This document shows positions 1-64,000 of a stretch of DNA of 64,000 bases, piece by piece. How positions within the stretch are numbered: the first letter of the stretch is position 1; every line of letters starts with the position of its first letter. The position numbers were made by a program, and so were the translations under genes. The notes under the pieces are model-generated. The model had not been told where the DNA came from and did no database searches. It saw only the letters and a program-made list of their open reading frames with translations. Source of the stretch: an uncultured Romboutsia sp. (GTDB taxonomy: Bacteria > Bacillota > Clostridia > Peptostreptococcales > Peptostreptococcaceae); contig CAJFPU010000002.1 of assembly GCA_904418825.1 (NCBI GenBank), positions 1 to 64,000 of the forward strand, read 5' to 3'.

Positions 1-279
1 GTTGAAAATAAAAATTTATGTTTTTGTTATGATACAGGGCATAACTTAATAAATAAGAGTGACTACATAGAAAATTTAAATGATAAGTTACAGATAATTC
101 ATTTAAGTGATAATAATGGTATTAAGGATAGTCACTTAGGCATAGGAAAGGGTATTTTGCAAAAAAACGAAATAGAAAAAATATTGAGTCTTAGTGCAAA
201 GTATTTAATACTAGAAATTAATTATAATCATATTAAAGAAACTATAAATATACTAGATAAAATAAAAAAAGGGGTATAA
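1..279 (+). CDS. C-terminal fragment of a sugar phosphate isomerase/AP-endonuclease-2-like TIM barrel protein (5' end outside window)
   Basis: Open frame 1 from base 1 to TAA at 277-279: VENKNLCFCYDTGHNL...LQIIHLSDNNGIKDSHLGIGKG..., typical of this family's C-terminal part. Confidence 0.65.
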   Translation, partial: VENKNLCFCYDTGHNLINKSDYIENLNDKLQIIHLSDNNGIKDSHLGIGKGILQKNEIEKILSLSAKYLILEINYNHIKETINILDKIKKGV

Positions 280-319
280 TATACCTCTTTTTACTATATT
301 GACGAAGGGAGCATATTTT

Positions 320-1987
320 ATGAGTAGTATAAATATACGAGTAAATAATATTAATAGAGAATATTATTTAGAAGATTATTCTTCAGGTATAGCTTTAGAA
401 GATATAGTAAAGGATATTGAAGCTGAATATAATGGATATATAACAATTGCAAACATAAATAATAAGCTAAGAGAATTAAGTTACGAAGTAAAAGAAGATT
501 GTAATATAGAATTTTTAGACACAACAAATTCAGATGGATCAAGAGTATATTTTAGAACAATGTCTTTTATATTTATAATGGCTTGTAATGAATTATTTAA
601 TAAAGCTAGAGTGACAATAGAACATTCTCTATCTAAAGGGCTTTATTGTGAAGTTCATACAGATACAAGGCTTCAAGAGTTTGATATAAAAAATATAAAA
701 AATAAGATGAAAGATATAATATATAAAGACTATAAAATAGAAAAGATATCTACAACGAAGTCGAATGCTATTAATATATTTGAAAATCATGGGATGTATG
801 AAAAAGCTGAATTATTAAGGTACAAAGAATATGATGATGTAAAAATATATAAATGCAATAATTATATAAATCATTTTTATGGACATATGTTACCTTCAAC
901 AGGGTATGTAAAAACTTTTGATTTAAAACAATATGAAAATGGAGTAATATTATTAGGTCCTAGCGAACTTGATAAAACAAAGGCTACAAAGTATATACCA
1001 CAACCGAAACTTGCCAATGTTTACAAAGAAGCAGAAGAATGGGCAAAATTAATGGATGTAGATAAAGTTATAAATTTAAATAAAATAATAGAAAATAACC
1101 AATATGGAGAAATTATAAGAACAGTTGAAGCTTTACATGAGAAAAAATTATCTCAAATAGCAGATATGATAAAAGAAAATAAAAAAAGAGTTATACTTAT
1201 AGCAGCACCATCTTCATCTGGAAAAACTAGTTTTGCTAATAGATTGTGCATACATCTTAAAGTTAATGGATTAAATCCTGTATCTATATCACTAGATGAT
1301 TATTTTTTAAATAGAGAAGATACACCTTTAGATGAATTTGGTAAATATGATTTTGAATCAATATATGCTATAGATTTAAATAAATTTAATTCAGATTTAA
1401 AAAGTTTATTAGAAGGAAAAGAAATAAATCTTCCTAAATTTAATTTTAAAACTGGAAAAAGAGAAGAGAATTATAAAAAATTAAAAATAAAAGAAAATCA
1501 ACCTATAATACTAGAGGGAATACATGGATTAAATCCTATATTAACATCATCAATACCAGATCAAGATAAATTTAAAATATATATTAGCGCTCTTACACAA
1601 ATAAATTTAGATGATTATAATAGAATACCTACTACAGACTTAAGACTTATAAGAAGAATGGTAAGGGACTATAACTTTAGAGGATATAGTGCTAAACATA
1701 CAATTATGAATTGGGATTCTGTAAGAAGAGGTGAAAAGAAATATATATTTCCATATCAGGAAGAAGCTGATATAATATTTAACTCAGCATGTGTTTATGA
1801 ATTAGCGGTATTAAAAAGATATGCGAAACCATTATTAGAAGAAATAAAAAGTTGTGATGAATCATATATAGAAGCTAATAGATTACTTAAATTTTTACAG
1901 TATTTTATTGAACTAAAAGATATATCAGATATACCTTCTACATCTATATTAAGAGAATTTATAGGTGGAAGTAAAATAGTAGATTGA
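320..1987 (+). CDS. Nucleoside (uridine) kinase family protein with N-terminal TGS/ThrRS-like region
   Basis: P-loop IAAPSSSGKTSFANRL, DDYFLNRE, uridine-kinase-like C-terminal half; ATG at 320 with upstream GGGAG preferred over TTG at 299. Confidence 0.8.
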   Translation: MSSINIRVNNINREYYLEDYSSGIALEDIVKDIEAEYNGYITIANINNKLRELSYEVKEDCNIEFLDTTNSDGSRVYFRTMSFIFIMACNELFNKARVTIEHSLSKGLYCEVHTDTRLQEFDIKNIKNKMKDIIYKDYKIEKISTTKSNAINIFENHGMYEKAELLRYKEYDDVKIYKCNNYINHFYGHMLPSTGYVKTFDLKQYENGVILLGPSELDKTKATKYIPQPKLANVYKEAEEWAKLMDVDKVINLNKIIENNQYGEIIRTVEALHEKKLSQIADMIKENKKRVILIAAPSSSGKTSFANRLCIHLKVNGLNPVSISLDDYFLNREDTPLDEFGKYDFESIYAIDLNKFNSDLKSLLEGKEINLPKFNFKTGKREENYKKLKIKENQPIILEGIHGLNPILTSSIPDQDKFKIYISALTQINLDDYNRIPTTDLRLIRRMVRDYNFRGYSAKHTIMNWDSVRRGEKKYIFPYQEEADIIFNSACVYELAVLKRYAKPLLEEIKSCDESYIEANRLLKFLQYFIELKDISDIPSTSILREFIGGSKIVD

Positions 1988-1989
1988 TT

Positions 1990-2070
1990 GGGAAGAGGGG
2001 CTATATTAAAAAATATATTTATATATAATAATATTATTATATATAAATATATTTTGATATATCCCTCTTT
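1990..2070. terminator. Long bidirectional hairpin; 23-bp perfect AT-only palindrome inside a longer imperfect stem
   Basis: AAAATATATTTATATATAATAAT (2010-2032) / ATTATTATATATAAATATATTTT (2033-2055), flanked by AGAGGGG...CCCTCTTT. Confidence 0.6.
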
Positions 2071-2116
2071 ATATTACATAATATATTTATAAGTATCATG
2101 TATTAAGGAGGAACTA

Positions 2117-3034
2117 ATGAATAATTTATTAAAACAAATAATAGATGAAAATAGAAAATATACTAATTATGGTCAGGTTGCTAGTTATATACCAGAATTA
2201 AAAAATGCAAAAAGAAGTGATTTGGGTATATGTATAATAGATAAAGATAACAACATATATACAGGTGGAAACTATGATACTAAATTTACTATACAAAGTA
2301 TATCTAAACCTATAGTATTAGCTATGGCTTTAATGGATAATGATTGGACGACTGTATTTTCTAAAGTAGGAATGGAACCAAGTGGAGATCCATTTAATTC
2401 AATAATGAAGCTAGAAACAAATGATACAAAGAAGCCTTCAAATCCTATGATAAATGCAGGTGCAATAGTAACAACATCACTTATAAAAGGAAATAGTCTA
2501 GAAGAAAAAGAAGAAAGAATGTTACAATTTTTTAGACGCCTAGCTAATAATGATAGTATTGGCATAAATTATGAAGTTTATAAGTCAGAAAAATTAACTG
2601 GTGATAGAAATAGAGCTATGGCATACTTACTAAAAAATGATGGATTTATAAATGGAGATGTAGAAGAAATATTAGATTTATATTTTAAACAATGCTCTAT
2701 AGAAATAGATTGTGTTGATTTGGCGAGAATTGGAATAAATCTTGCTATGTATGGAATAGATATAGAAAATAAAGAAAGATTAATTAGTGAAAAAGTTTCT
2801 AGAATGGTAAAAACATTTATGGTTACTTGTGGAATGTATGATGCATCAGGTGAATTTGCTATAAAGGTTGGAATACCTGCAAAATCTGGTGTAGGAGGGG
2901 GTATAATGGCTTCTGTTCCAGATGCAATGGGTATAGGTGTTTATGGACCAGCTCTTGATAAAAAAGGAAATAGTATAGCTGGAGTTAAAGTTTTAGAAGA
3001 TTTATCTGAAAAGTTAGAATTAAATATATTCTAA
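2117..3034 (+). CDS. glsA: Glutaminase A
   Basis: YIPELKNAKRSDLGICIIDKDNNIYTGG..., FTIQSISK, NPMINAGAIV, AKSGVGGGI motifs; RBS AAGGAGGA. Confidence 0.93.
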   Translation: MNNLLKQIIDENRKYTNYGQVASYIPELKNAKRSDLGICIIDKDNNIYTGGNYDTKFTIQSISKPIVLAMALMDNDWTTVFSKVGMEPSGDPFNSIMKLETNDTKKPSNPMINAGAIVTTSLIKGNSLEEKEERMLQFFRRLANNDSIGINYEVYKSEKLTGDRNRAMAYLLKNDGFINGDVEEILDLYFKQCSIEIDCVDLARIGINLAMYGIDIENKERLISEKVSRMVKTFMVTCGMYDASGEFAIKVGIPAKSGVGGGIMASVPDAMGIGVYGPALDKKGNSIAGVKVLEDLSEKLELNIF

Positions 3035-3113
3035 AATATGTAAATTTTGACAACTATTAAACCTTTTTATATAATTAAATTATAAATAAAAACCTTTCAA
3101 GGGGGATGGGGCA

Positions 3114-3668
3114 ATGAGAGAGGTACTTATACTTAAGGATTTAGAATGTATAAAAGCTATCGCTGATCAAAGGAGATTAGATATTTTAAAAGCATTTAAT
3201 GACTTTCCACTATCAGCTAAACAGTTATCTCAAATGCTTGATGAACCTCATGCAAAAATAAATTATCATATAAAAACACTTTATAAAGTTGGTATTTTAG
3301 AATTAGTAGAAGAGAAGGTTAAATCGGGGATTGTAGAAAAGTACTATTATCCAAAATCAAGGAATATAGTTATAGATAACAATGTAATAAATTTATCTGT
3401 TAAAGATGATAATAATGAAATATTCTTATCAAAAATTGATTATATAATAGAATTATTTTATAAAGCTTCAAAAAATGAATTACTAGAAGAAAAAAATATA
3501 GTTGACTATTATAATATATCTTTGACACAAAATGAACTTATAGAACTTAATAATACTATAAAATGCAAGATAGAGGAAATTATACATAAAAAAAGATCAG
3601 AAGGTGAAGAGGCGCAATATGATATAGTTATGGCTTCTATACCGATACAAAAAAAAACAAACATGTAA
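3114..3668 (+). CDS. Winged helix-turn-helix (ArsR-like) transcriptional regulator
   Basis: LDILKAFNDFPLSAKQLSQMLDEPHAKINYHIKTLYKVGILELVEE wHTH. Confidence 0.75.
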   Translation: MREVLILKDLECIKAIADQRRLDILKAFNDFPLSAKQLSQMLDEPHAKINYHIKTLYKVGILELVEEKVKSGIVEKYYYPKSRNIVIDNNVINLSVKDDNNEIFLSKIDYIIELFYKASKNELLEEKNIVDYYNISLTQNELIELNNTIKCKIEEIIHKKRSEGEEAQYDIVMASIPIQKKTNM

Positions 3669-3674
3669 TTTATG

Positions 3675-3708
3675 ATAAGTATCAATTTTTATTGATACTT
3701 ATTTTTTT
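3675..3708 (+). terminator. Rho-independent terminator
   Basis: ATAAGTATCAAT-TTTT-ATTGATACTTAT plus T-run. Confidence 0.85.
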
Positions 3709-3755
3709 GGGTATATTAATAATATAAAATTTTAATTAATAAGGAGAGATTGAAA

Positions 3756-4592
3756 ATGATTGTAATAGGACCACATATTTCTATATCAAAAGGATTTGCT
3801 AAGGCAGCTAAAACAGCAGTAGATATTGGAGCAAATACATTTCAATTCTTTAGTCGAAATCCAAGAGGAGGAAACGCTAAAGTACTTGATAAAAAAGATG
3901 TAGAGAAATTTCAAAATATAAGAATGGAATATAATTTTGGACCTCTTTTAGCTCATGCGCCGTACACTATGAATCTAGGTGGATCTAAAGATGATGTATA
4001 CGAATTTGGTAGAAAAGTTATAAAAGAGGATATAGAAAGAATGGATTCTTTAGGAATTGAGTATATGTGTTTTCATCCTGGTAGCCATGTTGGTGGAGGG
4101 ATGGATTTTGGTATACAAAGGATAGTAGATGCTTTAAATGGAACACTAACAGGTAAAGAAAATATAACTATTCTTCTTGAAACTATGTCTGGAAAAGGAA
4201 CAGAAATTGGATTTACTTTTGAACAAATAAAACAAATAATAGATGGTGTAACTCATAATGAAAAATTAGGGGTATGTTTAGATACATGTCATATATTTTC
4301 AGCAGGATATGATATAGTAAATAATTTAGATGGAGTTTTACAGGAGTTTGATCAAATAATAGGATTAGACAGGCTTAAAGCTATACATTTAAATGATAGT
4401 ATGATGCCTTTTGGTAGTAAAAAAGATAGACATGCAGTAATAGGAGAAGGTGAAATTGGTTTAAATGCTATAATAAATTTTATGAGCCATCCTAAATTAA
4501 ATAAATTACCTTTCTTCTTAGAAACGCCTCTTGAAGATGAAGGTCATAAAAAAGAAATTGCTATGATAAAAGAAATATTATCTAATAAATAG
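3756..4592 (+). CDS. nfo: Deoxyribonuclease IV / endonuclease IV
   Basis: [14 protein letters not shown]...NPRGG...AHAPYTMNL...[15 protein letters not shown]...[28 protein letters not shown]; alternative TTG at 3750. Confidence 0.93.
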
Positions 4593-4794
4593 ATTTTGAT
4601 TATATAATTAAATAATCTTATAATATAAAAAATATATTGTATGGAAGTATATAAATATAAAGTTATTATGTAAAGTAAATGTAAAAAATAAAAGGATAAT
4701 ATAGGAAAAGAATGTATTGTAATTGAATAATATATAGGAAATTTTAAAAAATATTATTTAAGCTTTATTAAAAATATAGAGTATAAATAATAAT

Positions 4795-4823
4795 AAAGAG
4801 AACTTAAGTTTTAAGTTCTCTTT
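4795..4823. terminator. Bidirectional terminator hairpin
   Basis: AGAGAACTTA-AGTTT-TAAGTTCTCT with T-run on + and A-run before it. Confidence 0.7.
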
Positions 4824-4833
4824 TATATATAAA

Positions 4834-5238
4834 TTATTTTTTAGATATAACATATGATACATCATATTGTGAAATAGGATAAAGCTCTATTTCAACACGA
4901 GGATTATCTTTATCTATAAAGTCAAATAATAAAACTGGTTTAAGTTGTTTATCATTTTTTATTATTCCGCTTTTTTCTATACCATCACATATACTTTTAG
5001 GATAGTTATGTAAATCCCCCATACGTTTATTTGGGAAATATAGCTTTAATATAGTTATTAAATCTTCTTCTATTGTTTCACCAAAGTATTGTTGGTTTAT
5101 AAAGCCGGCAATCATATTTTCGTAAGCTAAATATTTTGAATGTTTACCTGTTGATGGCATCCATGCTTGTCCATGTACATTGTGAAGTTTAAAGTTTGAC
5201 TTACTTATAGGTCTACCTGGTATTGTTAATTTGATCAA
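4834..5238 (-). CDS. RusA-family crossover junction endodeoxyribonuclease
   Basis: LTIPGRPISK..., RMGDLHNYPKSICDGIEKSGIIKNDKQL matches the RusA (D..N..K...D...G...D) pattern. Confidence 0.7.
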   Translation of the reverse strand: MIKLTIPGRPISKSNFKLHNVHGQAWMPSTGKHSKYLAYENMIAGFINQQYFGETIEEDLITILKLYFPNKRMGDLHNYPKSICDGIEKSGIIKNDKQLKPVLLFDFIDKDNPRVEIELYPISQYDVSYVISKK

Positions 5239-5301
5239 AATATCACCACCTTTATACTCTAGTTATTATAAAACTAATATTTAATTAATGGAAGGTTTTT
5301 T

Positions 5302-6207
5302 ATGAAGAAAGAAGAATTAAAAGAATTTTGTAAATTAATAGGAATAGATTGTGTAGGAATTGCCCCAATAGGACCATATTATGATTTAGAAAAGATAATA
5401 AAACAAAGATTATTGAATGGATATATTACCGGAATGGAAGAACCTATGATAGAGAAGAGAGTAAATCCGAAAGAAATAATGGAAAATGTAAAATCTATAA
5501 TAGTGTGTGCATTTCCTTATTATATAGGAAATTTTGATGAAAGTAATTTATCAAAATATTGTTATGGAGAAGATTATCATATAGTAGTAAAAGATATGTT
5601 ACAAGAGATATGTAATTACTTAGTTGATAATATAGAAAATTTTGAATATAAAATATTTGCAGATAATGGACCATTAGTTGATAGATATTTAGCTTATTTA
5701 TCTGGAATAGGATATTTTGGTATAAATAATAATATAATAACAGATGAATATGGTTCATATGTATTTATAGGATATATATTGAGTAATTATGAGTTTAAAA
5801 GCGATATTCCATCAGAAAAAACATGTATAAAATGTGGAAAGTGTGTAAAATATTGTCCGGGAAATGCTCTTTTAGGAAATTATGAAATGAATCCTAAAAG
5901 ATGCCTATCTTATATAACGCAGAAAAAAGGAGATTTAGAAAAAGAAGAGAAAAAAGTATTAGAATCAAACAAAAAAGTTTTTGGATGTGATATTTGTCAA
6001 GATGTATGTCCTCATAATAAAAATATTCCTATAACTGAAATAAAAAGATTTAAAGAAGATACAATAATTAAATTAGATATTGAAGAGATTAATGATATAT
6101 CAAATAAAGAATTTAAGAGACGATATGGAAATAGAGCATTTAGCTGGAGAGGTAAGAACATAATAAAAAGAAATATAGATATAGTTTCAAAGAAGCCTAA
6201 TGAGTAA
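5302..6207 (+). CDS. queG: Epoxyqueuosine reductase-like protein with double 4Fe-4S cluster
   Basis: N-terminal EELKEFCKLIGIDCVGIAP, CIKCGKCVKYCPGNAL and CDICQDVCPHNK motifs. Confidence 0.75.
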   Translation: MKKEELKEFCKLIGIDCVGIAPIGPYYDLEKIIKQRLLNGYITGMEEPMIEKRVNPKEIMENVKSIIVCAFPYYIGNFDESNLSKYCYGEDYHIVVKDMLQEICNYLVDNIENFEYKIFADNGPLVDRYLAYLSGIGYFGINNNIITDEYGSYVFIGYILSNYEFKSDIPSEKTCIKCGKCVKYCPGNALLGNYEMNPKRCLSYITQKKGDLEKEEKKVLESNKKVFGCDICQDVCPHNKNIPITEIKRFKEDTIIKLDIEEINDISNKEFKRRYGNRAFSWRGKNIIKRNIDIVSKKPNE

Positions 6208-6229
6208 GGAGTCAAAGGCTTCTTTTTTT
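6189..6229 (+). terminator. Rho-independent terminator overlapping the queG 3' end
   Basis: AGAAGCCT ... AGGCTTCT then T-run. Confidence 0.8.
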
Positions 6230-6349
6230 GTTATAAAGAATTTAAATGGAAAGATATTATCTGTAGTGAATAAAATTAGTATTATATAACTCAACATTTA
6301 CAAGCTATTAATCATAGAATATATAAAATGATAGAAGGGGGGAGGGTCA

Positions 6350-8596
6350 ATGCTAAATTTTAATAATACATCTGAGATAGAACCTCTAGAGGGCATATTA
6401 GGTCAAGAAAGAGCTATAGAAGCTATGGAAAAAGGATTAAAAATAAATAATCCAGCATATAACATATATTTATCGGGAGATTCAGGTACAGGTAAAACAA
6501 CATATGCTATAAAGGCTTTAAATAAATATGCAGCTAAAAAAAGAAATCACAAAGATTGGTGTTATGTATATAATTTTGAGAATAACAGAGAACCACTTAT
6601 AATTGGTCTTGATAAAGGTTTAGGTAAAGTATTCAAAAAAGATATTGAAAAACTTATAGAAACATTACTAGATGAATTAAAGGATGCTTTTGAAAGTGAA
6701 GATTTTGAAATAGGAAAAAATCAATTGATTGAGGAATATGAGATAGAAAAAGATACATTGATAAAAAAAATAAAAAAATATGCAGAAGAAAAAGGATTTA
6801 AACTAAAGAGTAGTAAAGTGGGGATGGTATTTATACCTATAGAAGATGAAGAGAATGATGAAGATGAAGATTATAAAGATGAAGAATTCTATAAATTAAA
6901 AAGAGAATTAGAAAATGCTGCAATACAAGTAGTTTATAAAATTAGAGAATTAGAAAATGCAGCAAAAGAAGCTTTATTAGAATTAGAAGAAGAAACCGCC
7001 AAATTTATAATTGACCCTCACATTGAAGTTTTACTAGAAAAATATAATAGTTATGATAAAGTTAAAACTTATTTAAATAATATGAGAGAAAATATACTAG
7101 AACATGTTTATTTATTCTATATGGATGAAGAGGAATTAAAAGATAAATATGATAAAGAACATTTTATCAAATACAAAGTTAATTTATTTGTAGATAATGG
7201 AATTGATAGAGAAAACTCTAAAGCCCCAGTAATAGTTGAAATAAATCCAAGTCCATCTAATTTATTTGGTAAAGCAGAATATGACTATTATAATGGAAAT
7301 GTAAAAACTGATTTTACTAAATTGATACCAGGTGCAGTACATAAAGCAAATGGAGGATATTTAGTTTTATATGTAGATCAACTTTTAAGATATCCATTAT
7401 CTTGGGATATGCTAAAAAGGGCTATTCAATCAAGACAAATAGGAGTAGATACACAAACATCAATAAAACCTGAAAATATGCCTATAGATATTAAAGTTGT
7501 GCTAATAGGTAATCATTATATGTATAATTTACTTTATAACTATGATTCTGACTTTAGTAAGTATTTTAAAATATTTGTAGATTTTGACAATGAAATGGAT
7601 AAAACAGATCATAATGAAGATGGTATAGCTAGATTTATAGCTTATCAATGTGGTAAAAATAATTTAAAACATTTTACGTATGATGCAGTAAAAGAAGTTA
7701 TTAAATTTAGTACTAGAATATGTGGAGATAGATATAAACTTTCAACTAAATTTAATAAAATAATGGAAATTATATTTGAAGGTGATGTTTGTGCTCAAAT
7801 AAGAGATTCTGAATATGTAGATAAATGTGATGTTCAAAAAGCAATATTAGAAAGAAAAAAAAGATTAAATAGAATAGAAAATAAGATGGATGAATCATTA
7901 GAAAATGGATTTACACTTATTGAAACTAGCGGAAATAGGATTGGTGTTATGAATGGATTATCAGTTTTAAGTACAGGTGAATATTCATTTGGACGACCAT
8001 CTCGAATAACTGTAACAACTAGTCCAGGTAATAAAGGTATAGTTAATATAGAGAGAGAAGTTAATATGAGTGGGCCGATACACAATAAAGGTGTTTTAAT
8101 TTTAGGTGGATATTTAGCAGAAAATTTTGCGCAAGAATTCCCGCTTTCATTAAATGCAAATATATGTTTTGAGCAAAATTATGGTGGAATAGAAGGCGAT
8201 AGTGCTACAGGCGCTGAATTGTATGCATTATTATCATCATTAAGTAAAATACCATTAAAACAAAATATAGCTGCAACAGGTTCTATGAATCAAAAAGGAG
8301 AAATACAAGTAGTTGGTGGGATAAGTGAAAAAATAGAAGGATTTTATTCTGCTTGTAAAAAACAAGGATTAAATGGGAATCAAGGTGTAATAATACCTAA
8401 AAATAATAGTAGAAATTTAGTTTTATCTGAAGAAGTAACAAATGCAATAAATGAAGGTAAGTTTACTATATATACAGTTGAAAGAGTAGAAGAGGCTATA
8501 GAGATATTAACTGATGTTAAATTTGATGAAATAAAAAGTCGAGTAATAGAAAGATTAAGAGAATTTAATGAATTACAAAGTTCATCTAAAAGGTAG
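6350..8596 (+). CDS. Lon-like (S16) ATP-dependent protease with AAA domain
   Basis: LSGDSGTGKTTYAIKAL Walker A; S16 catalytic region GIEGDSATGAELYALLSSLSKIPLKQNIAATGSMNQKGEIQVVGGISEKIEGF. Confidence 0.88.
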   Translation: MLNFNNTSEIEPLEGILGQERAIEAMEKGLKINNPAYNIYLSGDSGTGKTTYAIKALNKYAAKKRNHKDWCYVYNFENNREPLIIGLDKGLGKVFKKDIEKLIETLLDELKDAFESEDFEIGKNQLIEEYEIEKDTLIKKIKKYAEEKGFKLKSSKVGMVFIPIEDEENDEDEDYKDEEFYKLKRELENAAIQVVYKIRELENAAKEALLELEEETAKFIIDPHIEVLLEKYNSYDKVKTYLNNMRENILEHVYLFYMDEEELKDKYDKEHFIKYKVNLFVDNGIDRENSKAPVIVEINPSPSNLFGKAEYDYYNGNVKTDFTKLIPGAVHKANGGYLVLYVDQLLRYPLSWDMLKRAIQSRQIGVDTQTSIKPENMPIDIKVVLIGNHYMYNLLYNYDSDFSKYFKIFVDFDNEMDKTDHNEDGIARFIAYQCGKNNLKHFTYDAVKEVIKFSTRICGDRYKLSTKFNKIMEIIFEGDVCAQIRDSEYVDKCDVQKAILERKKRLNRIENKMDESLENGFTLIETSGNRIGVMNGLSVLSTGEYSFGRPSRITVTTSPGNKGIVNIEREVNMSGPIHNKGVLILGGYLAENFAQEFPLSLNANICFEQNYGGIEGDSATGAELYALLSSLSKIPLKQNIAATGSMNQKGEIQVVGGISEKIEGFYSACKKQGLNGNQGVIIPKNNSRNLVLSEEVTNAINEGKFTIYTVERVEEAIEILTDVKFDEIKSRVIERLREFNELQSSSKR

Positions 8597-8624
8597 TTTT
8601 ATATAAAATATTAATGGGTAAAAT

Positions 8625-8665
8625 GATAAGAAGGTAGAAGTAATTAACTTTTACCTTCTTATTTT
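8625..8665 (+). terminator. Rho-independent terminator
   Basis: ATAAGAAGGTAGAAG...CTTTTACCTTCTTAT then T-rich tract. Confidence 0.7.
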
Positions 8666-8827
8666 ATATATAAATTAAAAATTAAAATAAATTTTAATGG
8701 TTAATATTAAATAATAGCTTTGAAATTATTGTCTGTTATAATTACAAGTCCTATTATTAGATTAATCAATATCTATTAACTATGATGATAGTATAAAATT
8801 AAATTAAGAGGTATAAGGGAGAAAAAT

Positions 8828-9469
8828 ATGAAAAATATTAATAAAGTATTGGATATATTAGAGCAAACTTATCCAGATGCAAAATGTGAATTAGATTACA
8901 CAACGCCATTTGAACTACTAGTAGCAACGATATTATCTGCTCAATGTACAGATGTAAGAGTGAATAAAGTTACAAGTGAAATGTTTAAAAAGTATAATAC
9001 TCCAAAAGATTTTTCAAAACTTAGTATAGATGAAATAAGTGAAGAAATAAAAAGTTGTGGACTATATAAAAGTAAAGCTGAAAAAATAAAGTTAACATCA
9101 GAAAAAATATGTAATGAATATAATGGAGAAGTTCCAAACAACTTAGAAGATTTAACTAAACTTCCAGGTGTAGGTAGAAAAACTGCTAATGTAGTACTTA
9201 GCAATGCATTTAATCAAGATGCAATGGCAGTTGATACACATGTGTTTAGAGTTTCTAATAGAATTGGGATAGTAGAGACTCAAACCCCAGAAAAAACAGA
9301 GTTTGCTCTTATGGATGCTATACCAAAGAAAAGGTGGTCTCATTCTCATCATTTACTAATCTTTCATGGTAGACGAATTTGTAAAGCTAGAAAACCTGAT
9401 TGTGAAATTTGTCCTATAACAAAATATTGTAAGTATTATAAAAATAACTTTAACAAAGTAAGTTCTTAG
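8828..9469 (+). CDS. nth: Endonuclease III
   Basis: LVATILSAQCTDVRVN, LPGVGRKTANVVLSNAF, VDTHVFRVSNRIG, C-terminal [4Fe-4S] motif CKARKPDCEICPITKYC. Confidence 0.95.
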   Translation: MKNINKVLDILEQTYPDAKCELDYTTPFELLVATILSAQCTDVRVNKVTSEMFKKYNTPKDFSKLSIDEISEEIKSCGLYKSKAEKIKLTSEKICNEYNGEVPNNLEDLTKLPGVGRKTANVVLSNAFNQDAMAVDTHVFRVSNRIGIVETQTPEKTEFALMDAIPKKRWSHSHHLLIFHGRRICKARKPDCEICPITKYCKYYKNNFNKVSS

Positions 9470-9531
9470 AAAAGAAGATTTCTGCTATAATTGTAAATAA
9501 AATATAATATAGTCAAAAATAGGAGGATGAA

Positions 9532-10002
9532 ATGTCAATAAATGTAGTTTTAGTAGAACCAGAAATACCTCAAAATACAGGAAACATAATAAGAACTTGT
9601 GCAGCGACTGGAGCAACTTTACACTTAGTAAAGCCATTAGGGTTCTCATTAGAAGATAAATACTTAAAGAGAAGTGGTCTTGATTATTGGGATATAGCGA
9701 ATATACAATATTATGATAGCTTTGAGGAAGTTGTTGAAAAAAATCCAACTGGAACATTTTTTTATGCTACAACAAAAGTAGATCAAGCTCATTCTGATGT
9801 GAAATATGTTGATAATTCATTTATTGTATTTGGAAAAGAAACTAAAGGTTTACCTGAATCACTTATAAAATCAAATTTAGAAACGTGTATAAGGATACCT
9901 ATGTTAAATCTTGAAAAAGCTAGATCTTTAAATTTATCTAATTCAGTTGCTATTGTAGTATATGAAGCATTAAGACAATTAGACTATCCAGGTATGAGAT
10001 AG
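9532..10002 (+). CDS. trmL: tRNA (cytidine(34)-2'-O)-methyltransferase
   Basis: VLVEPEIPQNTGNIIRTCAATGATLHLVKPLGF..., IRIPML...RSLNLSNSVAIVVYEALRQ. Confidence 0.9.
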   Translation: MSINVVLVEPEIPQNTGNIIRTCAATGATLHLVKPLGFSLEDKYLKRSGLDYWDIANIQYYDSFEEVVEKNPTGTFFYATTKVDQAHSDVKYVDNSFIVFGKETKGLPESLIKSNLETCIRIPMLNLEKARSLNLSNSVAIVVYEALRQLDYPGMR

Positions 10003-10021
10003 ATATATATACTTATATTAT

Positions 10022-10072
10022 AAAATGATACTAATATTAAGATACTTATTGTATATATTTAGTATCATTTTT
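10022..10072 (+). terminator. Rho-independent terminator
   Basis: AAAATGATACTAA...TTTAGTATCATTTTTT. Confidence 0.75.
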
Positions 10073-10316
10073 TATTATACATAAAAAGATAATATGATTA
10101 TAAATTATAAAAAATGTTAATCAATATAATTATTTTACTATTTAATAATAGAAATAGTGTATCACATATAAAAATAAAATGTAGAATATAATTGTATTTT
10201 AATTAAATTTATATATAAAAATATACATTTATATAATTTTTTTGTAGAAAAAAAATATAAAATGATGTAAAATAAAATAAAATATTATATATTATATAAA
10301 TATTAGGAGGACAGAT

Positions 10317-11366
10317 ATGAAACTTAAAAAGTTTATAGCTTTAGGTTTAGCAACAGTAATGAGTACTAGTATGTTAGTAGGATGTGGGGCTAAATCAGAT
10401 TCTGATACAGCAACAGATAATGGTGACAAAGTATTTAGAGTAGGGATGATAACAGACACTGGTGGAGTAAATGATGAATCATTTAACCAATCAGCATGGA
10501 AAGGATTCCAAGACGCTCAAGAAAAGTTTGGAAAAGATAAGTTGGAAGTAAAATATTTAGAATCTAAACAAGATGCAGATTACGCTCCAAATATAGATAC
10601 ATTTGTTGATGAAGAGATGGATTTAATAGTAGGAGTTGGATTTAAGTTAGAGCCAGCTATAACAGAAGCTGCTAAAAACTATCCAGAACAACAATTTGCA
10701 TTAATAGATGCAGTTTGTGAAGGAGAACAACCAGAAAATGTAACTTCATTATTATTTGAAGATAACACGTCATCTTATTTAACAGGATTAGTAGCAGGTA
10801 GAATGACAGAAACAAATAAGGTTGGATTTATAGGTGGTATGGAATCAGACGTTATAGCTAAGTTTGATTACGGATTTAGAGCTGGTGTTAAAGCTGCCAA
10901 CCCAGATGCAGAAGTAATGGTACAATATGCAAATAGTTTCACAGATGCAGCTTTAGGAAAAACTATAGCTAACCAAATGCATTCAAAAGGTGCTGATATA
11001 ATATTCACTTGTGCAGGTGCAGTTGGAATAGGTGCTATAGAAGCAGCTAAAGAAAACGGTAAAAAAGCTATAGGTGTTGACCAAGATCAAAACTATTTAG
11101 CTCCAGAGAACGTAATAACTTCAGCTATGAAAAACATAGATGTTTCAGTATTAGAATTATTATCTAATGTAGTTGAAGGAAACTACAAAGGTGGAGAAAT
11201 AATAGTTAATACATTATCTATGAATGGTGTTGGTATAGCTCCAACAAGTAACAAGAATGTTCCACCAGATGTATTAGAATATGTTACAGAAGAAGCTGAA
11301 AAAGTTAAGTCAGGAGATGTAAAAGTTCCTGCAACTAAGGAAGAATTTGAGGAATTAAATAAATAA
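10317..11366 (+). CDS. BMP-family ABC transporter substrate-binding lipoprotein (nucleoside uptake)
   Basis: Lipobox STSMLVGCG, then RVGMITDTGGVNDESFNQSAWKGFQ typical of BMP family; RBS AGGAGG. Confidence 0.92.
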   Translation: MKLKKFIALGLATVMSTSMLVGCGAKSDSDTATDNGDKVFRVGMITDTGGVNDESFNQSAWKGFQDAQEKFGKDKLEVKYLESKQDADYAPNIDTFVDEEMDLIVGVGFKLEPAITEAAKNYPEQQFALIDAVCEGEQPENVTSLLFEDNTSSYLTGLVAGRMTETNKVGFIGGMESDVIAKFDYGFRAGVKAANPDAEVMVQYANSFTDAALGKTIANQMHSKGADIIFTCAGAVGIGAIEAAKENGKKAIGVDQDQNYLAPENVITSAMKNIDVSVLELLSNVVEGNYKGGEIIVNTLSMNGVGIAPTSNKNVPPDVLEYVTEEAEKVKSGDVKVPATKEEFEELNK

Positions 11367-11383
11367 TAGTAATTAAACATAAG

Positions 11384-11416
11384 AAAGACTATCTTCATTG
11401 AAAAGGATAGTCTTTT
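11384..11416 (+). terminator. Rho-independent terminator
   Basis: AAAGACTATC...GATAGTCTTTTT. Confidence 0.85.
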
Positions 11417-11617
11417 TAAATGTATTACATATTTAAAATATTTTAATAGATTTTGGAAAGAATAATATAAACTATATTAATATTTTATAAAAGATTATTA
11501 TGATACACAAAAAAACAAATTAAAACAAAAAATTAAAACAAAAAGTTTGTTATGTTAGTCATATTTTAGTATAATAAAAAGGCTGATAATTTTAAATAAG
11601 GAGGATAATAAAGAGCG

Positions 11618-13186
11618 ATGAATAATGGTAATATCAACTACAGTCAAAAAGTCGTAGAGATGAAGAAAATAACTAAAAAGTTCGGAAATTTTGTTGCGAA
11701 TGATAATATAGACTTGACTGTACATAAAGGTGAAGTACATGCTCTTTTAGGAGAGAACGGAGCAGGAAAATCTACTCTAATGAATATACTATATGGTTTA
11801 TATCAGCAAACATCTGGAGAAATCTACATTAATGAAAAATTAGTTAATATGGATAATCCTAATGTTGCGATAGCTAATGGAATAGGTATGGTTCATCAAC
11901 ATTTTATGTTAGTGCAACCTTTCACTGTAGCACAAAATATAATATTAGGAGTCGAGCCTACAAAAGGTCTTGGTTCAATTGATATAAATAAAGCTATAGA
12001 AGATGTAAAAGCTATTTCAGAAAAATATGGATTATATGTTGATCCTAATGCAAAAATAGAAGATATAAGCGTTGGTATGCAACAAAGGGTAGAAATACTA
12101 AAAGCTTTATATAGAGGCGCGGAAATATTAATACTAGATGAGCCTACGGCAGTTCTTACTCCACAGGAAATACAAGAACTTATACAAATTATAAGAAATT
12201 TAACTAAAGAAGGAAAATCTGTAATAATAATAACTCATAAATTAAAAGAAATAAAAGCAGCTGCAGACTATTGTACAATCATTAGAAGAGGTAAGTACAT
12301 AGATACTGTGAAAGTGTCTGAGACAACTGAAGATGAGTTAGCTGCGATGATGGTTGGTAGAGAAGTTAACTTCAAAGTTGATAAAAAAGAAGCAAAACCA
12401 ACATCAAATGTATTAGAAATAAAAGATTTAGTAGTAAAAGATAGTAGAAAAGTATCTGTAGTAGATGGACTATCACTAGAAGTTAAGGCTGGAGAGATAC
12501 TAGGTATTGCTGGTATAGATGGAAATGGACAATCAGAACTAGTAGAAGTTTTAACTGGTCTTAGAAAAGCAGAAAGTGGAAGTATAAAAGTAAATTCAAA
12601 AGAGTTACTAAATAAAAAACCAAAAGATATATTTAACAATGGAATAAAAAATATTCCAGAGGATAGACATAAAAGAGGATTAATATTAGATTTTACTGTT
12701 GCGGAAAATACAGTATTACAAAATTATAAGGATCCAAGATTCTCTAAAAATGGAATATTAAATAAAGCAGCTATAGAAAAATATGCTGATGAAATAATAG
12801 AAAGATTTGACGTAAGACCTACAAATCATAGTGTTAAATCAAGAGCATTATCTGGTGGGAATCAACAAAAGGTTATAATAGGTAGAGAAGTTGATAATAT
12901 AGAAACTGCAAGAAAAGCTACTGGAGAACCTCAATTACTTATAGCAACTCAACCTACGAGAGGTCTTGATGTTGGAGCTATAGAATTCGTTCATCAAGCT
13001 TTAGTAAAACAAAGAGATGAAGGTAATGCAGTACTACTAGTTTCATTAGAATTAGATGAAGTTATGAATGTATCAGATAGAATAGCTGTTATATATGAAG
13101 GAAAAATAGTAGGAATTGTAGATGCAAAAAATACAGATGAAAATACATTAGGTTTAATGATGGCAGGAGGTGACGATAATGAGTAG
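11618..13186 (+). CDS. Nucleoside ABC transporter ATP-binding protein (two ATPase domains)
   Basis: GENGAGKSTLMNILYGLYQ, LDEPTAVLTPQE, second domain LSGGNQQKVIIGRE. Confidence 0.94.
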   Translation: MNNGNINYSQKVVEMKKITKKFGNFVANDNIDLTVHKGEVHALLGENGAGKSTLMNILYGLYQQTSGEIYINEKLVNMDNPNVAIANGIGMVHQHFMLVQPFTVAQNIILGVEPTKGLGSIDINKAIEDVKAISEKYGLYVDPNAKIEDISVGMQQRVEILKALYRGAEILILDEPTAVLTPQEIQELIQIIRNLTKEGKSVIIITHKLKEIKAAADYCTIIRRGKYIDTVKVSETTEDELAAMMVGREVNFKVDKKEAKPTSNVLEIKDLVVKDSRKVSVVDGLSLEVKAGEILGIAGIDGNGQSELVEVLTGLRKAESGSIKVNSKELLNKKPKDIFNNGIKNIPEDRHKRGLILDFTVAENTVLQNYKDPRFSKNGILNKAAIEKYADEIIERFDVRPTNHSVKSRALSGGNQQKVIIGREVDNIETARKATGEPQLLIATQPTRGLDVGAIEFVHQALVKQRDEGNAVLLVSLELDEVMNVSDRIAVIYEGKIVGIVDAKNTDENTLGLMMAGGDDNE

Positions 13187-14270
13187 TAAGACAAATAAAA
13201 AGAAAATTTCTTTAGTCGATAATACTATTCTATTCTCCTTAATATCAATAGTATTAGGTTTATTAGTTGGAGCAATAGCATTATTAATAGCAGGAAGAGA
13301 CCCTATACAAGCATATTCAGCTATGATAGAAGGTGTATTTGGAAAACCTAAATATATGGCATGGGTAATAATAAGATCAACACCACTTATATTAACTGGT
13401 TTATCTATTGCATTTGCATTTAAAACGGGATTATTTAATATAGGTGCAGAAGGTCAGTTTATAATAGGTGCATTAGTTGCAACTATGGTTGGTTCTGTAA
13501 TTGAATTACCAGCAATAATACATATACCACTTACTCTTTTAATGGCTTGTTTAGGTGGAGCTATATGGGGTGGATTTGTAGGATGGTTAAAATCTAAGTT
13601 TGGAATTAATGAAGTTATAGCTGCTATAATGCTTAACTGGATAGCATTTTATTTAAGTAACTTTATGATAAAAAATACTTGGTTAGCTAAACCAAATAGT
13701 GAGTCATCAGTAAGTATACATGATTCAGCAAGTATAGGTATAGACTGGTTAACAGATTTAGTAGGGCCAGCTACAAAGGTTAACTGGGGTATAGTTATAT
13801 CAATAATACTTGTACTAGTTATAGCATTTATACTATTTAAAACAACTCTAGGATTTGAATTAAGAGGAGTTGGGCATAATAAGTTTGGTGCAGAGTACGG
13901 TGGAATAGATGTTAATAAATCTATATTAAAATCTATGGCAATAGCAGGTTTACTTGCGGCGGCAGCAGGAGCTATACAAGTAATGGGTGTATCTAAAAAT
14001 ATTACTGTATTAGCAGCAGCAGAAGGTTATGGATTTGATGGTATAGCCGTTGCATTAATAGCAAACAGTAATCCTATTGGTGTTATATTCTCAGGATTAT
14101 TATTTGGGGCATTTAAATACGGTGGAACAAAAATGCAATCTGTAGGAGCACCATCAGAAGTTATAAATATAGTTATTGGTTCTATAGTATACTTTATAGC
14201 ATTAAGTAGTGTACTAAGAATGTTATATATAAATTTCAGAGAGAAAAAAAATAAAGGGGGGAATGCATAA
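13179..14270 (+). CDS. Nucleoside ABC transporter permease
   Basis: Polytopic permease of the BMP-associated type; ATG at 13179 after GGAGGTGAC, overlapping the preceding stop. Confidence 0.9.
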   Translation: MSSKTNKKKISLVDNTILFSLISIVLGLLVGAIALLIAGRDPIQAYSAMIEGVFGKPKYMAWVIIRSTPLILTGLSIAFAFKTGLFNIGAEGQFIIGALVATMVGSVIELPAIIHIPLTLLMACLGGAIWGGFVGWLKSKFGINEVIAAIMLNWIAFYLSNFMIKNTWLAKPNSESSVSIHDSASIGIDWLTDLVGPATKVNWGIVISIILVLVIAFILFKTTLGFELRGVGHNKFGAEYGGIDVNKSILKSMAIAGLLAAAAGAIQVMGVSKNITVLAAAEGYGFDGIAVALIANSNPIGVIFSGLLFGAFKYGGTKMQSVGAPSEVINIVIGSIVYFIALSSVLRMLYINFREKKNKGGNA

Positions 14271-15205
14271 TGCAAGATATAGCTTTAATTATTAGTACGA
14301 CCTTAATGTACTCTACACCCCTTATATTTGCGGCATTAGGTGGAGTATTTTCAGAGAATTCAGGTATAGTTAACATAGGTATAGAAGGTATGATGACTAT
14401 AGGTGCTTTTGCAGGTGCTGCTGCAGGATATATGTTAGGTAATCCATGGTTAGCATTTATAATAGGTGGTTTAGCTGGAGGTTTATTTGCTTTAATTCAT
14501 GCTTTAGCAACTGTAACTTTTAATGCTGACCACACTATATCAGGAGTAGCAATAAACTTATTAGCTCCTGGGGTTGCATTATTTGCATCTAAAATAATGT
14601 TTGATGGTGCTACTATGACACCAACAATACCAATGGAACAAAAAATACCAAGACCATTAAATGGTTTATTCCCATCAGGGAGTATATTAGATACAATATT
14701 CAATGCATATGCTACAGTTTTCTTAGCATTTATATTAGTTGCTGTTGCATGGTATGTATTATATAAAACTAAATTTGGACTTAGAATAAGAGCAGTTGGA
14801 GAACATCCAGGTGCAGCGGATACATTAGGAATAAGTGTTTCAAAAACTAGATATGCTGCAGTTATAATATCTGGTATATTAGCTGGATTAGGTGGAGCAT
14901 CAATGAGTTTAGCTGTTGTTTCTTCATTCAGACCTACATTAATATCAGGACAAGGATATATAGCTATAGCTGCGGTAATATTCGGTAAATGGAGACCTCA
15001 ATGGGCAATGGTAGCATGTTTATTATTTGGTTTCTCAACTGCATTATCTGTATACTTTGGAAATCCAGAATTACCATTCAGCATAAATGAAAACTTATTA
15101 TCAATGATACCTTATATAATGACATTGATAGTATTAGTAATATTTGTTAAAAGTTCTAAGGCTCCAGCAGCTCTTGGAAATCCATATAAAAAAGGTGAAA
15201 GATAA
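14270..15205 (+). CDS. Nucleoside ABC transporter permease
   Basis: ENSGIVNIGIEGMMTIGAFAGA... LRIRAVGEHPGAADTLGISV; overlaps preceding stop. Confidence 0.92.
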   Translation: MQDIALIISTTLMYSTPLIFAALGGVFSENSGIVNIGIEGMMTIGAFAGAAAGYMLGNPWLAFIIGGLAGGLFALIHALATVTFNADHTISGVAINLLAPGVALFASKIMFDGATMTPTIPMEQKIPRPLNGLFPSGSILDTIFNAYATVFLAFILVAVAWYVLYKTKFGLRIRAVGEHPGAADTLGISVSKTRYAAVIISGILAGLGGASMSLAVVSSFRPTLISGQGYIAIAAVIFGKWRPQWAMVACLLFGFSTALSVYFGNPELPFSINENLLSMIPYIMTLIVLVIFVKSSKAPAALGNPYKKGER

Positions 15206-15237
15206 AAAAATGATAGCTTAAAGCTATCATTTTTTTA
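15204..15237 (+). terminator. Rho-independent terminator
   Basis: AAAAAAATGATAGCTTAAAGCTATCATTTTTTT. Confidence 0.85.
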
Positions 15238-15290
15238 TTAAAGCATATAAATTATATTGAATATAGTAATTAATAATTTATATGCTTTAA
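15238..15290. repeat. 17-bp perfect inverted repeat with 19-nt loop
   Basis: TTAAAGCATATAAATTA ... TAATTTATATGCTTTAA. Confidence 0.7.
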
Positions 15291-15426
15291 TAAAAAAATT
15301 AATTGTAATGTAATGACATTCGGTGTCGTTTATAAAATGAATTAAAACTTTATATAGAGAAATAATAAAAGTAGAAGGATTTTATTATTAGACACTTTGA
15401 CTAAATATTAGAAAGGAGTGAGAAAA

Positions 15427-16224
15427 ATGACAAATAAAGATATTCATTTAAGTTTAAGTAAACAAAATGAAATATCTGTTAAAAAGCTACTAACTAATCA
15501 CAAACTTGAAAAAGAATATACGTACAAGAATGATTATATAGAAGTAGTACTAAAAAATAATAGAGATAAAATACATAATGAAGAAATAGTAGATGAAATT
15601 ACTGATTTGATAATTGATATAATTGAAAATAAACTTCTTAGAAAATATATTATAAAAAAATATAGCTTAGAATCTAGTGAAGAGATTCAAAAGATATATA
15701 TATGTGCATTAAATATATTTAAGAATAAAGAGTTTATAATAAAGCAATCTTTATATCAAAAAGTATATGATTATATATTAAATGAAGAGTATATAAATAT
15801 AGAAGGTTTTGTAAAATTTAGAATGAAAGAATTTAATAATTATATATCGACTATAGTAGATTTAGCATGGGAAGAATATTTCATAAAAAAAGATCAAGAT
15901 GAATTTATTAATGTACTTAAGTACTTTGTGGACGCTCAGAAAGAAAAATTAGAGCTTTTAAGAATACATATAAAAGAAGATAATTCATTTATACTTTATG
16001 ACAAATATGGAAATGAGATTGATAGTATAAATGATGAAGAAATAATGAATATAATGATAAAAGAAAATTTGAACTATGAAGATTTTTTAATGAGTAATCT
16101 TCTTACTCTATGTCCTGGTAAAATAGAAATAATAGACTCTTTAAATAATAATTCTTCTAAAGAAATAATAGAAATAATTAAATCAATATTTGGTGATAAA
16201 GTAAGCTATATCAATCGACATTAA
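15427..16224 (+). CDS. ytxC: Sporulation protein YtxC-like
   Basis: Length, ...CPGKIEIIDS... C-terminal motif, location near thrS; ATG at 15427 after GAAAGGAGTGAG. Confidence 0.65.
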   Translation: MTNKDIHLSLSKQNEISVKKLLTNHKLEKEYTYKNDYIEVVLKNNRDKIHNEEIVDEITDLIIDIIENKLLRKYIIKKYSLESSEEIQKIYICALNIFKNKEFIIKQSLYQKVYDYILNEEYINIEGFVKFRMKEFNNYISTIVDLAWEEYFIKKDQDEFINVLKYFVDAQKEKLELLRIHIKEDNSFILYDKYGNEIDSINDEEIMNIMIKENLNYEDFLMSNLLTLCPGKIEIIDSLNNNSSKEIIEIIKSIFGDKVSYINRH

Positions 16225-16344
16225 TTTCATACTAATTTTATTCATTATAAAGATATAAAATATATAGTTAGAAAAATTACCTTTTTAATGGTATATTATA
16301 TTTGTAAGTAAATATAAACATATATCAAAAAAGGAGATTTTAGC

Positions 16345-16947
16345 ATGAATAATATCATTAAAATATTAATCCTAGCTGTTATAGGAGGATTAATAGGTTA
16401 TATAACAAATGTAATAGCTATAAAATTAATATTTAGGCCAATAAATCCAATAAAAATTCCTATACTTAATATAGAGATAATAGGATTGATACCAAAGAGA
16501 AAAGTAGAAATTGCAACTAATATAGGAACGATAATAGAAGATCAATTTTTATCTGTCGATGAAATTATAGATGACATGATAACTCATAAAGATAAACAAG
16601 ATATAATTGATTATATAAAAGTAAAAATAAATTTAATGCTTAATGAAAAGATGACACTTATACCTAGTACAATAAGAAGTTTAGCTCAAAATTATATATC
16701 TGAAATAATAGAAGAAGAAATAAGAGAAGCTATAGATGATGTATCTGAAGAAATTATAAGTAAAGCAAAAAGTCGTATAAATATAAAAGAAATAGTAGAA
16801 AATAAAATTAATGAATTGGATTTATATGAACTAGAGTCAATAATATTGCAAATTGTAAAAAATGAGTTAAAACACATTGAAATATTAGGATTTATATTAG
16901 GTTTATTTATAGGAGTAATTCAAGGAATAATAACTATATTTATATAG
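16345..16947 (+). CDS. DUF445-family membrane protein
   Basis: GGLIGYITNVIAIKLIFRPINPI...GLIPKRKVEIATNIG; C-terminal EILGFILGLFIGVIQ. Confidence 0.8.
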   Translation: MNNIIKILILAVIGGLIGYITNVIAIKLIFRPINPIKIPILNIEIIGLIPKRKVEIATNIGTIIEDQFLSVDEIIDDMITHKDKQDIIDYIKVKINLMLNEKMTLIPSTIRSLAQNYISEIIEEEIREAIDDVSEEIISKAKSRINIKEIVENKINELDLYELESIILQIVKNELKHIEILGFILGLFIGVIQGIITIFI

Positions 16948-16984
16948 AATATTATTATTGATACTAAATTAAGTATTTGATATA

Positions 16985-17252
16985 ATTAATTTAATAATTA
17001 AAAAATGGCAATGAAGAGGAAGAGTAAAATAGAAACAATTAAACAGAGAGGATAAACCATAGGCTGGAAGTTTATCTTAATATGACTATTTGAAAACTAC
17101 CTTAGAGCTGAACTTATTAGCATTTATAAAATGTGAAAGTGTTCGGGTGACAACCTTATAGTCATCAAGAGGAAGTATTTAAATACTTCAACTTGGGTGG
17201 AACCGCGAATTAACACTCGTCCCAATATATTTATTTGGGATGAGTTTTTTTA
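16985..17252 (+). promoter_or_regulatory. T-box leader of thrS, likely specifier ACC (17099-17101)
   Basis: AGAGAG element, T-box TGGGTGGAACCGCG (17194-17207), terminator ACTCGTCCCAATATATTTATTTGGGATGAGTTTTTTT. Confidence 0.92.
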
Positions 17253-17283
17253 TTATAAAAAATTAATTTAAGGAGGAAGTATA

Positions 17284-19203
17284 ATGATAAAAGTTACTTT
17301 AAAAGATGGATCTGTAAAAGAATTCGAAAATGAACTTTCAGTTATGGACATAGCTAAGTCTATAAGTGAAGGTTTAGCTAGAGCAGTAGTTGCTGCATCT
17401 GTAAATGGAAAAGTTGTAGGGTTAAACTATATAGTAAAAGAAGACTGTGAATTAAACTTATTCAAATTTGATGATGAAGAAGGAAAAGATGTATTTAGAC
17501 ATACATCAGCTCATATACTAGCTCAAGCTATAAAGAGATTATATCCAGAAGCTAAATTTGCAATAGGACCAACTGTAGAAAATGGATTTTATTATGATAT
17601 AGATTTAGATCATAGATTAACTAATGAAGATTTAGAAAAATTAGAAAAAGAAATGAAAAAAATAGCTAAGGAAGATATAGCTGTTGAAAGATTTGAATTA
17701 CCAAGAGAAGAAGCTTTAGCTTGGGCAAAAGAGAATAATGAAATTTATAAAGTAGAACTTATAGAAGATTTACCAGAAGGGGAAGTAATATCTTTTTATA
17801 AGCAAGGAGATTTTACTGATTTATGTAGAGGACCACACTTACCTTCAACAAAAAAAGTTAAGGCTGTTAAACTATTAAGTGTAGCTGGAGCTTATTGGCG
17901 TGGAGATGAAAAGAACAAAATGCTTCAAAGAATATACGGTATATCTTTTGAGAAAAATAAAGATTTAGAAGAATACTTACACATGTTAGAAGAGGCTAAG
18001 AAAAGAGATCATAGAAAGTTAGGTAAAGAATTAGATTTATTCTTTATACCAGAAGAAGGACCTGGATTCCCATTATTCTTACCAAAAGGTATGGAACTTA
18101 AGAATGAATTATTAAAGTTTTGGAGAGAAATACATAGAGAAGATGGATATCAAGAAATAGAAACTCCAATAATATTAAATCAAAAACTATGGGAGACTTC
18201 AGGACACTGGTTTAACTATAAAGAAAATATGTACACTGTAGATATAGATGAACAACAATTCGCTATAAAGCCAATGAACTGCCCAGGTTCATTAATATAT
18301 TATAATGCTAAGCCACACTCATATAGAGAATTCCCTATGAAAGTTGCTGAACTTGGTAGAGTTCATAGACATGAATTATCAGGAGCATTACACGGACTTA
18401 TGAGAGTTAGAGCGTTTACTCAAGATGATGCACATATATTTATGTTACCAGAACAAATAAAAGATGAAATAAAAGGTGTTGTAGATTTAATAGACAGAGT
18501 TTATAAGACTTTCGGATTTGAATACCACTTAGAATTATCAACTAGACCTGAAAACTCAATAGGTTCAGATGAAGAATGGGAAGCAGCTGAAAGTGGATTA
18601 AGAGAAGCTCTAGAAGAACTTAATTTACCTTATATATTAAATGAAGGTGATGGAGCATTCTACGGTCCTAAGATAGATTTCCACTTAAGAGATTGCTTAG
18701 GAAGAACATGGCAATGTGGTACTATACAATTAGATATGCAATTACCTCAAAGATTTGATATAACTTATATAGGTCAAGATGGTGAAAAACACAGACCAGT
18801 TATGATACACAGAGTTGCATTTGGAAGTATAGAAAGATTTATAGGTATATTAATAGAACATTATGCTGGTAAATTCCCTGTTTGGTTAGCTCCAACTCAA
18901 GTTAGAATATTACCTATATCAGATAAGTATAATGATTATGCTAACGAAGTTAAGAAAGCTTTATTTGATAAAGGTATAAGAGTAGAGATAGATGATAGAG
19001 CAGAAAAGACAGGATTTAAGATAAGAGAAGCACAACTTCAAAAAATACCATACATGTTAATTGTAGGTGAAAAAGAAGCTGCTGATAATAAAGTATCTGT
19101 AAGAAGTAGAGATAATGGAGAAGTAGGAAGTATAGATTTAAATGAATTTATAGCTACAATATCTAAAGAAATTGAAAATAGAGAAAATGTAATACAAGAT
19201 TAA
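17284..19203 (+). CDS. thrS: Threonyl-tRNA synthetase
   Basis: TGS domain, HTSAHILAQAIKRLYP, RVHRHELSGALHGLMRVRAFTQDDAHIF. Confidence 0.98.
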   Translation: MIKVTLKDGSVKEFENELSVMDIAKSISEGLARAVVAASVNGKVVGLNYIVKEDCELNLFKFDDEEGKDVFRHTSAHILAQAIKRLYPEAKFAIGPTVENGFYYDIDLDHRLTNEDLEKLEKEMKKIAKEDIAVERFELPREEALAWAKENNEIYKVELIEDLPEGEVISFYKQGDFTDLCRGPHLPSTKKVKAVKLLSVAGAYWRGDEKNKMLQRIYGISFEKNKDLEEYLHMLEEAKKRDHRKLGKELDLFFIPEEGPGFPLFLPKGMELKNELLKFWREIHREDGYQEIETPIILNQKLWETSGHWFNYKENMYTVDIDEQQFAIKPMNCPGSLIYYNAKPHSYREFPMKVAELGRVHRHELSGALHGLMRVRAFTQDDAHIFMLPEQIKDEIKGVVDLIDRVYKTFGFEYHLELSTRPENSIGSDEEWEAAESGLREALEELNLPYILNEGDGAFYGPKIDFHLRDCLGRTWQCGTIQLDMQLPQRFDITYIGQDGEKHRPVMIHRVAFGSIERFIGILIEHYAGKFPVWLAPTQVRILPISDKYNDYANEVKKALFDKGIRVEIDDRAEKTGFKIREAQLQKIPYMLIVGEKEAADNKVSVRSRDNGEVGSIDLNEFIATISKEIENRENVIQD

Positions 19204-19212
19204 TTTATAAAT

Positions 19213-19250
19213 AAAAAGGAGTAATCTATCATGATAGATTACTCCTTTTT
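19213..19250. terminator. Bidirectional terminator, 19-bp perfect palindrome between convergent genes
   Basis: AAAAAGGAGTAATCTATCA/TGATAGATTACTCCTTTTT. Confidence 0.9.
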
Positions 19251-19251
19251 A

Positions 19252-20661
19252 TTAACACATTTCTTTTCTTATTAATGATTTTAATTCTTCATGAGTCATA
19301 GTTTCATTTTCAAATAAATGATTTGAAACTATATGTAGGTCATTTATATTATTTCTTAACATATCTAAAGTTTCGTTATAACAATCTAGGACTATTCTGT
19401 TAGCTTCATCTTGTATTTTTTCAGATAAAAATGTTTTATTATTTCCATCTAAAGTCATAAATCCTAAATTACTCATTCCGTATTCACAAACCATTTGGTT
19501 AGCTATTTCTGTAACTTTCTTTAAGTCATCTTTTGCTCCAGTAGATTTATGATTAAATATTATTTCTTCAGATGCTTTTCCGGCAAGAAGTATTTTCATT
19601 TTTCCAAGCAGTTCTTCTTTAGTATATATGTATCTGTCTTCATCTGGTAATTGTAGTACATAACCTAAAGCCTGCCCTCTTGGAACTATTGAAATTTTTT
19701 GTATAGGACATATTCCTACTAAATCACTCACTAGTGCATGTCCAGCTTCGTGATAAGAAACTATTTTCTTTTCTTTCTCTATTAAAGTTGAGTTTTTAGA
19801 TTCAAGCCCAGCTATAACTCTTTCTAAAGCCTTATCAAAGTGAATAGAAGTAATTACGTTGCTATTATCTCTTACAGCAAAAATGGCAGCTTCATTAGCT
19901 ATATTAGCAAGATGTGCGCCGTTAAATCCATGAGTTTTTTTAGCTAAAATCTCTAGATTTACAGAAGGATCTATTGGTTTATTATCAGTATGAACTTTTA
20001 AAATTTCATGTCTAGTATGATAATTAGGAGTACCTATATGTATATGTCTATCAAATCTACCAGGTCTAAGTAATGCTTCATCAAGTAAGTCAAGTCTATT
20101 AGTAGCTCCTATTATTATTACATTTGAGTCTTTAGTAAAACCATCCATTTCAACTAGAAGTTGATTTAGTGTTTGATCCTTTTCATTATTGCTTTCTGAA
20201 TGTCTTTTAGCACCGATTGCATCAATCTCATCTATAAATATTATGCTTGGTGCTTCTTTTCTAGCTTTTTCAAAAAGAGTTCGTACTCTTTTGGCACCTA
20301 CACCTACATACTTTTCAACAAATTCAGATCCAGTAACATTAAAGAAAGATGAGTTAGTCTCACCAGCCACTGCTGATGCAAGTAATGTTTTACCAGTCCC
20401 AGGAGGACCATAAAATAATACTCCTTTTGGTATTTTTGCACCCATTTTTTTATATTTGTCAGGATATTTCATAAAGTCTACTATTTCAAATAATTCTTCT
20501 TTAACTTCTTCTAATCCAGCAACATCACAAAATGTAGTCTTAGGTTTAGAAGAGTTTGAATCTTCATTTGGAATTTCTTTTTCCATCTTAGTTGTTTGGG
20601 CAAACACGGGTACTGGTTTGTTTATTTTTTTGAAGAAATTTTCCCACATTCTCATAGTCAT
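19252..20661 (-). CDS. FtsH-like AAA+/M41 metalloprotease lacking N-terminal transmembrane segment
   Basis: [31 protein letters not shown]-region, HEAGH zinc site; N-terminus [20 protein letters not shown] is not hydrophobic; RBS AGAGGTG just upstream. Confidence 0.88.
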
Positions 20662-20884
20662 ACACCTCTGATAAAAAATTATTTATTTATTTTATAATTT
20701 CCATAGTTTATAAAATTTATTATTTAAATTTTGATTTTAAACAATAAAATTCTAATATTTAAGAGTATAGACAGAAAATGCTTATATAATTACTTAATTT
20801 AATTATTTTATTTATATAAATTTTAAAAAAGTACTTGAAATATTAATTAATCAATGTTATATTAGATAAAGTAATAATGATAAA

Positions 20885-21035
20885 AGATAAAAACAAGAAG
20901 AAGTCCGCTTCTCACCTTACGATAAATGTTGTAAGTGTAAATATAAGTTAAGCTTTTATACCTTAATATGTATAAAGTTTGTTTTAAAATGTTAACTTAT
21001 ATGCGGATGATTTTAATCATTCGCTTTTATTTTTA
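20885..21035 (+). promoter_or_regulatory. infC-rpmI-rplT leader RNA with attenuator (L20-leader-like)
   Basis: GTCCGCTTCTCACCTTA..., alternative pairing of GTCCGC with GCGGAT, terminator GCGGATGAT-TTTA-ATCATTCGC-TTTTATTTTT. Confidence 0.75.
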
Positions 21036-21058
21036 TAAAAATTTGGAGGTGTCCTACC

Positions 21059-21568
21059 ATTAGTAAGGAACTAGCAATTAATGAACAAATAAGAGATAAA
21101 GAAATAAGAGTTATCTCAGACAATGGAGAGCAACTTGGACTAATGTCTGCTAAAGAAGCTCAAGCAATAGCTAATAATAAAAATCTAGATTTAGTAATGA
21201 TATCACCTAATGCTAATCCGCCAGTATGCAAAATAATGGACTACGGTAAGTACAAATATGAACAATCTAGAAAAGAAAAAGAATCTAAGAAAAAACAAAA
21301 AGTAGTAAATATAAAAGAAGTTAGATTAAGACCAGGTATAGAAGCAAATGACTTAAATACTAAGGCTAATCAAGCTATTAAGTTCCTTAAAAAAGGAGAC
21401 AAAGTTAAGGTTGAACTTAGATTTAGAGGTAGAGAATTAGGACATAAAGACATTGGTAAAGAAGTAATGTTGAAATTTATAGATATAGTAAAAGAGTTTG
21501 GTGAACCAACTAAAGCCCCAGCATTCGAGGGTAATAATATGGTTGTAATGATAGATCCAAAGAAATAA
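21059..21568 (+). CDS. infC: Translation initiation factor IF-3 (AUU start codon)
   Basis: ATT at 21059-21061 after TTGGAGGTGTCCTACC, in frame with the 21143 ORF, giving (I/M)SKELAINEQIRDKEIRVISDNGEQLGLMSAKEAQ..., the canonical IF3 N-terminus. Confidence 0.92.
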   Translation: MSKELAINEQIRDKEIRVISDNGEQLGLMSAKEAQAIANNKNLDLVMISPNANPPVCKIMDYGKYKYEQSRKEKESKKKQKVVNIKEVRLRPGIEANDLNTKANQAIKFLKKGDKVKVELRFRGRELGHKDIGKEVMLKFIDIVKEFGEPTKAPAFEGNNMVVMIDPKK

Positions 21569-21595
21569 ATGATTAACTGAGAGGAGGAAATTAAC

Positions 21596-21790
21596 ATGCC
21601 TAAAATGAAAACTCATAGAGGTGCTGCTAAAAGATTCAAAAAGACTGGAACTGGAAAATTAAAGAGAGCTAAAGCTTTCAGAAGACACATACTAACTAAG
21701 AAAGCTGCTAAGACTAAGATGCAATTAAGAAAGTCTGGAATAGTTACAGCAGGAGATGCTAGAAGAATAGCTCAATTATTACCATACTAA
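21596..21790 (+). CDS. rpmI: 50S ribosomal protein L35
   Basis: [36 protein letters not shown]. Confidence 0.98.
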
Positions 21791-21846
21791 AAATCGGAAA
21801 AAATAGATAACAATTATAACAGAGGAAGACGAAGGAGGTCATAACG

Positions 21847-22203
21847 ATGGCAAGAGTTAAAAAAGCTATGAACGCTCGTAAGAAGCATAAGAAAGTATTA
21901 AAACTTGCAAAAGGATTTATAGGATCAAGAAGCAAATTATATAGACCAGCAAATACATTTGTAATGAAGGCGTTAAAGAACGCTTATATAGGAAGAAAGT
22001 TAAAGAAGAGAGATTTCAGAAGACTTTGGATACAAAGAATAAATGCTGGAACAAGAGCTCATGGATTATCTTACTCAAGATTCATGAACGGATTAAAGTT
22101 AGCTGGTGTTGAAGTTAACAGAAAGATGTTAGCTGAAATGGCTATACATGATGAAGAAGGATTTGCTAAGTTAGTAGAAGTTGCTAAATCTAAATTAGCT
22201 TAA
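21847..22203 (+). CDS. rplT: 50S ribosomal protein L20
   Basis: [35 protein letters not shown]. Confidence 0.98.
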
Positions 22204-22218
22204 TTATATAATGAAATT

Positions 22219-22253
22219 AAAAGCTTTTGAATTTTATATTCAAAAGCTTTTTT
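22219..22253 (+). terminator. Rho-independent terminator
   Basis: AAAAGCTTTTGAA...TTCAAAAGCTTTTTT. Confidence 0.88.
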
Positions 22254-22372
22254 ATATTTAAAATATAATTTTAAATGATAAATAAAAAAGTTAATAAATA
22301 TATATAATATGATTATAGATACTAACTTGAGAATTAAATACAGTCATTGAAAATACTATATTTGATAAGATA

Positions 22373-22414
22373 TATTTTTATAAATATATTAATTTTAATA
22401 TATTTATAAAAATA
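22373..22414. repeat. 19-bp perfect AT-only inverted repeat, 4-nt loop
   Basis: TATTTTTATAAATATATTA-ATTT-TAATATATTTATAAAAATA. Confidence 0.75.
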
Positions 22415-22551
22415 ACTAGTACAATAGGTTTAAATTAACACTAAATTGAATTATAGAATGTTGTTTTTACTAAAGTTTTGGAATATAATAAAGTAATAAT
22501 TATTAACTACTATAAAAAACAATACCAAAATATAAAGGAGGATCTGAAATA

Positions 22552-23928
22552 ATGAAAAAAATTGTTAAGAGAGTTTCTAATATTGTAAATAAAATGGAAC
22601 CTACTCAAATAATGGTAATTGGATTTGCCATTGTAATATTAATAGGAGCAATTTTATTGAGTATGCCGATATCTACTCAAAATGGAGAGAGTATAGGATT
22701 TTTAGATGCGTTATTTACATCAACTTCAGCAGTATGTGTCACAGGATTAATTGCAGTTGATACATCGACTTATTGGAGTTTTTTTGGTCAATTAATAATT
22801 ATAACCTTAATCCAAATTGGTGGATTAGGATTTATGACTGTGACAACATTGTTTTCTTTGATAATTAAAAAAAGAATAAATCTAAAAGAAAGACTTTTAA
22901 TTCAAGAATCATTAAATCAAATAGATTTATCTGGATTAGTTAAATTAACAAGGTACATATTACTTACAACTTTTTTTATTGAAGGTACAGGGGCATTATT
23001 ATTATCAACTGTATTTATACCTCAATTTGGAATTTTAAATGGTATTTGGTATAGTATATTTCATGCTATATCAGCATTTTGTAATGCGGGATTTGATTTA
23101 ATGGGAGTTGTTAGTGGTCCATTTTCATCTTTAACATACTATGTAAATAACTTTACTATAACTATAACAATATCGTTATTAATCATTTTAGGTGGTATAG
23201 GATTTCCTGTAATTCTTGATGTTATAAGAAATAAAAAGTTATCAAAATTAACTATACATTCCAAAGTTGTACTTTTTAGTACAATTGTTTTAATAGCATT
23301 TGGAATGTTATTTATTCTATTGTTAGAATATAATAATCCAAATACATTAGGTAAATTAGGATTTGGAGGAAAAATACTGGCATCATTATTTCAATCAATA
23401 ACAATTAGAACTGCTGGATTTAATACAATAGATTTAGCGGCTATGAGAGAAAGTAGTATATTTGTAATGATAATATTAATGTTTATTGGTGCATCTCCAG
23501 CTTCAACGGGTGGAGGAATAAAAACTACTACAATAGCTACATTAATATTAACGGTAAAGTCATTTATATTAGAAAAGCAAGATATAGAAGTTTGTAAAAG
23601 AAGAATAAGTGAAACTACTGTTAAAAAATCATTGGGAATATTTTTAATAGGTATAACTATAGTTGTAATGGGAACTCTTATTATATCTATAACTGACCCT
23701 GACTTTAGCTTACTTGAAGTTGAATTTGAAGTAGTATCTGCTATTGCTACAGTTGGGCTTAGTATAGGTGGAAGTCCAAATCTAAGTGTTTTAGGAAAAA
23801 TATTTATAATGTTATTTATGTTTATGGGAAGAGTTGGGTCTTTAACTATATTCATGGCATTAGCATCAAGAGGAGTTAAGAACAATCCTCCTATTAGATA
23901 TCCAGAAGGTAAAATAATAGTTGGATAA
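22552..23928 (+). CDS. TrkH/KtrB-family potassium uptake protein
   Basis: FLDALFTSTSAVCVTGLI, TIRTAGFNTID, GASPASTGGGIKTTT selectivity-filter regions. Confidence 0.93.
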   Translation: MKKIVKRVSNIVNKMEPTQIMVIGFAIVILIGAILLSMPISTQNGESIGFLDALFTSTSAVCVTGLIAVDTSTYWSFFGQLIIITLIQIGGLGFMTVTTLFSLIIKKRINLKERLLIQESLNQIDLSGLVKLTRYILLTTFFIEGTGALLLSTVFIPQFGILNGIWYSIFHAISAFCNAGFDLMGVVSGPFSSLTYYVNNFTITITISLLIILGGIGFPVILDVIRNKKLSKLTIHSKVVLFSTIVLIAFGMLFILLLEYNNPNTLGKLGFGGKILASLFQSITIRTAGFNTIDLAAMRESSIFVMIILMFIGASPASTGGGIKTTTIATLILTVKSFILEKQDIEVCKRRISETTVKKSLGIFLIGITIVVMGTLIISITDPDFSLLEVEFEVVSAIATVGLSIGGSPNLSVLGKIFIMLFMFMGRVGSLTIFMALASRGVKNNPPIRYPEGKIIVG

Positions 23929-23966
23929 TTAAAATAAATTTACTTAAAATATAGAGAGGTAAGGTT

Positions 23967-24638
23967 ATGAAACAATATATAGTTATAGGATGTGGAAGAT
24001 TTGGAACATCGCTAGCAACAACTATGCATCTTTTAGGTCATCAAGTAATGGCTATAGATAAAAATGAAGAAATAATTCAAAACATAGTTGATAAGGTTAC
24101 TCATGCAGCTATAGTAGATGTTACAGATGAACAGTCTCTAAGATCAATAGGGTTAGGAAACTTTGATGTAGCTATAATAGCAATAGGTTCTGACATAAGA
24201 GCATCTATAATGGCAACTATTATAGCTAAAGAAATGGGAGTATCTCAAGTTGTATGTAAAGCAACTGATGAATTACAAGCAAAAGTTCTTTACAAAATCG
24301 GAGCTGATAGAGTAGTATTTCCAGAAAGAGATATGGGAGTTAGAGTTGCTCATAATCTAGTTTCAGATAATATCCTAGATCATATTGAATTAGATCCAGA
24401 GTACTCTATAATAGAAATAGTTACACCAACTAATTGGGTAGGAAAAACTCTAGTTGAGTTAGAATTAAGAGCAAGATATGAAATAACAGTACTTGCTATA
24501 AAAAATGGTAAGAGTATAAATGTAACGCCATCACCAGATGAAGAACTTAAAGCAGGAAGTATATTAGTTGTAATTGGTCAAAATAGCAATATAAGTAGTA
24601 TTACTTCTGAAAATAAAGATATAATTAGGAGAAAGTAG
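23967..24638 (+). CDS. TrkA/KtrA-family potassium uptake regulatory protein
   Basis: Rossmann motif IVIGCGRFGTSLATTMHLLGH plus C-terminal RCK_C domain. Confidence 0.93.
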   Translation: MKQYIVIGCGRFGTSLATTMHLLGHQVMAIDKNEEIIQNIVDKVTHAAIVDVTDEQSLRSIGLGNFDVAIIAIGSDIRASIMATIIAKEMGVSQVVCKATDELQAKVLYKIGADRVVFPERDMGVRVAHNLVSDNILDHIELDPEYSIIEIVTPTNWVGKTLVELELRARYEITVLAIKNGKSINVTPSPDEELKAGSILVVIGQNSNISSITSENKDIIRRK

Positions 24639-24640
24639 TT

Positions 24641-25438
24641 ATGTCTATGATAATAACAGCTAAAGACAATGATAAAATAAAATATACAAAATCTTTATTA
24701 AAATCAAAAAATAGAAATAAAGAATCAAAATTTATAATTGAAGGATACAGAATTTTAACACTTGCAATAGAGTGTAGAGCAAAGTTAGATTATGTATTTA
24801 TAAATGAAGATTTTGAAAAAAAACAAGAACATAAAGAATTTTTAGAACTATTAAAGAAAAAAGATATAAAAGTATATAAAACTACTAATAAAATATTTGA
24901 AGATTTAACTGATACTGAAAATACTCAAGGTATAATAGGTGTAGTTAAATTCAAACAAAAAACATTAGAAGAAAACTTAACAGATAATAATAGGTTTGTA
25001 TTAATCTTAGATAGAATACAAGATCCTGGTAATATGGGCACTATAATAAGAACTGCAGATGCAGCTGGAGTAGACGCAATAATTGCATTAAAAGGATGCG
25101 TAGATATATACAATCCAAAAGTAATAAGATCAACTATGGGATCTATATTTGATATGAATGTAATTCATGCGACTCAAGAAGAAACACTAAGGATACTTAA
25201 ATTAAAGAAATTTGATATAGTGTCTAGTTACTTAGATACAAATAATTACTATAATACAATAGAGTATAATTACAAAACTGCACTAGTAATAGGTAATGAA
25301 GCTAATGGAATAAACGATGAATTAGTATCAAAATCAGATGTATTGGTTAAAATACCGATATATGGTAAGGCAGAATCTCTAAATGCAGCAATAAGTTCTG
25401 CAATATTAATGTATGAAATAAAAAAATACTTAGTTTAA
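24641..25438 (+). CDS. TrmH/SpoU-family RNA methyltransferase
   Basis: RFVLILDRIQDPGNMGTIIRTADAAGVDAII; VIGNEANGI; IPIYGKAESLNAAIS. Confidence 0.92.
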   Translation: MSMIITAKDNDKIKYTKSLLKSKNRNKESKFIIEGYRILTLAIECRAKLDYVFINEDFEKKQEHKEFLELLKKKDIKVYKTTNKIFEDLTDTENTQGIIGVVKFKQKTLEENLTDNNRFVLILDRIQDPGNMGTIIRTADAAGVDAIIALKGCVDIYNPKVIRSTMGSIFDMNVIHATQEETLRILKLKKFDIVSSYLDTNNYYNTIEYNYKTALVIGNEANGINDELVSKSDVLVKIPIYGKAESLNAAISSAILMYEIKKYLV

Positions 25439-25499
25439 AAGTTGTTAATTACATATTTTATATGTTATAATTATGTAAAAAACTATATTTAAAAATACA

Positions 25500-25742
25500 A
25501 TGAAAGAGAAAAGTATTTTGAACTAACTTAGCACAGAGAGAAGTACCTAGGCTGAAAGTACTTTATAAGAATTCAAAAGAAGTTCGCTCTGGAGTATTAA
25601 AGCTGAAATTAATAGTAGGCTTTAACGTTAAAACGCGTTAAGTTTATTTGAGGTGGTTTAAAATTTATAATTTTAGACTACTAGGGTGGTACCGCGAAAC
25701 AATAGTCTTTCGTCCCTAGATTGGGATGAAGGGCTTTTTTTA
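25500..25742 (+). promoter_or_regulatory. T-box leader of pheST, likely specifier TTC (25583-25585)
   Basis: GAAGTTCGCTCTGG specifier region, T-box AGGGTGGTACCGCG (25683-25696), terminator CGTCCCTAGATTGGGATGAAGGGCTTTTTTT. Confidence 0.93.
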
Positions 25743-25774
25743 TATATAAATAAATAGTGAAAGGATGATATATA

Positions 25775-26794
25775 GTGCAAGAAAAATTACTTAATTTACA
25801 AGAAGCTGCTTTAAATGAAATTAAAGATACTTCTAGTATAGAAGCTGTAGAAAGTCTAAGAGTTAAGTACTTAGGTAAAAAAGGTGAGATAACTGCTATT
25901 CTTAAAGAAATGGGTAAGTTATCAGCAGAAGAAAGACCAGTTATAGGTCAAGTTGCTAATAAAGTAAGAGAATCGATAGAAGGAAGTATATCTTCAAAGA
26001 AGGAAGAATTAAAAGCTATAGAAAAGCAAAAGAAATTAGCTGAAGAAGTTATAGATGTTACAATGCCAGCTAAAGCTGTTAAAGTAGGAAAGAAACATCC
26101 TATATCTCAAATAATAGATGAAGTAAGTGAAATATTTATGGGTATGGGATTCTCTATAGCAGAAGGTCCTGAAGTTGAAACTGTTGAAAATAACTTCGAT
26201 GCATTAAATGCACCAATAGACCATCCATCAAGAGATATGAGTGATACATTCTACATAAACAGTGAATTATTACTTAGAACACAAACATCTCCGGTTCAAG
26301 TTAGAACTATGAAAGGTCAAGAATTACCTATAAAAATAATAGCTCCAGGAAGATGTTTCAGATTTGATGCTCCAGATGCTACACACTCTCCAATGTTCCA
26401 TCAAATAGAAGGGCTTGTAGTTGGTAAAGATGTAACAATGGCTCAATTAAAAGGAACATTAGATATGTTCGTTAAAAAGTTATTTGGAGAAAATACAAAA
26501 ACTAAATTTAGACCACATAACTTCCCATTCACAGAGCCAAGTGCAGAAGTAGATGTTACTTGCTTCAAGTGTCAAGGAGAAGGATGTCCTATGTGTAAAC
26601 AAGAAGGATGGATAGAAATATTAGGAGCTGGTATGGTTCATCCAAATGTACTTAGAAACTGTGGAATAGATCCAGAAGTTTATAGTGGATTTGCTTTCGG
26701 TATGGGTGTAGATAGAATAACTATGCTTAAGTATGAAATAGATGATATAAGATTATTATTTGAAAATGATATGAGATTTTTAGATCAATTTTAA
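25775..26794 (+). CDS. pheS: Phenylalanyl-tRNA synthetase alpha subunit (GTG start)
   Basis: [48 protein letters not shown]. Confidence 0.97.
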
Positions 26795-26810
26795 TTAGGA
26801 GGATTTTAAT

Positions 26811-29201
26811 ATGTTAGTACCTTTAAAATGGCTTAGAGATTATGTTGACATAGATATAGATACACAAGAATTTGCTGATATGATGACTATGACAGGTTCA
26901 AAAGTTGAAAAAGTAGATTTCTTTGGTAAAGAAACAAATGGAGTTGAAGTATGTAAAATACTTGAAATAGAACAACATCCAGATGCAGATAGATTAAAAG
27001 TTACAAAGGTTGAAGTTGCAAACGGAGAAATACTTCAAATAGTAACTAATGCTACAAATATAAAAGTAGGAGATTATGTACCAGTTGCTAGAATAGGTGC
27101 AGTATTACCTGGAGATTTCAAAATAAAGAAAGGTAAGTTAAGAGGAGTATTATCAGAAGGAATGTTCTGTGGTGCAGAAGAATTAACTATACCATCTGCA
27201 TTTGTTGAAGATCATAAAAAAGATGGTATATATATATTAGATCATCAAGATTCATTTGAATTAGGAATGGATGTAAGAGATGTTTTAGGAATAAATGATG
27301 CATTAATAGAATTTGAAATAACTTCAAACAGACCAGATTGTAGATCGATAATAGGTATAGCTAGAGAAGCTGCTGTTACTTTAGGAAAAGAATTAAAATA
27401 TCCTGAGATAAAAATAAATGGTTCTGATGAAGAAATGTCATTTGAAATAGATATACAAACAGATTTATGCAAGAGATACTGTGGTAGAGTAGTTAAAGAT
27501 GTTAAAGTAGGGCCATCTCCATATTGGATGCAAAGAAAACTTATAGAAGCTGGAATGAGACCTATAAGTAATATAGTGGATATAACAAACTATGTTATGT
27601 TAGAGCTTGGTCAACCGCTTCATGCATTTGATTTAGATGATATAAAATACAATAAAATGACTGTTAAAATGGCTGAAGAAGGTGAAAAGTTTACTACATT
27701 AGATGGTGTTGAAAGAACTTTAACATCAGATATGTTAGTTATAGGAAATCAAGATAAAACTTTAGACTTAGCAGGTATAATGGGTGGGGAAAACTCAGAA
27801 ATAAAAGATACAACAACTTCTATATTCATAGAAGGAGCAAGCTTTGCTAAAGAAAATATAAGAGCTACATCTAAGAAATTAGGTCTTAGAACTGAAGCAT
27901 CTTCAAGATTTGAAAAGGGAATAGACATAAACTTAACAGAAGCTGCTGTTAATAGAGCATGTCAATTAATAGAAGAGTTAGGATGTGGTACAGTTCTTAA
28001 TGGAATGCTTGACTACTATCCACAAAAAGAAGAAGTTCAAAAAGTAACTGTTAACCCAGTTAGAATAAATAAATTATTAGGTGTTAATGTGCCTATGGAC
28101 CAATTTATAAATATATTAGAAAGCTTAGAATTTAAATGTAATTTAGTATCTTCTGAAGTTTTAGAGTTAGAAGTTCCAACATTTAGATTAGATATAACTG
28201 AAGATGCAGATATATTAGAAGAAATAGCTAGAATATATGGATATGATAATATACCAGCTGCTAACCTAGAAGGAAATGCTACTGCAGGTGTAAAAACTGA
28301 TAAACAAAAATTCATAGATAATGTAAAAGCTAATTCTATAGCTTGTGGATTAAATGAAATATTAACATATTCGTTTGTAAGCCCAAGAGGTGTAGATAAG
28401 ATAAATTTATGTGCAGATGATGAAAAGAGAAATTTTGTTAAAATAATGAACCCATTAGGTGAAGAAACTTCTGTAATGAGAACTACTTTAATACCTAATA
28501 TGTTAGATGTTATATCAACAAATATATCTCACAAAGTAGAAGAAGTATCTGCATTTGAATGTGGAAATACATTTACACCGCAAGAAGGATTACCAGTAGA
28601 AAGTAAGAAATACTGTGTTGGAATGTATGGAAAAGAAGTAGACTTCTTTGTATTAAAAGGAGTTGTAGAATCTGTACTTAATAATGTAGGATTAAAAGGC
28701 TATGAAATAGAACCAGAAACTACAAATTTAACATTCCATCCAGGAAGATGTGCAAAAATAGTGTATAATAATATATATATAGGAACTTTTGGAGAATTAC
28801 ATCCAGATGTTATAGAAAACTACAACTTAGGTCAAAGAGTATATGTAGCTGAAATAGATATAGATACAGTATTTGAAAATATAACTTTAACTAAGTCATA
28901 TAATCCATTACCTAAGTATCCATCTACATCTAGAGATATAGCATTAATAGTTAAAGATGAAGTATTTGTTAAGCAAATAGAAGATATAATAAAATCTAAT
29001 GGTGAAGATTTAGTAGAAAGCTATAAGTTATTTGATGTTTATAAAGGTGCTCAAATAGAAAAAGGGCATAAGTCTATAGCATATTCTATAACATATAGAA
29101 GTAAAGATAAAACTTTAACTGATGAAGATGTAGCAAAAGTACATGAAAAGATATTAAGTGAGTTAAGTGAGAAATTAAACGCAAACTTAAGGTCAAACTA
29201 A
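26811..29201 (+). CDS. pheT: Phenylalanyl-tRNA synthetase beta subunit
   Basis: N-terminal tRNA-binding domain, B3/B4/B5 and anticodon-binding regions; 796 aa. Confidence 0.97.
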   Translation: MLVPLKWLRDYVDIDIDTQEFADMMTMTGSKVEKVDFFGKETNGVEVCKILEIEQHPDADRLKVTKVEVANGEILQIVTNATNIKVGDYVPVARIGAVLPGDFKIKKGKLRGVLSEGMFCGAEELTIPSAFVEDHKKDGIYILDHQDSFELGMDVRDVLGINDALIEFEITSNRPDCRSIIGIAREAAVTLGKELKYPEIKINGSDEEMSFEIDIQTDLCKRYCGRVVKDVKVGPSPYWMQRKLIEAGMRPISNIVDITNYVMLELGQPLHAFDLDDIKYNKMTVKMAEEGEKFTTLDGVERTLTSDMLVIGNQDKTLDLAGIMGGENSEIKDTTTSIFIEGASFAKENIRATSKKLGLRTEASSRFEKGIDINLTEAAVNRACQLIEELGCGTVLNGMLDYYPQKEEVQKVTVNPVRINKLLGVNVPMDQFINILESLEFKCNLVSSEVLELEVPTFRLDITEDADILEEIARIYGYDNIPAANLEGNATAGVKTDKQKFIDNVKANSIACGLNEILTYSFVSPRGVDKINLCADDEKRNFVKIMNPLGEETSVMRTTLIPNMLDVISTNISHKVEEVSAFECGNTFTPQEGLPVESKKYCVGMYGKEVDFFVLKGVVESVLNNVGLKGYEIEPETTNLTFHPGRCAKIVYNNIYIGTFGELHPDVIENYNLGQRVYVAEIDIDTVFENITLTKSYNPLPKYPSTSRDIALIVKDEVFVKQIEDIIKSNGEDLVESYKLFDVYKGAQIEKGHKSIAYSITYRSKDKTLTDEDVAKVHEKILSELSEKLNANLRSN

Positions 29202-29223
29202 CTAACGTAGGGGGAATGTTAGT

Positions 29224-29832
29224 ATGAAGCAAATTAATAAAGTTATAGTAACAATTAATGGATCAGAGTATCCAATGGTTGGAGAAAAATCAGAAAAACA
29301 TATGTTAAAAGTAGCAAGATATGTTGATGAAGAGATGAAAAAAATAACTAGTGTAAATACAAAATTAAGTACTTCAGATGCTGCAATATTATCAGCGATA
29401 AATATAACAGATGTATTCTTTGAATGTTGTGAAGAAAATGAAGAACTAGTAAAAGAAAATGAAGAGCTTAACAAAAAAGTTGGAACTGGTGATGAAGAGA
29501 TAAAGTTAGAAATGAAAAAATTAGAACTATCTTTACAAGGTAAAATTAAAGCTGAAGAAGATTTAAATACAAAGATAGAAGAATTAAATAAGTTAATTCA
29601 AGAGCAAAAAAGTAAAATTTCTGATTTAGAAAATAATATACAATCTAAGGAAAAAGAAATAGAAAACTTTAAGTCTCAAAATGATGAACTTAAAACTTTA
29701 GCAGAAAATGCTGAAGAAAGAGCTAAAATAGCAGAACAGTTATCTTCAAAGTTCCAAAATGATGCATATAGAGTACAATTAGAAAAAATAGAGATTGAAA
29801 ATGAATTAAAATACTTTAAAGCAAATAGATAA
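29224..29832 (+). CDS. zapA: Cell division protein ZapA-like
   Basis: VIVTINGSEYPMVGEKSEKHMLKVARYVDEEMKKI plus coiled coil, downstream of pheT. Confidence 0.85.
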   Translation: MKQINKVIVTINGSEYPMVGEKSEKHMLKVARYVDEEMKKITSVNTKLSTSDAAILSAINITDVFFECCEENEELVKENEELNKKVGTGDEEIKLEMKKLELSLQGKIKAEEDLNTKIEELNKLIQEQKSKISDLENNIQSKEKEIENFKSQNDELKTLAENAEERAKIAEQLSSKFQNDAYRVQLEKIEIENELKYFKANR

Positions 29833-29835
29833 AAT

Positions 29836-29872
29836 AAATTAAGCCTTCAGGGTAACCTGAAGGTTTTAATTT
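29836..29872 (+). terminator. Rho-independent terminator
   Basis: GCCTTCAGGGTAACCTGAAGGTTTTAATTTT. Confidence 0.8.
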
Positions 29873-29926
29873 TAAAGTTTAAGGATATTATATAAATAGG
29901 ATAGATATTCCTTAAAGGAGGATAAT

Positions 29927-32338
29927 ATGAGAGACGTAGAATTATTAGCACCCGTGGGGTCTTTTGAGTCATTAAAAGCTGCCGTACAAAATGGAGCAAA
30001 TGCAGTATATCTTGGAGGTAAAGATTTTGGAGCAAGAGCATCTGCAAATAATTTTGACAGAGATGAATTAAAAGAGGCTGTAAAATATGCTCATATAAGA
30101 GGTGTACAAGTATTTGTAACTACAAATACATTAAGAAAAGAAAATGAAATTGAAAATTTTTTAGAATATGTTAAATTTTTATATGACATAGATGTAGATG
30201 CAATAATACTTCAAGATATAGGTATGGCAAGACTTATAAAAAGAGAATTACCGGATTTTGAATTACATGCAAGTACTCAAATGGTTGCACATTCATTAGA
30301 AGATGTTAAGTATTTAGAGAGTGTAGGATTTGATAGAGTAGTTCTTGCTAGAGAGGTTACAGTAGAAGAAATTAAATATATATGCGACAACTGTAAAGCG
30401 GATATAGAAGTTTTTGTTCACGGAGCATTATGTGTATGTTACTCAGGTCAATGTTTAATGAGTTCTATGATAGGTAATAGATCAGGAAACAGAGGAAGAT
30501 GTGCGCAACCTTGTAGACAAAGATATGAACTTGTTGATGTATATACAGGAGAAGTTGTAAATAGTAATGGAGACTATCTACTAAGCCCTAAAGATTTAAG
30601 TACAATAGAAGAAATTGATAAAATAATAGATGCAGGAGTATATTCTCTTAAAATAGAAGGTAGAATGAAAAGACCAGAGTATGTTGCAACTGTTATAGAT
30701 GGATATAGAAAAACTATAGATGAATATTTAACTACAAATAAATTAAATGTTTCAGATGAAATAATAAGCGATTTATACACAATATTTAATAGAAAATTTA
30801 CAAAAGGATTATTGCTAGGGGATGTAGGTAAGGATGTAATGAACTCACAACTTCCTAATAATCAAGGATTATATGTAGGTACAGTAGTAGATTATAATAA
30901 AAAAGCAAAAAGATTAAAAATAAAGCTTGCAAATACTCTTAAAAAAGGCGATGGTATAAACCTTGGTGGAGGTACTATAGGCAGAATAATAAAAAATGGA
31001 AATATAGAAACTATAGGATATAAAGGTGAAATTATTGAATTAGACTTTGTTGGAGAAGCCAGAAAAGGTCAAATAGTATTTAAAACATCAGATAGTGAAT
31101 TAATGGATAGAGTTCAAGCCACATTCACACAAGATAAAGAATTTGTAAAAAATATAATTGATGCAAAAATTACTATAAAATTAGGTCAAAAACCAATACT
31201 TACTTTAATGGATAGAAATAAAAATAAAGCTACTGTAGAAGGTGACAAGATAGTTGAAGAAGCTATGAAAGTAGCTTTAAGCAAAGAAAAAGTAGATACT
31301 CAATTAAGAAAACTTGGAAATACACCTTACGAATTAGATAAATTAGAAATTGATTTAGATGATAATGTTAGTTTACCAGTAAGCTTATTAAATCAAATGA
31401 GAAGAGATTGCATTGAGCTTTTAGATAAAGAAAGAGTAATTATCAAAGATAGAAAATATAAAAATAAGAATGTAAAGTACAACCCTATACAATATAATAG
31501 AAATAAAAAACAAGAAATTTCTGTTAAAGTTAAGAATTTAGAACAATTAGAAAGTGCTTTAGAATGTGGTGTAGACAGAATATATTATGAAGATACTAAC
31601 ACAATAGATAAAGCTATGAGTTTAGCTTTAAAATACAATAAAAAAGTAATATACTCAGCACCTAGAATAATAAGAAATAAAGAGTATAATCAATTAGCAA
31701 AAGCTAATAATGCAGGTGTAGAATCTGTCCAAGTAGGAAACTATGGTTCAATAGATTATTTTAAAGATAAAGAATTGAACATAGATTATTACTTAAATGC
31801 ATTTAATAGTGAAACTATAAACTATTATAAAGAAATAGGTGCAGATACTTTATGTATATCTCAAGAACTAAATCTAAATGAAATAAAAGAAACAATAAAG
31901 TATACTGATATAAATATAGAATCTGTAGTTTATGGATATACTCCACTTATGATAACAGAATACTGCCCTATGGGAGTAATTGTTCGTGATTGTAAAAAAG
32001 ACAAAAGAGTTGCTAAATGTAAAGAGAGTATATATGCATTAAGAAATTCTAAAGGTGATGAATTTAGAGTTTCACAAGATATATTCTGTAGAAGTACAAT
32101 ATATAATTCAAATGTTACTTGTATGCTAGATAATTTATATGAACTTCATGAAATAGGAATAAATATACTTAGATTAGACTTTACTTTAGAAGATAAAGAT
32201 ACTGTTAAAGAGGTTATAGATGCCCATAAAGAAGTTTTAGCTAATGGTTATAAATTAGGAGTAAAAGCTACTAAACTTTATAATAAATTAGATTCAAAAG
32301 GCATAACATCAGGACATTATTATAAAGGTGTAGAATAA
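29927..32338 (+). CDS. U32 family peptidase
   Basis: ELLAPVGSFESLKAAVQNGANAVYLGGKDFGARA; VHGALCVCYSGQCLMSSMIGNRSGNRGRCAQPCRQ. Confidence 0.94.
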   Translation: MRDVELLAPVGSFESLKAAVQNGANAVYLGGKDFGARASANNFDRDELKEAVKYAHIRGVQVFVTTNTLRKENEIENFLEYVKFLYDIDVDAIILQDIGMARLIKRELPDFELHASTQMVAHSLEDVKYLESVGFDRVVLAREVTVEEIKYICDNCKADIEVFVHGALCVCYSGQCLMSSMIGNRSGNRGRCAQPCRQRYELVDVYTGEVVNSNGDYLLSPKDLSTIEEIDKIIDAGVYSLKIEGRMKRPEYVATVIDGYRKTIDEYLTTNKLNVSDEIISDLYTIFNRKFTKGLLLGDVGKDVMNSQLPNNQGLYVGTVVDYNKKAKRLKIKLANTLKKGDGINLGGGTIGRIIKNGNIETIGYKGEIIELDFVGEARKGQIVFKTSDSELMDRVQATFTQDKEFVKNIIDAKITIKLGQKPILTLMDRNKNKATVEGDKIVEEAMKVALSKEKVDTQLRKLGNTPYELDKLEIDLDDNVSLPVSLLNQMRRDCIELLDKERVIIKDRKYKNKNVKYNPIQYNRNKKQEISVKVKNLEQLESALECGVDRIYYEDTNTIDKAMSLALKYNKKVIYSAPRIIRNKEYNQLAKANNAGVESVQVGNYGSIDYFKDKELNIDYYLNAFNSETINYYKEIGADTLCISQELNLNEIKETIKYTDINIESVVYGYTPLMITEYCPMGVIVRDCKKDKRVAKCKESIYALRNSKGDEFRVSQDIFCRSTIYNSNVTCMLDNLYELHEIGINILRLDFTLEDKDTVKEVIDAHKEVLANGYKLGVKATKLYNKLDSKGITSGHYYKGVE

Positions 32339-32420
32339 TAATTTATGTTCTAGACCTATAATATGTTAAATTGACTATATTAATCAAATATGGTAATATT
32401 ACAAAATAATAAAAGTTAAA

Positions 32421-32456
32421 TAATGCTCTGGGTATAAGATTTATCCAGAGCATTAA
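32421..32456 (+). terminator. Rho-independent terminator-like hairpin
   Basis: TAATGCTCTGGGTATAAGATTTATCCAGAGCATTA. Confidence 0.65.
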
Positions 32457-32561
32457 TAATTTAAAAATGAAGAAATTTAAAATCATTAGATATACTTATG
32501 AAATAGAAAGTATATTTTTTATTAAAATAAATTCTATAAACAATGAAAGAGAGACTTAAAT

Positions 32562-33695
32562 ATGAGCAAAAAAGCATTTATAGGTAGAAAATTAAAAGAA
32601 GCTAGAATGTATAGAGGGAAAACAATAGATGTATTAGCTAAAGAAACTAATATAAATAAAAAAGATATAATTGCATTTGAAGAAGAAAAGTATAAACCAA
32701 CATTAGAAAATGAAATGAAATTATCAAATGCATTAGGATTTCCAAAAGAATTCTTTAAATATGCAGACAATATAAAAATGACTATAGATTCTACACATAT
32801 AAGACCTGAATGCACAATACCTAAAGTAGAGCAAATAGCATTTAGAGAAAAATTAGTTATGACTCATAGGATATTAACTTTTTTAGAAGGATATATTCAA
32901 TTCCCACAAATGAATATACCAACTGATTTAAATAAAAATGAAGATATAGAAGAGTTAGCAACTAAGGTAAGAAGATACTGGAATTTAGGTGATGGTATTA
33001 TAGGTAATATGTTAACTTTACTTGAGATAAATGGAATAATAGTATCTGATGCTAATATAAACAAAAAAGGAGCCTTATCATTTAGTCAAAAACAAACTGT
33101 AAATGGAAATAGTAGATACTTTGTATCTTTAGGTAATGATAAAAAATCAGCATGTACAAGAAATTATGATTTAGCATATGAATTAGCATATATCGTAGCA
33201 ACTGAGGCAAATATACAATCAAAGAAATTTTCTAAGGATGAATTTGCTTGTGCATTTTTAATGCCAAAAGAAACTTTTATAAAAGATTTAAAAATGGTAA
33301 ATGATTTAGAAGATTATGTTGAGTTAAAAAAGAAATGGATAGTTCCAATATCAGCTATAATATTAAGAGCATATCAATTAGGTGAAATAAGTTACAAAAA
33401 ATATATGTACTTAATGAATGAAATGGATAAAAGAGGATGGTTAAAGAAAGAGCCATTAGAAGAAAGTATAAAAGCTACAAGCCCTATATTATTAAAAAAA
33501 TCTATTGATATGTTAATAGACAATAATATAATGAGTAAGGCTAGTTTAGTTTTAAATTTATCAAATTGGGGATTAAATCTTAATCAAGATGAAGTAGAAA
33601 TTTTATTAGGATTTAAAGAAGGTAAATTAACTAAAGATATGAACAATAAAAAAGCAAAGGTGACAAAAGTTAATTTTAAATCTAAAAAAAGATAA
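32562..33695 (+). CDS. XRE-family regulator with degenerate ImmA/IrrE-like domain
   Basis: N-terminal HTH (IGRKLKEARMYRGKTIDVLAKETNINKKDIIAFEEEKYKPT); C-terminal NYDLAYELAYIV...DEFACAFLMPKE aligns by eye with ImmA HELGH...AN.FA..LLMP. Confidence 0.75.
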   Translation: MSKKAFIGRKLKEARMYRGKTIDVLAKETNINKKDIIAFEEEKYKPTLENEMKLSNALGFPKEFFKYADNIKMTIDSTHIRPECTIPKVEQIAFREKLVMTHRILTFLEGYIQFPQMNIPTDLNKNEDIEELATKVRRYWNLGDGIIGNMLTLLEINGIIVSDANINKKGALSFSQKQTVNGNSRYFVSLGNDKKSACTRNYDLAYELAYIVATEANIQSKKFSKDEFACAFLMPKETFIKDLKMVNDLEDYVELKKKWIVPISAIILRAYQLGEISYKKYMYLMNEMDKRGWLKKEPLEESIKATSPILLKKSIDMLIDNNIMSKASLVLNLSNWGLNLNQDEVEILLGFKEGKLTKDMNNKKAKVTKVNFKSKKR

Positions 33696-33726
33696 TTAAA
33701 GGATTAGATAAAAGTAGGAGTTTCTT

Positions 33727-34074
33727 ATGAATAAAAAAATTATAAGAATAAGCTTGTTGTCTATAATGATATTCTCACTTATAGTTGGATGTAATAAAAG
33801 TAAATTCAATGATAATACTAATTCAAATAGTATAGATAAGAAAGAGATAAACCCTATATCAAAAAGCACAGTTATAAACATATTAAAGGCAGAATATGGA
33901 GAAAATATCTTAATTAATAATGATGATATAAAAATAATAGGAGATTTATATTTTGTAGATGTTTATGTTGAAGTAGAAGATAGTGATGATGAAGGTCATG
34001 AAACACATATCCATAGACAAAGTTTAGGAACTCAAAAGGTAGATAAGTATACAGGAGAGTTAATAATAGAATAA
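33727..34074 (+). CDS. Small putative lipoprotein (possible PepSY-like C-terminus)
   Basis: Signal peptide with lipobox SLIVGC; VDKYTGELIIE end; begins 31 nt after the preceding CDS. Confidence 0.6.
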   Translation: MNKKIIRISLLSIMIFSLIVGCNKSKFNDNTNSNSIDKKEINPISKSTVINILKAEYGENILINNDDIKIIGDLYFVDVYVEVEDSDDEGHETHIHRQSLGTQKVDKYTGELIIE

Positions 34075-34089
34075 ATATAAATTGTATAA

Positions 34090-34131
34090 AATAAAAATCT
34101 ATCTACAAATATAATTTGTAGATAGATTTTT
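34090..34131. terminator. Terminator hairpin
   Basis: AAAATCTATCTACAAAT...ATTTGTAGATAGATTTTTT. Confidence 0.85.
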
Positions 34132-34203
34132 TAGCAACGGATGTATCCATACCGGTAGCAAGGATATATAGTTGGCGACATGAACAAAGCAAATTTTTAT
34201 GTT
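34127..34203. repeat. Dispersed intergenic element, copy 1
   Basis: TTTTTTAGCAACGGATG...CGACATGAACAAAGCAAATTTTTAT; conserved ends shared with 48002-48057. Confidence 0.65.
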
Positions 34204-34223
34204 TAACGAGAAACATATGTAAA

Positions 34224-35675
34224 TTAATATTGGTTCATATCTTTTAATATAGCAACTAGATAATCCCAAGTACGCTTAGTAGAAGATATACTTAAATGTT
34301 CATTAGGTGTGTGAACTTCAAACATATCAGGTCCAAGAGATATAGCTTGTGCATGAGGCATTTTATCTAGCAATAATCCACATTCAAGACCAGCATGTAT
34401 AGCCATTATAATAGGCTTCTTGCCAGTTAATTTTTCATAAGTTTCAACACATATTTTCTCTAATTTAGAACCTTTAGCATATTCCCAAGCTGGATAATCA
34501 CTATCTAAATTTAATTTTCCACCTAAGGTATTAGCAAGTAAATTCATCTTATTAGTTATATCATCTTTTAATGTTTTTACAGAACTTCTAACAGCGCATT
34601 CGAATGTAACTGAGTTTTCAGTAGTATGAACAACACCTAAGTTTGTTGAACTTTCAACTAAACCTTCTATATCCATACTCATAGTTTGTATTCCGTTAGG
34701 TATTAAATTTAATAAAGAAATTACATTTGATTTTGTTTTTTCAGTGAATACTTTATCAATAGTAGTTTCAGAACATTCTATATTTATATTAGGGTCAGAA
34801 GTACTAAATTCGTGTTTAAATGTATTTGCTATTTCGTTTATACAGTTTTTAGCTTTATCCAAATCAGCTTTATCTATAACAATTATAGATTCACACTCAC
34901 GAGGTATTGCATTGTTTTTAGAACCGCCTTGAATTTTAGCTAAGTCGTAATCAACATATAATAAATTTAAAAGTCTACCCATTAATATATTAGAATTGGC
35001 TCTTTGTTTTATTATATCCATTCCAGAGTGTCCACCAAGCAATCCTTTTATTTCAACTAATAAAGCCTGTTTAGTAGAATCAACATTAGTATATTCAGCA
35101 TTTAGTTCAGATAATGCAGTAACTCCACCAGCACAACTGACTAGTAAATATCCTTCTTCTTCAGAGTCAAGATTTATTATATATTTACCTTTTAATAGAG
35201 ATCCATCTAAATCCATGGCACCACTCATACCAGCTTCTTCATCAGTAGTTATTAATACTTCTAGAGAAGGGTGGTTTAGATCATTAGAGGCAAGCACAGC
35301 CATCCCCATAGCTACAGCTATACCATTGTCAGCACCTAGAGTAGTTCCAGTTGCATATATCATATCATTTTCAACTCTTAATTTTATAGGATCAGTAACA
35401 AAGTTATGGTCAGTATCTTTATTCTTTTCACAAACCATATCCATATGACCTTGAAGTATTACACCAGGACAGTTTTCGTATCCTTTTGTAGCAGGTTTTC
35501 TTATTATTATATTAAGAGCATCATCTTGTATAGTTTCAAGTCCTAAATCTTCACCAAATTTTTTTAGATAATCACTTATAGCTTTTTCATTTCCAGAACC
35601 ACGAGGTATTTGAGAAATTTCTTCAAAATACTTAAAAACAAGCTCAGGTTGTAACCCCTTTAAAATATTTTCCAT
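34224..35675 (-). CDS. pepD: Aminoacyl-histidine dipeptidase (beta-Ala-His dipeptidase family)
   Basis: QGHMDMVCEKN, TTLGADNGIAVAMGMAV, TTDEEAGMSGA, LLGGHSGMDI. Confidence 0.94.
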   Translation of the reverse strand: MENILKGLQPELVFKYFEEISQIPRGSGNEKAISDYLKKFGEDLGLETIQDDALNIIIRKPATKGYENCPGVILQGHMDMVCEKNKDTDHNFVTDPIKLRVENDMIYATGTTLGADNGIAVAMGMAVLASNDLNHPSLEVLITTDEEAGMSGAMDLDGSLLKGKYIINLDSEEEGYLLVSCAGGVTALSELNAEYTNVDSTKQALLVEIKGLLGGHSGMDIIKQRANSNILMGRLLNLLYVDYDLAKIQGGSKNNAIPRECESIIVIDKADLDKAKNCINEIANTFKHEFSTSDPNINIECSETTIDKVFTEKTKSNVISLLNLIPNGIQTMSMDIEGLVESSTNLGVVHTTENSVTFECAVRSSVKTLKDDITNKMNLLANTLGGKLNLDSDYPAWEYAKGSKLEKICVETYEKLTGKKPIIMAIHAGLECGLLLDKMPHAQAISLGPDMFEVHTPNEHLSISSTKRTWDYLVAILKDMNQY

Positions 35676-35859
35676 AAAAACAACTCCTTTTAGAATAAGT
35701 TAAAATAGATACTTTAAAAATAGTAAATAATATTTTTATATCACAAACAAAGTATCATTATGTATAATATAAAATAGCCATGTAAATAGTATAATACAAA
35801 ATATGTAAAATACACATATTAAAATAGAAATTAAAAAATGAAAAATTTAAGGAGGATTT

Positions 35860-38238
35860 ATGAACCAAAAATCGCTGAGAGTTTTAGAATTCAATAAAAT
35901 AATTGAATTATTGAAAAGTAAAGCTTCATCTTCGTTAGGTTTAAAATATATAGAAGAGTTAGTTCCAAGTTCAGATTTTGAAGAAGTTAAGTACATGCAG
36001 CAAGAAACAAGTGAAACGCAATCAATACTTACTAAAAGAGGATACGTAGGCTTACAAGGTATACATGATATAGAAGATAAAGTAAAAAGAGCTAAAGTAG
36101 GAGCAAGTCTTGATCCAGGAAGTTTAATAATGATAGCAGATACTTTAAGAGCTGCTAGAACATTAAGAAATAGTCTATCTGGTAGTGATGAAGAAGATTT
36201 TAATTATCCAATAATACAATCTTTATCAAATGGATTATATGCATATAGAGAGATAGAAGATGCAATATATAATGCAATAATAAGTGAATTAGAAATATCA
36301 GATAATGCATCATCAACGCTTAGAGATATTAGAAGACGAATAGTTCAAAAGAATCAATCTATAAGATCTAAATTAAACTCTATAATATCATCAACTACAT
36401 ATCAAAAATATTTACAGGATGCAATAATATCAGTAAGAGGAGATAGATTTGTTGTTCCTGTAAAAGCTGAATATAGATCTCAAGTTGCAGGTATAGTTCA
36501 TGATCAATCTTCATCAGGAGCAACCTTATTTATAGAGCCTATGAGTATAGTTGATATGAACAATGAACTTAGACAATTAAGACTTAATGAACAAGAAGAA
36601 ATAGAAAGAATACTTCAAGAATTATCAGGTATGGTTGGTGAAGTAAGTGAAGATTTAATATCAAATCAAGAGATACTAGGTAGACTTGATTTTGCATTTG
36701 CAAAAGGGAAGTTATCAATGCAAATGAGAGGTGTAGAGCCTACATTAAATAAAGATAAGTTTATAAATATAAAAAATGGTAGACATCCATTATTAGATAA
36801 GAAAACTGTAGTGCCAAACAGTATATATTTGGGAAGAGACTTCCATACATTAGTTATAACAGGTCCAAATACAGGTGGTAAAACTGTAACAATAAAGACT
36901 GTTGGATTATTTGCTCTTATGACTCAAAGTGGACTTCATATATCTGCAGATTATGGAAGTAGCATGTGCGTATACGATAATGTATTTGCGGATATAGGTG
37001 ATGAGCAAAGTATAGAACAAAGTTTATCAACATTCTCATCTCACATGACAAATATTGTATCTATATTAAAAGATGTGACTGAAAACTCTTTAGTTATATT
37101 TGACGAATTAGGTGCAGGTACAGACCCTATAGAAGGTGCAGCACTTGCTATAGCAATACTTGAAGATGTAGCTATGGCTGGAGCAAGATGTATAGCTACA
37201 ACTCACTATACTGAAATAAAAAATTATGCACTTACTAAAAATGGTGTAGAAAATGCTGCAGTTGAGTTTGATTTAGATACATTAAGTCCTACTTATAAAT
37301 TATTAATAGGTGTTCCAGGAAAATCAAATGCCTTTGAAATATCTAAAAAATTAGGACTTAATGATTATATAATAACTAGAGCTAAGGAATTTATAGATAC
37401 TGATAATATAGAATTAGAAGATATATTACAAAGTGCAGAAAAAAATAGAATAAAAGCTGAAGAAGAAAAAATAAAAGCTGAGAAATTAAGAGAAAGTATT
37501 GAAAAATTAAAGATAGAATATGATGAGAAACTTGAAAAGTTTGCAAGTCAAAAAGAAAAAATGCTTGAGCAAGCAAGACAAGAAGCATTTAGAATTACTA
37601 GACAAGCAAAAGAAGAAGTAGATAATATAATAAAAGAATTAAGAAGATTAGAAGAAGAAAGAGCATCTAAAGAGAAAAATCAACAAATAGAAGCTCTTAG
37701 AAAAGAATTAACAAGTACTATGGGAAGTTTACAACCTACAGTTAAGAGTATGATAGTTCCTAAAGTTGCAAGTAAAGAAATAACTGATTTGAAGTCAGGA
37801 GAAGATGTAAGAGTAATAACTTTAAATCAAGAAGGTACTGTTATTTCTGTTGATAAGAATAAAAAAGAAGCTGTAGTACAAATTGGTATAATGAAAATGA
37901 CACTACCGTTTAAATCATTGCAAAAGGTTAAAAAAGATGTTAAGAAAACTGTAACAAAATCAACTAGAAATATAATAAAATCTAAGTCAGGTAACGTAAA
38001 GAGTGAAGTAGATTTAAGAGGTATGAATTTAGAAGAAGCAATTATGGAAGTTGAAAAATATCTAGATGATGCATATGTTGCAGGTTTAGAAAATGTAACA
38101 ATAATACATGGTATAGGTACGGGAGTGTTAAAATCAGGACTTCAAGATATATTAAGAAGAAACAGACATGTAAAATCTCAAAGAGCTGGTCAATATGGTG
38201 AAGGTGGAGCAGGAGTAACTATAGTTACATTAAAATAG
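35860..38238 (+). CDS. mutS2: Endonuclease MutS2
   Basis: TGPNTGGKTVTIKTVGLFALM; FDELGAGTDPIEGAALA; C-terminal Smr domain VDLRGMNLEEAI...IIHGIGTGVLK. Confidence 0.96.
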   Translation: MNQKSLRVLEFNKIIELLKSKASSSLGLKYIEELVPSSDFEEVKYMQQETSETQSILTKRGYVGLQGIHDIEDKVKRAKVGASLDPGSLIMIADTLRAARTLRNSLSGSDEEDFNYPIIQSLSNGLYAYREIEDAIYNAIISELEISDNASSTLRDIRRRIVQKNQSIRSKLNSIISSTTYQKYLQDAIISVRGDRFVVPVKAEYRSQVAGIVHDQSSSGATLFIEPMSIVDMNNELRQLRLNEQEEIERILQELSGMVGEVSEDLISNQEILGRLDFAFAKGKLSMQMRGVEPTLNKDKFINIKNGRHPLLDKKTVVPNSIYLGRDFHTLVITGPNTGGKTVTIKTVGLFALMTQSGLHISADYGSSMCVYDNVFADIGDEQSIEQSLSTFSSHMTNIVSILKDVTENSLVIFDELGAGTDPIEGAALAIAILEDVAMAGARCIATTHYTEIKNYALTKNGVENAAVEFDLDTLSPTYKLLIGVPGKSNAFEISKKLGLNDYIITRAKEFIDTDNIELEDILQSAEKNRIKAEEEKIKAEKLRESIEKLKIEYDEKLEKFASQKEKMLEQARQEAFRITRQAKEEVDNIIKELRRLEEERASKEKNQQIEALRKELTSTMGSLQPTVKSMIVPKVASKEITDLKSGEDVRVITLNQEGTVISVDKNKKEAVVQIGIMKMTLPFKSLQKVKKDVKKTVTKSTRNIIKSKSGNVKSEVDLRGMNLEEAIMEVEKYLDDAYVAGLENVTIIHGIGTGVLKSGLQDILRRNRHVKSQRAGQYGEGGAGVTIVTLK

Positions 38239-38262
38239 ATTAATACTAATAAGGTGATAGAT

Positions 38263-38709
38263 GTGATACTGGTATCAGCATGTTTACTTGGAATAAATTG
38301 TAAATACAATGGTGATAATAATAAAAATGAAAAAGTAGAAGAATATCTTAAAGATAAACAATTTATAATGGTTTGCCCAGAACAATTAGGAGGACTATCA
38401 ACACCACGTGATCCATCAGAGATTATAAGGCTAGATGGTAATGCTGTTATAGAAGGAAAAACCAGTGTAATTAACAATAAAAGACTAGATGTAACAGAGA
38501 AATTTAAACAAGGTGCTATGGAAACCTTAAAAATAGCCGATTTATATGAATGTAAAAAAGCGATACTAAAAGAAGGTAGTCCATCATGTGGATCTAGTTG
38601 TATATATGATGGAACTTTTACAGGTAAAAAAATACATGGAGTTGGAGTGACAACAGCCTTACTTAGACAAAATGGAATAGAAGTTATTAGTGAAAAGGAT
38701 ATAATGTGA
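38263..38709 (+). CDS. DUF523-family protein
   Basis: VSACLLGINCKYNGDNN; CPEQLGGLSTPRDPSEI; LKEGSPSCGSSCIYDGTFTG. Confidence 0.88.
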   Translation: MILVSACLLGINCKYNGDNNKNEKVEEYLKDKQFIMVCPEQLGGLSTPRDPSEIIRLDGNAVIEGKTSVINNKRLDVTEKFKQGAMETLKIADLYECKKAILKEGSPSCGSSCIYDGTFTGKKIHGVGVTTALLRQNGIEVISEKDIM

Positions 38710-38809
38710 ATACATAATATAAATATATAATATAAATAGCGTCAAATACTTGAAAAAACTTAAAATTTGATTTACCATAAAATAATAATAATAAGAGAGG
38801 AGCAATATA

Positions 38810-40510
38810 ATGCAAGACTTTAAAGTAGCAGTAGCAACATGCTTAAAAGAACATATAGAAGAATTGACTTTAGAAGAAATAACAGCACTTATAGAAGTGC
38901 CACCAAATAAAGAAATGGGAGATTTTGCATTTCCATGTTTTAAATTAGCAAAAGTTTTTAGAAAAGCACCAAATATGATAGCGGCTGAATTATCTGAAAA
39001 AATAGAACCTAAAGGTGTTATATCTAATGTTACACCATTAGGTGGATATATAAACTTTTTTGTTAATAAATCTCAATTAGCAGAAACAGTTATAAAAGAT
39101 GTATTAACAAAGAAAGAAAAGTACGGTCATAGCGATTTAGGTAAGGATAAAACTATAGTAATAGATTTCTCATCTCCTAATATAGCAAAACCATTCCACA
39201 TTGGTCATATAAGAACTACAGTTATAGGTAATGCCTTATACAAAATATATGATTCTCAAGGATATAATACAGTTAGAATAAACCACTTAGGAGATTATGG
39301 AACTCAATTTGGTAAGCTTATAGTAGCTTTCAAATTATGGGGAAATAAAGAAGCTGTAGAAGCTAATCCAATACCAGAATTATTAAAATTATACATACAA
39401 TTCCACGATGAAGCTGAAAAGCATCCAGAAATGGAAGATGAAGCAAGAGCTTGGTTTACTAAGTTAGAAAATGGTGATGAAGAAGCTAAGGCATTATGGC
39501 AATGGTTCAGAGATGAAAGTTTAAAAGAATTTGCTAGAGTTTATAACTTATTAGATATAGAATTTGATTCATATAATGGAGAAAGTTTCTATTCAGATAA
39601 AATGGATAGAGTTATAGATATAATAAAAGATAAAGGATTACTTCAAGAATCTCAAGGAACTAATATAGTAGACTTAGAAGAATACAATATGCCACCGGCA
39701 CTTATAACTAAGAATGATGGATCTACATTATATATGACAAGAGATTTAGCAGCAGCATTATACAGAAAAGAAAATTATGACTTTGAAAAATGTATATATG
39801 TAGTTGGTTCACAACAAAGCTTACACTTCCAACAATTATTTAAAGTTTTAGAACTTGTTGGATTTGAATGGGCTAAAGATATGGTACACGTTCCATTTGG
39901 TATGGTTGCATTAGAAGAAGGGACTATGTCTACAAGAAAAGGTAGAGTAGTGTTCTTAGAAGATGTTTTAAAACAAGCTATAGAAAAGACAAAAGAAACT
40001 ATGCTTACTAAAAATCCAAATGCTTTAAATGTTGATGAAATAGCTAAGCAAGTTGGTGTTGGAGCAGTAGTATTCCAAGAATTATCTAACAGTAGAATAA
40101 AAGACTACACATTCTCATGGTCAAGAACATTAAGCTTTGAAGGAGAAACAGGTCCTTACGTTCAATATACTCATGCTAGATGTTGTGCAGTTTTAAGAAA
40201 AGCTGAAGAAGATGTTACAACAGATATTAATTATGAATTATTAAATGATGTAGATAGTGCGGAAGTTTTAAAAGTTATAGCATCATTTAATAAAACAATA
40301 CTTAATTCTATGAGAAAAAATGAGCCACATATAATAACAAGATTTGTTCTAGATTTAGCACAAGCATTCAATAAATTCTACCATGATAACTCTATATTAG
40401 TAGAAGATGCTGAGTTAAGAAAAGCTAGACTTGCTTTAGTTGCAGCTACTAGACAAGCATTAGAAAATGGTCTTAAATTATTAGGAATGCAAGCACCAGA
40501 AAGAATGTAA
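38810..40510 (+). CDS. argS: Arginyl-tRNA synthetase
   Basis: FSSPNIAKPFHIGHIRTTVIG (HIGH motif); C-terminal DALR domain ending MQAPERM. Confidence 0.97.
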   Translation: MQDFKVAVATCLKEHIEELTLEEITALIEVPPNKEMGDFAFPCFKLAKVFRKAPNMIAAELSEKIEPKGVISNVTPLGGYINFFVNKSQLAETVIKDVLTKKEKYGHSDLGKDKTIVIDFSSPNIAKPFHIGHIRTTVIGNALYKIYDSQGYNTVRINHLGDYGTQFGKLIVAFKLWGNKEAVEANPIPELLKLYIQFHDEAEKHPEMEDEARAWFTKLENGDEEAKALWQWFRDESLKEFARVYNLLDIEFDSYNGESFYSDKMDRVIDIIKDKGLLQESQGTNIVDLEEYNMPPALITKNDGSTLYMTRDLAAALYRKENYDFEKCIYVVGSQQSLHFQQLFKVLELVGFEWAKDMVHVPFGMVALEEGTMSTRKGRVVFLEDVLKQAIEKTKETMLTKNPNALNVDEIAKQVGVGAVVFQELSNSRIKDYTFSWSRTLSFEGETGPYVQYTHARCCAVLRKAEEDVTTDINYELLNDVDSAEVLKVIASFNKTILNSMRKNEPHIITRFVLDLAQAFNKFYHDNSILVEDAELRKARLALVAATRQALENGLKLLGMQAPERM

Positions 40511-40520
40511 TTTATATAAG

Positions 40521-40629
40521 TGTACAGGGATGTCGAAAATCGATACTTTACATCTAAAAATGTAATATTGTATAATAATAAGTAAGTTAGTAGTATACAC
40601 TCGTTTGTACACTACTATTCCCCTGTATA
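40521..40629 (+). ncRNA. Candidate multi-branched structured RNA following argS
   Basis: Closing stem TGTACAGGG (40521-40529)/CCCTGTATA (40621-40629) enclosing three hairpins (40531-40545, 40548-40565, 40589-40616). Confidence 0.5.
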
Positions 40630-40632
40630 AAC

Positions 40633-40659
40633 GACAGCTTGTAAGCTGTCTCTTTTTTT
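40633..40659 (+). terminator. Rho-independent terminator
   Basis: GACAGCTT-GT-AAGCTGTC then TCTTTTTTTT. Confidence 0.92.
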
Positions 40660-40746
40660 TGATTTGCATAGATTATAATATAGTATATTAAATTAATTAC
40701 TTGATAAAAATAATAATTATAAAATATTACAAGGAAATTTATACTT

Positions 40747-41670
40747 ATGAAAGATAATTTAATAAAAAAAGCATATATATCTGCATTTGATATAGATGAT
40801 AAGAATTTAAAAGACTTAATAGTGATCAATACAAAATGTTTAGTAGATGACAAGGTCCAAAGAAGTGTATATATAGATAATAAGAGATTGAAAGATGAAT
40901 TAATATATTATAAGTTTTATGGAGGAATACCTAATTATAATAATATACTTAATATTTTATTACCTGTGATAGTATCTAATACAAATATTAAGAAAAGTGA
41001 AAATGAGGTAATTGAATTAATTCAGAGATATGTTAAATATTTAAAAAAAGAAGAATATTTATTTGAATATATATTAGCATCTATTTTATACAATTCAATT
41101 ATTCATAATATAATAGAAGATAGAAATATAGATTATAAAGATTTGCTTCAAAAAATAAAGGAACAAATTATAGGATTTACTATTTCACTAGATAAATCAA
41201 ATACTATAAAGTTTCAAATGGCAAGAATAAATGCTATACAGCAAATAGATAAGTATATAGAATTAAAAGTACAAGATTATGACGATGAGAAAATTTTAGG
41301 CAGTTTATTAAATATATTATATGATATATATATTGAAGATAGAGAAGTTAAAGATTTTGGAAGTAAGAGTATAAAAAAATCTATACTATCTATATTAGGA
41401 GATGATGAAAATCACAATATAGACAATATAGATTTTATTTTATCGATGTCAGAATACATAGTTAAATTAAGACAGTATAAAATTAATAAAAAAGTATACG
41501 ATAAAAATTCAGACCCTAGATACTTAATAAATCTTAATGAAGGTGATGTATATAATGATCCTATATTCAATCAGATAAAAATTATATCTAAGAATTTTAA
41601 TAATAATATACTAAATATAAATATTAAATCTAAATCTGGCTTATATGTATTGAAATTTAAAAAGGCTTAG
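40747..41670 (+). CDS. Hypothetical protein, 307 aa
   Basis: Long ORF with clostridial codon usage; no family recognised. Confidence 0.6.
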   Translation: MKDNLIKKAYISAFDIDDKNLKDLIVINTKCLVDDKVQRSVYIDNKRLKDELIYYKFYGGIPNYNNILNILLPVIVSNTNIKKSENEVIELIQRYVKYLKKEEYLFEYILASILYNSIIHNIIEDRNIDYKDLLQKIKEQIIGFTISLDKSNTIKFQMARINAIQQIDKYIELKVQDYDDEKILGSLLNILYDIYIEDREVKDFGSKSIKKSILSILGDDENHNIDNIDFILSMSEYIVKLRQYKINKKVYDKNSDPRYLINLNEGDVYNDPIFNQIKIISKNFNNNILNINIKSKSGLYVLKFKKA

Positions 41671-41673
41671 AAT

Positions 41674-41874
41674 TTACTTATTTGATTCTAAGTAGTTTAT
41701 AAAGTCTTCTTCTGTTGTTTCAGTTAAAAAACAGATTTCTTTTACTATATTATTTCTAAGATCGATAAAATCTTCAAGACCTGTATTTTCATTAGTGTAT
41801 TCTAATGCTTTTAAAATAAGTAATAAGTCTCTCTTTGATAAAGCGTTGATAGATACTTGGTCAATTAATTCCAT
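41674..41874 (-). CDS. Small hypothetical acidic protein, 66 aa
   Basis: ATG preceded by AAAAGGAGT on the minus strand; intergenic; plausible composition. Confidence 0.6.
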   Translation of the reverse strand: MELIDQVSINALSKRDLLLILKALEYTNENTGLEDFIDLRNNIVKEICFLTETTEEDFINYLESNK

Positions 41875-42036
41875 AAAAAACTCCTTTTCTAACTTATATA
41901 ATTATAATACTAATATTCTACAAAATATATGTAAAAACCTTCTATTAAAAAATATTTAGATAATGTTTTACACATATTATTTTAACCTAAAAATAGCATA
42001 AAAATATACAATAATATTAATAAAGAGGTGAAATAA

Positions 42037-43791
42037 TTGAAAATTTTATTAACAACATTAAATTCTAAGTTTATACATACCAATTTAGCTATAAGATATC
42101 TTAAAGAATTTGTAAAAGATTTAATAAAAGTAGATATAAGAGAGTATACAATAAATAATGACTTAGATTACATATTAAAGGATATATACAAAAATGACTA
42201 TGATATGATATTATTTTCTACATATATATGGAATGTAGGAGATATAGTTAAACTTTGTGAAAATATAAAAAAGATAAAACCGAGTACTATTATAGCACTA
42301 GGTGGACCGGAAGTAACTTATGATAGCGAAAACTCTATGGGAAAATACCCATTTGTAGATTACATATTATATGGTGAAGGGGAATTAGTATTTAGAGACT
42401 TAGTTATGTATCTTCAAGGTGATAAAAATATAGAAGATGTAGAAGGGATAGTATATAGAAAAGATAGTCAAATAATAGTAAATAGACCTAAAGAATTATT
42501 ACAAAACTTAGATGAAATACCAAGTCCTTATGAAAACTTAGATCCTAAAGAATATGAAAATAGAATTGTTTATTATGAAACATCAAGAGGATGTCCTTTT
42601 AATTGCCAATATTGCTTATCATCGACACTTAAAGGATTAAGATATTTTAGTATAGATAGAGTAAAAAAAGATCTAAAAGCTTTGATAGATGCAAGAGTAT
42701 CACAAATAAAATTTATAGATAGAACGTTTAATGCAAACAAGAAGTTTGCAAAAGAGATAATGAACTTCCTTATGGAAAATGATAATGATTATACTACATA
42801 TCACTTTGAGGTAACGGCACATTTATTAGATGATGATATGTTAGAATTTTTATCTAACTGTAAAGAGGGATTATTCCAATTTGAAATAGGTGTACAAACT
42901 ACTAATCAAAAAGTACTAGATGCTGTTGGAAGAAGAGATGATTTTAGTAAATTATCTAAAGTAGTTAAGAAGATAGCATCATATAGAAATATCCATCAAC
43001 ACCTAGATTTAATAGCAGGACTTCCTTATGAAGACTATGCTAGCTTTGAAAAATCATTTAATGATGTATTTAATTTAGGTATAGAACATTTACAGTTAGG
43101 ATTTTTAAAGATGATAAAAGGAACTGGAGTAAGAAAAACTGCAGATGAACATGGATATAAATATAAAGATTATCCTCCATATGAAGTTTTATATAATAAT
43201 TATATTTCCTACTCTCAGATTTTAAAATTAAAAGATATAGAAGAAATTCTAGAAAAATACTATAATTCTAAGAACTTTGTATTGTCTATGAAATATATAA
43301 TATTCAATTATTATAAAGAAAGTCCGTTTAAATTCTTTGAAGAATTTGCAACTTATTTTGATGAAAATGGATATTTTGATGTTGCTCAAGGTAAAAATCA
43401 ACTTTATAAAATATTATTAGACTTCTATAATACTGTAATAAATAAAGATAATGAATTATTTAATGATATATTAAAATATGACTATATATCATTAGGAAAG
43501 ACATCAAATTTACCACAATTCTTTAATAAATTTGATGTAGAAGATTTTAAAAATAGATGTCACGTATTTTTACAAGATGAAAATAATGTATCAAAGTATT
43601 TACCAGATTTTTATGATAAACCTGCAAAACATATTATAAAATATGTTCACTTTGAGCCTTTTAAATTTGATATACTAGAACTTAAAAAAGATATATATAA
43701 AGATATAGATAAAGAAGATAATATAATAATGTTTGTATATGATGATAAAAAAATATTTGAAAAATCAAAGTCTTATAGAGTTATTATCTAG
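42037..43791 (+). CDS. B12-binding-domain radical SAM protein (DUF4080-like; TTG start)
   Basis: GGPEVTYDSE..., radical SAM ETSRGCPFNCQYCLSS; GAGGTG RBS before TTG. Confidence 0.88.
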   Translation: MKILLTTLNSKFIHTNLAIRYLKEFVKDLIKVDIREYTINNDLDYILKDIYKNDYDMILFSTYIWNVGDIVKLCENIKKIKPSTIIALGGPEVTYDSENSMGKYPFVDYILYGEGELVFRDLVMYLQGDKNIEDVEGIVYRKDSQIIVNRPKELLQNLDEIPSPYENLDPKEYENRIVYYETSRGCPFNCQYCLSSTLKGLRYFSIDRVKKDLKALIDARVSQIKFIDRTFNANKKFAKEIMNFLMENDNDYTTYHFEVTAHLLDDDMLEFLSNCKEGLFQFEIGVQTTNQKVLDAVGRRDDFSKLSKVVKKIASYRNIHQHLDLIAGLPYEDYASFEKSFNDVFNLGIEHLQLGFLKMIKGTGVRKTADEHGYKYKDYPPYEVLYNNYISYSQILKLKDIEEILEKYYNSKNFVLSMKYIIFNYYKESPFKFFEEFATYFDENGYFDVAQGKNQLYKILLDFYNTVINKDNELFNDILKYDYISLGKTSNLPQFFNKFDVEDFKNRCHVFLQDENNVSKYLPDFYDKPAKHIIKYVHFEPFKFDILELKKDIYKDIDKEDNIIMFVYDDKKIFEKSKSYRVII

Positions 43792-43800
43792 GAGGTTAGT

Positions 43801-44943
43801 ATGAAATTTAAAATAGAAAAACATATATTAAAAAAAGCTGAAGAGCTATCTTTTATAACTATAAAACATGATAGTGAATTCAAAGTAGAAGGATATAATA
43901 TTCCAAGTGAAGGATTACAAGTACCTATAAAAAATGAAGTATTAGTAAAAGGTATAAAGGAAAAAACAGCACAAGATAATATAAATGCAATGTCTATTGC
44001 TGATGCAATGATATACATAATAGGTATAGATAGTCAGTTTAGATACAATGAAGAATATAAAAAGTTCTTAAATGCATTTAAAAATAAAGTAAACTTAGAT
44101 TTAAACGCATATATGGGATATATGTCTAGAAAATATTTTGATATTGGAGAATATACGGATTCTTTAATATACTTAAAAGCACTTATAACTATGAATAATG
44201 ATGATATAAATGGATTATATCACTATGCTATAGTATGTCAGGAAGTTGCTAAGAAGTATCAAAAAGATAATGATGATAAGGCTATGAATGATTTCTTATT
44301 AGAAGCATTAAATAAATTAGAAATGGTAATAGACTTAGATCCAGAATTTGCATTAGGATATTATCACCTAGGGTATCATTATTATAATCAAGGTCAATAT
44401 GTAAAAGCTAAAGTAATATGGGAAGAAGCATTAAAGTTAGGATTAGATGAAGATATAGTATCTGAAGTACAAGAAAATATAGGGAAAATGGATTTTAAAG
44501 TTCAATATGAAGAAGGCTATAATCTAGTATTCCAAGGAAGATGTGAAGAAGGATTAGAAAAATTATTACCTTTAGAAGAAGATCACTCTGATTGGTGGAA
44601 TTTATTATTTATGATTGGTCTAGCTTATAAAAATATGAATGAGATTGAGACTGCTAAAAAATATTTTGAAAAAATATTAGTAATAAAACCTCATCAAGTT
44701 GATACTATGGTTGAACTTGGTCTTTGCGAAGCTAGTACTTTTAATATGGAGAAGGCTATAGAATATTTTGAAACTGCTGCTAAAATAAAAGAAGATCCAG
44801 AAATTTTATGTAATTTAGGAATGGCATACTTAAATAATGGAGATTTAGATGATGCTATCTATTATATAGAGAGAGCATATGAGTTAGATCCACAAGATGA
44901 GATTACTATAGCATGCTTAAGAGAGTTAGATAAATATAGGTAA
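43801..44943 (+). CDS. Tetratricopeptide repeat protein
   Basis: Repeats such as LGYYHLGYHYYNQGQYVKAKVIWEEALKLG and EILCNLGMAYLNNGDLDDAIYYIERAYELDP. Confidence 0.85.
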   Translation: MKFKIEKHILKKAEELSFITIKHDSEFKVEGYNIPSEGLQVPIKNEVLVKGIKEKTAQDNINAMSIADAMIYIIGIDSQFRYNEEYKKFLNAFKNKVNLDLNAYMGYMSRKYFDIGEYTDSLIYLKALITMNNDDINGLYHYAIVCQEVAKKYQKDNDDKAMNDFLLEALNKLEMVIDLDPEFALGYYHLGYHYYNQGQYVKAKVIWEEALKLGLDEDIVSEVQENIGKMDFKVQYEEGYNLVFQGRCEEGLEKLLPLEEDHSDWWNLLFMIGLAYKNMNEIETAKKYFEKILVIKPHQVDTMVELGLCEASTFNMEKAIEYFETAAKIKEDPEILCNLGMAYLNNGDLDDAIYYIERAYELDPQDEITIACLRELDKYR

Positions 44944-44958
44944 AAATATATAAACTTT

Positions 44959-44988
44959 AAAACTTCTATTGGTTAATAGAAGTTTTTT
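44959..44988 (+). terminator. Rho-independent terminator
   Basis: AAAACTTCTATTGGTTAATAGAAGTTTTTTT. Confidence 0.88.
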
Positions 44989-45622
44989 TGTATAATTATA
45001 ATATAAAGATACAATACAGATATTTAAAAGTAATAAATAAAATATTTATAGTAAATTAATTTATAAATGATAGTATCTAATTTATTATAATTCTACTTAT
45101 ATAATTATACAGAAATAATATATATACTAATTTTTTTAAAGTTAAACTACTATAAAATAGAAAATTAATGATAAGTATGAAATATTTATCAGTTTTCAAA
45201 TATAATATTTGACATATATCATACAAATTTAAATATGTTGATAAAAATATTCGATTTCATGTAGCGCATTTATAAAAAATGATATAATATAAGAATAGAG
45301 ATAACGAGGAAAGAAAGACTAGAAAAATAAATCTTTATTTTGTGTTTTTTAGGGAATATATAATTAAAAAGATTTTGTCATAATCTTATATTAAATTAAA
45401 TATTTGCTATAGATAACAAAATTAGATACAAAGAAGATAGAAAATTTATAGTGTTAAATCTATATGTGTTATATATTAAAATTAAAATATCATAAATTCT
45501 GATAAAAATAATAAGTCTCCGTATGACACTATAAAAAATAATCCAATGGATTTTATTATGTACTGTAATTAAAATATCAGAATGCAATAACTATTTATAA
45601 ATTATATTGGAGGATGAGAATT

Positions 45623-47299
45623 ATGGGATTCAAATCAGATATTGAAATAGCTCAAGAAGCTAAACCACAAGATATAAGAAAAATAGCTAAAAAATTAGGT
45701 TTAGGAGAAGATGATATAGAATTATACGGTAAGTATAAAGCTAAAGTAGACTATAATTTATTAAAAAGAAGCAATGGCGGTAAAAAGGCAAAATTAATAT
45801 TAACTACAGCTATAAATCCAACTCCAGCAGGAGAAGGAAAAACTACAACAACTATAGGAGTTGCAGATGGATTAGCTAAATTGGGTAAAAATGCATTAGT
45901 TGCATTAAGAGAACCTTCTTTAGGACCTGTATTTGGTATTAAAGGTGGAGCAGCAGGTGGAGGATATGCACAAGTTGTTCCAATGGAAGATATAAATTTA
46001 CACTTTACAGGAGATTTTCATGCTATAGGAGCTGCAAATAATTTATTAGCTGCTATGTTAGATAATCATATTCATCAAGGTAATGAGTTAGAAATAGACT
46101 CTAGAAGTATAACTTGGAGAAGATGTGTGGATATGAATGATAGGCAGTTAAGAAATATTGTTGATGGACTAGGTTCAAGAGTAGATGGTGTAGCTAGAGA
46201 AGATGGGTTTGATATAACAGTTGCTTCAGAAGTAATGGCTGCTTTCTGTTTAGCAAGTGATATAGCTGATTTAAAGGCGAGATTAGGAAGAATAATAGTA
46301 GCATATAACTTCAAAGGGGAACCGATAACTGCTGAGCAATTAAAAGCTAATGGAGCTATGGCAGCATTGCTAAAAGATGCATTAAAGCCAAATTTAGTTC
46401 AAACATTAGAAGGAACACCTGCATTTGTTCATGGAGGACCATTTGCAAATATTGCTCATGGATGCAACTCTGTTATAGCTACAAGAATGGCTATGCATTT
46501 TGCTGATTATGTAGTAACTGAAGGAGGATTTGGTGCTGATTTAGGTGCTGAAAAATTTATTGATATAAAATGTAGAATGGCTAATTTAAAGCCTGATGCA
46601 GTTATAATAGTTGCTACAGTAAGAGCGCTAAAATACAATGGTGGAGTACCAAAAGATCAATTAGAAAATGAAAACTTAGAAGCATTAGAAGCAGGTCTTC
46701 CAAATTTATTAAAGCATCTTGAAAACATAACTCAAGTATTTAAGTTACCAGCAGTAGTAGCTATAAATAAATTTCAAACTGATACAGAAGCAGAAATTAA
46801 TTTAATAAAAGAAAAATGTAAAGAACTAGGTGTTAACGTTGCTTTATCTCAAGTATGGGAAAAAGGTGGACAAGGTGGAATTGAACTTGCCAAAGAAGTT
46901 ATAAGATTAGCTAATGAGCCAAATGAATTTGAATTTTGCTATGAAGATGAATTAACTATAGAAGAAAAAATAAATGCTATAGCTACTAAGATATATGGAG
47001 CTGATGGTGTAGATTTTACTCCACAAGCAAAAAAAGAATTAGAAAAATTAGAAAAATTAGGATTCTCACATATGCCAATATGTATGGCAAAGACGCAATA
47101 TTCTTTAACGGATGATCAAACTAAATTAGGTAGACCGACAGGATTTAGAATAACAGTTAGACAATTAACAGTTTCAGCAGGTGCTGGATTTATAGTTGCT
47201 TTAACTGGTTCGATATTGAAGATGCCAGGTCTTCCAAAAGTTCCAGCAGCTGAAAGGATAGATGTTAATGAAAATGGAGTAATATCTGGATTATTTTAA
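45623..47299 (+). CDS. fhs: Formate-tetrahydrofolate ligase
   Basis: [63 protein letters not shown] 45623 preferred for GGAGG spacing. Confidence 0.96.
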
Positions 47300-47569
47300 T
47301 AAATAATAATTTAGAATATGAAAATTTTTATATTTATGTATTATTTACGAATACTAATATTATATGATTAGTTAAATTTTTACTATAAATTGAAATTAAA
47401 TAACACTAATTATTAATACCTATACTAAAAAGAAGATAAAAGAAAAATTTTATTATTCTTAATACAATCTTATTATATATATAAATTATAATATAGCTTA
47501 AGAAATAAAAAATAACTTATTGATATTATATATAATAATATGGTATATTATTTTAATATGACAACTAAA

Positions 47570-47735
47570 AAATATTATAGATGCTTACAACGTAAGTTAA
47601 AAGGGAAAAAGGTTAAAATCCTTTGCAGCACCCGCTACTGTAATGTGGACGAAAGTTTCAAACCACTGTGAATATTCATGGGAAGGGAAATTAGTAGGAT
47701 GAAGCTAAGCCAGGATACCTGCCTATAGTATATAG
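47570..47735 (+). promoter_or_regulatory. Cobalamin (B12) riboswitch
   Basis: GCAGCACCCGCTACTGTAATGTGGACGAA core and B12-box-like AGCCAGGATACCTGCCT (47708-47724). Confidence 0.92.
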
Positions 47736-47808
47736 AAATTCTTCGGGGATGGGGAATGTTCTTATTTATAATATATAGTAAAGTTGTATTATTATATATG
47801 TTTGTATA

Positions 47809-47835
47809 AGCTCATCATATCCTGATGGGCTTTTA
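47809..47835 (+). terminator. Terminator hairpin of the riboswitch expression platform
   Basis: AGCTCATCA-TATCC-TGATGGGCT-TTTAA. Confidence 0.75.
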
Positions 47836-48001
47836 ATATGCCTTTAAGCAAATCATTGAATAAACAAAAACTTATCTTTAAAAATACTTTAGTTGATATA
47901 CTAAAGCATTTTTACTATTAAGAAGATTATATTATTTAAATACTTGTTAGTAAGTTTGAAAATATATTTATATCAATTCATTTGATTTGAGCGTAAAAAT
48001 A

Positions 48002-48057
48002 TTTTTAGCAACGGATGAAGTCGTTATCGACATAAGTAAAGCGAAATTTTTACTTTT
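48002..48057. repeat. Dispersed intergenic element, copy 2
   Basis: TTTTTAGCAACGGATGAAGTCGTTATCGACATAAGTAAAGCGAAATTTTTACTTTT; see copy 1 at 34127-34203. Confidence 0.65.
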
Positions 48058-48373
48058 GGTTTAAAATAATAATTTAAAGTAAGTTTGTTATATGTTAGAT
48101 TCTATATATAATATACCTATCCCTGCATGTGATTTTATAATAACTCATTTCAGTAAATATTTTGAATAAAAATATTAGTATTGTGTAAAACCTGCAAACT
48201 CTAATTTTTATTTAATATTGTTCTTTGTAAAATAAATTACTTTATAAAAAAATAGTTTTATCTAATTGAATAAATACAATTTTATTAAAATGTACAATTA
48301 AGCTAGACATGACTGAACTGAAATAAAATTATATAATTCTATATTAATATTAATAATAAATGGAGGAACTTAA

Positions 48374-49384
48374 ATGGTAAATTTAAAAAGAAGTATATCG
48401 ATAGTGTTAAGCACAATTTTAATTTTAGGACTTACAGCTTGTGATGGAAAAACAACAGATAAAGAAGCAGAGGACGTTATAAAGGAAAGTTCAAATTCAC
48501 ATTATCCTGTAACTATAACTACATATAATTATGAAAAAGAGCCAGTTGAAATAACTTTTGAAAAAGAGCCAGAAAATGTAGTAGCAGTATATCAGAATTC
48601 GATAGAAACTATGTTAGCATTAGGTTTAGAAGATAAAATAAAATTAGCAGCTGGTTTAGATCATGATGTTAAAGATGAATATAAAGAAGCTTTTAGCAAG
48701 GTAAACTACTCAAAGGAGTTTACACCAGATAAAGAAACTGTAATAATGTCTCAACCAGATTTCATATTATCATGGTATTCGTTATTTGAAGATAAAAATT
48801 TAGGAGATGTTGATTATTGGCATGAAAATGGAATAAATACATATATGTCTCTAAATAGTGGTGCGGCATCAGATAGAACAGTAGATAATGAAATAACAGA
48901 TATATTAAACTTAGGAAAAATATTTAATGTTGAAGAAAAGGCTCAAGCTTTAGTTGATGAGATAAACAATGGTATAGATAGTGTAGTAAGTAAGGTAAAC
49001 AATCAGGACAAGCAAACTACATTAATAATTGAGTATATGGATGGTCAAATATATACTTATGGAGCAAAAACACTAGGTGGAGATATGATATCTAAATTAG
49101 GTGGAGAATTATTAAATCCTGAAGGTGGAAATATAACTGAAGAAGATTTAATAAAATTAAATCCAGACTCTATATTTGTAGTATATATGGATAGGAGCGA
49201 TGAAACAGTAGCTCAAAGTGAAGTAGATAAAGTATTAAAAAATCCAGCGCTTGCTAGTTTAGATGCTGTTAAAAATAAAAGAGTAAATTCTATAGCACTA
49301 GGAGAAATGTATTGTAGTGGAATAAGAACTATAGATGGTATAAATACATTTGCAAATGGATTGTATCCACAATTAAGTAAGTAG
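48374..49384 (+). CDS. ABC transporter substrate-binding lipoprotein, BtuF/FepB-like (probably corrinoid)
   Basis: Lipobox LGLTAC, periplasmic-binding fold motifs, downstream of B12 riboswitch and followed by FecCD permease and ATPase. Confidence 0.85.
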   Translation: MVNLKRSISIVLSTILILGLTACDGKTTDKEAEDVIKESSNSHYPVTITTYNYEKEPVEITFEKEPENVVAVYQNSIETMLALGLEDKIKLAAGLDHDVKDEYKEAFSKVNYSKEFTPDKETVIMSQPDFILSWYSLFEDKNLGDVDYWHENGINTYMSLNSGAASDRTVDNEITDILNLGKIFNVEEKAQALVDEINNGIDSVVSKVNNQDKQTTLIIEYMDGQIYTYGAKTLGGDMISKLGGELLNPEGGNITEEDLIKLNPDSIFVVYMDRSDETVAQSEVDKVLKNPALASLDAVKNKRVNSIALGEMYCSGIRTIDGINTFANGLYPQLSK

Positions 49385-49393
49385 GAGATATTT

Positions 49394-50485
49394 ATGCAAA
49401 TACAACTAAACACATTAAAAAAAAAGCTTAATATATTTAAAGAGACACCTATTTATATAGGTGTTTCTGTTGTATTATTAATATTACTAATTTTATCTAT
49501 TGGATTTGCAGTTACACTAGGATCAGTAGATATAAGTATAAAAGAAGTATACGAAATTATTTTTAACAAATTACTTGCATTGATTGGCAATGATACAATA
49601 AAAAGTGGACCTGTTCACGATGTAGTTTGGCTTATAAGATTACCAAGAATAATATTAGCACTATGTGTAGGGATGGGATTATCAGTTGTAGGTATTATAA
49701 TGCAGGCGATAGTAAAAAATCCATTAGCAGATCCTTATATATTAGGAATATCATCAGGCGCATCCTTAGGAGCAACTATGGCAATAATGCTTGGCGTAGG
49801 ATCTATATTTGGAAGTAATTCTATAGGTATAGCAGGATTTTTAGGGGCATTTATAGTATCTATGTTAGTGCTAATTATAGCTAATATAGGAGGTAGGGCA
49901 AATTCTGTAAAGCTTCTACTTGGGGGTATGGCTTTAAGTTCTATATGTAGTGCATTTTCAAGCTTTATAGTATACTTTGCTAATGATGCTCAAGGAATGC
50001 AAAAGATAACTTTTTGGTTGATGGGAAGTGTATCAGGAGCAAAATGGGAAGATATAATATTTATATTACCTATGATACTATTAGGAATTGTATTTTTTAT
50101 GACTCAATATAGAGTATTAAATTTAATGCTATTAGGAGATGATGTAGCAGTAACTTTAGGAACTGATTTACATAAATATCGACATATTTATTTAATAATA
50201 ACATCTTTAATGATAGGTATGCTTGTATATTCATCTGGTATGATTGGATTTGTAGGGCTAATTATACCCCATATAGTTAGAATGATATTTGGTACAGATC
50301 ATAAAAAAATAATACCAATAGCATCTATTCTTGGAGGTATATTTGTAATATGGGCAGATGTTTTATCAAGAACTTTAATAGAAGGAACCGAAATACCTAT
50401 TGGAATATTGATTTCTATGATAGGGGCGCCTTGCTTTATATGGTTAATGATAAAAAATACCTATGGTTTTGGAGGTAAAAACTAA
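49394..50485 (+). CDS. FecCD/BtuC-family ABC transporter permease
   Basis: RLPRIILALCVGMGLSVVGIIMQAIVKNPLADPYILGISSGASLGA. Confidence 0.93.
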   Translation: MQIQLNTLKKKLNIFKETPIYIGVSVVLLILLILSIGFAVTLGSVDISIKEVYEIIFNKLLALIGNDTIKSGPVHDVVWLIRLPRIILALCVGMGLSVVGIIMQAIVKNPLADPYILGISSGASLGATMAIMLGVGSIFGSNSIGIAGFLGAFIVSMLVLIIANIGGRANSVKLLLGGMALSSICSAFSSFIVYFANDAQGMQKITFWLMGSVSGAKWEDIIFILPMILLGIVFFMTQYRVLNLMLLGDDVAVTLGTDLHKYRHIYLIITSLMIGMLVYSSGMIGFVGLIIPHIVRMIFGTDHKKIIPIASILGGIFVIWADVLSRTLIEGTEIPIGILISMIGAPCFIWLMIKNTYGFGGKN

Positions 50486-51255
50486 TGCATATAAAAACAG
50501 AAGATATTAAAGTAAAAATAGGTAAAAAAGATATACTAAAAGGTATAAATATAGATGTTAAAGATAAAGAATTTATAGGTATAATAGGTCCAAATGGAAG
50601 TGGAAAATCTACATTTCTAAAATGTTTATATAGAAATTTAAAACCAACAAGTGGAGTAATAAAATTAGATGATATTGATTTATCTAATATTACAGTAAAA
50701 GAAAGTGCGAAAAAAATAGCTGTTGTTGCTCAGCATAATTACTATAATTTTGATTTTAGTGTGCTAGATATAGTATTAATGGGCAGATCTCCTCATAAAA
50801 AGATAATGGAAAGAGACTCTAAAGATGATTATGAAATTGTAGAAAATGTTCTTAGAAAAGTAGATATGATAGAGTACAAAGATAGAAACTTTAGTTCACT
50901 ATCAGGAGGAGAACAACAACGTATTATACTTGCTAGAGCATTAGCTCAAGATACTGAATGTTTAATACTTGATGAACCTACAAATCATTTAGATATAAAA
51001 TATCAATTACAATTAATGAATATATTAAAGAGTTTAGAAATAGAAGTAATTGCTGCTATTCATGATTTAAATATAGCTCTTATGTATTGTGATAAGATTT
51101 ATGTTTTAAAAGATGGAAATATAATAGCATATGGAAATCCTAATGAGATTTTAACTAGAGAATTAATAAAAGAAGTATATGAAGTAGATTCTATAATTAA
51201 TAAAGATAAAAAAGGAAATATTTTAAGTATATCTTATAAATCATATATAAAATAG
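50485..51255 (+). CDS. ABC transporter ATP-binding protein (BtuD/FecE-like)
   Basis: GPNGSGKSTFLKCLYRNLKPTSG; LSGGEQQRIILARALAQD; LDEPTNHLDI. Confidence 0.93.
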   Translation: MHIKTEDIKVKIGKKDILKGINIDVKDKEFIGIIGPNGSGKSTFLKCLYRNLKPTSGVIKLDDIDLSNITVKESAKKIAVVAQHNYYNFDFSVLDIVLMGRSPHKKIMERDSKDDYEIVENVLRKVDMIEYKDRNFSSLSGGEQQRIILARALAQDTECLILDEPTNHLDIKYQLQLMNILKSLEIEVIAAIHDLNIALMYCDKIYVLKDGNIIAYGNPNEILTRELIKEVYEVDSIINKDKKGNILSISYKSYIK

Positions 51256-51316
51256 AGTACAATATTCTTTCTTTATATAAACATAGTAAAATTTTTCAAA
51301 AAATTTATATAAACTA

Positions 51317-51345
51317 TTGACTGGATTATCATTAACTTATATAAT
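51317..51345 (+). promoter_or_regulatory. Sigma-A-type promoter of tRNA-Ser
   Basis: TTGACT-N17-TATAAT, 19 nt upstream of the tRNA 5' end. Confidence 0.8.
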
Positions 51346-51364
51346 TAAAGTATAAGTTAAATAA

Positions 51365-51457
51365 GGAGAAGTACTCAAGTGGCTAAAGAGGAACCCCTGC
51401 TAAGGGTTTAGGCTGGGTTATACTGGTGCGAGGGTTCGAATCCCTCCTTCTCCGCCA
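51365..51457 (+). tRNA. tRNA-Ser(GCU), CCA encoded
   Basis: GGAGAAG...CTTCTCC-G-CCA acceptor, anticodon loop CTGCTAA, long variable arm, T-loop GGGTTCGAATCCC. Confidence 0.96.
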
Positions 51458-51460
51458 GTT

Positions 51461-51490
51461 AAAAGACTATGAATCTCATAGTCTTTTTTT
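51461..51490 (+). terminator. Rho-independent terminator
   Basis: AAAAGACTATGAATCTCATAGTCTTTTTTT. Confidence 0.9.
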
Positions 51491-51565
51491 ATTTATAAAT
51501 TAATAAAAATTTTATATACAATAGATATAATGTATGAAATAAAGTACTATTATAAAATATTTAAC

Positions 51566-52140
51566 TTATTTTTTAATATCTTTTATTTTGAAGAGTATAT
51601 CTAAGTAATAAATATCTTCATAATTATGAAGAAGTATTTTTTCTTTTAAATCTATATCTTGATTATTAGAATAATTTTTATATAAATTAATACTTTATTT
51701 TACGGAAATAGTATCTTCTCTATAAATACCAAGGTATTTTTCTATAGTTTTTAGTTTACAATCAGATAGAGAGATTTTTCCTTAAAAGGTTTTATAAGTT
51801 TAAGGATATCAATATCATTGTTTTTAGACAGCGAAAAATCAATATTATGCTTTTTTAGCCGATTATTTAAGAATGGAATATCAAAATTTGATCCATTAAA
51901 AGTAATGTGATTTTGATAATTTTTTATACAATTGATAAAAGCAAGTAGAAGTTCTTTTTCATCATTTTCTGTATTAGCAAAAAATTGCTTAATAATAGTT
52001 TTATTATTTTTATTAAAAAGGATTCCTATCAAAATAACTTTACAATAATTTGAGTTAAGACCTGTGGTTTCTATATCAAATACTAAATGATTAGGAGGAA
52101 TATCTATTAATTCATCTAAAGTTTTAGTTATTACTTCCAT
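51566..52140 (-). pseudogene. Decayed RNase H-like 3'-5' exonuclease (YprB-like); N-terminal ORF 51751-52140
   Basis: ORF has VFDIETTGLNSNYCKVILIGI...ITFNGSNFDIPFLNNRL then stops; the next frame continues the family-like LSDCKLKTIEKYLGIYREDTISVK*SINLYKNYSNNQDIDLKEKILLHNYEDIYYLDILFKIKDIKK. Confidence 0.8.
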
Positions 52141-52246
52141 AAAATTTCTCCTTTATCCAATTATATATTATAATAATTATTAGGTTAATCTAAAATGCGT
52201 AATAATAGTATAAATGAAATAAATAATACTTCAAGGTAGGTAGTAA

Positions 52247-54289
52247 ATGATAAGTATAGATAAATTAAATGAAAATCAATTAAAGGCCGTAGAACATGTA
52301 GATGGACCTTGTATGGTACTTGCAGGACCAGGTTCAGGAAAGACTAGAGTTATAACATATAGAATAGCAAATATGGTTGTAAACAAAGATATAAAGCCTA
52401 CGAGCATACTTGCAATAAGTTTTACAAAAGCATCATCGATGGAAATGAAAAATAGAGCATTAGCTTTAAGTAATGATTTTAGAATGAATAAGGTTACATA
52501 TGGAACATTTCATTCTGTATTTTTTAGAATATTAAGATATTTTGAAAATTATAATATAGAAAGTATCTTGGATGAAAAAACAAAGAGGATTGGGCTAAAA
52601 AATATATTAAAAGGGTTGAATATAGAAAATGCAGATGATGATGAAACTATTGGACAAGTTATAAATGAAATTTCATATGTGAAAAATGAATTGATGGATA
52701 AAAGAGATTTTAAATCAGAGGTATTGACTAGTGATGAGTTTATAAAGGTATATAATTACTATGAAGAATATAAAGAGCAAATTAATAAGATAGATTTTGA
52801 TGATATGTTAATCAAGACATATGAATTATTAAAAAATAATAAATCGGCTTTAGATAGAGTTAGAAGTGCATATAGATATATTCTTGTAGATGAGTTTCAA
52901 GATATAAATAAGGTTCAATTTGAAGCATTGAAATTAATAGCAAATCCAAATAATAATATATTTGTAGTAGGAGATGAAGATCAAAGTATATATGGATTTA
53001 GAGGATCTAGACCAGACTTTTTATTAGAATTTGAAGAATATTTTTTAAATACTAATAAAGTATTATTGGATATTAATTATAGGTCTAAAGGTGAGATAAT
53101 AGATATAGCTAATAGATTAATAGAGAAAAATGAAAATAGATATGAGAAAGTTATAAAATGTGGCCAAGGTAACGGAGCAAATGTAAATTATATTTCGCCT
53201 GAGGATTCAGAGGAAGAAGCAGTATATATAGCAAAAGATATAAAAAATAAGGTTCAAGAAGATTATACAGAGTATACTGATTTTGCTGTAATATATAGAA
53301 CTAACATACAATCAAGAGCGTTAGTTGATGTATTTATGGATATGAGAATACCGTTTGTAGTTAAGGATTCAATAGTTACAATATATGATCATTGGGCAGC
53401 TCAAGATATACTTTCGTATTTAAAGATAGGTGTTAATCCAAATTCTAATAAAGATTGGATCAGAATTATAAATAAACCTTTTAGATATATATCTAAAGAT
53501 AATTTAAATTTAATAAAGGATGAACCTGATTTTATAAATGCTTTGATAAATAAATGTGATTTACATCCAAAGCAAGTTAAAACTATAAATGATTTAGATA
53601 TAGATATAAGTTATGTAAAGGGGCTTAATCCTAAAAATGCAATATCTTATATAAGAACAACTTTAGATTATGATAGATATATTTTGGATTATTGTACTAA
53701 TAGAAAAATAAAGACTAATGGGCTTATTGAAATATTAAATGAACTTGAAAGTTCAGCTACTAACTTTAAAACTATACAAGAATACTTAGATCATATAGAA
53801 AGAGTAAAATCTGAGATAGTAGATAATAAAAATAACAAGGAAACAGATGGTGTTATTTTTACAACTATGCATAGTGCAAAAGGATTAGAGTTTAAAAATG
53901 TTTATATAATAGGTGCTAATGAAGGTACAATACCACATGAAAAATCTTATGAAATAGATGATGAAGAAAAGAAAAATGATCAAATTGAAGAAGAAAGAAG
54001 ACTTATGTATGTAGCAATAACAAGGGCTGAAGAGAATATATGTATAAGTTCTCCGATTAATAAGTATGGCAAAAGGGTTTCAAAATCAAGATTTGTGGAA
54101 GATATAAAGGCTCCAACTAAAAAAGAAATGGATAGTATAACTATAGGAGATAAAATATATCATAAAAAATTTAAAGAAGGTATTATAGTAGAAAAGAATG
54201 GTGATTCTATAAAAATTAGATTTAAAGATGTAGATAGAGTGTTAAATTCAAAAGTATGTTTAACAAAAAGAATAATATGGAAAATATAG
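52247..54289 (+). CDS. UvrD/PcrA-type ATP-dependent DNA helicase
   Basis: LAGPGSGKTRVITYRIANM; VDEFQDIN; VGDEDQSIYGFRGS; TMHSAKGLEFKNVYIIG; RRLMYVAITRA. Confidence 0.95.
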   Translation: MISIDKLNENQLKAVEHVDGPCMVLAGPGSGKTRVITYRIANMVVNKDIKPTSILAISFTKASSMEMKNRALALSNDFRMNKVTYGTFHSVFFRILRYFENYNIESILDEKTKRIGLKNILKGLNIENADDDETIGQVINEISYVKNELMDKRDFKSEVLTSDEFIKVYNYYEEYKEQINKIDFDDMLIKTYELLKNNKSALDRVRSAYRYILVDEFQDINKVQFEALKLIANPNNNIFVVGDEDQSIYGFRGSRPDFLLEFEEYFLNTNKVLLDINYRSKGEIIDIANRLIEKNENRYEKVIKCGQGNGANVNYISPEDSEEEAVYIAKDIKNKVQEDYTEYTDFAVIYRTNIQSRALVDVFMDMRIPFVVKDSIVTIYDHWAAQDILSYLKIGVNPNSNKDWIRIINKPFRYISKDNLNLIKDEPDFINALINKCDLHPKQVKTINDLDIDISYVKGLNPKNAISYIRTTLDYDRYILDYCTNRKIKTNGLIEILNELESSATNFKTIQEYLDHIERVKSEIVDNKNNKETDGVIFTTMHSAKGLEFKNVYIIGANEGTIPHEKSYEIDDEEKKNDQIEEERRLMYVAITRAEENICISSPINKYGKRVSKSRFVEDIKAPTKKEMDSITIGDKIYHKKFKEGIIVEKNGDSIKIRFKDVDRVLNSKVCLTKRIIWKI

Positions 54290-54310
54290 AGAAATTATAG
54301 AGTATAATTT

Positions 54311-54661
54311 ATGAAAAATATAGTTATCAAGGGGGACTATAAAAATTACTATTTATCTATGCATAAAGATATAGATAAATTAATATTAGAAGGAATAAAT
54401 GATAATATTGAAATTTCTAAGAATATAATATGTGATTATAATATAAAATATATAGATTTTAAAAGAGATATAATAGATATAGTTGTAAGAATTATTATAG
54501 GAGTTTTTCTTATTGGACCAATGGGGGTATTATCAGGATTTATAGCTAATAAAAATTTTATATCATATAGATTAATTTCTATAGAGTTTAAGAATGGAAA
54601 TAAATCTTTAGTTAAAATTGATAATAGAACATTTAAATATTTTGTACAAAAAGTATATTAA
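54311..54661 (+). CDS. Hypothetical protein with one hydrophobic segment, 116 aa
   Basis: IVVRIIIGVFLIGPMGVLSGFIA; immediately downstream of the helicase. Confidence 0.6.
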   Translation: MKNIVIKGDYKNYYLSMHKDIDKLILEGINDNIEISKNIICDYNIKYIDFKRDIIDIVVRIIIGVFLIGPMGVLSGFIANKNFISYRLISIEFKNGNKSLVKIDNRTFKYFVQKVY

Positions 54662-54667
54662 AATAAT

Positions 54668-54702
54668 AAACCTCTCTATTTTTAAATATTAGAGAGGTTT
54701 TA
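54668..54702. terminator. Bidirectional terminator
   Basis: AAACCTCTCTA...TTAGAGAGGTTTT between convergent genes. Confidence 0.88.
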
Positions 54703-54705
54703 TAA

Positions 54706-55698
54706 TTAATAATATATCCCTTTTTCAAAAAAATCTTTTATTTCATCCAAATTATTAGTCTTTCCAAGTGCTAACATAAGTTTTATTCTAGCTTTTTGAC
54801 CTGGAAGTTCTCCACCAAATATACATCCGATATTTCTTAAATCTCTACCAGAACCTAAATAACCATAGCTATCGAAAACTCTACCTGAATGACATCTAGA
54901 AACTATAACAACAGGTATATCTTTTTCTCTAGCGTATTTTATACCATCATACATTTTAGGAGGTACATTACCTCTACCCATTGCTTCAATTACAATTCCT
55001 TTATAACCACTATCAGCTGCAAATTTAATAAAATCTTCATTCATTCCAATTCCAGATTTTATTAAAGCAACCTTTGATTCAACTATATCAGTATCTATTA
55101 TAGTTCTAGCTTCTGTATTTTTAAATATTACCAACTCATTACAATCAATTATACCTATTGGACCTTTACTTAATGATTTAAACGTATTTAAAGCTAAAGT
55201 ATCAGTTTTAGTTGCTTCAGAAGCTAATAAAACTTCATTATTTAAAACTATAAAAACACCTTTACCAATAGCTTTATCTGATATAGCTGTACAAACTGCA
55301 GCAGATAAATTGCTAGGGCCATCATATCCAAGTTCAGAGCTACTTCTCATAGCACCTGTAACTATAACTGGTTTTTGACTAGATATAGTTAAATCTAAGA
55401 AATAAGCAGTTTCTTCTAAACTATCAGTACCATGAGTTATAACAGCACCACAGATATCTTCTCTTTCTAGTAAATTATTAATATAATGTTTTAATTCTAT
55501 TAATTTTTCTGGTGTCATATGAGGTCCAGGTATTTCTGAAAAATTAAATACTTCAATAGCTGCAACTTTATCTATATTTGTAACCATTGACATTATTTGT
55601 TCTCCTGATAGAGTAGGAATAGCTGCTCCAATGTTTTCATCTACTGTCATAGAAATAGTACCACCAGTAAATATTATAGCTACTTTTTTCTTGTTCAT
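54706..55698 (-). CDS. ansA: L-asparaginase
   Basis: IFTGGTISMTVDE; GAVITHGTDSLEETAYFLDLT; GAMRSSSELGYDGPSNL; start ATG after GGTGGGTGAT. Confidence 0.93.
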   Translation of the reverse strand: MNKKKVAIIFTGGTISMTVDENIGAAIPTLSGEQIMSMVTNIDKVAAIEVFNFSEIPGPHMTPEKLIELKHYINNLLEREDICGAVITHGTDSLEETAYFLDLTISSQKPVIVTGAMRSSSELGYDGPSNLSAAVCTAISDKAIGKGVFIVLNNEVLLASEATKTDTLALNTFKSLSKGPIGIIDCNELVIFKNTEARTIIDTDIVESKVALIKSGIGMNEDFIKFAADSGYKGIVIEAMGRGNVPPKMYDGIKYAREKDIPVVIVSRCHSGRVFDSYGYLGSGRDLRNIGCIFGGELPGQKARIKLMLALGKTNNLDEIKDFFEKGIYY

Positions 55699-55833
55699 TA
55701 TAATATCACCCACCTTTTTATATTAAAAACAGGTAAAACTGTTTTAGATTTTGTCGTATAAACACATTTATAATGTATATTTATATAAATTATATCAAAA
55801 AAAAACTATATAAGTCTATAATTAAAAAAATAT

Positions 55834-55972
55834 AAAAAAAGAGCTTGGGGAAGCTCTTTTTCGCTAAATTGACTTCCGTTGTCAACTTAACAATAATGGA
55901 TATAAAGTCTATCCGTTCAAAAGGGGTATTGGGAATAGAGATTTTAATTAAGGTTATCAGGGGGATAACCAT
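55834..55972 (-). ncRNA. Candidate sRNA copy B
   Basis: Minus strand: TTGATT-N17-TATTAT (56007-55979), 5' hairpin GGTTATC-CCCCT-GATAACC, C-rich stretch ATTCCCAATACCCC, terminator GAGCTTCCCCAAGCTC-TTTTTTT. Confidence 0.75.
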
Positions 55973-56015
55973 GTATTAATAATAACAAAGTTCGACATTA
56001 AAATCAATAGTTTTT
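55921..56015. repeat. Direct repeat unit 1 of the tandem sRNA locus
   Basis: About 95 bp, near-identical to 56111-56205. Confidence 0.95.
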
Positions 56016-56045
56016 CAAAAAAATATAAAAAATTTAAAAATACAA

Positions 56046-56161
56046 AATAAAAAACCTACTTCGAATCCGATCGTGAAGTAGGCTATAAATGAATATAAAT
56101 TATTCATTTAAAGGGGTATTGGGAATAGAGATTTTACTAAGGTTATCAGGGGGATAACCAT
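56046..56161 (-). ncRNA. Candidate sRNA copy A
   Basis: Minus strand: TTGATT-N17-TATTAT (56196-56168), GGTTATC-CCCCT-GATAACC, ATTCCCAATACCCC, terminator CCTACTTCACGATCGGATTCGAAGTAGG-TTTTTTATTTT. Confidence 0.78.
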
Positions 56162-56205
56162 GTATTAATAATAACAAAGTTCGACACCAAAATCAATAGT
56201 TTTTT
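56111..56205. repeat. Direct repeat unit 2 of the tandem sRNA locus
   Basis: Near-identical to 55921-56015. Confidence 0.95.
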
Positions 56206-56455
56206 ACAAAAACATCAAAAATATTACATTTTATATAGTATAAATATTTTTTTTACGTAGTGAAAAATTTAATTTATACTATTACGTTATTATATGTTAA
56301 AAAATAAAAAATTTAATGATATAATAAATAGATACGATTTTATAAATAATAGTTATTGAAATTGAAATTTTAATATTTTTGATAATTAATAGATTAAGTT
56401 GGTAAAAATAAAATAAATAATAAAATCTATATAATAGAGAAAGTTGGTGCAATGT

Positions 56456-57607
56456 ATGGATATATATTTAGATAACAGTGCTACAACGAAGCCATATAAA
56501 GAAGTTATAGATAAAATGGTTTATGCACTTAGCACAGACTATGCTAATCCATCTTCTTTACATAGAAAAGGTATAGAAGTTGAAAAGAATATAAAAAATA
56601 TAAGACAAAATATAGCTAGAACTCTAGGTGCAAAAGATAAAGAAATATATTTTACATCTGGAGGAACAGAATCTAATAACACTATAATAAGAAGCGTTGT
56701 TTCTTTAAATAAGAAAAGAAAGAATCATATAATATCTACTACGATAGAGCATCCATCAGTATTAAATACTTTAAAGGATTTAGAATCTGAAGGGTGTGAA
56801 GTTACATATTTAGAAGTTGATAAAGAAGGAAGAATAGATATAGAAGAGTTCAAAAATGCATTAAAACCTACAACTTGTCTTGTTACAATAATGCATGTTA
56901 ACAATGAAGTTGGAAGTATACAACCAATACAAGAAATAGGTAAGCATCTTAAAACATTAAAAGATAAAGTATATTTACATGTAGATGCTGTTCAATCTTA
57001 TACTAAGATAAATTTTAAACCATCAAAATATAATATAGACTTTATGAGTGTAAGTGGTCATAAATTCCATGGTCCAAAAGGAATAGGATTTATGTATATT
57101 AAGGAAAATAACAGAATAAAGCCTATTTTAACTGGTGGAGGACAAGAAATAGGAATAAGATCAGGAACAGAAAATACACCAGGTATATATGGCTTAGGAG
57201 AAGCTATAAGAATAATAAATGAAGAATTAGATGCTAAAATAGAAAATATGAAAAATCTAAGAGATTTATTAAAAAAAGAAATAACTGAAAACATAGAAGA
57301 TATAAAGTTGAACTCTCCAGAAGATGGAGTTTGCCATATATTAAATGTTACTTTTTATGGAATAAAAGGAGAGGTGTTACTTCATTATCTAGAGCAAAAA
57401 GGTGTATATGTATCTACTGGTTCAGCTTGTTCATCTAAGAAAAAAGGTAGTCATGTATTAAATGCCATGGGACTTTCTCCACAAGAAATAGAAGGAGCAA
57501 TAAGATTTAGTTTATCTGATTTAAATACAGAAGAAGAAATAAAAGAAGCTGTTAAAATAGTTAAAGAATCTGTAAGTGATTTGAGAATGATAATGAGAAG
57601 AAGATAA
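56456..57607 (+). CDS. Cysteine desulfurase (NifS/IscS family)
   Basis: YLDNSATTKPYKEV; FTSGGTESNN; SVSGHKFHGPKGIGF; STGSACSSKKKG. Confidence 0.95.
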   Translation: MDIYLDNSATTKPYKEVIDKMVYALSTDYANPSSLHRKGIEVEKNIKNIRQNIARTLGAKDKEIYFTSGGTESNNTIIRSVVSLNKKRKNHIISTTIEHPSVLNTLKDLESEGCEVTYLEVDKEGRIDIEEFKNALKPTTCLVTIMHVNNEVGSIQPIQEIGKHLKTLKDKVYLHVDAVQSYTKINFKPSKYNIDFMSVSGHKFHGPKGIGFMYIKENNRIKPILTGGGQEIGIRSGTENTPGIYGLGEAIRIINEELDAKIENMKNLRDLLKKEITENIEDIKLNSPEDGVCHILNVTFYGIKGEVLLHYLEQKGVYVSTGSACSSKKKGSHVLNAMGLSPQEIEGAIRFSLSDLNTEEEIKEAVKIVKESVSDLRMIMRRR

Positions 57608-57649
57608 TTAATGTTAAGAATGACAAAATTAAGTTAAGAGGTGGAAAAA

Positions 57650-58822
57650 TTGTACAATATATTAATAGTTAAGTACGGAGAAATAGGTGTAAAAGGTAAA
57701 AACAGATATATATTTGAGAACAAACTTATAAAAAATGTAAAGAATATATTAAAGCCTATAGGAAAGTTTAATGTATATAAAGAATATGGAAGAATATACG
57801 TTGATTTAGATGGATATGATTATGAAGAAATAGTAGAGGAAGTTAGAAAAGTATTTGGTATAGTTGGTGTTTGTCCGGCCGTAAGAGCAGAAAAAGATTA
57901 TAACTTATTAAAAGAATTAGCATTAAAAATGCTAGAAGAAAAAATAGAACAAGGATATAAATCTTTTAAAGTTGACTCAAGAAGAGGAGATAAAGATTTT
58001 AAATTAACTTCTCAAGAAATGAGTTTAGATATAGGAGGCTATCTTGTATCTCAAGTAAAAGATAAAATAGCAGTAGATGTTAGAAATCCAGAAGTTAAAA
58101 TACATTGTGAATTAAGACAAAATCATGTAATGGTATATAGTGATACAATACCAGGTTATGGTGGATTACCTTTAGGAACTAATGGTAGAGCAATGTCACT
58201 TTTATCAGGTGGTATAGATTCTCCAGTAGCATCATGGATGGTAGCTAAAAGAGGTATGGAGTTAGAATGTATACATTTCCATAGCTATCCTTTTACTAGT
58301 GAAAAGTCACAAGAGAAGGTTAGAGACTTAGCTCAAATTTTAGCTAAGTATTGTGGTAGAGTAAGACTTCATAAAGTAAATATGTTAGAAATACAAAAAG
58401 CTATAGGTTTAAATTGTAAAGATGAAGAAATGACTATAATTTCAAGAAGATTTATGATGAGAATCGCACAACAAGTAGCGGAGAGTAGACATTGTGATGC
58501 ATTAGTTACAGGGGAGAGTATAGGACAAGTTGCATCTCAAACAATACAAGGTTTAACTTGTACAAATGCTTCAGTAAGTATGCCAGTATTTAGACCTCTT
58601 ATAGCTATGGATAAAACTGAGATAATAGAAGTAGCTCAAAAAATAGGAACGTTTGAAACATCTATATTACCAGAAGAAGATTGTTGTACAGTTTTCTCTC
58701 CTAAGAAACCAGTTACAAAACCTAAACTAGATAGAATAGAAAGATCTGAAAATGCATTAGACGTAGAAAAATTAATACAAGATGCAATAGATAACATGGA
58801 AGTTGAAGATATAGAATTTTAA
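57650..58822 (+). CDS. thiI: tRNA 4-thiouridine synthase ThiI (TTG start likely)
   Basis: [32 protein letters not shown]; adjacent to the cysteine desulfurase. Confidence 0.95.
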
Positions 58823-58824
58823 TA

Positions 58825-58868
58825 TAAAAAATCCGTTATAATATAATATTTATTATAGCGGATTTTTT
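58825..58868. terminator. Bidirectional terminator
   Basis: AAAAAATCCGTTATAATA...TATTATAGCGGATTTTTT between convergent genes. Confidence 0.88.
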
Positions 58869-58876
58869 ATTAATAT

Positions 58877-59629
58877 TTATTTAGATTTACTATTAAATAC
58901 TTTAACACCGAACTTTTCTACTATTTCACTAGCTTTAGCAACATCTTCACTAGTAGCATCTTCAATATCTTTTAATTCGTAATTTAACCCCATACTTTCC
59001 CATTTATGAACACCTATAGAATGATATGGTAAGAATTCAAATCTTTCTACATTATTAAGTTTAGATACAAATTCACCTAATGCTTCTAAGTTTTCTTTAG
59101 TATCTGTTATACCTGGAACTAATACGTGTCTTATCCAAACTGGTATATTTCTTTCATCTAAATGTTTAGCTAACTTAAGTGATTTTTCAACTCCTACACC
59201 AGTTAATTCTTTAGATTCTTCTTCTAGCATATGTTTTAAATCAAGTAATACAAGATCAGTATTATCTAATATAGGATCTATAACATCAATATTTACAAAT
59301 CCAGATGTATCTAAACAAGTGTGTATTTTATTTTCTTTAGCTTTAATAAATAACTCTTTTAAAAACTCAGGTTGTAAAGTTGCTTCACCACCAGATACAG
59401 TTATTCCACCGCCTGAAGCATTCATATATGATTTGTATTTTAAGGCTTGAGTAATTACTTCATCTGTTGTATATTCTTTGCCTAACTTTGTATCCCAAGT
59501 ATCTCTATTGTGACAATACTTGCATCTTAATGCACATCCTTGCATAAATAATATAAATCTTATTCCTGGACCATCTACTGTTCCAAATGTTTCTATTGAA
59601 TGAACTCTTCCTTTTACCATAATAGTCAC
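58877..59629 (-). CDS. pflA: Pyruvate formate-lyase activating enzyme
   Basis: GTVDGPGIRFILFMQGCALRCKYCHNRDTWD radical SAM motif. Confidence 0.96.
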   Translation of the reverse strand: MTIMVKGRVHSIETFGTVDGPGIRFILFMQGCALRCKYCHNRDTWDTKLGKEYTTDEVITQALKYKSYMNASGGGITVSGGEATLQPEFLKELFIKAKENKIHTCLDTSGFVNIDVIDPILDNTDLVLLDLKHMLEEESKELTGVGVEKSLKLAKHLDERNIPVWIRHVLVPGITDTKENLEALGEFVSKLNNVERFEFLPYHSIGVHKWESMGLNYELKDIEDATSEDVAKASEIVEKFGVKVFNSKSK

Positions 59630-59917
59630 CTCTAAGTTGATTTTAATTAAATTTATTCCGAGATAATTTAATATACTGTATACAAAACAATATAATTAAA
59701 TTATATGATATTCCTTATTTTAAGTCTATATAAATTGATAATGAATTATTCTATTTCGATATTATAATAATACCCAAAATAAGAAGACTAAAACTAAATT
59801 TAAAGATTTTACAAAAAATATTAATTATATAATGTGATAAGTAGAAAAGTAGAAGAGAAAATATAAAATAATAAAGGATAAATATATTAGATTTGGATAA
59901 AATAAGATTATAAGAAT

Positions 59918-59960
59918 AAAAAAAGAGAGTGTAAGTTGATGAGACTTACACTCTAAAAAA
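59918..59960 (-). terminator. Rho-independent terminator downstream of pflB
   Basis: Minus: AGAGTGTAAGTCTCATCAACTTACACTCT-CTTTTTTT. Confidence 0.85.
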
Positions 59961-59983
59961 TATATATACTTTGATTATTGATG

Positions 59984-60019
59984 ATTAAATCTTACTAGTG
60001 AGCGGGGGTAAGATTTAAT
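59984..60019 (-). ncRNA. pflB 3'UTR stem-loop with C-rich apical loop
   Basis: Minus: ATTAAATCTTAC-CCCCGCTCACTA-GTAAGATTTAAT, 12-bp perfect stem. Confidence 0.55.
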
Positions 60020-60045
60020 TAATAAAATTTATTTGAAGTTATAAA

Positions 60046-62277
60046 TTAAGCCATTTTTCCGTGGAATGTTCTATTTATAACGTCTAATTGTTGTTCTTTA
60101 GTTAATTTTATGAAGTTAACAGCATATCCTGAAACTCTTATAGTTAATTGAGGATATTTTTCTGGATGTTCCATAGCATCTTCTAGAGTAGCTCTATCAA
60201 ATACGTTAACGTTTAAGTGATGAGCTCCATCTGTGAAGTATCCATCCATCATACAAGAAAGATTTTTAATTCTTTCATTCATATCTTTTCCTAAAGCACC
60301 AGGTACTATAGAGAAAGTATTAGATATACCATCTTGAGAATGCTCATATGGTAATTTTGCAACAGATGATAATGAAGCTAAAGCACCACTATTATCTCTT
60401 CCGTGCATTGGGTTAGCTCCTGGAGCGAATGGAGCACCAGCTCTTCTACCACATGGAGTGTTACCAGTTTTCTTACCGTAAACAACGTTTGAAGTTATTG
60501 TTAATACTGATTGAGTATGAACAGAATTTCTGTAAGTTTTGTTCTTTCTTATTTTGTTCATCATAGACTCAACTAAGTATACAGCTATATCGTCAACTCT
60601 ATCATCGTTGTTTCCATATTTTGGATAATCTCCTTCTATTTCGAAGTCTACAGCTACACCAGCTTCATTTCTTATAGTTTTAACTTTAGCATATTTTATA
60701 GCAGATAATGAGTCAGCAGCAACTGATAAACCAGCTATACCACAAGCCATAGTTCTGAATACATCTCTATCATGTAAAGCCATTTCTAATGCTTCATAAG
60801 AGTACTTATCATGCATGTAGTGGATTACGTTTAATGTATTTACATATAAGTTTGCTAACCAATCAGTGAATGGTTCGAATCTTTCCATTACTTTATCGTA
60901 ATCTAAGTATTCATCCATTATTGGCTCAAATCTTGGTCCTACTTGAACACCTGATTTTTCATCAACCCCACCGTTTATAGCGTATAATAAAGTTTTAGCT
61001 AAGTTAACTCTAGCTCCGAAGAATTGCATTTGCTTACCTATTCTCATTGCAGATACACAACAAGCTATTCCGTAGTCATCTCCCCAGTAAGGTCTCATTA
61101 AGTCATCGTTCTCATATTGAACTGAACTTGTATCTATAGATACTTTAGAACAGAAGTCTTTGAATCCTTGTGGGAAATCTTTAGACCAAAGTACTGTTAA
61201 GTTTGGTTCTGGAGAAGGTCCTATAGTGTAAAGAGTATTTAAAACTCTGAATGAGTTTTTAGTTACTAATGTTCTACCATCTACACCCATACCACCGATT
61301 GACTCAGTTACCCAAGTTGGGTCTCCAGAGAATAATTCATTATAATCAGGAGTTCTTAAGAATTTAACCATTCTTAATTTCATAACGAAGTGGTCCATTA
61401 ATTCTTGAACTTCTTCTTCAGTTATAGTTCCAGCTTTTAAATCTCTTTCGAAGTATATATCTAAGAAAGTAGAAGTTCTACCTATTGACATAGCAGCACC
61501 GTTTTGATCTTTTATAGCTGCTAAGTAAGCAAAGTATAACCATTGTACAGCTTCTCTTGAGTTAGTAGCTGGTCCTGATATATCGAATCCGTAAGATTCA
61601 GCCATTCTCTTTAATGCTTGTAAAGCTTTTATTTGATCAGATATTTCTTCTCTTAATCTTATTGTATCTTCATCCATGCAAGAAACTTCTAAAGAAAGTT
61701 TTTGCTCGTTTTTATCTTCTATTAATCTATCTACACCGTATAAAGCAACTCTTCTGTAGTCACCTATTATTCTTCCTCTTCCGTAAGCATCTGGAAGACC
61801 AGTTATTATACCAGATTTTCTAGCTGCTCTCATTTCTGAAGTATAAGCATCGAAAACACCTTGGTTATGAGTTTTTCTGTACTTAGTGAATATTTCACTT
61901 ACTTGTGGATCACACTTGAATCCGTAAGCTTCACAAGCACTTTCAACCATTCTTATACCACCTTCTGGCATTATAGCTCTTTTTAAAGGTGCATCAGTTT
62001 GTAAACCTACAACAGTTTCTAAATCTTTATTTATATATCCAGGTGCATAAGCATCTATAGCTGATACTGTTTTAGTATCAACGTCAAGTGTACCACCATT
62101 TTCTCTTTCTTTTTTAAATAACTCCATTACCTCTTCCCATAATTGCTTAGTGTTTTCAGTAGCACCAGCTAAGAAAGAGTCATCTCCTTCATATGGAGTG
62201 TAGTTTGCTTGGATGAACCCTCTAACATCTATTTCCTTAGTCCATCTACCTTCTTTAAATCCTTGCCATGCTTTCAT
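60046..62277 (-). CDS. pflB: Formate C-acetyltransferase (pyruvate formate-lyase)
   Basis: [34 protein letters not shown] (active-site CC); glycyl radical RVSGYAVNF. Confidence 0.98.
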
Positions 62278-62585
62278 GTGAATAGCCTCCTTAAGTTAAG
62301 GTTTTAAAATTTTTATTTGTTATATTTATATTAAATCTAGCTAGATAATTTTTAACAATATAATAATAACATATCACTAGTATTTTGTATACATAAAAAA
62401 TATATATAATATTGTCTTATAATGATTAAATTTATTAAATATTTTTACATAAAAATATATACCCAGGGATTATACCTTTAAACTTATACTTATAAAAAAA
62501 TATAAAATTTTTTATAAGTAAGTTAAAAGAATAACATATGTATATATATATTGAATATCTATTTAATATAAGGGGGTACTTATAT

Positions 62586-63545
62586 ATGTTGATTAATATA
62601 ATATTATTTTTAATTGGGTTTATACTTATTACAAAAGGAGCTGATATATTTATAAACTGTACAGTAGAGATAGGAAAGAAAACAAATATATCAGAAATTA
62701 TATTAGGAGCTACAATCGTGAGTTTTGCTACTACCTTGCCTGAGCTTACGGTATCATTATTAGCATCGTTAGAAGGACATACTACGATGAGCTTAGGTAA
62801 TGCAGTAGGATCTATTATTTGTAATACAGGGTTGATTTTAGGGTTAGTATCATTTATAAGTCCTTTTAAAGTTGATAAGAATATGTTTTTTTCAAAATCT
62901 ATATTACTTTTAATTTGTGTTACGATATTGCTTTTATTAGCGATAGATAAGAACATAACCAAAATAGATTCAATACTACTTTTATTTATGCTTATTGTAT
63001 ATATGTATTCAAATTATAAAAGTGTAACTAAAAATAGTAGTAGATTAATAGGTGGTAAGCAAATAAAAGTTAAAAGAGAACGTAATATATCAGAGTGGTT
63101 AAGGATAATATTATTCTTTACTTTAGGGCTAATTATGATGGTAATAGGATCTAGAATGTTAGTTGATAATGGTGTTAAGATAGCTGAATGCATAGATGTA
63201 CCTCAAGAGGTTATAAGTCTAACGGTTATAGCACTTGGTACATCTTTACCAGAATTAGTATCATCATTGACTGCAATAAAGAAAAATCATCATGCTATAT
63301 CTGTAGGAAATATCTTAGGTGCAAATATATTAAATATAGTATCTGTGATAGGCATATCTTCTATACTAAACAATATACCTATATTATCTCAAAATATGAA
63401 TATAGACTTTCCATTTATGATACTGTTATTACTTATATTAATATTACCAACTATTAAGAATAACAAGTTATATAGATGTCAAGGTTTGATAATGCTTATT
63501 ATTTATTTTATTTATATAGTAACTTTATATACTATGTACATATAA
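62586..63545 (+). CDS. Calcium/sodium antiporter (CaCA family)
   Basis: Two alpha repeats ATIVSFATTLPELTVSL and TVIALGTSLPELVSSLTAI; RBS AAGGGGG. Confidence 0.92.
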   Translation: MLINIILFLIGFILITKGADIFINCTVEIGKKTNISEIILGATIVSFATTLPELTVSLLASLEGHTTMSLGNAVGSIICNTGLILGLVSFISPFKVDKNMFFSKSILLLICVTILLLLAIDKNITKIDSILLLFMLIVYMYSNYKSVTKNSSRLIGGKQIKVKRERNISEWLRIILFFTLGLIMMVIGSRMLVDNGVKIAECIDVPQEVISLTVIALGTSLPELVSSLTAIKKNHHAISVGNILGANILNIVSVIGISSILNNIPILSQNMNIDFPFMILLLLILILPTIKNNKLYRCQGLIMLIIYFIYIVTLYTMYI

Positions 63546-63677
63546 ATAGGTAAAAATATATTTTATATCAGTTTGAATATTATGCCTATTCGAAGGAGAA
63601 AATATTAATTGCATATTATCTCAAATAAATATATAATGGATAGGTTAGATAAACTGATAACGGAAAGGAAGCAACAT

Positions 63678-64000
63678 ATGAATATAATAAAATTTGAAGA
63701 TTTACCAATAAGTGATGATATAAAAAGAGCTGTCATAGAAATGGGATTTGAAGAACCATCTCCGATACAATCACAATCTATACCTGTAATCTTATCGGGA
63801 AAAGATGTTATCGGGCAAGCTCAAACAGGAACGGGAAAAACAGCAGCATTTAGTATACCAATATTAGAAATGGTTAATCCTGAAGAGAAAAATTTACAAG
63901 CAGTTGTACTTTGTCCAACTAGAGAACTTGCAATACAAGTTTCTACTGAAATAAGAAAAATAGGTAAATATACGCACGGAATAAAAAGTTTACCTGTATA
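63678..64000 (+). CDS. DEAD/DEAH-box RNA helicase, N-terminal part (runs off window)
   Basis: IKFEDLPISDDIKRAVIEMGFEEPSPIQSQSIPVILSGKDVIGQAQTGTGKTAAFSIPILE...VLCPTRELAIQV. Confidence 0.95.
   Translation, partial: MNIIKFEDLPISDDIKRAVIEMGFEEPSPIQSQSIPVILSGKDVIGQAQTGTGKTAAFSIPILEMVNPEEKNLQAVVLCPTRELAIQVSTEIRKIGKYTHGIKSLPV

Follow-up and report, generated by a model that had tools for sequence, protein, structure and literature searches.

Tandem C-rich small RNA genes of Romboutsia belong to an order-wide family with a putative Spo0A box in the promoter

Between the asparaginase gene ansA and a cysteine desulfurase gene of an uncultured Romboutsia sp. lies a short duplicated region, and the question that it raises is what is made from it and under whose control. 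A sequence-only reading of the 64,000-nt stretch of DNA analyzed here (the window) had proposed a pair of sibling small RNA (sRNA) genes with C-rich motifs. Conservation past the genus level is uncommon among sRNAs of Gram-positive anaerobes, and how entry into sporulation is gated in clostridia lacking the classical phosphorelay is an open question.

The duplication itself, described earlier as a unit of about 95 bp in copies 190 bp apart, was recovered as two direct repeats, one of 27 nt with 100% identity (55920-55946/56110-56136, 190 apart) and one of 91 nt with 91% identity (55943-56033/56132-56222, 189 apart). An ORF check found no competing credible CDS at the sRNA locus, as had been claimed. 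The two predicted genes, A (56196-56046) and B (56007-55834), promoters included, lie in tandem on the minus strand. Each has a promoter of the sigma-A type, a 5' hairpin whose loop reads CCCCCU, a segment UCUCUAUUCCCAAUACCCCUUUU that is unpaired, and a terminator. The features are as follows.

56444 to 57607, plus strand: cysteine desulfurase gene, the conserved divergent neighbor (synteny across families)
56168 to 56196, minus strand: promoter of sRNA A, with -35 TTGATT (56196-56191), putative 0A box TGTCGAA (56186-56180), and extended -10 TG-T-TATTAT (56173-56168)
56046 to 56161, minus strand: sRNA A (type A), predicted length about 115 nt (fold z -5.26; homologs; covariation)
Parts of sRNA A, minus strand: 5' hairpin 56159-56141; C-rich single strand 56130-56113; hairpin 56109-56087; terminator 56082-56055 plus T-run
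55979 to 56007, minus strand: promoter of sRNA B, with -35 TTGATT (56007-56002), putative 0A box TGTCGAA (55997-55991), and -10 TATTAT (55984-55979)
55834 to 55972, minus strand: sRNA B (type B), predicted length about 138 nt (fold z -6.64; terminator scan)
Parts of sRNA B, minus strand: 5' hairpin 55970-55952; C-rich single strand 55940-55923; third hairpin segment 55918-55895; AACGGAA-loop hairpin 55888-55866; UUCCCC-loop terminator 55861-55836
55789 to 55818, minus strand: separate promoter TAGACT-18-TATAAT with TG, predicted past the terminator of sRNA B and ahead of ansA (consensus match only)
54706 to 55713, minus strand: ansA, asparaginase, the conserved downstream neighbor of the sRNA locus (synteny across families)

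The promoters that had been proposed (-35 TTGATT, -10 TATTAT, 17-nt spacer) are indeed there, with an upstream TG in addition, and so is the 5' hairpin GGTTATC-CCCCT-GATAACC in both copies. Both predicted transcripts fold far better than shuffled sequences (z of -5.3 for A and -6.6 for B, 0/200 shuffles being as good). The third hairpin fared less evenly: the difference between the copies, AATGAATA/TATTCATT in A and AACGGATA/TATCCATT in B, comprises one compensatory change and one mismatch, as had been noted, but the segment pairs as proposed only in the predicted fold of A, while the minimum-energy fold of B favors an alternative pairing. The copies also end in different terminators, each followed by a T-run; that of B was detected by a terminator scan, and that of A, the loop of which exceeds the length limit of the scan, is backed by folding. 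The fourth hairpin of B (55888-55866) had not been described before. The motif CGGA(A) is shared by hairpin loops of the sibling types A, B, and C (window 55888-55866 and 56082-56055; type C loops).

A comparison with relatives showed strong conservation of structure. Among 107 homologs (76 distinct sequences), the 5' hairpin covaries throughout: for every one of its seven pairs, at least one sequence has both partners changed, and 98.7% of the cells still pair; 0/500 shuffles reached any of these measures, and slid controls gave 0 to 1 such pairs. The loop of this hairpin remains C-rich among the homologs. The most conserved segment of all is the linker UCUCUA(U/A)UCCCAAUACCCCUUUU, which is unpaired in most of the predicted folds. 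Several segments of each RNA are C-rich, namely the 5' hairpin loop CCCCCU and the unpaired UCUCUAUUCCCAAUACCCCUUUU, to which B and many homologs add a terminator loop with CCCC.

How far does this RNA extend? By blastn, homologs were found in 50 of 61 related genomes (G003 is of the same genus as the window genome), and a covariance model built from the first 63 positions of the RNA matched in 141 of the 220 genomes of the order. In a survey of the class (342 genomes), all the strong matches fell within the order, with the single exception of one genome (G197, 84 bits); weak matches outside the order (G264, G371, G388, and G340; below 32 bits) were set aside as chance ones, since they lack the hairpin and the CCCC segments. 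A search of Rfam 15 with the window copies gave no match at E values up to 10 except for one chance match, and none above a gathering score, so that a known Rfam family, which the earlier reading had left as a possibility, was rejected. A literature search with the core sequence likewise returned no relevant report and a single unrelated paper. Judged by these sequence comparisons, this appears to be a real RNA family, ancient within one order (Peptostreptococcaceae and related families) and absent from Rfam. Elsewhere in the window, Rfam models matched on the plus strand: RF03531 (n00280), a Clostridioides difficile sRNA inside a helicase gene, at 53960-54060 with 66.9 bits, barely over its gathering score, and two T-box leaders and a cobalamin riboswitch at 17002-17227, 25491-25720, and 47562-47740.

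Within family f1 the sRNAs are of three types. Type A has the terminator CCTACTTC..GAAGTAGG; type B, present in more f1 genomes than either of the others, has an extra AACGGAA-loop hairpin and the terminator AGAGCTTCCCC; and type C has GGTTATTCCCCTAATAACC followed by several CCCC segments, with GATCGG as its terminator loop. The third sibling of the window genome, a divergent one of type C overlooked until now, lies elsewhere, on contig C5 (about 1500-1667 of the examined piece). Type C copies face a Ser/Thr kinase-like gene in convergent orientation, and most have a ferredoxin gene nearby. Paraclostridium benzoelyticum carries three tandem copies of the sRNA. A homolog is also present in a genome (G019) that is presumably C. 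difficile, very likely so to judge from its Spo0A sequence.

Each of the two window promoters contains a perfect TGTCGAA, the sequence of the 0A box to which Spo0A binds, which had escaped the earlier reading; this box and the order-wide distribution of the family are what is new here. When promoters outside family f10 were aligned, TGTCG formed a separate conservation peak in the spacer, beside the -35 and the extended -10, its columns reaching 1.3 to 2.5 bits while the flank toward the -35 was near background and that toward the -10 weakly conserved. TGTCG alone is strict; the AA after it is kept in roughly one half to two thirds of the promoters. The pattern TTG-N7-TGTCG-N8-TATNAT occurred 33 times in 15 genomes, 28 of them at these sRNA siblings. 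In two genera an MFS-type transporter gene (G000:C27:7251-7279) has the same -35/TGTCGAA/-10 arrangement and is a possible further Spo0A target. The affinity of C. difficile Spo0A for TGTCGAA drops about ten-fold upon a change of G2, C4, or G5 (PMC3485338), and all three bases fall within the conserved TGTCG.

The box also follows Spo0A across genomes, which together with the retention of G2, C4, and G5 points to a genuine 0A box. Calling a box when at least six of seven positions matched and the contacted bases were kept, we found that 55 of 72 promoters carry it where Spo0A is canonical, against about 1.7 expected from shuffling, but only 3 of 31 where Spo0A is absent or divergent (P = 3e-10, uncorrected for ancestry). 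Within family f10 alone the figures were 9/15 and 0/24, respectively (P = 2e-5, shared ancestry ignored). Promoters devoid of the box or of Spo0A retain a near-consensus -35 and -10. There are exceptions: G047 and G058 have a box without a Spo0A_C match, G005 and G026 have Spo0A without a box, several f10 genomes with Spo0A show no clear box, and G053, an incomplete genome, also departs from the association. Across the order, sRNA and Spo0A were found together in 120 genomes, sRNA only in 21, Spo0A only in 14, and neither in 65 (P = 3e-23, uncorrected for phylogeny). Genus g5 (G007, G027, and others; about 2 Mb) lacks both the sRNA and Spo0A (9/9 sampled) as well as Hfq (2/2 tested).

The explanation that we favor, with a probability of roughly two in three, is that A and B are independently transcribed, noncoding, trans-acting sRNAs that mask Shine-Dalgarno (SD) sequences through their C-rich segments and whose dose is tied to Spo0A~P, more likely by repression than by activation. 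The proposal of sibling trans-acting sRNAs is the best supported one, by the order-wide homologs, the seven-pair covariation, the conserved C-rich segment, and the preserved promoter and terminator architecture. Both genes have their own predicted promoter and Rho-independent terminator and no conserved ORF, and the downstream gene is not fixed, being ansA, a convergent glnQ, a convergent kinase gene, or others. Transcription would start at the strong sigma-A-type promoter carrying the Spo0A box, so that the dose of the RNA would follow Spo0A~P. The C-rich segments would then pair with G-rich SD regions of several mRNAs and block their translation, probably in the manner of LhrC; being several in number, with one placed in the loop of a hairpin and another left unpaired, they suit such masking. 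Hfq, found in 52 of the 61 relatives, would often be at hand for this action, although a minority of the sRNA-bearing genomes (G041, G045, G047, G049, G052, and G056) gave no Hfq match.

Could the RNA be something other than a trans-acting sRNA? A cis-acting leader of ansA, an attenuator or riboswitch governing read-through into the asparaginase gene, would account for an arrangement that the window shares with most homologs across several families, in which the RNA, ended by a terminator, immediately precedes ansA on the strand of that gene, and for a gene lying close behind the terminator in some f10 genomes. The context, however, varies: genera g10 and g23 and the presumptive C. difficile genome have as the neighbor a glnQ-like gene in convergent orientation, and type C copies have a protein kinase gene so oriented. 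Each tandem copy, moreover, is equipped with a promoter and a terminator of its own, the stretch from B to ansA contains a separate predicted promoter, and the most conserved part of the RNA is single stranded, with no aptamer-like multihelix core. We rejected the leader on account of the varying context and consider it very improbable. Even less credence can be given to a CsrB-like RNA that sequesters CsrA through its recurrent CGGA loops. All three types, A, B, and C, do have AACGGAA or ATCGGA in loops, and CsrA scored above the family cutoff in 43 of the 61 relatives, but the window genome itself (G000) and its 99%-complete congeners G001 and G002 carry the sRNAs without CsrA, the motif is missing from several f3, f6, and f10 homologs, and what is conserved is the C-rich core. 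With CsrA absent from the genus itself, a CsrA sponge was ruled out as the general function. A small coding ORF was also rejected, because indels among the homologs do not keep the length from the hairpin to the core modulo 3.

The role of the box allows two further readings. Spo0A could activate the family, making it a set of transition-phase sRNAs that repress growth-phase genes. It is established in B. subtilis that Spo0A can activate sigma-A promoters, and in several genomes of f10, as in family f8, the box, sometimes inverted, sits just upstream of the -35, a position befitting an activator. In most families, however, it is inside the -35/-10 spacer, and lineages devoid of canonical Spo0A lose the box yet keep a near-consensus promoter; on both these grounds repression is favored, and activation, though a serious contender, seems unlikely. 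Rather improbable, too, is that TGTCG serves a factor other than Spo0A and that the association reflects shared ancestry only. Such a factor would suit G047 and G058, with their box and no Spo0A_C match, and the strictness of TGTCG alone, the AA being frequently missing. Against it stand the inclusion among the strict bases of those contacted by Spo0A (PMC3485338), the contrast within f10, and the fact that the box shifts position and strand and still tracks Spo0A. We infer that Spo0A binds the box and probably controls the sRNAs.

If the RNAs act by pairing of C-rich segments with SD sequences, as they probably do, spo0A mRNA is a plausible target. Its SD contains GGGGG or a longer run in 26 of 30 sRNA-bearing genomes versus 11 of 36 others (P = 5e-6), the latter comprising 2/9 members of the order that lack the sRNA and 9/27 genomes from outside it; the G-run is therefore not specific. 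Predicted sRNA-spo0A duplex energies were moderately better than background (median rank, 9%). The exact pattern AGGGGTAT before ATG, searched for in 10 genomes, was not in excess over the reversed control, and the single conserved AGGGGTAT-N-ATG match falls within a coding region. A glutamine synthetase-like gene (G000:C36:11220) has AAAAAGGGGTATTATTATG at its start, with 11 nt complementary to the sRNA core, and is a candidate target. In C. difficile, spo0A is repressed at its ribosome-binding site (RBS) by a different sRNA, SpoY (PMC10267692).

With spo0A mRNA among the targets, the sRNAs and Spo0A would be linked by mutual feedback. One may tentatively imagine a mutual-repression switch, a scheme that in its entirety we deem doubtful, in which members of an sRNA family not defined before, and restricted for the most part to one order, would mask the G-run SD of spo0A mRNA and of others until the cell commits itself to sporulation, and Spo0A~P would shut off the sRNAs via the 0A box. 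Since lineages without Spo0A keep the sRNA, its function is not solely a loop with Spo0A, and their strong boxless promoters suggest that the RNA also serves other targets. A conserved sRNA with a Spo0A-tracking box offers an immediately testable circuit, would add a family to Rfam, and could help to read the existing RIL-seq and transcription start site data of C. difficile anew.

It remains to set the family beside known sRNAs. By genomic order, the C. difficile homolog may already be cataloged as an uncharacterized IGR ncRNA (e.g., CD630_n00290), the literature examined on these IGR ncRNAs describing neither the family nor the box nor a function. Firmicute sRNAs with UCCC motifs (the RsaE group of S. 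aureus; RoxS and FsrA of B. subtilis) direct C-rich unpaired or loop motifs against SD sequences; the present RNAs differ from them in sequence and promoter and gave no Rfam match to such families. SpoY (nc020) of C. difficile binds G-rich RBS-like motifs and represses spo0A translation, with Hfq aiding complex formation (PMC10267692), and the C-rich sRNA proposed here would act on similar motifs, perhaps including that of spo0A. SpoY, however, is derived from a 5' UTR, that of CDIF630_00827, sharing its transcription start site with the gene behind it, and identity with it was rejected because no same-strand ORF follows the homolog in the presumptive C. difficile genome. A close likeness is that to the multicopy LhrC siblings of Listeria (RF00616; LhrC1-5, Rli22, and Rli33-1), which have a 5' stem-loop with a CCC loop, a single-stranded CU-rich stretch, and a terminator stem-loop, and bind near ribosome-binding sites (PMC13350326); here, too, two stem-loops joined by a single-stranded CU-rich segment occur in multiple copies. 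The LhrC model did not match the window copies, no homolog tested reached its gathering threshold of 110 bits, and the two f10 homologs that align over the full length scored 26 to 28 bits (E of about 0.6 to 1.5; best, 28.1 bits with E of about 0.6 to 0.8). The family may thus be called LhrC-like by analogy of architecture, homology to LhrC being unsupported by the model scores, and it is distinguished from LhrC by its Spo0A-box promoter and its order-wide range.
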